From: an uncultured Mycoplasmatota bacterium
GTDB taxonomy: Bacteria; Bacillota_I; Bacilli_A; RF39; UBA660
NCBI GenBank assembly: GCA_947570175.1
Contig: CANOTJ010000011.1
Location: 1-34,274, forward strand
Direction: 5' to 3'
Length of the DNA: 34,274 nt
The notes beneath the pieces are model-generated. The model did not search any database. It was not told where the DNA came from and saw only the letters and a program-made list of their open reading frames with translations. A program made the position numbers and the translations under genes. Within the stretch, counting starts at the first letter, position 1, and every line of letters begins with the position of its first letter. Positions 1-34,274 of this stretch are shown piece after piece.

Positions 1-3
1 TCT

Positions 4-54
4 TTGTTTGTTATCAATAAATAAAATCGTGGACATTTTAACTAATGATTAACA
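4..54 (+). repeat. Left copy of 51-bp terminal inverted repeat
   Basis: These 51 bases are the exact reverse complement of the last 51 bases of the window (34224-34274). Read outward from the window interior, the repeat begins TGTTAATCATTAG and contains ATGTCCACG. Identity stops abruptly at base 54/55. A second GGACATTT motif lies just inside (63-70), about 32 bp from the one at 31-38, which recalls the multiple terminal repeats of IS21-family elements. No transposase is visible. The likeliest reading is that the window ends inside two oppositely oriented copies of a multicopy element. The IS21 assignment is inference only. Confidence 0.9.
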
Positions 55-129
55 GGTTTTTAGGACATTTCTCTATACATTAAGATTAGTAATTTCTAGA
101 TTTTAAATGTTTATGTTTAAGACAGATTA

Positions 130-138
130 TGTTATAAT
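130..138 (+). promoter_or_regulatory. Extended -10 promoter of the 159-797 gene
   Basis: TG-T-TATAAT extended -10 with only a weak -35 (TTTATG at 110-115, 17-bp spacer). The expected start near base 145 gives a leader of about 14 nt that still includes the GAGGTGGG ribosome binding site at 148-155. Confidence 0.7.
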
Positions 139-158
139 ATAAATATTGAGGTGGGAAT

Positions 159-797
159 ATGTTAAAATCAATAAATTCTTTAGAAGAAGCAATAAATGTT
201 ACAATGGAAAAATATTCTTATAAGGAAGAACAGAGACATCAAATTTATGAAAGATTAGAAAAAGGTGATTTTTCTATTATAACTTCAGATTATGGAGCTA
301 GACAATTTGTTATAAATCACTACCAAAAGTTGAAACAAAATGAAAGTTTTTCTCCATTTAAAGATTTTACGACCTTAACTAAATTCTTTGATAATGTATT
401 AAGCCATTATGGAATTTTTAAGAAAGATCAACGGGCATTGGGACTTTTATACAATGAGTTATTAAAATATGTAAACAATCCGAATCAAAAAGAAAAACTA
501 GAGAAATTATTAATAGAGGCTGCAAATCAGTATAATATGCAAGTAAGTAACCATGCAGGAGTATTACGCCATATTGATTTTTCAATGCCAGATTTAACGA
601 GAAAGGAAGCAGCATTTTTAACAACAACTTTTGCCACAATGGAGCATCAAAAACATCAAGTAACAGAAGCTTTATCAAAATTTCCTGTCTATCAACGCCA
701 ACTGCTAACGAACTTAGTTGCTTATTCCTACTATGAAAATGATTTCTCTATAAGCTTAGAGGATCAGATAAATCAAATAAAATCAAGTCAAAAATAA
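159..797 (+). CDS. Hypothetical protein, soluble, upstream of ezrA
   Basis: This encodes 212 aa that I do not recognise. No signal peptide or membrane segment is visible. The protein is mixed charged and mostly helical in appearance, with an aromatic-rich middle (about residues 65-105) and a helical Lys/Glu stretch around 108-122. The ATG follows a good GAGGTGGG ribosome binding site and a clear extended -10 promoter. A hairpin terminator follows directly, so it appears to be a single-gene transcript. It is the first gene inside the left terminal repeat. Its neighbour ezrA is a division gene, but adjacency alone does not assign a role. It is a real gene by promoter, ribosome binding site, length and terminator; function unknown. 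Confidence 0.8.
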   Translation: MLKSINSLEEAINVTMEKYSYKEEQRHQIYERLEKGDFSIITSDYGARQFVINHYQKLKQNESFSPFKDFTTLTKFFDNVLSHYGIFKKDQRALGLLYNELLKYVNNPNQKEKLEKLLIEAANQYNMQVSNHAGVLRHIDFSMPDLTRKEAAFLTTTFATMEHQKHQVTEALSKFPVYQRQLLTNLVAYSYYENDFSISLEDQINQIKSSQK

Positions 798-823
798 AGA
801 AAATAAAAATGTTTTCTTTTTTT
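796..823 (+). terminator. Rho-independent terminator after the 159-797 gene
   Basis: AAAGAAAA (796-803) pairs with TTTTCTTT (812-819) and a T run follows. The first stem bases overlap the stop codon at 795-797. The stem is AT-only, so it may be weak. Confidence 0.55.
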
Positions 824-883
824 GTGTAAAAATATGTAAAAAAAAAACGATTTGTGGTAGAATTATAATAGCGAGGTGGTAGG

Positions 884-2611
884 ATGAATACTATAGTCCT
901 TATTATAGTATCATTGGTGATAGTAGCAATTCTTTTAATTGTTGGAATATTATATGCCATTCAAAAAAAAAGAGATAAAGACATTAAACAACAATTAGAA
1001 AATTTAGAGATAGAAAAAAATAAGATTGATAGTACGCCGATTATTCCGGAATTATCAAAAATAGAATCTTATTTGAATAATGAAAAACTAGAATCTATGT
1101 ACAATAATTGGAAAGATCGTTTAGATGTTATTCGAACAAATCAGATTCCTAAAATAACAGATATGCTATTAGAGGCAGATTATTCTTTATCTAAAATGGA
1201 TTATAAAAGTGCAGTATATAAAATTGCCAAATTGGAAATGGAAATTTACAAGGTAAAAACCAATTCAGATTTTTTATTAAATGAGATTAAAGAAATAACA
1301 GGAAGCGAAGAAAGAAACCGAGGAATTATTACAAAATTGAAATCGATTTATCGGGATTTATATCAGAAATTTAGTACGTCAAAAGATGGATATGGAGATT
1401 TAGCAAATTCTGTTGAATTACAATTTGAAAACATTGCAAAACATTTTGAACAATTTGAAGTAATTATGGAGAAAAATGAGTATACTGAAGTTACTTCTAT
1501 TATCAAGACCATTGATGAGATGTTAAAACATATGACAGTAGTTGTGGAAGAGATTCCAAGTATTGTTTTACTCGTGACTAGTATTTTACCTAAAAAAATA
1601 AAAGAAGTACAAGTAGAATATGAAAAATTAAAAAAACAAGGGTTTCCCCTTGACTATTTAAATATTGAATATAACATTAAAGAAGCTTATGCTAAAATGA
1701 ATGACATTATGGAAAGAGGAAAAGTACTAAACTTAGAAGATAGTTTATTTGAACTAAAAGTGCTTTCTGATTATTTTGATTCTGTATTTACAGATTATGA
1801 AAAAGAAAAAGTAGATCGTAGTACCTATGATGAAGTAAAAGAACATTTCAGTAAGAAATTAGATAAAAACAATAAACTAATGGACGAAATTTTGAGTCAA
1901 ATGGATGAAATCAAAACAGTTTATAGTCTATCTAGTGAAGATGTCCAGTCCCTATATACTATAAAAGATGAATTAGATGCATTAACAAACGATTATAAGA
2001 TCTTGATGAGTCATACAGGAAATAATACATTTGCATTCTCCAAACTGATTCGAGAAATCGAAAATTTATCTTTAAAATTATCTAATATTGAAGAGAGAGT
2101 TGATATTATTTTAGATTCCATTGGTAGTATGAAAGAGGACGAGATAAGGGCAAGACAACAGTTAGAGGAAATCAAATTAATTTTAAAAGATTCTAAGTAT
2201 AAAATTCGAGAATATAATTTACCAATCATTCCAAAAAATTATTTTGTTGAACTAAATGAAGCCCAGGTAGCAATTAAAGAGATTATAAAAGAATTAGATA
2301 AAAAACCAATTACAATAGATGTATTAAATACTAGGGTAGATACTGCTAGAGATTTGGTTTTAAAACTTTATAACACAACGAAAGAAATGATGAAAACAGC
2401 TATGTTTGCTGAAATGGCAATTGTTTATGGAAATCGTTATCGAACAGAATCAGAAGACTTAGATAAATATTTGACATATGCAGAAAGACTATTTTATAAA
2501 GGGGAATATCAAAAATCATTGGAATTAAGTATTAATTCATTAAATAAAATAGAAAAAGGGATTTATGATAAATTATTAAATTTGTATGCAACAAAAAAAG
2601 AGGTTTCCTAA
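884..2611 (+). CDS. ezrA: EzrA, septation ring formation regulator
   Basis: EzrA is a membrane-anchored negative regulator of FtsZ ring assembly that also links FtsZ to cell wall synthesis in Firmicutes. At 575 aa the length matches the family (about 560-575). Residues 2-26 form one N-terminal transmembrane segment, followed by a long cytoplasmic helical array with coiled-coil character throughout. Residues about 195-255 carry the family pattern: a short helix with NEYTEV, then TVVVEEIPSIV and LPKKIKEVQVEYEKLKKQG. The start is preceded by GAGGTGG (873-879). A TATAAT box at 864-869 leaves a leader of under 10 nt, so the exact transcription start matters for the ribosome binding site. EzrA is characteristic of Bacilli and relatives, which helps place the organism. 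Confidence 0.9.
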   Translation: MNTIVLIIVSLVIVAILLIVGILYAIQKKRDKDIKQQLENLEIEKNKIDSTPIIPELSKIESYLNNEKLESMYNNWKDRLDVIRTNQIPKITDMLLEADYSLSKMDYKSAVYKIAKLEMEIYKVKTNSDFLLNEIKEITGSEERNRGIITKLKSIYRDLYQKFSTSKDGYGDLANSVELQFENIAKHFEQFEVIMEKNEYTEVTSIIKTIDEMLKHMTVVVEEIPSIVLLVTSILPKKIKEVQVEYEKLKKQGFPLDYLNIEYNIKEAYAKMNDIMERGKVLNLEDSLFELKVLSDYFDSVFTDYEKEKVDRSTYDEVKEHFSKKLDKNNKLMDEILSQMDEIKTVYSLSSEDVQSLYTIKDELDALTNDYKILMSHTGNNTFAFSKLIREIENLSLKLSNIEERVDIILDSIGSMKEDEIRARQQLEEIKLILKDSKYKIREYNLPIIPKNYFVELNEAQVAIKEIIKELDKKPITIDVLNTRVDTARDLVLKLYNTTKEMMKTAMFAEMAIVYGNRYRTESEDLDKYLTYAERLFYKGEYQKSLELSINSLNKIEKGIYDKLLNLYATKKEVS

Positions 2612-2620
2612 TCTCTTTTT
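2595..2620. terminator. Bidirectional terminator between ezrA and ibrB-like gene
   Basis: AAAAAGAG (2595-2602) pairs with CTCTTTTT (2613-2620). The hairpin spans the ezrA stop codon and touches the end of the convergent minus-strand gene, with T runs usable in both directions. Confidence 0.65.
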
Positions 2621-3140
2621 AGTTTTCTTTGTAATACTTACTCTCAAATTCTTCCCAGGATTTACTAAACTCATGATTTTGAAAAGCTTCTTTTAAACCA
2701 GTCACTTGTTTTAAACGAATTACTTCATCCATTTCCATTCCCAATTCTTTACAAATTCTTTTTTCATTCCAACCTAATTCTGTTAGCTCAGCTACAATTT
2801 TACTGATGTCTTTAATCTGATGAGTTCCTCTAGCTCTATTATGTCGAATAGTAGAAGCCATTCTATTTTGAATTCCTTTCTTGATGACAACGATTGGGAT
2901 TTCTTTTAAATGAAAAAACTCTTTCGCACAACGATATCGGTGGAAACCATCTACTATAATATATATATCTTGCTTTTTATCATGATAAGCTACAATTGGT
3001 TGTGTATATCCATCTTTTTCGATAGAATGTTTTAGTAATAATAACTCTGGTTTTGCTATCTTGTTTGGATTGTAATCATTCGCAACCACCTTATAAATAG
3101 GAACCATTTGAACGTTTAATACAGGAAATTCAATTTTCAT
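2619..3140 (-). CDS. ParB-like nuclease-fold protein, IbrB-like
   Basis: A 173-aa protein with an N-terminal ParB/Srx-type domain. It includes the DGYTQPIVAY segment, where the fold positions its substrate, and VDGFHRYRCAKEF, which corresponds to the ParB box GERR region but reads GFHR. A C-terminal helix-turn-helix-like part (about residues 110-150) includes ISKIVAELTELGWNEKRICKELG. Solo ParB-domain proteins of this size paired with a PAPS-reductase-like protein are known as IbrB (with IbrA), described as regulators of prophage-encoded eib genes in E. coli. The start overlaps the end of the upstream GNAT-like gene by 11 bp, indicating translational coupling. It is not the chromosome-partitioning ParB: it is too short, no parA is near, and the context is wrong. 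Whether it binds DNA or acts as a CTPase or ATPase is not visible. Confidence 0.8.
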   Translation of the reverse strand: MKIEFPVLNVQMVPIYKVVANDYNPNKIAKPELLLLKHSIEKDGYTQPIVAYHDKKQDIYIIVDGFHRYRCAKEFFHLKEIPIVVIKKGIQNRMASTIRHNRARGTHQIKDISKIVAELTELGWNEKRICKELGMEMDEVIRLKQVTGLKEAFQNHEFSKSWEEFESKYYKEN

Positions 3141-3546
3141 GATTAAACTCCCATAGCATACATGAGTAGCTACCTTTAGATCCTATTTTTTGAAAACCTA
3201 ATTGTTTTAATATCTTAAGTTCATCTTGATGACAGGACAATAATTTAATATTCCCTGCTTTGTAAAGATGAAACATATGTTGAATTATATTTTTTAAATG
3301 CTCCATATTATTATATTTTTCAACCAAATAAATATCCGAAAAAGTAGTGCAATGATTTCCGATTTTAATACCACAAAAACCAACTAATTCCTTTTTTAAA
3401 AAAAATAGATACCAAGACTTATCTCTGTCATTAATTAGATATGGTAATTTTTTTCGATAAATCCTTTCTGAAAAGAACCTTCCCATAATGGAGTAGAATT
3501 CTGCTTTGTTATAATTTCCAATAAATTCTTTTACTTCATACATCAT
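3130..3546 (-). CDS. GNAT-like acetyltransferase, middle gene of ibrAB-like module
   Basis: A 138-aa protein resembling small GNAT-fold proteins. ELVGFCGIKI looks like strand beta 3-4, DIYLVEKYNN beta 4-5, and the C-terminal part ending ILKQLGFQKIGSKGSYSCM is typical of GNAT proteins. The acetyl-CoA pyrophosphate loop (R/Q-x-x-G-x-G/A) is not evident after the DIYLVEKYNN strand, so catalytic competence is doubtful. It lies 13 bp after the PAPS-reductase-like gene and overlaps the ParB-like gene by 11 bp, so all three are one operon. Two ATGs open the frame (3546 and 3543) behind a GAGGTGAAAT ribosome binding site. Its partner or substrate is unknown. Confidence 0.65.
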   Translation of the reverse strand: MMYEVKEFIGNYNKAEFYSIMGRFFSERIYRKKLPYLINDRDKSWYLFFLKKELVGFCGIKIGNHCTTFSDIYLVEKYNNMEHLKNIIQHMFHLYKAGNIKLLSCHQDELKILKQLGFQKIGSKGSYSCMLWEFNHEN

Positions 3547-3559
3547 ATTTCACCTCTAT

Positions 3560-4804
3560 TTATGTCATGTTTTTATATTTCCCTTGCAGTTCTAATAGTT
3601 TTTTTGTATCCTTTTTGTTTTGACAAAAACTAAGCCTTTTCATATAAAAATCATTATGCTCTAATGCCCGAGCAATTCTTCTCCAACTTGCTATTTTTTT
3701 TGCATTCTCTAATCTTTTATCTTCTTCATCATTTATTTCAGAAACAGGAATTCCCTTTTTTCTCTCATACCAATCAAAAAAAGCTTTAATTTTATAGTAA
3801 TAGTGATCCCGAAGTTCTGGAACATATAAACCCAAACTCTCTAGTAGAAAAACTGCATATTCTTGCCAAGTCATAGAATCAGGTTTTTCTGTCTTAATCA
3901 CCCCTAAAACACTAGTGCGACAATAAATATTACCAAAGTTTACTCCATGAACACGATTTAATACTTTTTCCCAAGTTTCATACTCTAAAGATTTAAATTG
4001 ATCAAGCCCTTTTTTTTGGTCATCCCCATATGGTTGGCATAGGCGTTGTTCATAAATTGGGACACCATTTTTATACATTTGCTCATAAATGGAATTAAAC
4101 TTTAAATTTAAGTTAGAAACAGCAGTCCAAATATCTGAAGTTTTCCAATCATAAATTGGGAAACAACTATAGGTATTGGTTTTTTTGATTCCAATTTTTA
4201 TTCTAGTGGTCCAGCTTTTATTCTGAAATGTTTCTTTCTTTTTATTAATTAGCGTTCGAAAACGGTTCAAACTTTCATCACTTCGAATAGCAACACAACA
4301 TGCAATACTGCCCTTTTTAGTTTTACTAAACCAATCTGCAAAGTAATCAATAAAATCTTCGAATTCCATTCCTTTCTGAAACCATGTCCATTCTTTAGGC
4401 ATGTTTTTTTCTTGAATTACCCATTTATTTTTTGGCATCTCGCGGACCCATTTATTTTTTTCGTTTGTATCCCAACAAATCCATTTAGATTGAATGACGG
4501 AAACAGCATTACGTAGTGATAAAGGAAGCGCTATCCAATACCAATGATCTAATACATCTTCCACCTCTGTTATTAATTCCTCAACATGATTGATAGTTGC
4601 TTTATACTGTGCTTCAAAATCTATATATAATACACTAAACTTCACATTCATTTCTCTTGCTACTTTTGCTGCTAACTGCAACATAACACTACTATCTTTT
4701 CCACCACTAATAGAAAAATAATAATCATCAAAATTTTCAAAAATATAATACAATCGTTCCAAGGTAGCGGTTAATACATCTTTTTCTGTAAATACTTTTG
4801 GCAT
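3560..4804 (-). CDS. PAPS-reductase-like PP-loop ATPase, IbrA-like
   Basis: A 414-aa protein of the phosphoadenosine phosphosulfate reductase / N-type ATP pyrophosphatase superfamily. The PP-loop SGGKDS is at residues 33-38, followed by a Rossmann-like half (YIDFEAQY). Further conserved blocks are CCVAIRSDESLNR, SCFPIYDWKTSDIW and RLCQPYGDDQKKGL. This extended architecture matches IbrA rather than assimilatory CysH, and no sulfate assimilation genes are near. DndC, from DNA phosphorothioation, is a more distant relative in the same superfamily. It is first in a three-gene minus-strand unit with the GNAT-like and ParB-like genes. An extended -10 lies at 4862-4870 and the leader contains a perfect palindrome. 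The family is clear; the biochemical role is not established. Confidence 0.82.
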   Translation of the reverse strand: MPKVFTEKDVLTATLERLYYIFENFDDYYFSISGGKDSSVMLQLAAKVAREMNVKFSVLYIDFEAQYKATINHVEELITEVEDVLDHWYWIALPLSLRNAVSVIQSKWICWDTNEKNKWVREMPKNKWVIQEKNMPKEWTWFQKGMEFEDFIDYFADWFSKTKKGSIACCVAIRSDESLNRFRTLINKKKETFQNKSWTTRIKIGIKKTNTYSCFPIYDWKTSDIWTAVSNLNLKFNSIYEQMYKNGVPIYEQRLCQPYGDDQKKGLDQFKSLEYETWEKVLNRVHGVNFGNIYCRTSVLGVIKTEKPDSMTWQEYAVFLLESLGLYVPELRDHYYYKIKAFFDWYERKKGIPVSEINDEEDKRLENAKKIASWRRIARALEHNDFYMKRLSFCQNKKDTKKLLELQGKYKNMT

Positions 4805-4829
4805 TGCTTACACCTCATATATATAAAAT

Positions 4830-4844
4830 TGGAAAAATTTTCCA
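4830..4844. promoter_or_regulatory. Perfect palindrome in leader of ibrA-like operon
   Basis: TGGAAAA-A-TTTTCCA is a perfect 15-nt inverted repeat between the minus-strand -10 box (4862-4870) and the start codon at 4804. It could be an operator or a small leader hairpin. It lacks the T run in the sense direction expected of a terminator. Confidence 0.5.
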
Positions 4845-4861
4845 TTTATTCTATTAATTTG

Positions 4862-4870
4862 ATTATAACA
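4862..4870 (-). promoter_or_regulatory. Extended -10 promoter of ibrA-like operon
   Basis: On the minus strand this reads TG-T-TATAAT. The leader to the start codon at 4804 would be about 50 nt, longer than elsewhere in the window, and holds the palindrome at 4830-4844. Confidence 0.65.
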
Positions 4871-4938
4871 TGTATTTTAATAAATTTCCAAATTTTAGAT
4901 ATAATAATAAGTAAACACTTTTCATATTTAAAAATTTC

Positions 4939-4947
4939 TGATATAAT
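4939..4947 (+). promoter_or_regulatory. Extended -10 promoter of the 4978-5847 gene
   Basis: TG-A-TATAAT, 30 nt upstream of the ATG at 4978. A second TATAAT-like sequence lies near 4901. Confidence 0.6.
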
Positions 4948-4977
4948 TTATATATTAAGATAAGGGTAGGTGTGATA

Positions 4978-5847
4978 ATGAATAATAACGATCAAAATAA
5001 ATTTTCACAAACAGATGATTTTGAAATCATCGATCTTCCAATGGATCAAGGAGTACAACAAAATACAAATGGTAATAGTCAAGGAGAAGGAATTACCTCT
5101 TTTGATAATGGAAATCAGCAGAATTTTCCACCTAGCTATACAGAAATGCCAATAGGAAATTCTTCTTTTCCATCTCAGGATGTGAATCATGCAACTTTGG
5201 AAAATTCTTTTCCTACTTCACAAGTAGAGATGACTCCTCCTAATCAGGAGTCACAATCTAAAGTGTATATTCCAAAAAAAGATGTTTCAACAGATGAAAA
5301 ACCAGTCAAAGAGAAACTTGATAAAAGTACAAAAGAAATGATTACAATGGGAGTCATTGTTGCTATTACAATCATACTACTACCAGTTTTATATAATTTA
5401 ACAACTGGTAAATATCATGTAATAGATAAGATTAAGGGATTGTTTAATAAGCATGAAGCACAACAAACTGAGAATACAGATTCTACGGAAGAAACAGAAC
5501 CTGTAAAAGTGGATGTTGAGAAAAGTGAAGAGACTGAAGAAACAGACTCCTTCACATTTGATTTTTCAGAATATGATAATCAAGTTGTAAATACAGAGGC
5601 TATTAAAAATTTATTGATAGATTATCAAAATAATTTAACTGTTCTAGATTCTGCTATTCAAAATAATTTCCAAGTTATCACAATTACGATTGCAAAAGAT
5701 ATGAGGAATGTACAAAGTACGATTACGGATTCACAAACCACCATTCAAAATTTTATTACTCAATATTTATCTAAAGAGTACAATTTTGTAACTACAGTAG
5801 TTGATAATAATGATGGAACGTTTACTATTCAAGCAAAACAACAATAA
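4978..5847 (+). CDS. Single-pass membrane protein with Asn/Gln-rich N-terminus
   Basis: A 289-aa protein of unknown function. Residues 1 to about 100 are low-complexity and rich in Asn, Gln, Ser and Pro. A Lys-rich stretch precedes one transmembrane segment at about 118-138 (MGVIVAITIILLPVLYNL). After it comes an acidic Glu/Thr linker and a C-terminal domain of about 95 residues beginning near FTFDFSEYDNQ. By the positive-inside rule the N-terminus is cytoplasmic and the C-terminal domain is outside. I chose the ATG at 4978 over an in-frame GTG at 4972 because AGGTG (4968-4972) is then well spaced. It has its own promoter and a terminator at 5918-5954. No known domain is recognised. Confidence 0.75.
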   Translation: MNNNDQNKFSQTDDFEIIDLPMDQGVQQNTNGNSQGEGITSFDNGNQQNFPPSYTEMPIGNSSFPSQDVNHATLENSFPTSQVEMTPPNQESQSKVYIPKKDVSTDEKPVKEKLDKSTKEMITMGVIVAITIILLPVLYNLTTGKYHVIDKIKGLFNKHEAQQTENTDSTEETEPVKVDVEKSEETEETDSFTFDFSEYDNQVVNTEAIKNLLIDYQNNLTVLDSAIQNNFQVITITIAKDMRNVQSTITDSQTTIQNFITQYLSKEYNFVTTVVDNNDGTFTIQAKQQ

Positions 5848-5917
5848 CTATTGGTAATCGGTAAGTAAAATTGGCCGACTAAACCTTTTTATTATATTAT
5901 GCTTACTGTTTTGAAAG

Positions 5918-5954
5918 AAAAAATACATCTCTAAAAAATAGAAATGTATTTTTT
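5918..5954. terminator. Bidirectional terminator between convergent genes
   Basis: AAAAAATACAT (5918-5928) pairs perfectly with ATGTATTTTTT (5944-5954), flanked by A and T runs. It serves the plus-strand membrane protein and the minus-strand RNHCP gene. Confidence 0.8.
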
Positions 5955-5968
5955 AATACAATAAATGT

Positions 5969-6271
5969 TTATTGAATAACAGATAATTTGATAATTAAAT
6001 CCATATTATCATCATCAGCTATAATATTTTTATGTTTCTCTCCACATCTTTGGCATTGATAGATAATTTTAAAACTTTTTTTAAACTTTTCAACTCCAAT
6101 TGGTTTTAATAATCCTAGGCAAGTATTAGAACGATCCCCAGGCATAATATCAACATGTTTAGAATAAAGACAAAAAGGGCAATGATCACGAGAAGTAGAG
6201 GTAGCTTTTTTAACTTCTTTACCACAATTTTCACAAATAAATTTTTCATTATTCATATAAAATCTTTTCAT
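5969..6271 (-). CDS. RNHCP-type zinc-ribbon protein
   Basis: A protein of about 100 aa with two zinc-ribbon-like Cys pairs: FICENCGKEV near the N-terminus and YQCQRCGEKH near the C-terminus. Between them lies the signature SRDHCPFCLYSKHVD followed by PGDRSNTCLG. This matches the RNHCP domain, named for the Arg-Asn-His-Cys-Pro core; here the core reads RDHCP. The function of the family is unknown. The frame is open upstream to 6304, but the minus-strand -10 box (TG-A-TATAAT, 6288-6296) places the transcript start near 6280. I therefore choose the ATG at 6269-6271 with GGTGA upstream; an ATG at 6254-6256 is the alternative. It is divergent from scpA with overlapping promoter space. Confidence 0.8.
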   Translation of the reverse strand: MKRFYMNNEKFICENCGKEVKKATSTSRDHCPFCLYSKHVDIMPGDRSNTCLGLLKPIGVEKFKKSFKIIYQCQRCGEKHKNIIADDDNMDLIIKLSVIQ

Positions 6272-6287
6272 TCTATTCACCATGCCT

Positions 6288-6320
6288 ATTATATCACAAA
6301 CCAAAAAAATATGTTATAAT
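6288..6320. promoter_or_regulatory. Divergent promoter pair, RNHCP gene and scpA
   Basis: Minus-strand TG-A-TATAAT at 6288-6296 drives the RNHCP gene and plus-strand TG-T-TATAAT at 6312-6320 drives scpA. The two -10 boxes are only 15 bp apart, facing away from each other, so polymerase binding at one should occlude the other. Confidence 0.65.
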
Positions 6321-6338
6321 AGCTTTGGGCGTGATTTT

Positions 6339-7061
6339 ATGGAATGTAAAATTTTAATAAATGATTTTGAGGGTCCAATGGATTTACTTCTTCATTTAAT
6401 AAAAAAGGACAATATTGATATTTGTGATATTTGCGTTAGTGATATAACAAGGCAATATTTAGATTATTTAGAAAAAATGGAAGAATTGGATTTAAATGTC
6501 GCAAGTGAATACTTAACTTTAGCGGCAGAGCTAATTGAAATGAAATCAGCTATACTGCTTCCAAAACCAGAAATTTTAGAAGATGAATATGAAGAAGATC
6601 CTAGAGAAAATTTAATAAAACGTTTAATAGAGTATCAAAGAATTAAAGATACGACACCTAAGTTAAAACGATTGGAAGAAGAAAGAAAACAATTATATAC
6701 AAAAGTGCCAAGTAATATGAAACAATATCAAAAAGAAGAAAGTGTGAGTTTTAAAGATATTGATTTTAATGTTTTAATGGAGGCTTTTTCTAAATTTCTA
6801 GAGAGAAAAGAAGATGAGAAACCATTAAATACAAAAATAACTAAAAAGGAATATTCTGTCAGTAAACGAAGTAAACAGATTAAAGCTTTATTATTAAAAA
6901 AGAAAAAGATAAAGTTTGAAGAATTATTTGAAATTCGTACAAAAGACTACATTGTTGTAACCTTTTTATCCATTTTATCAATGGCCAAAAAACAAGAATT
7001 GAATATTCGACAAGAAGATAATTTTGGAAGTATAGTTCTAGCACTAAAAGGAAGTGATTAG
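6339..7061 (+). CDS. scpA: ScpA, kleisin subunit of SMC condensin
   Basis: ScpA bridges the SMC heads and, with ScpB, forms the condensin complex that compacts and segregates the chromosome. The 240-aa protein opens with the family N-terminus INDFEGPMDLLLHLIKK. It continues with LNVASEYLTLAAELIEMKS and has a C-terminal winged-helix region ending KDYIVVTFLSILSMAKK. The frame extends up to 6282, but that lies upstream of the promoter (6312-6320), so ATG 6339 is the right start. scpB follows at once, as in most Firmicutes. Confidence 0.93.
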   Translation: MECKILINDFEGPMDLLLHLIKKDNIDICDICVSDITRQYLDYLEKMEELDLNVASEYLTLAAELIEMKSAILLPKPEILEDEYEEDPRENLIKRLIEYQRIKDTTPKLKRLEEERKQLYTKVPSNMKQYQKEESVSFKDIDFNVLMEAFSKFLERKEDEKPLNTKITKKEYSVSKRSKQIKALLLKKKKIKFEELFEIRTKDYIVVTFLSILSMAKKQELNIRQEDNFGSIVLALKGSD

Positions 7062-7062
7062 G

Positions 7063-7638
7063 TTGAATTTAATACCAATATTAGAGGGAATGCTTTTTAT
7101 TGTAGGGGAAGATGGATTAACTTCAGAAAGAATTAAAGAAGTATTGGATATTGATGATGAGAGATTAGATCAGCTATTAACTCAGTTACATCATATTTAT
7201 GAAAATGAAAATAGAGGAATTCGCTTAGAAGTTCTAGGAAATAGATTAAAATTGACAACAAAAAAAGAACATAAGGAATACTATGAACGATTAACAGAAG
7301 TAACGGAAGAAAATGTACTAAGCCAAGCAGCTTTAGAAACTTTAGCTATTATTGCTTATAATCAACCAATTACCAGATTATCAGTAGATGAAATTAGAGG
7401 TATTAATAGTGGACATATGATTCGAAAGTTAGTTTCCCAAAATTTAGTGGAAGAGATGGGAAGATCAGATACCCCAGGAAGACCTATTTTGTATGGCGTA
7501 ACAAAAGAATTTTTAGATTACTTTGGCTTAGCGGATATTAAAGATTTACCTCCTTTGGAAGATACGAAGGAGACAATAGAAGAAGAGAGAGATTTATTTG
7601 AATCAAAATATAAAGAAGTAACAGAAAATATTGAATAA
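7063..7638 (+). CDS. scpB: ScpB, SMC condensin accessory subunit
   Basis: A 191-aa winged-helix protein that dimerises and binds the middle of ScpA. Diagnostic segments are SQAALETLAIIAYNQPITR, VDEIRGINS and GRSDTPGRPILYGVTKEFLDYFGL. I choose the TTG at 7063, one base after the scpA stop, because AAAGGAAG then sits at normal distance. A GTG at 7054, inside the end of scpA, is the alternative and would place the ribosome binding site too close. Coupled to scpA. The C-terminal tail is acidic, as is common. Confidence 0.92.
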   Translation: MNLIPILEGMLFIVGEDGLTSERIKEVLDIDDERLDQLLTQLHHIYENENRGIRLEVLGNRLKLTTKKEHKEYYERLTEVTEENVLSQAALETLAIIAYNQPITRLSVDEIRGINSGHMIRKLVSQNLVEEMGRSDTPGRPILYGVTKEFLDYFGLADIKDLPPLEDTKETIEEERDLFESKYKEVTENIE

Positions 7639-7659
7639 AATAAAACCATATGGTATAAT
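7631..7659 (+). promoter_or_regulatory. tRNA-Leu promoter
   Basis: TTGAAT (7631-7636), a 17-bp spacer, then TATAAT (7654-7659) with an extended TG-G. It overlaps the last codons of scpB and starts transcription about 10 nt before the mature tRNA. Confidence 0.7.
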
Positions 7660-7675
7660 TATTTTGTTCTTTTAT

Positions 7676-7761
7676 ACCAGCCTGGCGGAATGGTAGACGC
7701 GATGGACTCAAAATCCATTGGTAGTAATATCGTGAGGGTTCAAGTCCCTTGGCTGGTACCA
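7676..7761 (+). tRNA. tRNA-Leu (anticodon CAA)
   Basis: An 86-nt class II tRNA. The acceptor stem is ACCAGCC (7676-7682) with GGCTGGT (7751-7757), then discriminator A and an encoded CCA (7759-7761). The anticodon stem ATGGA/TCCAT encloses loop CTCAAAA, giving anticodon CAA. A long variable arm follows, and the T arm is GAGGG-TTCAAGT-CCCTT. CAA reads TTG leucine codons. Confidence 0.95.
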
Positions 7762-7771
7762 GATTGATAGA

Positions 7772-7793
7772 AAGCTCTAATTTTTAGAGTTTT
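7772..7793 (+). terminator. Terminator after tRNA-Leu
   Basis: CTCTAA and TTAGAG enclose TTT and are followed by TTTTT, shortly after the tRNA CCA end. Confidence 0.65.
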
Positions 7794-7815
7794 TATATAA
7801 TTATAGGGAGGTTTT

Positions 7816-8769
7816 ATGAATAAAATTAATGCTCTTAATAAAGAGATTGAAAGATTACAAGAAGAAAAGGCAAGAGCACAAGAAATTATAAAAATGGTGG
7901 ATAATCAATGCAATTTAAAGTATGGTGAAATTGCAAAAGCTTATGAAGATTTCTATACTAGTAAAGTGAACAAAGAATTTGTTTTATATGAGAATTTTCC
8001 TAGTTTAAGTGCCTTAGAGATATATTTACGTAGAGTATCAGATCAATTTCCATTACAAGATTATGGAAAACTAAATATAAAGGAACTTACAGAAATTATA
8101 AAACATCTTTATCAATTTAAAACAGGTAAGGAATATAAAATTTTTACAATGGGTGCCGTAGAGCTTGATGGGTCACCTGTTTATGGTGGGCAAGTATTTT
8201 CATCTAGACCACATTTATATTTTATGGTAGGAAATGACAAAACTCTAGAACCCTATCAAGAATATAATGGAAAATTTGTTAATTCAGATAGGTTATATTT
8301 AAATGTTTATTGTCATGCTAGAGGTCGAAACATAATTAATATTGAAGCAGAACAAGATGACTATAATTTAGGTATGGAGTGTCTAACAGGGCATATATTT
8401 GATAAATCAAACGTAATAAACTACTTTAATGAATGCTATCACCAGTATATGAATTTTCAAGTATCCGCAAAAAAACAAATTTTTAGTGATCATATCCGTT
8501 CAAGTTTGAATTTTTCAGGTGGTTATAAGAAAAAAGGAATAAAAGATGTTATGGATTTTATACTCCATCCTGATGATACCTATATTGCTAAAGTATTAAT
8601 TAGTATTGTTATTTATAAAAGAAACAATCATATTCAAGATTTATCCAATGATGATTATAAGCATATTTTTGACGTTTTGTTTGGGGAAAAAGTAGATATT
8701 GTGGAAAATGCTAAGAAAGATATTCCGAAACAATTAATATATGTTCCAAACGAAAAGAGTGGACGTTAG
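7816..8769 (+). CDS. Hypothetical protein with N-terminal coiled coil
   Basis: A 317-aa soluble protein that I do not recognise. Residues 1-30 form a short coiled coil rich in Lys and Glu. The remainder is a mixed fold with an aromatic, Gly-rich centre (residues about 115-175) that includes YFMVGNDKTLEPYQEY and LYLNVYCHARGRN. No signal peptide, membrane segment or known catalytic motif is visible. The start is well supported by AGGGAGG a few bases upstream. It lies between the tRNA-Leu terminator and a DUF2000 gene and could be cotranscribed with the latter (46-bp gap). Confidence 0.75.
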   Translation: MNKINALNKEIERLQEEKARAQEIIKMVDNQCNLKYGEIAKAYEDFYTSKVNKEFVLYENFPSLSALEIYLRRVSDQFPLQDYGKLNIKELTEIIKHLYQFKTGKEYKIFTMGAVELDGSPVYGGQVFSSRPHLYFMVGNDKTLEPYQEYNGKFVNSDRLYLNVYCHARGRNIINIEAEQDDYNLGMECLTGHIFDKSNVINYFNECYHQYMNFQVSAKKQIFSDHIRSSLNFSGGYKKKGIKDVMDFILHPDDTYIAKVLISIVIYKRNNHIQDLSNDDYKHIFDVLFGEKVDIVENAKKDIPKQLIYVPNEKSGR

Positions 8770-8814
8770 TAAAATAATCACTTCAATTAATCCGATATTA
8801 TAGGAGGAAATAAT

Positions 8815-9243
8815 ATGGTTTATAATGAAACACATAAGTTTGTGGCAGTAGTTAATAAGGATTTAGAAATTGGTAAGGCGCTTAATGCTATTGCTCATTC
8901 ATGCGCTGGTCTAGTAGCATCTGCCCCAGAGGAATTGAAAGAAAAAATGAGTTTTGTGAATTTTACTGATAAGGACGGCTCTATTCATAAAAACATATCA
9001 GGTTTATCCCTAATTGTATTAAGAGGAAAAAATGGGGAAATAAAGAAATTAAGAAGAAATTTAATTGAGAATAATATACTTTATACAGATTTTACAGAAA
9101 CGATGACTGGAGATACCTATAAGGAACAGTTAGAGAAAACCTTAGAAACATCAGAAGAAAATATGAAATATTTTTGTATAGTTGCTTTTGGAGAAAAAGA
9201 GATTTTAAATCCTTTAACAAAGAAATTTTCTTTATGGCATTAA
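8815..9243 (+). CDS. DUF2000-family protein
   Basis: A 142-aa protein matching the DUF2000 family, which is related in fold to peptidyl-tRNA hydrolase 2. The N-terminus KFVAVVNKDLEIGKALNAIAH and the C-terminal pattern TDFTETMTGDTY ... FGEKEILNPLTKKFSLW are typical. The length fits the family. Function is not established, and a role on aminoacyl- or peptidyl-tRNA is only a fold-based guess. A strong AGGAGG ribosome binding site precedes the ATG and a terminator follows at 9291-9319. Confidence 0.85.
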   Translation: MVYNETHKFVAVVNKDLEIGKALNAIAHSCAGLVASAPEELKEKMSFVNFTDKDGSIHKNISGLSLIVLRGKNGEIKKLRRNLIENNILYTDFTETMTGDTYKEQLEKTLETSEENMKYFCIVAFGEKEILNPLTKKFSLWH

Positions 9244-9290
9244 CGAAAAATATAAATAGGTAGTTATTATATTTTATAAAAGTAATGATT

Positions 9291-9319
9291 AACTCGGATT
9301 ATTGGATAATTCGAGTTTT
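9291..9319 (+). terminator. Terminator after DUF2000 gene
   Basis: AACTCGGATTA (9291-9301) pairs with TAATTCGAGTT (9307-9317) with one G-T pair and a 5-nt loop, then a short T run. Confidence 0.75.
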
Positions 9320-9335
9320 ATGATATTAAAATATT

Positions 9336-9344
9336 TGTTATAAT
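9336..9344 (+). promoter_or_regulatory. Extended -10 promoter of AraC-family gene
   Basis: TG-T-TATAAT; the start codon at 9400 is 55 nt downstream. Confidence 0.6.
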
Positions 9345-9399
9345 ATAGTAAAGTTATTAATTGAGAACTTATATGAATTTGATTTTAAGGGGGAGAACT

Positions 9400-10194
9400 A
9401 TGAATTTAATTCAGTTAGACGAAATGATTTCTTATATAGAAGAACATCTTCAGGAACCTATAAATTATAAAAAATTATCCAGAATTGTTGGCCTTCCACC
9501 ATATATTTTACAAAGAATTTTTCATTTTATTGTTGGGATTTCAATTACTGAATATATTAGAAAAAGAAGATTAAGCAAAGCATATGAACAATTAAAAAAT
9601 AATAATAATGTTACAGAAATCGCTTTTGCTTATTGTTATTCTTCTAATAGTTCTTTTTCCAGAGCTTTTAAGAAATATTTCCATGTGTTGCCTAAAGAAG
9701 TAAAAATGCAAGAAGAATTTATTGGCTACCCTAAAATTTTATTTTCAATGAGTATATTAGATACCAATTATTTTCGCTATCAAGTTACTACTATGAATTC
9801 ATTGGTTTTGTATGGAAAAAAGTGTGAAATAAATGATGAGAATTACATTTCACAAATTTATCAATTGTATTCTCATTTAGAAACAGAGGGGTTATTAGAT
9901 GTATTTAAAAAAGATACTTGGTATGGTGTGACAATTGAGAAAGAAGGGAAAGAGTACTATTTTGTTGGAAGCACTAAGCATCATCCAACACTAGAAATTT
10001 TAGAAGTACCCAAATCTAAATATATTACTGTAAATAGTCCTTCAGACAAACAAAAGGATATTGTTACAACAGAAATAAAATTATTAAATAGCTATTTACC
10101 AGCTACAGAACAGATATATTTTGATAGTCTAAATATATATGAACTAGAAATATATAATAATAATCGTTGTACAGTAGCCCTACCAATTTATTGA
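9400..10194 (+). CDS. AraC-family regulator with GyrI-like ligand domain
   Basis: A 264-aa transcription regulator. Residues about 5-105 hold two AraC helix-turn-helix motifs, with YKKLSRIVGLPPYILQRIFH and ITEYIRKRRLSKAYEQL, then VTEIAFAYCYSSNSSFSRAFKKYF. The C-terminal half resembles GyrI-like effector-binding domains and ends IYELEIYNNNRCTVALPIY, a pattern typical of that fold. HTH-first with a C-terminal sensor is the Rob-like arrangement, often for drugs or lipophilic ligands. I chose ATG 9400 because GGGGGAG sits just upstream; an in-frame TTG at 9361 lacks support. A palindromic operator-like site lies before the next gene (10228-10250) and may be a target. Confidence 0.88.
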   Translation: MNLIQLDEMISYIEEHLQEPINYKKLSRIVGLPPYILQRIFHFIVGISITEYIRKRRLSKAYEQLKNNNNVTEIAFAYCYSSNSSFSRAFKKYFHVLPKEVKMQEEFIGYPKILFSMSILDTNYFRYQVTTMNSLVLYGKKCEINDENYISQIYQLYSHLETEGLLDVFKKDTWYGVTIEKEGKEYYFVGSTKHHPTLEILEVPKSKYITVNSPSDKQKDIVTTEIKLLNSYLPATEQIYFDSLNIYELEIYNNNRCTVALPIY

Positions 10195-10227
10195 TAAAAA
10201 GCATATGCTTTATGTACAGCATTAAGC

Positions 10228-10250
10228 TATCATCTATGATATAGTATCAT
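10228..10250. promoter_or_regulatory. Interleaved inverted repeats over promoter of 10263 gene
   Basis: Three alternating half-sites, TATCAT (10228-10233), ATGATA (10236-10241) and TATCAT (10245-10250), form two overlapping palindromes. They cover the extended -10 TG-A-TATAGT (10237-10245). A separate perfect palindrome AAAGCATATGCTTT lies just upstream around 10199-10212. Placement on the -10 suits a repressor site. Confidence 0.5.
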
Positions 10251-10262
10251 TGAGGTGACTTT

Positions 10263-10937
10263 ATGATACAAAAAATTGATTCAAAATATTATCAAAAAAA
10301 TCAAATTCAAGTAATGATACCAATATCCCAAAATTGTACTTTTTTTGGACCAAATGGTGTTCAATTCCATACTTGCCATGGTCAGATATTCATTAATGAT
10401 TATTTAGAACATCCTGATAGAGAATTGTTTCCTTTCTATGAAACTCCTATTCACGAAGACAAACTTGGTGTGTTTTCAAATCAAATATTTGAGCTAAATA
10501 AACCATATTTAGGGATATATACCATGGAAGAAGAATATCAATTTAGGTACAACTATTTTTTTAAAGAAAAGAATATCCTTTATATGCAAACAGAAACCTC
10601 TGTTTCTCTTGGAGAGATAGGAGAAAGGAAGATGACAGAAGAAGAGTTGGAGAGGACATTAAAACAAACACTGTCTAGCTGTAATTTCTTTTGTATATTA
10701 GATAGAAATGGTGAATTACATGAGTTTTATAAACATGATACATTGATTGATATTCCTTTAGAGGGTGTATTGATATATGGGAATATTTGTAATGTAAATG
10801 CTAGCTTTTATAATATACAAGCGTTAGAGAAAGATCAAATATTGATGAGTCAACAGAATATAATATTCGATAGAGAAAAATATTCTGAAATAGAGAATTC
10901 TAATTATAATATAGAACCAGATATTAAAAAAATGTAA
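10263..10937 (+). CDS. Hypothetical protein upstream of ATP-grasp gene
   Basis: A 224-aa soluble protein of unknown function. Its first half is rich in aromatic residues and has several His and Cys (CTFFGPNGVQFHTCHGQ around residues 25-41, then ETPIHEDKLG), which could suggest metal binding. The middle contains a charged helix, RKMTEEELERTLKQ. No signal peptide or membrane segment is visible. GAGGTGAC precedes the ATG at good spacing, and a palindrome-covered promoter lies immediately upstream. It ends at a modest hairpin terminator, so it is not strictly cotranscribed with the ATP-grasp gene. Confidence 0.75.
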   Translation: MIQKIDSKYYQKNQIQVMIPISQNCTFFGPNGVQFHTCHGQIFINDYLEHPDRELFPFYETPIHEDKLGVFSNQIFELNKPYLGIYTMEEEYQFRYNYFFKEKNILYMQTETSVSLGEIGERKMTEEELERTLKQTLSSCNFFCILDRNGELHEFYKHDTLIDIPLEGVLIYGNICNVNASFYNIQALEKDQILMSQQNIIFDREKYSEIENSNYNIEPDIKKM

Positions 10938-10953
10938 GAGCTATTAAATAAAG

Positions 10954-10978
10954 AAACGACTTGCTAGTGAGTCGTTTT
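10954..10978 (+). terminator. Terminator after 10263 gene
   Basis: AAACGACT (10954-10961) pairs with AGTCGTTT (10970-10977) around an 8-nt loop; only four T residues follow, so read-through is possible. Confidence 0.6.
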
Positions 10979-10980
10979 AA

Positions 10981-10989
10981 TGTTATGAT
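10981..10989 (+). promoter_or_regulatory. Extended -10 promoter of ATP-grasp gene
   Basis: TG-T-TATGAT placed directly after the preceding terminator and 28 nt before the ATG. Confidence 0.55.
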
Positions 10990-11017
10990 ATGTTTTATAA
11001 GATAGAGGGAACTATAT

Positions 11018-12130
11018 ATGAAAAATTTATATTGGATAGGAATTAGAGAATCGGATATTTCATTCTGTTCTAATTTATTTGAAAACTCCATTACTATATT
11101 TGGAAAACATAACATATCTATGCAGAATAAAATGAATAGGATTGTAGACTATAATGATGAAAATGATTTCGATTTAATTGATCAATTTTTTACAACGGAA
11201 ATGAAAAGAATTATTAAAGAAAATAAAAATGCACGTTTTATGTACTATAACCAACTATATGCATATTATCCCTTAGAAAAAGAGGGGTTACTAAAATATG
11301 CTGTATTTTTTAACAATCAAGATTTAGTAAAAAAATTAAGTAATAAAATAAAATGTAAAGAAGAATTAAAAAAAATAGTTCCTGTATTAGAATATAAGAT
11401 AATACAAGGAAAAAACTGTAACTACCCTTATTTTCAAGAAATATTTCAAGATTTTGATTCAAAATATGTAATACAATCCAAGAGTAGTCAAGGTGGTTCA
11501 GGTACCTTTATAATCAAAAGTAAAGAAGATTCAATACAATTAAATGAGAAAGAAAACTATATGATTACGAAATATTGTAAGAACAATATTCCTGTTAATA
11601 TACATGTATTGATTACATCCAAAAAAATATATTTATTACCCGGCTCTGTTCAAATTATACAAGAAGAAAACCATAGATTAGCGTATAAAGGATATGATTT
11701 TATAACATATCAAAATATCCATACCAATTTGATAAAAAAAATAGAAAAATATGCAACTGTAATTGCAAAAAAACTTCAGAAATGGGGATATCAGGGTCTA
11801 TGTGGAATAGATAGTATCCTATATAATGATGAGATATATTTTATGGAAATTAATGCTAGATTTCAAAATTCGTCTATAGGATTAAATAAAGCACTACAAG
11901 AGAATCAATTATCATCGCTCCAGGAACTTGTTATCAACTGTTTTCTAGATCAAGACATTAAATTAAAACCATTTCAAGTAAATTATAGTGGGCTAATGAG
12001 AAATAATAATGATTTAACCATTCAGCCAATTGAAATACTAGATAATGAAAATAGTTGTGGTAAAAGAAAAAATCCCATTACCAAACAAATTTATTTATAT
12101 AATCAATCTATAGTGGATAAAATAAAATGA
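11018..12130 (+). CDS. ATP-grasp domain ligase
   Basis: A 370-aa protein with the ATP-grasp fold, which joins a carboxylate to an amine or thiol through an acyl-phosphate. Residues 1 to about 125 are a divergent N-terminal domain. The nucleotide-binding part includes YVIQSKSSQGGSGTFII (lysine and Gly-rich loop). The Mg-binding end is GYQGLCGIDSILY ... IYFMEINARFQNSS, with the E-x-N-x-R catalytic pattern. The closest general resemblance is to carbamoyl-phosphate-synthase/PylC-type ATP-grasp proteins. Substrates cannot be read from sequence. It sits between two orphan genes with no biosynthetic partner visible, so it might act on a small peptide or amino acid. Start supported by AGAGGGA. Confidence 0.85.
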   Translation: MKNLYWIGIRESDISFCSNLFENSITIFGKHNISMQNKMNRIVDYNDENDFDLIDQFFTTEMKRIIKENKNARFMYYNQLYAYYPLEKEGLLKYAVFFNNQDLVKKLSNKIKCKEELKKIVPVLEYKIIQGKNCNYPYFQEIFQDFDSKYVIQSKSSQGGSGTFIIKSKEDSIQLNEKENYMITKYCKNNIPVNIHVLITSKKIYLLPGSVQIIQEENHRLAYKGYDFITYQNIHTNLIKKIEKYATVIAKKLQKWGYQGLCGIDSILYNDEIYFMEINARFQNSSIGLNKALQENQLSSLQELVINCFLDQDIKLKPFQVNYSGLMRNNNDLTIQPIEILDNENSCGKRKNPITKQIYLYNQSIVDKIK

Positions 12131-12146
12131 TAAGTGCTTCATAAAA

Positions 12147-12175
12147 TTGCTTTTTAAATCATATTATGTTAATAT
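12147..12175 (+). promoter_or_regulatory. Promoter of 12203 gene
   Basis: TTGCTT (12147-12152), 17-bp spacer, TAATAT (12170-12175) with an extended TG-T. Confidence 0.5.
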
Positions 12176-12202
12176 ATATAAGCAGTTTAGAAAGAAGGTA
12201 GT

Positions 12203-12889
12203 ATGATGGATGATAAAAAATTAGAACAATATTTATTAAAATTAGTTAATTTGTTACATGGAAATGAATATTTAATGAAATATATAGAACGATTATTATG
12301 GAGATTTAGTACAACAGAAAACGATATTTTAGGAGACATTTTAATAGCAGAGAACGACTGCAATGAAAAAATCAGAATAGAAATTCAAGGTAATCAAGTT
12401 TTGATGAATATGAAATCAAAACAAAAAAATTATGAATTTATGATAACACCTGATTTTTTCACTATTACAAGAAATTGTATAGGAAAATCTCCAAAAGAGA
12501 AAATGATCGTGTGTAATGAAGCAAAATTCAATATTGATGGAACGTTACAATGTACAGATTTTTGGAGAATAAGAACTGGTAAGACATTAAAAAGGGATGA
12601 GCAGATAACGATTTATGATTGTGAAAAAAATCAATGTTATGGCTATTCAAGAATAAATCATAAAATAATATCAAAAAATGGTAGAATTCATGATTTCATT
12701 ACAAAATTTACAAATTTTCAGACATTTATAGAGGAAGAAAAAATTTCAGATGATAATTGCATAGAAGTATTAGAAACTTTCTTTAAAAACAGTAATCTGA
12801 ACGATTACTATTTAAATTCAATAGAGAAAAAATCTCCTTCCTATTGTGAGGAAATACTAAGAAAAGTTAAAACGTTTAAGAAAGGGTAA
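12203..12889 (+). CDS. Hypothetical protein downstream of ATP-grasp gene
   Basis: A 228-aa soluble protein that I do not recognise. It starts with a helical region (YLLKLVNLLHGNEYLMKYIERLL), continues into a probable beta-rich core (residues about 45-165), and ends in a helical Lys-rich tail. Several Cys residues are scattered (NDCNEK, NCIGKS, VCNEAK, YDCEKNQC) without a clear metal-binding spacing. Two ATGs open the frame (12203, 12206) after AAAGAAGG. It has its own -10/-35 pair and its stop codon is embedded in a terminator. It may belong functionally with the ATP-grasp gene 72 bp upstream. Confidence 0.75.
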   Translation: MMDDKKLEQYLLKLVNLLHGNEYLMKYIERLLWRFSTTENDILGDILIAENDCNEKIRIEIQGNQVLMNMKSKQKNYEFMITPDFFTITRNCIGKSPKEKMIVCNEAKFNIDGTLQCTDFWRIRTGKTLKRDEQITIYDCEKNQCYGYSRINHKIISKNGRIHDFITKFTNFQTFIEEEKISDDNCIEVLETFFKNSNLNDYYLNSIEKKSPSYCEEILRKVKTFKKG

Positions 12890-12902
12890 GCCCCCTTTTT
12901 TT
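12881..12902 (+). terminator. Terminator overlapping the end of 12203 gene
   Basis: AAAGGG (12881-12886) pairs with CCCTTT (12893-12898), followed by T residues. The stem includes the last codons of the gene. Confidence 0.75.
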
Positions 12903-12915
12903 CATATTTGAAATT

Positions 12916-12924
12916 TGTTATAAT
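12916..12924 (+). promoter_or_regulatory. Extended -10 promoter of thiI
   Basis: TG-T-TATAAT, 16 nt before the ATG; predicted leader under 12 nt but includes AAAGGTGAT. Confidence 0.65.
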
Positions 12925-12940
12925 GAAAAAGGTGATAACT

Positions 12941-14119
12941 ATGAATATGTTAATTATGATTAAATATGGAGAACTAACAACCAAAAAAGCCAATCGAAAA
13001 ACATTCATTAATATTTTGAACAATAACATTTTAAGAGTGTTAAAAAATTATGATGTTAAAATAAAAAAAGATCGAGTTAGAATGTATATTGAAACCAAAG
13101 AAAATGAGCTAGAAGAGATTACTAAAAAATTGCAAAAAGTATTTGGCTTGCATAGTATAGTTATATGTCATAAAGTAAATACTAATATAGAGGATATATC
13201 TGAGAAAGTATTAGAAATTATAAAAAATAAAAATTTTCAAACATTTAAAATTAATACCAAAAGAGCAGATAAAAAATTTCCGATTTCCAGTATGGAATTT
13301 AATCACAAAATGGGAGGAATTGTTTTAAAAAACACAGATATGAAAGTAGATGTTCATCAACCAGATGTCATGATTCATATTGAAATTCGACAAGAAGGAA
13401 CTTTTGTTTATACAGATGAATCGAAAGGAATTGGTGGATATCCAGTTGGAATTCAAGGAAAAGGTCTTTTAATGTTAAGTGGAGGAATCGACAGTCCTGT
13501 CGCAGGCTATTTGTCATTAAAAAGAGGGGTCGATCTAGAATGTCTTTATTTTGAATCTCCTCCACACACTAGTGAAGAAGCTAAAAATAAAGTGACTAAA
13601 CTAGCAAGTATTATCAATGAATACTCTGGAAATATAAAAGTGAATGTAATTCCATTTACAAAATTACAAGAAGAAATTTATAAAAATGTCCCTGAAACCT
13701 ATGTTATTACTATTATGCGCAGAATGATGTATAGAATTGCAGAAAAAGTAGCAAAAATAAAAAAATGTAAAATTATTATTAATGGAGAAAGCATTGGGCA
13801 AGTTGCTAGTCAAACATTAGATAGTATGGTTGTTATTAATCAGGTAACCAATATGCCAGTAATTCGTCCAGTTGCTTGTATGGATAAATTAGAAATCATA
13901 GAACTAGCAAAAAAAATAAAAACTTATGAAACTAGTATTTTACCATATGAGGATTGTTGCACTATCTTTTTACCAAAACATCCTGTCATTCACCCTGAAT
14001 TACAAAAATGTCTAGACTTAGAAAAGAATTTGAATTATAAAGAATTAATAGAAGAATGTATTCAAAATATGGAAGTAATAGAGAATTTAAACCAAAAAAA
14101 ATTCGAAGAAATTTTATAA
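12941..14119 (+). CDS. thiI: ThiI, tRNA 4-thiouridine synthetase
   Basis: ThiI adenylates U8 of tRNA and transfers sulfur to make 4-thiouridine; in many bacteria it also supplies sulfur for the thiamine thiazole. The 392-aa protein has an N-terminal ferredoxin-like part, a THUMP domain (about residues 55-165) and a PP-loop SGGIDSPVA at 180-188. The C-terminal rhodanese domain of the E. coli enzyme is absent, as in Bacillus, so sulfur must come from a partner such as a NifS-like desulfurase, which is not in this window. The open frame begins at a TTG at 12908, upstream of the -10 box, so ATG 12941 with AAAGGTGAT is the real start. Confidence 0.93.
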   Translation: MNMLIMIKYGELTTKKANRKTFINILNNNILRVLKNYDVKIKKDRVRMYIETKENELEEITKKLQKVFGLHSIVICHKVNTNIEDISEKVLEIIKNKNFQTFKINTKRADKKFPISSMEFNHKMGGIVLKNTDMKVDVHQPDVMIHIEIRQEGTFVYTDESKGIGGYPVGIQGKGLLMLSGGIDSPVAGYLSLKRGVDLECLYFESPPHTSEEAKNKVTKLASIINEYSGNIKVNVIPFTKLQEEIYKNVPETYVITIMRRMMYRIAEKVAKIKKCKIIINGESIGQVASQTLDSMVVINQVTNMPVIRPVACMDKLEIIELAKKIKTYETSILPYEDCCTIFLPKHPVIHPELQKCLDLEKNLNYKELIEECIQNMEVIENLNQKKFEEIL

Positions 14120-14143
14120 CCAGAAATTACCAAAAAAATTAGA

Positions 14144-14172
14144 GTATTAAAAAACTTTACCTGTACATGATA
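14144..14172 (+). promoter_or_regulatory. Candidate sigma-G-type promoter of first SASP gene
   Basis: GTATT (14144-14148), a 17-bp spacer and CATGATA (14166-14172) resemble forespore sigma-G elements (GHATR and CATXHTA). SASP genes are classic sigma-G targets. The assignment is by resemblance. Confidence 0.45.
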
Positions 14173-14184
14173 TTAGTGTACAGG
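14160..14184. promoter_or_regulatory. Perfect 8-bp inverted repeat before first SASP gene
   Basis: CCTGTACA (14160-14167) and TGTACAGG (14177-14184) enclose 9 nt. The left arm enters the candidate -10 and the right arm runs into the ribosome binding site AGGAGGTGA (14182-14190). It could act as an operator or as a structure masking the ribosome binding site. Confidence 0.55.
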
Positions 14185-14195
14185 AGGTGAAACAA

Positions 14196-14402
14196 ATGAA
14201 ATCAAATACAAATAAAATGGTAGTACCTGGAGCTAAAGAAGCTATCGATAGAATGAAATACGAAATCGCTAGTGAATTAGGTGTTAAAATGGGACCAGAT
14301 GCTTCAAGTAGAGCAAACGGATCTGTTGGTGGAGAAATCACAAAACGTTTAGTTCAAATGGCTGAACAACAACTTGGAGGATCTAATTACCAAGGAAAAT
14401 AA
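14196..14402 (+). CDS. Alpha/beta-type small acid-soluble spore protein
   Basis: A 68-aa SASP that coats spore DNA, shifts it to an A-like form and protects it from UV and heat, then is degraded by the Gpr protease at germination. Diagnostic segments are [10 protein letters not shown], the glutamate-centred Gpr cleavage region, and [20 protein letters not shown]. The start is the ATG at 14196 after a very strong AGGAGGTGA; an in-frame GTG at 14187 lies inside that site. A paralogue follows about 100 bp downstream. Confidence 0.95.
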
Positions 14403-14415
14403 GCTAAATAAAATG

Positions 14416-14440
14416 GACAGTCATCTTGCTGTCTTTTTTT
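14416..14440 (+). terminator. Terminator after first SASP gene
   Basis: GACAG (14416-14420) pairs with CTGTC (14429-14433), followed by seven T residues. Confidence 0.75.
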
Positions 14441-14506
14441 ATTTCCATATATTGCTACACATGATAATAGAAAAAAAATCCACAATATTAATAGGGTGGT
14501 GATAAT

Positions 14507-14704
14507 ATGGATACGAATAAATTGGTTGCACCTTCTTCAAAAAAAGCAATTGAGAATATGAAATATGAAATTGCTAGTGAACTTGGAATTCGATTAGGTG
14601 CTGAAACTAGTAGTCGTTTAAATGGTACAGTTGGTGGAGAAATGACTAGAAGGTTAGTGAGAATTGGAGAAGAACAAATCGCAAGAAAACAACGTAAATT
14701 TTAA
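14507..14704 (+). CDS. Second alpha/beta-type small acid-soluble spore protein
   Basis: A 65-aa paralogue of the preceding SASP, with [36 protein letters not shown] and a basic tail ending RKQRKF. The conserved DNA-binding and Gpr cleavage regions are kept, while the tail differs from its neighbour. GGTGGTGAT precedes the ATG. A separate terminator between the two genes means each is its own transcript. CATGATA at 14460-14466 resembles a sigma-G -10 but no matching -35 was found. Confidence 0.95.
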   Translation: MDTNKLVAPSSKKAIENMKYEIASELGIRLGAETSSRLNGTVGGEMTRRLVRIGEEQIARKQRKF

Positions 14705-14707
14705 TTT

Positions 14708-14733
14708 AAAACATCTGATTTATCAGATGTTTT
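14708..14733. terminator. Bidirectional terminator between SASP gene and clpP
   Basis: AAAACATCTGA (14708-14718) pairs perfectly with TCAGATGTTTT (14723-14733). It serves both convergent genes and overlaps the clpP stop codon. Confidence 0.85.
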
Positions 14734-15301
14734 ATAGTATTTGATCTACAATTTTATAATCAAGAGCCTCTTTTGCACTCATAAAATTATCTCGTTCGGT
14801 ATCTTTTTCAATAATCTTTAAAGATTTACCAGTATTTTTAGAAAGAATATGGTTTAATTTATCTTTTAATTTTAAAATTCTTTCAGCTGCAATTTTAATC
14901 TCTGTCGCTTGACCTTGTGCACCACCAAGCGGTTGATGAATCATAACTTCACTATTTGGGAGAATAAAACGTTTTCCTTTACAACCACTAGAGAGCAAGA
15001 AAGCACCCATAGAAGCAGCCATTCCTATACAAATCGTAGATACATCACTTTCAATAAAATTCATAGTATCATAAATGGCCATTCCAGCAGTAACACTACC
15101 ACCTGGGGAATTGATATAAATACTAATATCATCATGGTTTAAAGAATCCAAATATAAAAGTTGTGCAACAACAGTATTAGAATTTATATCATCAATTTCT
15201 CCAGAAATAATAATAATTCGATCTTTTAGTAATCTAGAATAGATATCATAAACACGTTCACCATGATTGCTTTTTTCAATAACAGTAGGAACCAAACTCA
15301 T
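14732..15301 (-). CDS. clpP: ClpP, ATP-dependent Clp protease proteolytic subunit
   Basis: A 189-aa serine peptidase that assembles into a tetradecameric chamber fed by ClpX/ClpC-type ATPases. Ser97 lies in [11 protein letters not shown], His122 in MIHQPLGG and Asp171 in DTERDNFMS, forming the catalytic triad. [18 protein letters not shown] is the oxyanion-region signature. GAGAGGATGATT precedes the ATG. The length and N-terminus ([19 protein letters not shown]) match housekeeping ClpP. No Clp ATPase is adjacent. No CtsR operator-like repeat was recognised upstream. Confidence 0.96.
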
Positions 15302-15361
15302 ATAATCATCCTCTCTATCTTTATAATAGTTCCAAACAAATAAAAATATTCAATAAATTAT

Positions 15362-15390
15362 GTGACAAAATATATTTTTTTTGATATGAT
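15362..15390 (+). promoter_or_regulatory. Promoter of nucleoside kinase-gap unit
   Basis: GTGACA (15362-15367), 17-bp spacer and TATGAT (15385-15390) with extended TG-A. Confidence 0.6.
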
Positions 15391-15420
15391 ATATATGTAA
15401 TAAAGAATAGAGGGATGAAG

Positions 15421-17082
15421 ATGCCAAGAACAATAAAAGTGGATTATAAAAACTTAGAAACAAAGGAATTTCTAACAGGAACTACTTTAAAAAAGATTAG
15501 TGAACATTTTTCTAAATATTATAACTATCCAATCTTAATTGGTAAAGTAGATAACGATATGACCGAATTAAATGAACCAATTACTCGTAGTTGTACTGTT
15601 GACTTTTATGACCGCAGTCACAGTGTAGGAAATAGTATTTATGGAAGAACCGCTCAATTTTTATTAATTGTAGCAATTAAAAAAGTACTTGGAAACGATG
15701 CGGAAGTTATTATTGAAAATTCAATAGATAAAGGTTTTTATGCAGAGATTATAGGAACTGATATAAATAAATCTTTATTAAAAAAAGTAGAAGAAAAAAT
15801 GAAAGAAATTTCGCAAACAGATTATATTATTAATAAAGTAAGTGTTTCACGTTTTGATGCAAGCAAATTTTTCAAAAAGCAGAAACAAATGGATAAAGTA
15901 AAAGTTTTAAAATACATCAGTAATAGTTATATTAATTTATATAGAATTGATGATATATATGATTATTTTTATGGAGAACTTGCCTATAGTACCGGACAAA
16001 TTGATGACTTTAAACTTACTTATATTAAAGATAATGGTTTTGTATTAAGTTATCCAGATACTTATAATCCAGAATGCACTCTTGATTATGTTCATCATAA
16101 AAAATTATTTAATAGTTTTACAGATTTTGCAAAATGGAGTAAAACAATTGGAATTAGTAATGCAGCGGATTTAAATGAAATGATTTCTAAAGGGGAATAT
16201 AATAATTTAATTTTACTATCAGAAACATATTATAATCATCAATTATCCAATATTGCAGAAAAAATATATACAAATAAAAATAATATTCGTCTTGTTTTAA
16301 TAGCTGGGCCATCTTCATCGGGAAAAACGACAACAGCAAAAAAACTAGAAGTATACCTAAAAAGCAAAGGAATTAAAACTCACCAAATTTCCATTGATGA
16401 TTATTTCTATGATCGCAGTAAAACTCCTGTCTTACCAAATGGGGAATTGGATACAGAATCGCTAAATGCAGTAGATGTGACATTGTTTAATAAACATTTA
16501 ACAAAACTATTAGCAGGAGAGACTGTAGAAATTCCAGAATACAATTTTTTACTTGGAAAAAGAGAATATCATGGTAGAAAGTTAACATTGGAAGATGATG
16601 ATATGATTATCATAGAAGGATTACATGGTCTAAATGATGATTTGACATCATCGATTGAAAGAAAACAAAAATTTAAAATTTACATTAGTGCATTAACACA
16701 ATTAAATATTGATAATCATAATCGAATTCATACAAGTGATACCAGAAAATTAAGAAGAATTATTCGTGATAATAAATACCGTAGTTATGGATCGAGTGAG
16801 ACATTAAAGATGTGGAAAACAATTCGTGAAGGAGAAGAAAACTATATATTCCCTTATCAAGATGATGTTGATGTTATTGTTAATTCCGCTTTAGTATATG
16901 AAATGGGAATTTTAAAAACATATGCTGAACCACTCTTGTTTTCTGTTCCAGAAAATGATGAGAATTATCCAGAGGCATTAAGATTAATTAATCTATTAAG
17001 AAATATATTACCTATTCCAAGTGATGATGTTCCACAAGATTCCGTATTAAGGGAATTTATTGGAGGAAGTTGTTTTAAATAG
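15421..17082 (+). CDS. Nucleoside kinase with N-terminal TGS-like domain (uridine kinase family)
   Basis: A 553-aa protein. Residues 1 to about 60 resemble a TGS domain and 60-240 a threonyl-tRNA-synthetase-like second domain (RSHSVGNSIYGRTAQFLL). The C-terminal half is a P-loop uridine/phosphoribulokinase domain, with Walker A GPSSSGKTT at 296-304 and a downstream QISIDDYFYDR. TGS-plus-Udk proteins are widespread in Firmicutes and annotated as nucleoside kinase; substrate preference is not readable. ATG 15421 is chosen over ATG 15415 because AGAGGG directly abuts the latter. gap follows after 15 bp, so the two are cotranscribed. Confidence 0.88.
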   Translation: MPRTIKVDYKNLETKEFLTGTTLKKISEHFSKYYNYPILIGKVDNDMTELNEPITRSCTVDFYDRSHSVGNSIYGRTAQFLLIVAIKKVLGNDAEVIIENSIDKGFYAEIIGTDINKSLLKKVEEKMKEISQTDYIINKVSVSRFDASKFFKKQKQMDKVKVLKYISNSYINLYRIDDIYDYFYGELAYSTGQIDDFKLTYIKDNGFVLSYPDTYNPECTLDYVHHKKLFNSFTDFAKWSKTIGISNAADLNEMISKGEYNNLILLSETYYNHQLSNIAEKIYTNKNNIRLVLIAGPSSSGKTTTAKKLEVYLKSKGIKTHQISIDDYFYDRSKTPVLPNGELDTESLNAVDVTLFNKHLTKLLAGETVEIPEYNFLLGKREYHGRKLTLEDDDMIIIEGLHGLNDDLTSSIERKQKFKIYISALTQLNIDNHNRIHTSDTRKLRRIIRDNKYRSYGSSETLKMWKTIREGEENYIFPYQDDVDVIVNSALVYEMGILKTYAEPLLFSVPENDENYPEALRLINLLRNILPIPSDDVPQDSVLREFIGGSCFK

Positions 17083-18109
<1,027 letters not shown>

Positions 18110-18111
<2 letters not shown>

Positions 18112-18134
18112 AAGGAGTTTTACCTTCTTTTTTT
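18110..18134 (+). terminator. Terminator after gap
   Basis: AGAAGG (18110-18115) pairs with CCTTCT (18123-18128), then a T run. It overlaps the gap stop codon. Confidence 0.75.
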
Positions 18135-18166
18135 ATTCTATATATTACTTGAAAATACTAGTGGTT

Positions 18167-18175
18167 TGGTATAAA
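18167..18175 (+). promoter_or_regulatory. Extended -10 promoter of pilin-pgk-tpiA unit
   Basis: TG-G-TATAAA, 27 nt upstream of the pilin-like ATG, with a TTGAAA at suboptimal spacing (15 bp). Confidence 0.5.
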
Positions 18176-18202
18176 ATAGAAGTAAGATAGTAGGTGATGA
18201 TC

Positions 18203-18565
18203 ATGAAAAATAAATCTGGATTTACTTTAATTGAATTACTAGGTGTTTTTACACTACTAGGAGTTGTATCTTTAGTAGTGGTACCATATGCAACTGGAAT
18301 GCTAAAAAAAACAAAAAATGATGATCAGGATCGTTTTAATAGTAATCTTTTTCTAGCTACGGAAGCATATATCGAGAGTGGAGATCGCCATAATGAGTTA
18401 CAAAATGATGGAGATTTTATTGATGTTTCCCTTCAGGAATTAATTAATAGCGGATTTTTGGGAAAGAATATAGTAGATCCTGAGCAAAAAAAGAAAGTAG
18501 CAGATTTAAATTATTCCATAAGAATCACAAAATCGATTAATGGATTTGAATATCAAAAAGTATAA
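18203..18565 (+). CDS. Prepilin-like protein with N-methylation motif
   Basis: A 120-aa type IV pilin or competence-pseudopilin-like protein. The N-terminus KNKSGFTLIELLGVFTLLGVV is the class III prepilin signal: cleavage is expected after Gly6, leaving Phe7 and Glu11 (the conserved Glu+5) at the mature end. The rest is a small C-terminal domain with no Cys pair. ATG 18203 is used because AGGTGAT lies at 18192-18198; upstream in-frame codons fall inside that site. No prepilin peptidase, assembly ATPase or membrane platform gene is in this window. It is the first gene of a unit continuing with pgk after 15 bp, an unexpected partner. Confidence 0.85.
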   Translation: MKNKSGFTLIELLGVFTLLGVVSLVVVPYATGMLKKTKNDDQDRFNSNLFLATEAYIESGDRHNELQNDGDFIDVSLQELINSGFLGKNIVDPEQKKKVADLNYSIRITKSINGFEYQKV

Positions 18566-18580
18566 TAAGGAGGATATCTT

Positions 18581-19768
18581 ATGAAAAAAACAATCAGAGA
18601 CTATGATCTAAAGGGAAAAAGAGTGATTATTCGTGTTGACTTTAATGTTCCTATTCAAGATGGAGAGATTACAGATGATAATCGAATAAAAGCAAGCTTA
18701 GAAACTATCCGTTATGCAATTCGTCATCAAGCCAAAGTAATTCTAATGTCTCACTTAGGTAGAATAAAAACAGAAGAAGATAAACTAACAAATACCTTAG
18801 AACCAGTCGCATTAAGATTAAGTGAATTACTAGATCAGGAAATTATTTTTATAGATGAAACCAGAGGAAAATTATTAGAGGATACGATATCAGAATTAAA
18901 AGAAAAAGAAGTCCTTTTAATAGAAAATACCAGATTTGAAGATTTAAATGATCAAGCAGAAAGTCAAAATAATGAAGAGCTTGGTAAATACTGGGCTAGT
19001 TTAGGAGATATTTTTATCAATGATGCTTTTGGCACTAGTCATAGAAGTCATGCCTCTAATGTTGGCATTGCTTCTAATCTAGCAAATGGAATTGGTTTCT
19101 TAATAGAAAAAGAATTAAAAGCACTAGAAAAAACAATTCAAAGACCAAGGCATCCATTTACTGTAATATTAGGTGGATCAAAAGTTAGTGATAAAATTAA
19201 AATGATCGAAAATTTAGCAAAAAAAGCAGATTATATTTTAATTGGTGGAGGAATGGCTTATACTTTTTTAAAAGCTAGTGGAATTGAAATAGGTTCATCT
19301 TTATTAGACGATGAGCATTTGGCCTTTTGTCAAGAAATGTTAGAGAAATACAGTGATAAGATTATTCTTCCAATTGACTCAGTAAATGCATTAGAAATTA
19401 AAGAGAATGTTGAAACTAGAGAATGTTTTATCAATGAAATCAAAGAAAATGAAATAGGTCTAGATATTGGAAATCAAACCGTAAAGTTATTTAAACAGTA
19501 TTTGGAAAAAAGCAAAACAATTATTTGGAATGGCCCTTTAGGATGCTTTGAGATTGAACAATTTAGTTCAGGAACCAAAAAAATCTGTGAAGTTTTATCG
19601 CGAATCGATGCTAAAAAAATAGTTGGTGGTGGCGATACAGGAGCAGCTATTATTCAATTTGGATATGAAGAGAGTGTAAGCCATATATCAACAGGTGGTG
19701 GAGCTTCTTTAAAATTATTAGAAGGAAAAAAGTTACCAGGAATAGAAATTATCGAGAATAAGAAATGA
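18581..19768 (+). CDS. pgk: Phosphoglycerate kinase
   Basis: A 395-aa glycolytic enzyme transferring phosphate from 1,3-bisphosphoglycerate to ADP. It has KRVIIRVDFNVPI at the N-terminus, the substrate-binding HLGR, FGTSHRSHAS, the hinge region GGSKVSDKI, and C-terminal GGGDTGAA with STGGGASLKLLEGK. AAGGAGG precedes the ATG. Its stop overlaps the start of the flippase-like gene as ATGA, so translation is coupled to a membrane-lipid gene rather than directly to tpiA. Confidence 0.97.
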   Translation: MKKTIRDYDLKGKRVIIRVDFNVPIQDGEITDDNRIKASLETIRYAIRHQAKVILMSHLGRIKTEEDKLTNTLEPVALRLSELLDQEIIFIDETRGKLLEDTISELKEKEVLLIENTRFEDLNDQAESQNNEELGKYWASLGDIFINDAFGTSHRSHASNVGIASNLANGIGFLIEKELKALEKTIQRPRHPFTVILGGSKVSDKIKMIENLAKKADYILIGGGMAYTFLKASGIEIGSSLLDDEHLAFCQEMLEKYSDKIILPIDSVNALEIKENVETRECFINEIKENEIGLDIGNQTVKLFKQYLEKSKTIIWNGPLGCFEIEQFSSGTKKICEVLSRIDAKKIVGGGDTGAAIIQFGYEESVSHISTGGGASLKLLEGKKLPGIEIIENKK

Positions 19769-20784
19769 AAAAAAATCTAAAAAAATTTTTCAATATATTT
19801 ATTTTGCTTACTATCACTGGTTTGGTACTGTATTTTTCGTTGAAAGACAATTACCATACCATTATAAATGAGATATGGAATATGAATATTATTTGGTTGA
19901 TAGTAGCATTTGTTTTATTATTTTGCTTTTGGTTTTGTAAAGCAATCGCCACTCAAAAAATTGTAAAAATATTTAAAGAAGATTACTCCATAAAGCAAGC
20001 ATTTTGTTTAGTGGTTGAAACAAATTTTTTTCATGCTATTACGCCATTCGCAGTTGGAGGTCAACCATATGAGATTTATTCATTAAAAAAATCTAAATTA
20101 AAACTAACAGATGCAACCAATGTTTCTATTGCTAATTTTATTGTTTATCAGATTGCTTTAGTATTATTAGGCGTTATAGCAGTAATTTATAACCATATTT
20201 TTAATTTATTTGCTTCGAATGTTGTTTTAAAACATTTAGTAACCATTGGCTTTCTAATAAATTTTCTGGTTATTATTTTTCTATTTTTATTAACATTTAC
20301 AAAAAAAATTAATAAATTTTTAATGAAAATCATTATAGGAAGTTTAAACAAATTAAGAATAGTAAAAGATAAAGAAAAGAAAATTGAACAATTTAACCAA
20401 TATTTAAGTGAATTTCATAATGGAGCTAAAATATTATTTCAAAATAAATTTCAATTTATTCGTTTAATTATAATTCACTTTATTGGCTTGTCTGTTTCAT
20501 ATATTATCCCTTTTGCCCTAGCGCATGCAATGAAGATATCCACTATCTCCATTATGGAAACTATTGTAACATCTGCTTATGTTATGTTAATTGGTTCCTT
20601 TGTCCCAATTCCTGGTGGGACAGGTGGGTTAGAGTATGGTTTCATTTCCTTTTATAGTAACTTTATAAAGGGTAGTAAATTAAATGCTATGATGTTGGTA
20701 TGGAGATTTATCACCTATTATTTTGCGATGATTCTGGGATCTATTATGTTAGGCGTAAGAAAGAAGGAGAAAAAATGCGTGTAG
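19765..20784 (+). CDS. Flippase-like integral membrane protein (LPG-synthase TM / UPF0104 family)
   Basis: A 339-aa polytopic protein with about seven or eight transmembrane segments. It carries signatures of the lysylphosphatidylglycerol-synthase-TM/YbhN (UPF0104) family: FFHAITPFAVGGQPYEIY near residue 90 and FVPIPGGTGGLEYGF near residue 285. It has only the membrane domain and lacks the C-terminal aminoacyl transferase half of MprF. Members are thought to move or modify lipids, and many sit beside glycosyltransferases as here. It overlaps pgk upstream by 4 bp and the glycosyltransferase downstream by 10 bp. Confidence 0.88.
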   Translation: MKKNLKKFFNIFILLTITGLVLYFSLKDNYHTIINEIWNMNIIWLIVAFVLLFCFWFCKAIATQKIVKIFKEDYSIKQAFCLVVETNFFHAITPFAVGGQPYEIYSLKKSKLKLTDATNVSIANFIVYQIALVLLGVIAVIYNHIFNLFASNVVLKHLVTIGFLINFLVIIFLFLLTFTKKINKFLMKIIIGSLNKLRIVKDKEKKIEQFNQYLSEFHNGAKILFQNKFQFIRLIIIHFIGLSVSYIIPFALAHAMKISTISIMETIVTSAYVMLIGSFVPIPGGTGGLEYGFISFYSNFIKGSKLNAMMLVWRFITYYFAMILGSIMLGVRKKEKKCV

Positions 20785-22013
20785 GTATTTTTACAGATAC
20801 ATATCCTCCGTTTATTAATGGGGTATCTACTAGTATTACAATGCTACAAAAATCATTAGAAGAAAAGGGGCATAAAGTTTATATTGTAACTGTTAATCCA
20901 GAAAATATGAGTTATACCTATGATAATGATGATCAGGTTATTCGAATTCCAGGAATTCCAGTTGGAATATATGATTATCGATTAAGTGGAATTTACCCAA
21001 TAAGAGCTATTAATAAAATCAAAAAATGGAATTTAGATATTATTCATTCTCATACAGAATTTGGAGTTGGGACCTTTGCGAGAATTATCGCTAAACAATT
21101 AAAGATTCCATTAGTACATACTTATCATACAATGTATGAAGATTATGTACACTATATAACAAAAGGTCATTTTGATAAATCAAGTAAAAAAATTGTAGAA
21201 TATTTAACGAAATTTTATTGTGATAAGACAGCTAGTGAATTAATCGTTCCTAGTACCAAAACATATAACTTATTTAAAGAAAAATATAAATTTGATAAAA
21301 ATGTCCATATTGTTCCAACTGGAGTAGAAGTAGAACGTTTTTACAAAGAAAATAGTAATAAGGAAGAAGTTGCCTTAATAAAAAAGGAATTAAACATTAA
21401 GAAAGATGATTTCATTATTTTATATGTTGGAAGACTTGCACAAGAAAAAAACATCGAGTTATTAATCCGCTCTCATAGTGAAATTGTAAAGAAAAATAAG
21501 AAGTGTAAATTGGTAATTGTTGGAAGCGGACCAGATTATGAAAAATATATTCATATGACAAATGACTTGAAAATAACGAATAATGTTATTTTTACCAATG
21601 CAATTCCTTGGGAAGAGATGCCAAATTATTATCATCTGGCAAATATCTTTGTAACGGCTTCTAAAACAGAAACCCAAGGATTAACAGTAATCGAAGCCAT
21701 GGCAGCGTCTATACCAGTCGTATGTATTGAGGATGAAAGTTTTAGTAATGTAGTAATTAATCATTTAAATGGTAGAACATTTCTAACAGAAACCGAATAT
21801 AAAAAAGCAATTTATGATTTATTAAAAGATAGAAAAGAGTTATCTAAAATGGAAAAACAAGCTAGAATCACAGCAGAATCACACTCGTTAAAGTACTATG
21901 CCGAGTCTATTTTAGATGTATATTATTGTGCAATAACCAATCATAAAAAAAATAAAAATATTGTAGAAAGAATAACTGAGATAGTAAAGAGGGGATCAGA
22001 TGACAAGCAGTAA
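20775..22013 (+). CDS. GT4-family glycosyltransferase, likely diacylglycerol glucosyltransferase
   Basis: A 412-aa GT-B glycosyltransferase. The N-terminus RVGIFTDTYPPFINGVSTSI closely resembles membrane-associated monoglucosyl-diacylglycerol synthases. HSHTEFGVGTFARI, HTYHTMYEDYVHYI and PTGVEVERF are family blocks, and SKTETQGLTVIEAMAAS carries the GT4 E-x7-E donor-site region. It probably glucosylates diacylglycerol to make glycolipids that anchor lipoteichoic acid or tune membrane curvature. The frame is open upstream to 20700, but ATG 20775 with AAGGAG matches the family start. It overlaps the flippase-like gene by 10 bp and tpiA by 14 bp. Confidence 0.87.
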   Translation: MRVGIFTDTYPPFINGVSTSITMLQKSLEEKGHKVYIVTVNPENMSYTYDNDDQVIRIPGIPVGIYDYRLSGIYPIRAINKIKKWNLDIIHSHTEFGVGTFARIIAKQLKIPLVHTYHTMYEDYVHYITKGHFDKSSKKIVEYLTKFYCDKTASELIVPSTKTYNLFKEKYKFDKNVHIVPTGVEVERFYKENSNKEEVALIKKELNIKKDDFIILYVGRLAQEKNIELLIRSHSEIVKKNKKCKLVIVGSGPDYEKYIHMTNDLKITNNVIFTNAIPWEEMPNYYHLANIFVTASKTETQGLTVIEAMAASIPVVCIEDESFSNVVINHLNGRTFLTETEYKKAIYDLLKDRKELSKMEKQARITAESHSLKYYAESILDVYYCAITNHKKNKNIVERITEIVKRGSDDKQ

Positions 22014-22767
22014 ACTAATAGTGGCAAATCATAAAATGAATATGACCAGTATGGATATTAACCAATATCTAAAAAAAATAAAAAAAGAAATCAATGTAGA
22101 AAATGTGATTATTTGTCCAACTAGTATTTACATCCCCTATTTTTTAAAACATATTTTTAAGGTAGGAATTCAAAATGTCTTTTATGAAAATAAAGGAGCT
22201 TATACAGGAGAAATATCCCCTAGACAAGCAAAAAGTATGGAAATTGATTATGCTATTGTTGGTCATAGTGAAAGAAGGAATTATTTTTTAGAAACGAATC
22301 AGGAGATTAATAAAAAAGTAAGATTGTGTTTAAAAAATAATTTGGAGGTAATCCTTTGTATTGGAGAAACGAAAGAAGAAAAAAGAAACCGAAAAACAGA
22401 ACAAGTATTAGAACAAGAACTACTTGAAAATTTAGAAGGTGTAAAGGAATTTGAAAATATTATAATTGCCTATGAACCTATTTGGGCAATTGGGTCTAAA
22501 AAGACACCTACAATGAAAGAAATCGAACTATCTATTCGATTTATTAAACAGATTATGAAAAAATATTATCACGTCGACAATATCCCAGTGATTTATGGTG
22601 GAAGTGTTAGTGAAGAGAACGTCCAGGAGATTGCAACAATTCCTAAATTAGATGGAGTTTTAGTAGGAGGAGCTTCTATTAAAGAAGAATTTATTAATAT
22701 TGCTAAGACAATTTTGAAAGTAGACAAAAATGAACAAAATTCGACAAATATCCCCAAAACTAGATAA
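22000..22767 (+). CDS. tpiA: Triosephosphate isomerase
   Basis: A 255-aa TIM-barrel enzyme interconverting dihydroxyacetone phosphate and glyceraldehyde-3-phosphate. Catalytic residues are present: Asn10 and Lys12 in ANHKMN, His89 in GHSERR and Glu159 in AYEPIWAIG. Phosphate-binding YGGSVSEEN and GVLVGGASI are also present. The usual Trp of the N-terminal NWKMN is His here. The start is 14 bp inside the glycosyltransferase gene with AGAGGGGATC upstream. The last codons contain a Spo0A box for the next gene. Confidence 0.95.
   Translation: MTSSKLIVANHKMNMTSMDINQYLKKIKKEINVENVIICPTSIYIPYFLKHIFKVGIQNVFYENKGAYTGEISPRQAKSMEIDYAIVGHSERRNYFLETNQEINKKVRLCLKNNLEVILCIGETKEEKRNRKTEQVLEQELLENLEGVKEFENIIIAYEPIWAIGSKKTPTMKEIELSIRFIKQIMKKYYHVDNIPVIYGGSVSEENVQEIATIPKLDGVLVGGASIKEEFINIAKTILKVDKNEQNSTNIPKTR
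22740..22748 (-). promoter_or_regulatory. Spo0A box (0A box) upstream of spo0A
   Basis: On the minus strand this reads TTTGTCGAA, containing the full 0A consensus TGTCGAA. It lies inside the 3' end of tpiA, about 55-60 bp upstream of the spo0A -10 (22801-22806). A weaker match TTTTGTCTA (minus strand) is a few bases upstream. This suggests autoregulation of spo0A. Confidence 0.6.
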
Positions 22768-22800
22768 ATAAAACCCTAGTAAAAATAAGGAGATTTATTG

Positions 22801-22806
22801 TATAAT
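22801..22806 (+). promoter_or_regulatory. -10 box of spo0A promoter
   Basis: TATAAT preceded directly by TTG, with no convincing -35 at 17 bp, consistent with activator dependence. No complete sigma-H promoter was found (AGGAGAT at 22788-22794 resembles a -35, but no GAAT -10 follows). Confidence 0.5.
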
Positions 22807-22847
22807 AATACCATGATAGCAGTACTACTAAAGAAAGGAAGAATAAA

Positions 22848-23618
22848 ATGGATAAAATAAAGGTACTTATGGTAGATGATAACGTAAGTCTTATTAATAT
22901 GGTAAAAGAATATTTTGGAAGTAGTAGTGATGTAGAAGTAGTATTAGAGGCATATGATGGAGAACAAGGGATTGAAATGATTGAGAAAAATCAGGACTGT
23001 TATGATGTCGTTGTTTTGGATTTAATTATGCCAAAAAAAGATGGAATATATGTTCTAGACGAGATGAAAAAGAGAGATATTCAGAAAAAAGTAATCGTCG
23101 CAACCAGTTATAATGCGAGTGATATTATAAGAGAAGTTTCCGAGTATGGTGTTAGTTATTTTATTCTAAAGCCATTTGAACTTATCGATCTTCAGAAAAG
23201 AATTGTAGAAACAGTAAAAAAAGGTGATAAACATAATAAAAATATAGATTTTTATCACAATAACCTACAGATATCAATTACGAAGATATTACACGAACTT
23301 GGGATTCCATCCCATATCAAAGGATATCAATATATTCGTGAAGGAATTGGTATTATATATGAACGACCAGAGACGATTGGAGGTATCACAAAAGAATTAT
23401 ATCCTGAACTTGCTAAGAAATTTGATACAACTGTATCTAGAGTGGAAAGAGCCATTCGTCATGCAATCGAAGTAAGTTGGAACCGAGGAAACTGGGAATT
23501 GATGGAAGAAATTTTTGGACACAGTGTAGATATTGATAAAGCAAAACCAACTAATTCAGAGTTCATTGTAACAATTGCAGATAAACTTAGTTTAGAAGGA
23601 ATTAAAGTTGGTGTATAA
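22848..23618 (+). CDS. spo0A: Spo0A, sporulation master response regulator
   Basis: A 256-aa response regulator that, when phosphorylated, controls entry into sporulation. The receiver domain (1 to about 120) has Asp10/Asp11, phospho-acceptor Asp58 in VVLDLIMP, Thr/Ser in VATSYN and Lys108 in LKPF. The C-terminal effector domain has the Spo0A-specific recognition helix [21 protein letters not shown] region and [22 protein letters not shown] precedes the ATG. A 0A box lies upstream, and a terminator overlaps the region just after the stop. Presence of this gene with SASPs marks the organism as a genuine endospore former. Confidence 0.97.
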
Positions 23619-23620
23619 TG

Positions 23621-23645
23621 AGATTCAAAAAAAGAATCTTTTTTT
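23621..23645 (+). terminator. Terminator after spo0A
   Basis: AGATTC (23621-23626) pairs with GAATCT (23634-23639), then a T run. Confidence 0.8.
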
Positions 23646-23751
23646 GTTTTAAATAAGAAAAGTGTCAATAATTGTATGATTTATGATGTATTTTTCATTG
23701 TGACCCCTAATCGGAAATGATAGAATGAAATGTAGAATAGGAGTTGAATAT

Positions 23752-24642
23752 ATGAAAAAAATAATGGCATTTTTAATAGCTATATGTATTGGTATGGGAG
23801 TGGTAAATGCACAAGACACTGCGAATTTCACTATAGAGGATGGTCAAAAAATTCAAAAAGCAGATACGATGAATTTAAGATTCTCTACAAATTTAGGGAA
23901 TGTTACTACAATTCATTATAAGATAGATAATGAAAACGAAAATACAGAACCATTTACGATACAATTAATAAATATAGATCTTAAAAATTGTAATAATCAG
24001 GCAGAACATAAGCTAGAAATATGGGCAACTAATAATCAAGGAGAGACTAGTGAGCATGCAATATTAGAATTTTTGATGGTTGGCGATCAAAAAGTACAAG
24101 ATGGAGGAGTAGAATTAATTCTACATAGTTTTCCGTTAAATTCTAAATTCTCTTTTTCTAAAGTTACTAATCCAGAAGTATTAAAAAATTTAGGATCCAA
24201 TGATGCCTATACGATGAGATTTACTTCTGCTGGACAAAGTATGGATTACTATTTAAATAAATATGATCAACTAAAAAATGAAGAATCATATAAGATGTAT
24301 ACAACAGGAGTATTAAATTTACCATCGGAAATAGCTTTAACTAAGGATTTGCAAGCAGTTGTGATAGATCACCAATTTCACGAGGTTACTTCAACCTTTA
24401 ATATAGATACAAGTAGAAAAATAGATTTATCGCTTTATTGGGATAACCAAGACATTTCTTCATTAGACTCTGGTTATATTGTTTTTAAAGACAAAGTAAT
24501 TAAAACAGATTCTAATAATACAATCTCAGATGTTAAAAATCCTAAAACAGGGGATTCTGTTTTATGGTTAGGTGGAAGTGCTATTATATTGCTTGGAATA
24601 ATTATCCTTTGCCTTAAAAAATATAAATTATTAAGAAGGTAA
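23752..24642 (+). CDS. Sortase-anchored surface protein with NPKTG signal
   Basis: A 296-aa exported protein. Residues 1-20 are a signal peptide ending VVNAQ. The exposed part (about 21-260) is of unknown fold, probably beta-rich, with NFTIEDGQKIQKADTM near the start. The C-terminus is a cell wall sorting signal: NPKTG at 263-267, a hydrophobic segment (VLWLGGSAIILLGIIILCL) and a basic tail KKYKLLRR. NPKTG differs from LPXTG and fits class B sortase recognition, as reported for the (S/N)PxTG type. A class B sortase gene lies 3 kb downstream. The ATG at 23752 has AGGAG upstream; the open frame to 23725 lacks a signal peptide start. A terminator follows. Confidence 0.85.
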   Translation: MKKIMAFLIAICIGMGVVNAQDTANFTIEDGQKIQKADTMNLRFSTNLGNVTTIHYKIDNENENTEPFTIQLINIDLKNCNNQAEHKLEIWATNNQGETSEHAILEFLMVGDQKVQDGGVELILHSFPLNSKFSFSKVTNPEVLKNLGSNDAYTMRFTSAGQSMDYYLNKYDQLKNEESYKMYTTGVLNLPSEIALTKDLQAVVIDHQFHEVTSTFNIDTSRKIDLSLYWDNQDISSLDSGYIVFKDKVIKTDSNNTISDVKNPKTGDSVLWLGGSAIILLGIIILCLKKYKLLRR

Positions 24643-24654
24643 CAGAAGAATGTA

Positions 24655-24692
24655 AATATATCATATAAAGGGAATAAGATGATATATTTTTT
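24655..24692 (+). terminator. Terminator after NPKTG protein gene
   Basis: AATATATCAT (24655-24664) pairs perfectly with ATGATATATT (24679-24688), then a T run. Confidence 0.75.
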
Positions 24693-24748
24693 CTTGTATT
24701 TTACTGAAAAAAATGATAAATTGATACTTAGAATAAGGAGTAGTATAG

Positions 24749-26008
24749 ATGAAAAAAGTAAAAAATTCAGTACAGGGAGTTATTTTGGGAATTATTTTTT
24801 TATTAGCAGGGACCATTTTAATTTGGTGGAATGAAGGGAATACTGTTAAAAATTTAAAAGCAGTAGATGAGATTCAAAAAAATGTAATCGATATTAAAAG
24901 TGATTCAATAAATCCCTCAAATGATCAAAAGTTAATTGCAACAAATGGAGAAGTGAATATTTTGGATGAAAGTCTAAAAGATGACACTTTTGGCATTGAA
25001 CAAAAAAGTATAAAGTTGAAAAGAATTGTAGAAATCTATCAATGGAAAGAAACAGAAAAGAAGGATTCTAATGATAGAGTAACTTATCAATATGAGAAAG
25101 ATTGGAAAACGGAATTGATCGATTCTTCAGACTTTCATAAATCTGGATATACCAATCCAACATACCAGCCTTATAACAATGAAACGTTTATAGCTGAAGA
25201 AGTTAAAATAGGACAATTTTATTTAAATAAAGAACAAAAGGAAAATATTGCAACACCAACACGATTGGAAATAATAGAAGACTCGTATTTACCTTATGGA
25301 TATCAGATAAAAAATAACTACATTACAAATGCACAAGATATGAATAATCCAAATATAGGAGATATTCGAATTTCTTATGTATATAATAGCTATAAAAATA
25401 TCAGTATCTTGGCACTACAAAATGAAGATAGTTTTACGGACTATATTAGTTCTAATGGAGTAAAAATTAATAGAGTAGAAGAAGGGTTATTAAATAGTAA
25501 TGCCATTATTAACAAAATTATTTCAGAAAATAAAATGATGAAATGGATATTTAGAGGATTAGGGGCTATCTTAGTTATTTTAGGATATACTTTTATTTTA
25601 AATCTTATTACAACTGCAACCTCCTTTATTCCAATCATTGGAAATATTGTTGGAACAGGAATAGCACTTGTTAGTTTTTTAATAGGGTGTATTCATTCCC
25701 TCATTATTTTCACAATCGCTTGGATTAGATTTAGGCCAATTATAGGAATTTGTTTATTGATAGCAGTAGTGGTCTTAATTATCCTATTAAAAAAATATAC
25801 CAAAAAGAATAAAAATAACACAATAGGCAACTTTCAGCCACAAGATAATTATGGTCAAAATGAATTACTCAAACAAAATAGCAGTACGAATCAAATGAAT
25901 AACATACCTAATGAGGATACCAATAAAGTTAGTGGAAATCAAACATTTATTCCACAGCAAATAACAAATGATGAAAATAATAATGATGAAAATAACTTAG
26001 GAGGATAA
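24749..26008 (+). CDS. TMEM43-family membrane protein
   Basis: A 419-aa homologue of TMEM43/LUMA, a family found in animals (inner nuclear membrane) and sporadically in bacteria, with no settled bacterial function. The N-terminal membrane segment (about 8-27) ends in the family motif IWWNEGNTVK. A large extracytoplasmic domain follows, with IVEIYQWKE, and three or so further transmembrane segments lie at about 265-350. A cytoplasmic Asn/Gln-rich tail completes it. AAGGAG precedes the ATG. One base separates it from the zinc-ribbon gene, so the TMEM43, zinc-ribbon and AIM24 genes are one operon. Confidence 0.85.
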   Translation: MKKVKNSVQGVILGIIFLLAGTILIWWNEGNTVKNLKAVDEIQKNVIDIKSDSINPSNDQKLIATNGEVNILDESLKDDTFGIEQKSIKLKRIVEIYQWKETEKKDSNDRVTYQYEKDWKTELIDSSDFHKSGYTNPTYQPYNNETFIAEEVKIGQFYLNKEQKENIATPTRLEIIEDSYLPYGYQIKNNYITNAQDMNNPNIGDIRISYVYNSYKNISILALQNEDSFTDYISSNGVKINRVEEGLLNSNAIINKIISENKMMKWIFRGLGAILVILGYTFILNLITTATSFIPIIGNIVGTGIALVSFLIGCIHSLIIFTIAWIRFRPIIGICLLIAVVVLIILLKKYTKKNKNNTIGNFQPQDNYGQNELLKQNSSTNQMNNIPNEDTNKVSGNQTFIPQQITNDENNNDENNLGG

Positions 26009-26009
26009 A

Positions 26010-26840
26010 ATGTATTGTAGTAAATGTGGAACAAAATTAGAAGTGGGACAAGTGTTTTGTATAAATTGTGGTAATAAAAATGAGAATCAAACAAATATAG
26101 AAAATTCTAACATTACACAAAATAATCCTATTACTCAGGTAGAGAATACGATAGAAAATCAAACATCAAAAATGAATGACTCGATTCCAACCATGATAAC
26201 AAACAATCAAAACAATAACCATATTGGGTCTATACCAACTAGTGATATAGCAACAGCAGATTCGGTTATGAAACAAGCAATACCTAGTAATAACCAAATA
26301 AATCAGAATATCAATCCTGTTAAACAAAATCCAGTCAATGGAACTAGTAATTATAGTAGTTTGAATCGCAATTCACAAAATACATTATTTGTGATAATAG
26401 GAATACTAGGATTTATAATTGTTGTGTTATTAGTGATCTTTATCATTATTCCATTTTTCAGTAAAAAATATTATACAAATGAAGAAATTGTTTGTCGATT
26501 AAAAGCTGCTGATCAAGTGGAAGATGATAGAAATATTGTAGTAGCTTCATTTGAAAATAATAAATTAAAACTGGCTATGAAACATATTGTTATCAAATTT
26601 AAATCCAATGATTTAGCAAAATCATTTTATGATTTAACAGCAGATACCACTTTTGGAACGGATAAAACGGAAGGTTGGACATTAAACAACAATGAAGTAG
26701 TGAGTATACAATTCTATGATGTAACTAGTACTGAAGAGCAAAAAATAATGGATGGTCTAGATATATCTAGTATCGATGTTTCAAAAGAAAGTTTTATAAC
26801 TACCTATAAAAATAAAGGTTATAAATGTAGTAGAAAATAA
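26010..26840 (+). CDS. Zinc-ribbon single-pass membrane protein
   Basis: A 276-aa protein. The N-terminal zinc ribbon has Cys3, Cys6, Cys17 and Cys20 (YCSKCGTKL, FCINCGNK). A long Asn/Gln-rich disordered linker spans about 22-122. One transmembrane segment lies at about 125-150, and an extracytoplasmic domain of about 125 residues contains CRLKAADQVEDDRNIVVASF and ends YKCSRK. The zinc ribbon is predicted to be cytoplasmic. TAGGAGG precedes the ATG, overlapping the end of the TMEM43 gene. The external domain is not one I recognise. The linker composition resembles the tail of the TMEM43 protein and the N-terminus of the 4978 protein. Confidence 0.8.
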   Translation: MYCSKCGTKLEVGQVFCINCGNKNENQTNIENSNITQNNPITQVENTIENQTSKMNDSIPTMITNNQNNNHIGSIPTSDIATADSVMKQAIPSNNQINQNINPVKQNPVNGTSNYSSLNRNSQNTLFVIIGILGFIIVVLLVIFIIIPFFSKKYYTNEEIVCRLKAADQVEDDRNIVVASFENNKLKLAMKHIVIKFKSNDLAKSFYDLTADTTFGTDKTEGWTLNNNEVVSIQFYDVTSTEEQKIMDGLDISSIDVSKESFITTYKNKGYKCSRK

Positions 26841-26860
26841 TAATTAGGAAGGAAAAAATT

Positions 26861-27559
26861 ATGAAATATGAAATTGTAGGGACTCCTTTTCCAGCTGTCG
26901 TATGTACATTGGATCAAGGACAAAAAATGAAATGCCAATCAGGGGCTATGTCATGGATGACACCTAATATGAAAATGGAAACTGTAGGCGGAGGAATCGG
27001 GAAAGTATTTTCTAGGGCTTTATCTGGAGATACTTTATTTCAAAATGTTTATTATCCAGAAAATGGACAAGGATTAATTTCATTTGCCTCTTCCTTTCCA
27101 GGAAATATCATAGCCGTTCAAATTAATGCAGGTAATGAAATTATTTGTCAAAAAAGTGCTTTTTTAGCTGCAACTGAAGGAGTAGACTTATCTATCTTTT
27201 TCCAGAAAAAAGTAGGGGCTGGAATCTTTGGTGGAGAAGGATTTATTATGCAAAAACTCTCTGGAGAAGGAATCGCTTTTTTAGAATTGGATGGATCTAC
27301 GATAGAATATCAATTACAAGAAAATCAACAGATGGTTTTGGATACAGGACATCTTGCTATGATGTCAGCTACTTGTAGCATAGATATTAAATCAGTAGGT
27401 GGACTTAAGAATACCATTTTAGGTGGAGAGGGTATTTTTAATACAGTGGTAACAGGTCCTGGGAAAATAGTGTTACAAACCATGCCAGCTAATAAGTTTG
27501 CAAACACCATTATTCCATACATTCCCACACAATCTAACAACACAAAATTCCCTTCATAA
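26861..27559 (+). CDS. AIM24-family protein (TIGR00266 type)
   Basis: A 232-aa soluble protein of the AIM24 family, which folds as a single-stranded beta-helix-like jelly roll; the mitochondrial member affects inner membrane organisation, and the bacterial role is unknown. Typical segments are GQKMKCQSGAMSWM, FQNVYYPENGQGLISFAS, KSAFLAATEGVDLSIFFQKK, and LSGEGIAFLELDGS with a Gly-rich end. It follows the zinc-ribbon gene by 20 bp with AGGAAGG upstream. Its last codons form the left arm of the terminator. Confidence 0.9.
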   Translation: MKYEIVGTPFPAVVCTLDQGQKMKCQSGAMSWMTPNMKMETVGGGIGKVFSRALSGDTLFQNVYYPENGQGLISFASSFPGNIIAVQINAGNEIICQKSAFLAATEGVDLSIFFQKKVGAGIFGGEGFIMQKLSGEGIAFLELDGSTIEYQLQENQQMVLDTGHLAMMSATCSIDIKSVGGLKNTILGGEGIFNTVVTGPGKIVLQTMPANKFANTIIPYIPTQSNNTKFPS

Positions 27560-27568
27560 GGGAATTTT
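27544..27568 (+). terminator. Terminator overlapping end of AIM24 gene
   Basis: AAAATTCCCTT (27544-27554) pairs perfectly with AAGGGAATTTT (27558-27568) around a 3-nt loop that contains part of the stop codon. Confidence 0.8.
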
Positions 27569-27590
27569 ATTGCGTGAAATATCCGCATCA

Positions 27591-27599
27591 TGTTATAAT
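27591..27599 (+). promoter_or_regulatory. Extended -10 promoter of sortase gene
   Basis: TG-T-TATAAT, 27 nt upstream of the ATG. Confidence 0.6.
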
Positions 27600-27626
27600 A
27601 AAAAGAGAAAATAAAGAGGGATTGAA

Positions 27627-28691
27627 ATGTTGGATAAGAAGAAAACTAAAAAATTAATAAAACTTAAAAAAACACATTTAAAAAATCGTGTGTTTTCTTA
27701 TTCAACAAATAAAGAATTTGAATTCATAGATTTAGGAGAAGAAGAGTTTTCTATTTTTGATGATCTAGAAAAAACACAAGTTTTAAAAATTCCAGAACTA
27801 CATGAAATGAACTTAGAAGATAATGAAATAAATCATTGTACTTATTCGGATTCCGTTTCTGATATCCATCCTAAAAAAGAGAAGATATCTAAAGAAAAGA
27901 AAATCTTAATCATAATTTTATTGGTATGTATTCTATTATTGGCAAGTATTGCCTGGAAAATTATAAACTGGCAGAAAGATAATGTAGATACAGAAAAACA
28001 AATTGAAAAAATTCAAGAAGAAGTAAAAGTAGAAGAAATAAAGAAAGACCCTGAAGTACAAGAAATAACGGAGGAAGAAAAAAACTTACCAAATGATTAT
28101 TTTGATTTCCAGAAAGTAAATTTATTAAATGTAGATTTCAATAATTTATTAAAAAGGAATCCTGATACAATTGGCTGGGTAAAACTAGAAGGAACTAGTA
28201 TTAATTATCCATTTGTTCAAACAACAGATAATGATTATTATTTAACGCATTCCTTTAATAAAAAAAATAATGATTCTGGCTGGGTATACTTAGATTATAG
28301 AAATAATATTCATAATTTAAGTCAAAATACAATTTTATATGGTCATGGTAGATTAAATAATACAATGTTTGGAAGTTTAAAAAAGGTTATAAAGAAAAGT
28401 TGGTATAATAATAGTGGAAACCATATTGTTAGAATTTCTACTCCAACAGAAAATTCTGTTTGGCAGGTATTTAGTACCTATACAATTGATCCAGAATCTT
28501 ATTACATCACAACTGATTTTTCAGATAATCAACAATATACTGATTTTATTAATACATTAAAAAACAGAAGTGTTTATAATTATAATGTCGATGTTTCAAT
28601 TAATGATCATATTTTAACGTTATCTAGCTGTTATGATGATTCCAAAAGAGTTGTTTTACATGCTAAACTAATTAGTAAAGTCGCAAGATAA
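27627..28691 (+). CDS. Class B-type sortase with long cytoplasmic extension
   Basis: A 354-aa transpeptidase that cleaves sorting signals and links proteins to the cell wall. The catalytic domain has His240 (ILYGHG), Cys335 (LTLSSC) and Arg341 (KRVVLHAKL). Class B features include GWVKLEGTSINYPFVQ and LTHSFNKKNNDSGWVYLDYRN before the His. The transmembrane anchor is at about 92-113. An unusual cytoplasmic region of about 90 residues, rich in Lys and Glu, precedes it; class B enzymes normally begin almost at the membrane anchor. A charged coiled-coil-like linker (118-152) follows the anchor. The NPKTG protein at 23752 is the obvious candidate substrate. Confidence 0.9.
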   Translation: MLDKKKTKKLIKLKKTHLKNRVFSYSTNKEFEFIDLGEEEFSIFDDLEKTQVLKIPELHEMNLEDNEINHCTYSDSVSDIHPKKEKISKEKKILIIILLVCILLLASIAWKIINWQKDNVDTEKQIEKIQEEVKVEEIKKDPEVQEITEEEKNLPNDYFDFQKVNLLNVDFNNLLKRNPDTIGWVKLEGTSINYPFVQTTDNDYYLTHSFNKKNNDSGWVYLDYRNNIHNLSQNTILYGHGRLNNTMFGSLKKVIKKSWYNNSGNHIVRISTPTENSVWQVFSTYTIDPESYYITTDFSDNQQYTDFINTLKNRSVYNYNVDVSINDHILTLSSCYDDSKRVVLHAKLISKVAR

Positions 28692-28718
28692 AAATTCTCT
28701 ATTATTTAGAGAATTTTT
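28690..28718. terminator. Bidirectional terminator between sortase gene and nth
   Basis: AAAAATTCTCTA (28690-28701) pairs perfectly with TAGAGAATTTTT (28707-28718). It overlaps the ends of both convergent genes. Confidence 0.85.
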
Positions 28719-29328
28719 GATATTTACAAATATTTTTTAATGCACAATTTTCACAAATCGGTTTTTGAGCTTTACAATAATATCTTCCAAATAAAACAAG
28801 TTGATGATGCAAACGAGCTAGTTTTTCTTTTGGAAATTTGCGATTTAGTTTTTTTTCAATCGTTAGAACATCATCACCTTTTTTAGCAAGTCCAAGTCTT
28901 ATACTAACTCTAGCTACATGGGTATCAACTGCAATACATGCGACATTAAACAAATTACTTAAGACAACATTTGCTGTTTTTCTACCGACACCAGGAAGAG
29001 TCTCTAGAAAATGTCTATCATTGGGAACGATACCATTTTGTTTTTCTAATAATTGTTTAGAAATTTCCTTAATATTGCTAGCCTTTTTATGATAGGTACC
29101 AATTGGTTTAATGATCTGAATAATATCTTCGATATCTGCACTTGCAAGAGCTTCTAAACTTGGATACTTTTGAAATAATATAGCTGTAACCATATTGACT
29201 CTTTTATCTGTTGTTTGAGCACTTAACATAACTGCAAGTAATAATTCATAATCTTTTTGGTAGTCTAATTCACATTTAGGATTGGGAATAATAGAGTCTA
29301 AATAGTCTATAATATCATTCATTATCAT
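28702..29328 (-). CDS. nth: Endonuclease III
   Basis: A 208-aa DNA glycosylase/AP lyase removing oxidised pyrimidines. The helix-hairpin-helix LPGVGRKTANV includes catalytic Lys117 and is followed by Asp135 in AVDTHVAR. The [4Fe-4S] cluster cysteines are Cys185, Cys192, Cys195 and Cys201 with the standard C-x6-C-x2-C-x5-C spacing. It overlaps the end of dnaD by 14 bp, and the dnaD-nth order is the same as in B. subtilis. The ATG at 29328 lies within dnaD codons; a second in-frame ATG is two codons later. Confidence 0.96.
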   Translation of the reverse strand: MIMNDIIDYLDSIIPNPKCELDYQKDYELLLAVMLSAQTTDKRVNMVTAILFQKYPSLEALASADIEDIIQIIKPIGTYHKKASNIKEISKQLLEKQNGIVPNDRHFLETLPGVGRKTANVVLSNLFNVACIAVDTHVARVSIRLGLAKKGDDVLTIEKKLNRKFPKEKLARLHHQLVLFGRYYCKAQKPICENCALKNICKYQKFSK

Positions 29329-29968
29329 TCAACCAATCATAATCAAATAACGGTTTAGACTCTATTTTTTTACTTTGAAATTGTCTTCTATCTTTTTCAA
29401 TATCTTCTTTTGAATGAATTCCTTTCTTCTTCCACTCATATAAAATTTTATCGATATAACGTAAATTTGATACACCATTATAAGTAGCCTCTTTTAAAGC
29501 TGCTATAATTATTTCTTCAGAAAAAGGAACATCTATCCATCCATTAATAATTTCATATTCCATTGGAGATAATGTTCTTCCTAATTCCTTTTCAAAAATA
29601 TCAAAAACATTAGAACTTTGTTTAGCAGAATTAGAAATGGTCTCATCATTTACTACCAAATAAGCAAGTTTGTTATAGAGGTTATCCAAATTAATAAATT
29701 CTTCTCGTACATTATTGACCTTTTTTAGTTCAATTTTAATAAGATCCTTTGTAGATAGAGAATCAATAACTTCTAATATTTCAGGCAAAGAGAGATTTAA
29801 ATTTTGACTAATCTCTTTTGGATTAAAATTCAAGTTTTTTTCATTAATAATATAAATTAAGATAATGAATTCTTTTTCAGATAGCTCTAACTTTTTATAA
29901 TTGTACATTAAAATTCGTGGTACACTCATATTATTTTCTTTTAATAAATGTATTACTTTATCCATCAT
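29315..29968 (-). CDS. dnaD: DnaD, primosomal replication initiation protein
   Basis: A 217-aa primosome component that works with DnaA, DnaB and DnaI to load helicase in low-GC Gram-positives. The N-terminal winged helix (about 1-100) includes LELSEKEFIILIYI. The C-terminal DnaD/DnaB2 domain has FEKELGRTLSPMEYEIINGW and YIDKILYEWKKKGI, the YxxxI-x-x-x-W signature region. AGGTGAT precedes two adjacent ATGs, and a TATAAT at 29985-29990 (minus) gives it its own promoter. dnaD is a Bacilli-type marker. Confidence 0.94.
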   Translation of the reverse strand: MMDKVIHLLKENNMSVPRILMYNYKKLELSEKEFIILIYIINEKNLNFNPKEISQNLNLSLPEILEVIDSLSTKDLIKIELKKVNNVREEFINLDNLYNKLAYLVVNDETISNSAKQSSNVFDIFEKELGRTLSPMEYEIINGWIDVPFSEEIIIAALKEATYNGVSNLRYIDKILYEWKKKGIHSKEDIEKDRRQFQSKKIESKPLFDYDWLNDNE

Positions 29969-30003
29969 ACTATCACCTGACCATATTATACATGATTTTA
30001 ATC

Positions 30004-30654
30004 TTAAAGTATATATTCATCCCATCCAAATTTTTTTAATAATGCTACTCCACCAGATTTATTGATAATTTTTTGTATCTCACGAGAACGTAAATTTTCG
30101 CTTAAATTTTTTAATAAATTTTGATGATTTTTAATAGCAAGGATTAGGTTATTATCTAATGAAAAATTTAATTCTAAAGAGAAACGAAGAGCTCGTAACA
30201 TTCGAATCGGATCTTCTTGAAAACTTTGATTGGGATCTTTTACAGTAACAATCATTTTTCTATTTAAATCATATTTTCCATTTAAAGGATCTATAATATT
30301 TTCATTTTGATCAATACATAGACAATTAATGGTAAAATCACGCCTTTGTAGGTCTTCTTTCAAAGTTTTTACATAAGTAATATTGGGATATCGATTTTTA
30401 TCATATTTATCTTTTCGAAAAGTTGTAATCTCAAACTGAAAATCATCTTTTTGAATAACAACAGATCCGAATTTAGAATGATCCTGAATAACATGAAAAA
30501 GTTTTTTAGTATCCTCAGGAGTGGCATTTGTACAAATATCAATATCCATAGTAGGAAGATTTAAAAGAAAATTTCGGACATATCCACCAACGATATATGC
30601 TTCAAAATCGAAATCATGGAATCTTTTAAGAATAGAAATTGCTACCTCATACAT
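30004..30654 (-). CDS. Short CCA tRNA nucleotidyltransferase-like protein
   Basis: A 216-aa class II nucleotidyltransferase. The head domain is complete: VGGYVRNFL (23-30), catalytic DIDI (37-40) and RRDFTINCL (104-112). The neck has EDPIRMLRALRF (147-158), which templates nucleotide choice. Family members in Bacillota are usually about 390-450 aa; here the body and tail domains that grip tRNA are missing and the frame closes normally at 30004. No continuation is seen before dnaD. It may be a reduced but active enzyme, a poly(A)-polymerase-like protein, or a truncated copy. Its -10 box abuts the hup terminator. Confidence 0.82.
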   Translation of the reverse strand: MYEVAISILKRFHDFDFEAYIVGGYVRNFLLNLPTMDIDICTNATPEDTKKLFHVIQDHSKFGSVVIQKDDFQFEITTFRKDKYDKNRYPNITYVKTLKEDLQRRDFTINCLCIDQNENIIDPLNGKYDLNRKMIVTVKDPNQSFQEDPIRMLRALRFSLELNFSLDNNLILAIKNHQNLLKNLSENLRSREIQKIINKSGGVALLKKFGWDEYIL

Positions 30655-30669
30655 ATTATCACCATCAAT

Positions 30670-30678
30670 ATTGTACCA
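30670..30678 (-). promoter_or_regulatory. Extended -10 promoter of the CCA-enzyme-like gene
   Basis: Minus strand reads TG-G-TACAAT, placed directly behind the T run of the hup terminator; GGTGAT follows as ribosome binding site. Confidence 0.5.
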
Positions 30679-30705
30679 AAAAAAAGAAACTTTTTTAAGT
30701 TTCTT
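30676..30705 (-). terminator. Terminator after hup
   Basis: AAGAAACTT (30684-30692) pairs with AAGTTTCTT (30697-30705); on the minus strand a run of T residues follows (30677-30683). It overlaps the hup stop codon. Confidence 0.85.
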
Positions 30706-30976
30706 AGTTTAAAGCATCTTTTAATTTAGAACCAGCTTTAATAGTAACTGCAGTTCTTGCTGGAACAGGAACAGTTTCACCGGTTCTAGGATTACGTGCA
30801 GTAGTAGCAGGTTTGTCTTTTGTTGTAAAAGTACAGAATCCTGTTAAAGTAACTTTTCCTTCTTCTTTTAATCCCTTAGTGATTCCTTTCATCATAGCTT
30901 CTAAAGCATGACTAGCATCCGCTTTTGTTAATCCAGTTTCTTCTGCCATAAAATCGACTAAATTTGTTTTTGACAT
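30704..30976 (-). CDS. hup: HU-family DNA-binding protein
   Basis: A 90-aa histone-like protein that bends and compacts DNA. It has the HU N-terminus NLVDFMAEETGLTKADASHAL, the beta-arm with ARNPRTGETVPVPA (intercalating Pro) and the C-terminal helix KAGSKLKDALN. AGGAGGT precedes the ATG. It is monocistronic, with a strong promoter at 31024-31052 and a terminator. The short inverted repeat TAAGC/GCTTA in its leader might form a small hairpin. Confidence 0.96.
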   Translation of the reverse strand: MSKTNLVDFMAEETGLTKADASHALEAMMKGITKGLKEEGKVTLTGFCTFTTKDKPATTARNPRTGETVPVPARTAVTIKAGSKLKDALN

Positions 30977-31023
30977 TTAATAATACCTCCTCATATTTGT
31001 TAAGCTATCTTGCTTACACTTAA

Positions 31024-31052
31024 AGAATACCATGTTTTATCTATAAAATCAA
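31024..31052 (-). promoter_or_regulatory. Promoter of hup
   Basis: Minus strand TTGATT (31047-31052), 17-bp spacer, then TATTCT (31024-31029) with extended TG-G. Confidence 0.6.
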
Positions 31053-31138
31053 TAACTTTTTAAGTAAATTATTATTTTTTCCTTTAAAAACAAGAAAAAA
31101 GTAAAAAAATAGTATTCCTATTTATCCAGTAAATCTGA

Positions 31139-31167
31139 TTGACAAATAATAGATTTTTTGAGAAAAT
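31139..31167 (+). promoter_or_regulatory. Promoter of gpsB
   Basis: Consensus TTGACA (31139-31144), 17-bp spacer and GAAAAT (31162-31167) with extended TG-A. It may also read into rnpB. Confidence 0.55.
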
Positions 31168-31192
31168 AGTACTAGATTAGAGAGGTGGTTCC

Positions 31193-31519
31193 ATGTATCA
31201 GGAAAGAATCTTATTGACTGGTAAAGATATATTAGAAAAAGATTTTAAAATCGATACCCGAGGATATCGACCACAGGAAGTAGATAAATTCCTAGATGTT
31301 ATTATTAGGGACTATGAAGAATTTATGGTCATAATCAAGGAATTGGAAAATGACAAAAAAGAATTAATTGAGGATAATATTAAATTGAAACAAGAAAATC
31401 GTAATCTTCGAACAAAACTAGAAGTGTTAAGAGAGGGATCTAGTGGAGGAGAAGTTAGCAATGCCGACCTTCTTAGAAGATTATCTAATTTAGAAAAAAT
31501 TATATATGGAAAAGAATAA
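31193..31519 (+). CDS. gpsB: GpsB, cell division protein of the DivIVA family
   Basis: A 108-aa division/elongation adaptor that scaffolds penicillin-binding proteins at the septum. The N-terminal DivIVA-like domain has DILEKDFKIDTRGYRPQEVDKFLD, here including the membrane-contacting loop and the PBP-binding groove residues, followed by a coiled coil (about 40-80). The short C-terminal helix DLLRRLSNLEKIIYG is the trimerisation domain typical of GpsB and absent from DivIVA. AGAGGTGG precedes the ATG. The stop codon overlaps the first bases of rnpB, keeping the gpsB-rnpB order seen in B. subtilis. Confidence 0.93.
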   Translation: MYQERILLTGKDILEKDFKIDTRGYRPQEVDKFLDVIIRDYEEFMVIIKELENDKKELIEDNIKLKQENRNLRTKLEVLREGSSGGEVSNADLLRRLSNLEKIIYGKE

Positions 31520-31872
31520 TATCTTGACAAACGCGCTATTTTTATAATAGTGAGGAAAGTCCATGCTCGCATAGTCTGAGATGACTATAGTGTTCGTGCT
31601 CAGGGAAACAATAACCTGAGGTAGAAAATTCTAACGGCTCTGAAATAACCTAAGTGTTCTATATGGTTAGAGTAGGTATAAAAGTGCCATAGTGACGAAT
31701 AAACTGGAAACGGTGGAAATGGAACGTGGTAAACCCCACGAGCGAGAAACCCAAATTTTGGTAGGGGAGCCTAATAATTAAGAAATGAATTAATTATGGG
31801 ATTGCATGTATGCAATAGATAGATGTTTGTCGCCTTTTTAAGGTACAGAACATGGCTTATAAGATATTATAA
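31516..31872 (+). ncRNA. rnpB: RNase P RNA, type B
   Basis: The catalytic RNA of RNase P, which matures tRNA 5' ends. Conserved blocks are GAGGAAAGTCCATGCTCGC near the 5' end, AAAGTGCCATAGTGACGAA, GGAACGTGGTAAACCCC, and GAGCGAGAAACCCAAATTTT. The 3' part has GTACAGAACATGGCTTA. P1 pairs TAATATCTT (31517-31525) with AAGATATTA (31861-31869), and P2 pairs GACAAAC (31526-31532) with GTTTGTC (31825-31831). The P3 stem CTATT/AATAG follows P2. The elements match the Bacillus type. The 5' boundary overlaps the gpsB stop. It needs either its own promoter inside gpsB, not convincingly seen, or processing. Confidence 0.95.
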
Positions 31873-31897
31873 TAGTTATAAGAAAGAAGGCGTTATC

Positions 31898-32392
31898 TTG
31901 AAAGAGATTGGGGAGGCTTTGAGAGAAGCAAGAGAGAATATTGGAATTTCAATAGAAGAAGCAGCAAATGACTTGAAATTAAGACCAAGTCAGATAGAAA
32001 ATCTTGAAGCAGGCAAACGAGAGGCTTTTAAAGATGTCTTCTTTTTAAAATATTTTATTCGTGATTATTCCAAATATTTGGGATTAAATTATGAAGATAT
32101 GATTGATGAATTTAATGAATATCTATTTGAATGTACATCCAAAATATCGTTAGATGAAATCAAAAAAGCAAAAAAGAAATTAGAAAAAAATCAAAAAAAA
32201 GAGGATAAAAAAATCAGATCCCCCTATACATTAGAGAGAGATCATAGAATCTATATACCAACTATTATTATTTATATCATTATTACCATTTTGGTACTGG
32301 GAATTGGCTATTATATATTCTCATTATTCGATGGAGATGATTTTCAAAATGAAAATGATAATATTATTACCCGAGAACGTGTAATTAGATAG
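31898..32392 (+). CDS. RodZ-like HTH membrane protein (YmfM type)
   Basis: A 164-aa protein with an N-terminal Xre-like helix-turn-helix (about 1-75, IGEALREARENIGISIEEAANDLKLR followed by QIENLEAGK and FLKYFIRDYSKYLG), a Lys-rich linker and one transmembrane segment (about 127-150). RodZ links MreB to the cell elongation machinery; this short form matches B. subtilis YmfM, next to pgsA. The start is a TTG at 31898 behind AGAAAGAAGG. The in-frame ATG at 31823 must be rejected because it lies within RNase P RNA. It is 8 bp from pgsA and probably cotranscribed. Confidence 0.85.
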   Translation: MKEIGEALREARENIGISIEEAANDLKLRPSQIENLEAGKREAFKDVFFLKYFIRDYSKYLGLNYEDMIDEFNEYLFECTSKISLDEIKKAKKKLEKNQKKEDKKIRSPYTLERDHRIYIPTIIIYIIITILVLGIGYYIFSLFDGDDFQNENDNIITRERVIR

Positions 32393-32400
32393 GAGTCAAA

Positions 32401-33000
32401 ATGAATTTACCAAATAAAATAACAATGAGTCGAATTTTTTTATCAATATTTATTATTATATTATTAATTTTTCCATTTGATGCAACAGGAATTATAATTC
32501 CGAAGGTCTTTATTAATGAAATGTTAGTAGTAGATGTTAAATATATCATTGCAGGCATATTATTTATTATCGCCTCTATTACAGATTTTTTGGATGGACA
32601 TATTGCAAGAAAATATGGATTAATTACAGACTTTGGAAAAATGATTGATGCTATTGCTGACAAAATATTAGTGAACTCTGTTTTAATTATATTAGCCGCT
32701 TCTGGTTTCATTTCACCAATTATTCCAGTTATTATCATTGTACGAGATAGTGTTGTAAACTCCATTAAAATGATAGCAGGAAGCAAGGGGCAAGTGGTAG
32801 CAGCAATTAAAATGGGAAAATTGAAAACGGCCTCTTTGATGGTTGGGATTGTTTTAACATTGTTTTATAACTTACCATTTGAACTATACAATTTAAAAAT
32901 ATCAGATGCCTTATTAATCATTGCTTGTGTATTATCTATTATATCGGCTGTACAATATTATTCTATGAACAAAGAATTAATTTTTGAAGAAGAATTATAA
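32401..33000 (+). CDS. pgsA: PgsA, phosphatidylglycerophosphate synthase
   Basis: A 199-aa polytopic enzyme transferring phosphatidyl from CDP-diacylglycerol to glycerol-3-phosphate, the first step to phosphatidylglycerol. The CDP-alcohol phosphotransferase motif D-x2-DG-x2-AR-x8-G-x3-D-x3-D is complete: Asp62, Asp65, Gly66, Ala69, Arg70, Gly79, Asp83 and Asp87. The N-terminus NLPNKITMSRI is typical. AGGAG precedes the ATG. It is followed by a terminator and then recA; cinA, which often separates pgsA from recA in Bacilli, is absent. Confidence 0.95.
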   Translation: MNLPNKITMSRIFLSIFIIILLIFPFDATGIIIPKVFINEMLVVDVKYIIAGILFIIASITDFLDGHIARKYGLITDFGKMIDAIADKILVNSVLIILAASGFISPIIPVIIIVRDSVVNSIKMIAGSKGQVVAAIKMGKLKTASLMVGIVLTLFYNLPFELYNLKISDALLIIACVLSIISAVQYYSMNKELIFEEEL

Positions 33001-33003
33001 TGA

Positions 33004-33029
33004 AATTCCCTAATTTGCTAGGGATTTTT
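33004..33029 (+). terminator. Terminator after pgsA
   Basis: TCCCTA (33007-33012) pairs with TAGGGA (33019-33024), then five T residues. Confidence 0.7.
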
Positions 33030-33055
33030 AATTTTTTGTAAAAAAGAACAAAAAT

Positions 33056-33069
33056 AAAACAAATGTTCG
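33056..33069. promoter_or_regulatory. Imperfect LexA (SOS) box upstream of recA
   Basis: AAAACAAATGTTCG keeps the AAC-N4-GTT core of the Gram-positive LexA site (CGAAC-N4-GTTCG) but has a degenerate left arm. It ends 9 bp before the recA -35, a sensible operator position. Confidence 0.4.
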
Positions 33070-33078
33070 TTTTTGGTA

Positions 33079-33107
33079 TTGACTTTCTTTTTTTTATGGG
33101 ATATAAT
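33079..33107 (+). promoter_or_regulatory. recA promoter
   Basis: TTGACT (33079-33084), 17-bp spacer, TATAAT (33102-33107). Confidence 0.8.
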
Positions 33108-33136
33108 TTATTTGTAAATGTTAGGAGGAATACAAA

Positions 33137-34147
33137 ATGGCAAAAACAACAGTGGATAAAACATTGGATCAAGTACTTGCAGATATAGAAAAACAATTTG
33201 GAAAAGGTTCTGTGATGAAACTAGGAGAGAACGAACATAGAAAGATAGATGTGATACCAAGTGGTTCATTATCTTTAGATATAAATTTAGGAATTGGTGG
33301 ATATCCAAAGGGAAGAATTATAGAAATATATGGACCAGAATCAAGTGGAAAAACAACTTTTGCTCTACATGCAATTGCAGAAGCCCAAAAGGCAGGAGGA
33401 AGAGCTGCTTTTATTGATGCGGAACATGCTTTAGACCCTCAATATGCAGCCAAGATAGGTGTTAATATTGATGACCTATTATTATCACAACCAGATAATG
33501 GAGAACAAGCATTAGAAATTTGCGAAGCTTTGGTTCGAAGTGGGGCTATTAGTATTATTGTAATTGATTCAGTAGCTGCGCTTGTTCCACAAGCTGAAAT
33601 TGAAGGAGAAATGGGGGATACCCATGTAGGATTACAAGCAAGATTAATGAGTCAGGCTTTAAGAAAATTATCTGGTGTAATTAGTAAAACGAACACCATT
33701 GCAATTTTTATTAATCAATTAAGGGAAAAAGTTGGTGTTATGTTTGGAAATCCTGAAACAACGCCAGGAGGAAGAGCATTAAAATTTTATTCATCTGTTC
33801 GTTTAGAGATTCGTAGATCTGAACAAATTAAAAATGGAGTAGAAGTAATTGGAAATAAAACCAATGTCAAAGTAGTAAAAAATAAAATGGCTCCACCATT
33901 TAAAAATTGTTCAGTGGACATTATGTATGGAGAGGGAGTTTCTAAGGAAGGTGAATTAGTGGATTTAGCTGCTGAGGCTAAAATCATTGAAAAAAGTGGC
34001 GCATGGTACTCTTATAATGGAGAAAAATTAGGTCAAGGAAAAGAGAATGTAAAAGAACTCTTTAAAACGAATAATGAATTAAAAGAGGAAATAGAGGCTA
34101 AAGTAAGGGAACACTTTGATGTTGTAATTACTAAAGAAAAAGAATAG
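33137..34147 (+). CDS. recA: RecA recombinase
   Basis: A 336-aa strand-exchange ATPase that also triggers LexA autocleavage. Walker [10 protein letters not shown] is at about 66-74, and Walker [11 protein letters not shown] follows the catalytic-glutamate region. Loop 2 lies near [22 protein letters not shown], and the C-terminal domain ends with an acidic stretch. AGGAGG precedes the ATG. It stands alone with its own consensus promoter and terminator. No intein or insertion is present. Confidence 0.98.
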
Positions 34148-34169
34148 GTTTCAAATGAAATCTTTTTTT
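34147..34169 (+). terminator. Terminator after recA
   Basis: GGTTTC (34147-34152) pairs with GAAATC (34157-34162) with one G-T pair and a 4-nt loop, then seven T residues. It overlaps the last base of the stop codon. Confidence 0.75.
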
Positions 34170-34223
34170 GTTTTTCATGAGATATTATTTTAAATAACTT
34201 ATATAGAAATAATGAAAATAAGG

Positions 34224-34274
34224 TGTTAATCATTAGTTAAAATGTCCACGATTTTATTTATTGATAACAAACAA
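34224..34274 (-). repeat. Right copy of 51-bp terminal inverted repeat
   Basis: Exact reverse complement of 4-54. It begins TGTTAATCATTAG at 34224 and runs to the last base of the window, so its true outer end is not seen. The TG/CA tip is common for transposable elements. Between the recA terminator and this repeat nothing else is visible. Confidence 0.9.

Follow-up and report, generated by a model that had tools for sequence, protein, structure and literature searches.

Three adjoining minus-strand genes in the window (the whole 34,274-nucleotide stretch of DNA that was analysed) raise the question of what a PAPS-reductase-like PP-loop protein, a GNAT-like protein and a ParB-domain protein might do together in a bacterial chromosome. 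The initial annotation described them as one operon encoding an IbrA/GNAT-like/IbrB module, and this held for position, strand and protein type: all three open reading frames are present and encode a PAPS_reduct/DUF3440 protein, a GNAT-fold protein and a ParB_N protein, respectively. The operon is tight, with a 13-nt gap between ibrA and gnat and an 11-nt overlap between gnat and ibrB. A promoter scan returned a possible operon promoter, such sites being no more frequent in the region than expected by chance.

3560-4804, minus strand: ibrA, 414 aa; PP-loop ATP pyrophosphatase of the PAPS-reductase group with C-terminal DUF3440
3130-3546, minus strand: gnat, 138 aa; GNAT-fold middle protein
2619-3140, minus strand: ibrB, 173 aa; ParB N-terminal domain and a region aligning with the Noc HTH, without the ParB C-terminal domain
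4862-4891, minus strand: possible operon promoter, TTGGAA-18-TATAAT with extended -10 (promoter scan)
4691-4708, minus strand: IbrA PP-loop SGGKDS, residues 33-38
4262-4288, minus strand: IbrA motif IRSDESLNR, residues 173-181
3298-3318, minus strand: site of the acetyl-CoA signature [RQ]xxG in the middle protein, degenerate KYNNMEH, residues 77-83 (alignment of copies)
2937-2951, minus strand: IbrB DGFHR box, residues 64-68
2826-2846, minus strand: IbrB RHNRARG motif, residues 99-105

Chromosomal setting and inheritance of the trio

The surroundings had been called a chromosomal housekeeping setting, which is correct but incomplete, since ezrA (ending at 2611) and thiI (12908) bound a stretch of variable content in which the trio is found. 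Three relatives have no gene between ezrA and thiI, and other relatives carry other genes there; in the window the interval contains the trio, scpAB, a tRNA-Leu gene and a gene for an AraC-type regulator. A clean insertion between ezrA and thiI was considered and rejected, because the 10.3-kb window interval also carries scpAB; the stretch is a rearranged variable interval. The divergent neighbour of the trio (4972-5847) gave no Pfam match, and by eye its product is Q/N-rich at the N-terminus and has a single likely membrane-spanning segment.

Among 193 genomes of the window's family, a close IbrA was found in eight. The specific GNAT (> 200 bits) occurred in precisely those eight, the next GNAT match in the 193 genomes scoring 32 bits, and so did a close IbrB, one copy of which is interrupted by a contig end. 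The trio is split in none of the 193 genomes and its order is identical in all close relatives examined, making it patchy yet indivisible and upholding the proposal that the three genes form a complete unit. One genome (G104) has a distant IbrA-IbrB pair without the GNAT. The trio occupies several unrelated chromosomal places and is flanked, depending on the genus, by Spo0A and VTC, by uvrC, by an ABC transporter and a deaminase, or by sugar-nucleotide genes.

In a quick tree of IbrA with several long branches, the ten chromosomal copies formed a single clade (99), nested in a clade (96) with three phage or prophage copies (L058, L059 and L185) and a copy from a Paenibacillus larvae plasmid. 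The same trio order was found on the P. larvae plasmid and at a locus from the window's class (L048), in both cases with ibrA immediately preceded by a gene for an SNF2-family helicase, and an SNF2 gene likewise precedes ibrA in 7 of 12 viral IbrA-GNAT-IbrB loci. None was present among the annotated flanking genes of the chromosomal copies in the window's family. The best explanation is that the window trio is a copy of a phage or plasmid cassette of the form (SNF2 helicase)-IbrA-GNAT-IbrB that is now fixed in the chromosome and passed on vertically; a host can evidently keep such a cassette without the phage. Directly upstream of the cassette SNF2 gene, two loci encode phrog_27058 proteins of about 130-150 aa and unknown function (L048:10649-11041 and L043:5410-5868).

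In the sampled chromosomal contexts the trio showed no association with a defence island. An anti-phage or superinfection-exclusion module would suit both the patchy distribution over several chromosomal sites and the SNF2 helicase upstream in the mobile versions. It is nevertheless very unlikely, given that no nuclease or other effector is encoded, that PADLOC returned no defence-system match for the trio, and that no defence genes were found among the annotated flanking genes of the sampled chromosomal contexts.

Features of the three proteins

Both domains of IbrA exceed their cut-offs (PAPS_reduct, PF01507, 2.4e-14; DUF3440, PF11922, 1.7e-25). Across 119 aligned IbrA sequences, S33, G35, K36, D37 and S38 of the PP-loop and R174, E177, S178 and R181 of the RxxESxxR motif are 100% conserved. 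The same alignment contains no universal cysteine, the top cysteine column reaching at most 83%, and no ECGLH, the C-terminal cysteine motif of CysH. The closest folds are those of APS reductase, CysD, PAPS reductase and FAD synthase. Because CysD and FAD synthase transfer adenylyl groups without a catalytic cysteine, the simplest reading of IbrA is that it may carry out adenylation without sulfur transfer. A search of the open-licence literature found no paper giving a biochemical function for DUF3440.

An ordinary sulfate-assimilation enzyme (CysH or CysD) would share the fold and the PP-loop of IbrA, but this reading can practically be dismissed and was rejected. The curated models score far under their cut-offs (CysH 26 of 154 bits, CysD 44 of 195 bits), ECGLH is missing, and the partners of ibrA are ParB and GNAT genes instead of cys genes. 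The proposed kinship with DndC was not supported. The combination of a PAPS-reductase-group enzyme with a ParB-superfamily protein, as in DndC with DndB, would be in keeping with DNA phosphorothioation of the Dnd/Ssp type. However, in DndC three cysteines carry an Fe-S cluster, accompanied by a Cys dyad (PMC10853773), and IbrA has no universal cysteine to match these; PADLOC moreover found no DndC, its sole match to IbrA being a weak one to BrxP (1.9e-7); DndC is therefore excluded as the family of IbrA. A desulfurase, DndD/SspC and DndE are not adjacent either, and phosphorothioation is highly improbable. A broader likeness does exist, in that DndB/DndC and the deazaguanine system DpdA/DpdB, like IbrAB, join a ParB-superfamily protein to a nucleotide-chemistry enzyme (PMC10853773, PMC12839542), whereas the TGT, desulfurase, ABC ATPase and restriction partners of these systems are absent from IbrAB.

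Assignment of the middle protein to the GNAT fold is firm, because the scores of its relatives, profile matches to PDB entries and the fold model agree. The window protein itself falls under the gathering score of Acetyltransf_1 (0.0027), while proteins in the same slot of the plasmid, phages and a genome of the same class match GNAT families at up to 9e-12. A profile of 17 same-slot proteins matched 47 PDB GNAT chains (7.8e-7), and the best PDB folds retrieved by Foldseek with an AlphaFold2 model of the window protein (pLDDT 94.6) are GNATs (E down to 8e-7, prob 1.00). The protein had been called degenerate, aptly so for the cofactor loop: [RQ]xxG is missing in the window protein, and among 11 chromosomal copies a single one has it, as QxxG, whereas 10 of 12 aligned phage, plasmid or same-class copies retain it, mostly as RxxG. 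Pairwise dN/dS values of 0.08-0.35 among relatives indicate purifying selection on gnat, compared with 0.06-0.11 for ibrA and 0.04-0.12 for ibrB. The gene gnat is thus kept, although it evolves faster than ibrA and ibrB, and with its signature lost the protein has probably ceased to be an acetyltransferase. The GNAT fold is also that of Mom of phage Mu, a DNA-modifying enzyme from a phage DNA-modification context, which is not known to have IbrA or IbrB partners.

IbrB matches ParB_N (PF02195, 8e-11) and aligns with Noc across the ParB domain and HTH, but scores below the cut-off of the ParB partition model (34.5 against 58.45 bits), and the GERR box and full ParB-type architecture were not found. 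Its DGFHR box resembles IDGVHRY of SbnI, not GERR of ParB and Noc. The NCBIfam models gave weak matches to the serine kinases SerK and SbnI, members of the ParB/Srx superfamily, with which IbrB has the DGxHR(Y) box in common; about 75 residues align (E 0.14), while the HTH-like segment and the RHNRARG motif are IbrB's own. In the latter, R99, H100, N101, A103, R104 and G105 are invariant in 15 sequences and R102 is nearly so.

Phage IbrAB and its exchangeable third partner

A viral scan with the window IbrA as the sole query gave no match, and an alignment query was required. The 160 viral loci examined are the best 80 per scan, not a prevalence estimate, and are biased towards the window's relatives with some duplicates included; viral relatives number at least in the hundreds. 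The statement that IbrAB are known only from prophage activation in E. coli is consequently out of date, the pair being common in phages. Phage homologues of IbrA are annotated as PAPS reductase, and PHROGs classes them as auxiliary metabolic or takeover genes.

Beside or between ibrA and ibrB in the 160 loci, the neighbouring gene belongs to a few families, namely GNAT, an ectoine-synthase cupin and a family here termed X1. For 153 IbrA genes, the gene between ibrA and ibrB encodes a GNAT in 12 cases, the cupin in 20 and X1 in 19. The cupin is a genuine match to PF06339 (ectoine synthase, 1e-32 to 1e-44). X1 is about 130 aa long, gave no Pfam match in three members and no PHROG match in 20, and never occurs in one neighbourhood with the SNF2 gene around these 153 IbrA genes. 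The content of the slot switches at least 28 times on the IbrA tree, and single open reading frames encode cupin-IbrB fusions in 28 loci and IbrB-X1 fusions in 11. Because the partners are exchanged in one slot and fused to one and the same protein, it is very likely that they act together with IbrB.

Cultured phages contain the same arrangement. Among 50,697 records, five cupin matches were found, of which four adjoin PAPS reductase and ParB genes; around the fifth, no IbrA or IbrB was present within the 5.6 kb examined. Gp103-gp104 of Mycobacterium phage Gaia and the corresponding genes of Pseudoalteromonas phage XCL1123 encode IbrA, then the third component and IbrB, in a tight cluster like that of the window. 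The third component is in both an EctC-like cupin, which in Gaia forms a cupin-ParB fusion (gp104, L258:5001-5900), whereas the window has a GNAT instead. A tblastn search of the cultured phages with the window GNAT, which is too divergent, gave no match. The open-licence literature yielded no relevant paper that connects ectoine synthase with ParB and PAPS reductase in phages; the wider modularity of IbrAB in phages is apparently undescribed so far, and the GNAT-bearing, domesticated form is a new variant of IbrA/IbrB.

The nature of the exchanged partners could point to a small-molecule pathway, in which an amino-acid- or nucleotide-like metabolite would be made or modified, be it for host takeover or as auxiliary metabolism, and the last step would fall to the GNAT or cupin. 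GNAT and EctC-like cupin, which swap in one slot, are both enzyme types related to ectoine synthesis, and the DGxHR box of IbrB is akin to that of free-serine kinases. In E. coli K-12, where IbrA and IbrB correspond to YbdN and YbdM, ybdNM is repressed by CitR, and its derepression upon loss of CitR is accompanied by a rise of cys regulon genes (PMC9068703), which hints at a connection with sulfur or nucleotides without proving a causal one. Against this, IbrB has kept an HTH-like segment, and no recognisable biosynthetic pathway gene recurs beside the phage cassettes, which makes such a pathway quite unlikely.

A candidate modifying complex and its closest rival

The reading we favour, tentatively, is that the trio is a domesticated phage-encoded, ATP-dependent complex whose target would be DNA, a nucleotide or a substrate associated with DNA, modified by amine or acyl instead of sulfur chemistry. 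Acylation of amines is GNAT chemistry, and ectoine synthase cyclises an acetylated diamine, so amine/acyl chemistry would fit both types of partner. IbrA, IbrB and the third subunit would probably form one complex, in which IbrA uses ATP at its PP-loop to adenylate the substrate with release of pyrophosphate. IbrB, with its ParB/sulfiredoxin fold and HTH-like segment, would take the complex to DNA and may itself use a nucleotide, while the third subunit (the GNAT, or the cupin or X1 in other phages) would supply or complete the attached group. The phage might benefit through genome protection or early takeover, and in the window lineage the signature-less GNAT has probably turned into an adaptor subunit. 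The unsplit trio in the 193 genomes, its phage and plasmid relatives with the same gene order, the invariant catalytic residues of IbrA without a universal cysteine, the DGxHR box and HTH-like segment of IbrB, the IbrB fusions, the genuine ectoine-synthase match of the cupin and the purifying selection on gnat are consistent with such a complex. Conversely, an unsystematic reading of the phage neighbourhoods showed general early replication and recombination genes and no nucleotide-modification pathway, and the chromosomal copies have no restriction partner close by.

The nearest competing reading is a transcriptional co-activator complex, in which DNA-binding IbrB, IbrA as an ATP switch and the third protein as a ligand sensor would activate target genes. 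The E. coli pair has the same core as the window, with a DUF3440 PAPS-reductase-group protein adjoining a ParB-domain protein (38% identity for IbrA and 51% for IbrB between the plasmid pair and the window proteins). The E. coli copies examined carry no GNAT in between, and the window trio belongs to a different, phage- and plasmid-linked clade. IbrA/B are labelled as co-activators of prophage gene expression (PMC4490671). IbrAB are said to turn on the prophage eib genes of E. coli; the published E. coli phenotype, as reported at second hand, is transcriptional and counts against a modifying complex. The alignment of IbrB with Noc would also fit a regulator, as would its weak match SbnI, to which NCBIfam gives a double role as transcriptional regulator and as O-phospho-L-serine synthase. 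The chromosomal GNATs without a cofactor motif, and a possibly sensing cupin combined with an HTH, would likewise be compatible with a sensor-regulator design. On the other hand, IbrA has kept its catalytic residues unchanged across deep divergence, RxxG is retained in most phage and plasmid GNATs, and the cupin matches ectoine synthase in full, unlike a generic sensor cupin. A co-activator is for these reasons regarded as somewhat doubtful.

If the favoured complex indeed modifies DNA or nucleotides, the PAPS reductase and viral ectoine-synthase annotations mislead, and three genes would suffice to put a large part of phage biology that has no name yet to the test; the partner exchange and gene fusions offer concrete constructs for expression and assay. 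A bolder and unlikely extension would make IbrAB the core of an undescribed, modular, phage-wide family, in which PP-loop ATP chemistry that needs no dedicated cysteine adds a group bearing an amine or acyl to a DNA base, swappable tailoring subunits (GNAT, ectoine-synthase-like cyclase, X1) complete that group, and some bacteria have domesticated the complex. Were this true, what is reported in viruses as cysH or ectoine synthase would often belong to an IbrAB machine.

Several loci deserve mention in their own right. An IbrAB pair of a Streptomyces plasmid adjoins type I-E CRISPR cas genes (L034:937-4875). Another phage ectoine-synthase-like cupin of the ibrA/ibrB-adjacent or IbrB-fused kind lies at L142:2285-2668, and osmoprotection may not be the role of viral genes annotated as ectoine synthase. 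Finally, the X1 proteins at L070:1334-1705 and L095:3896-4999, linked or fused to IbrB, have the conserved core WP.SCEHNLTN...NR.AWLGQAACC.
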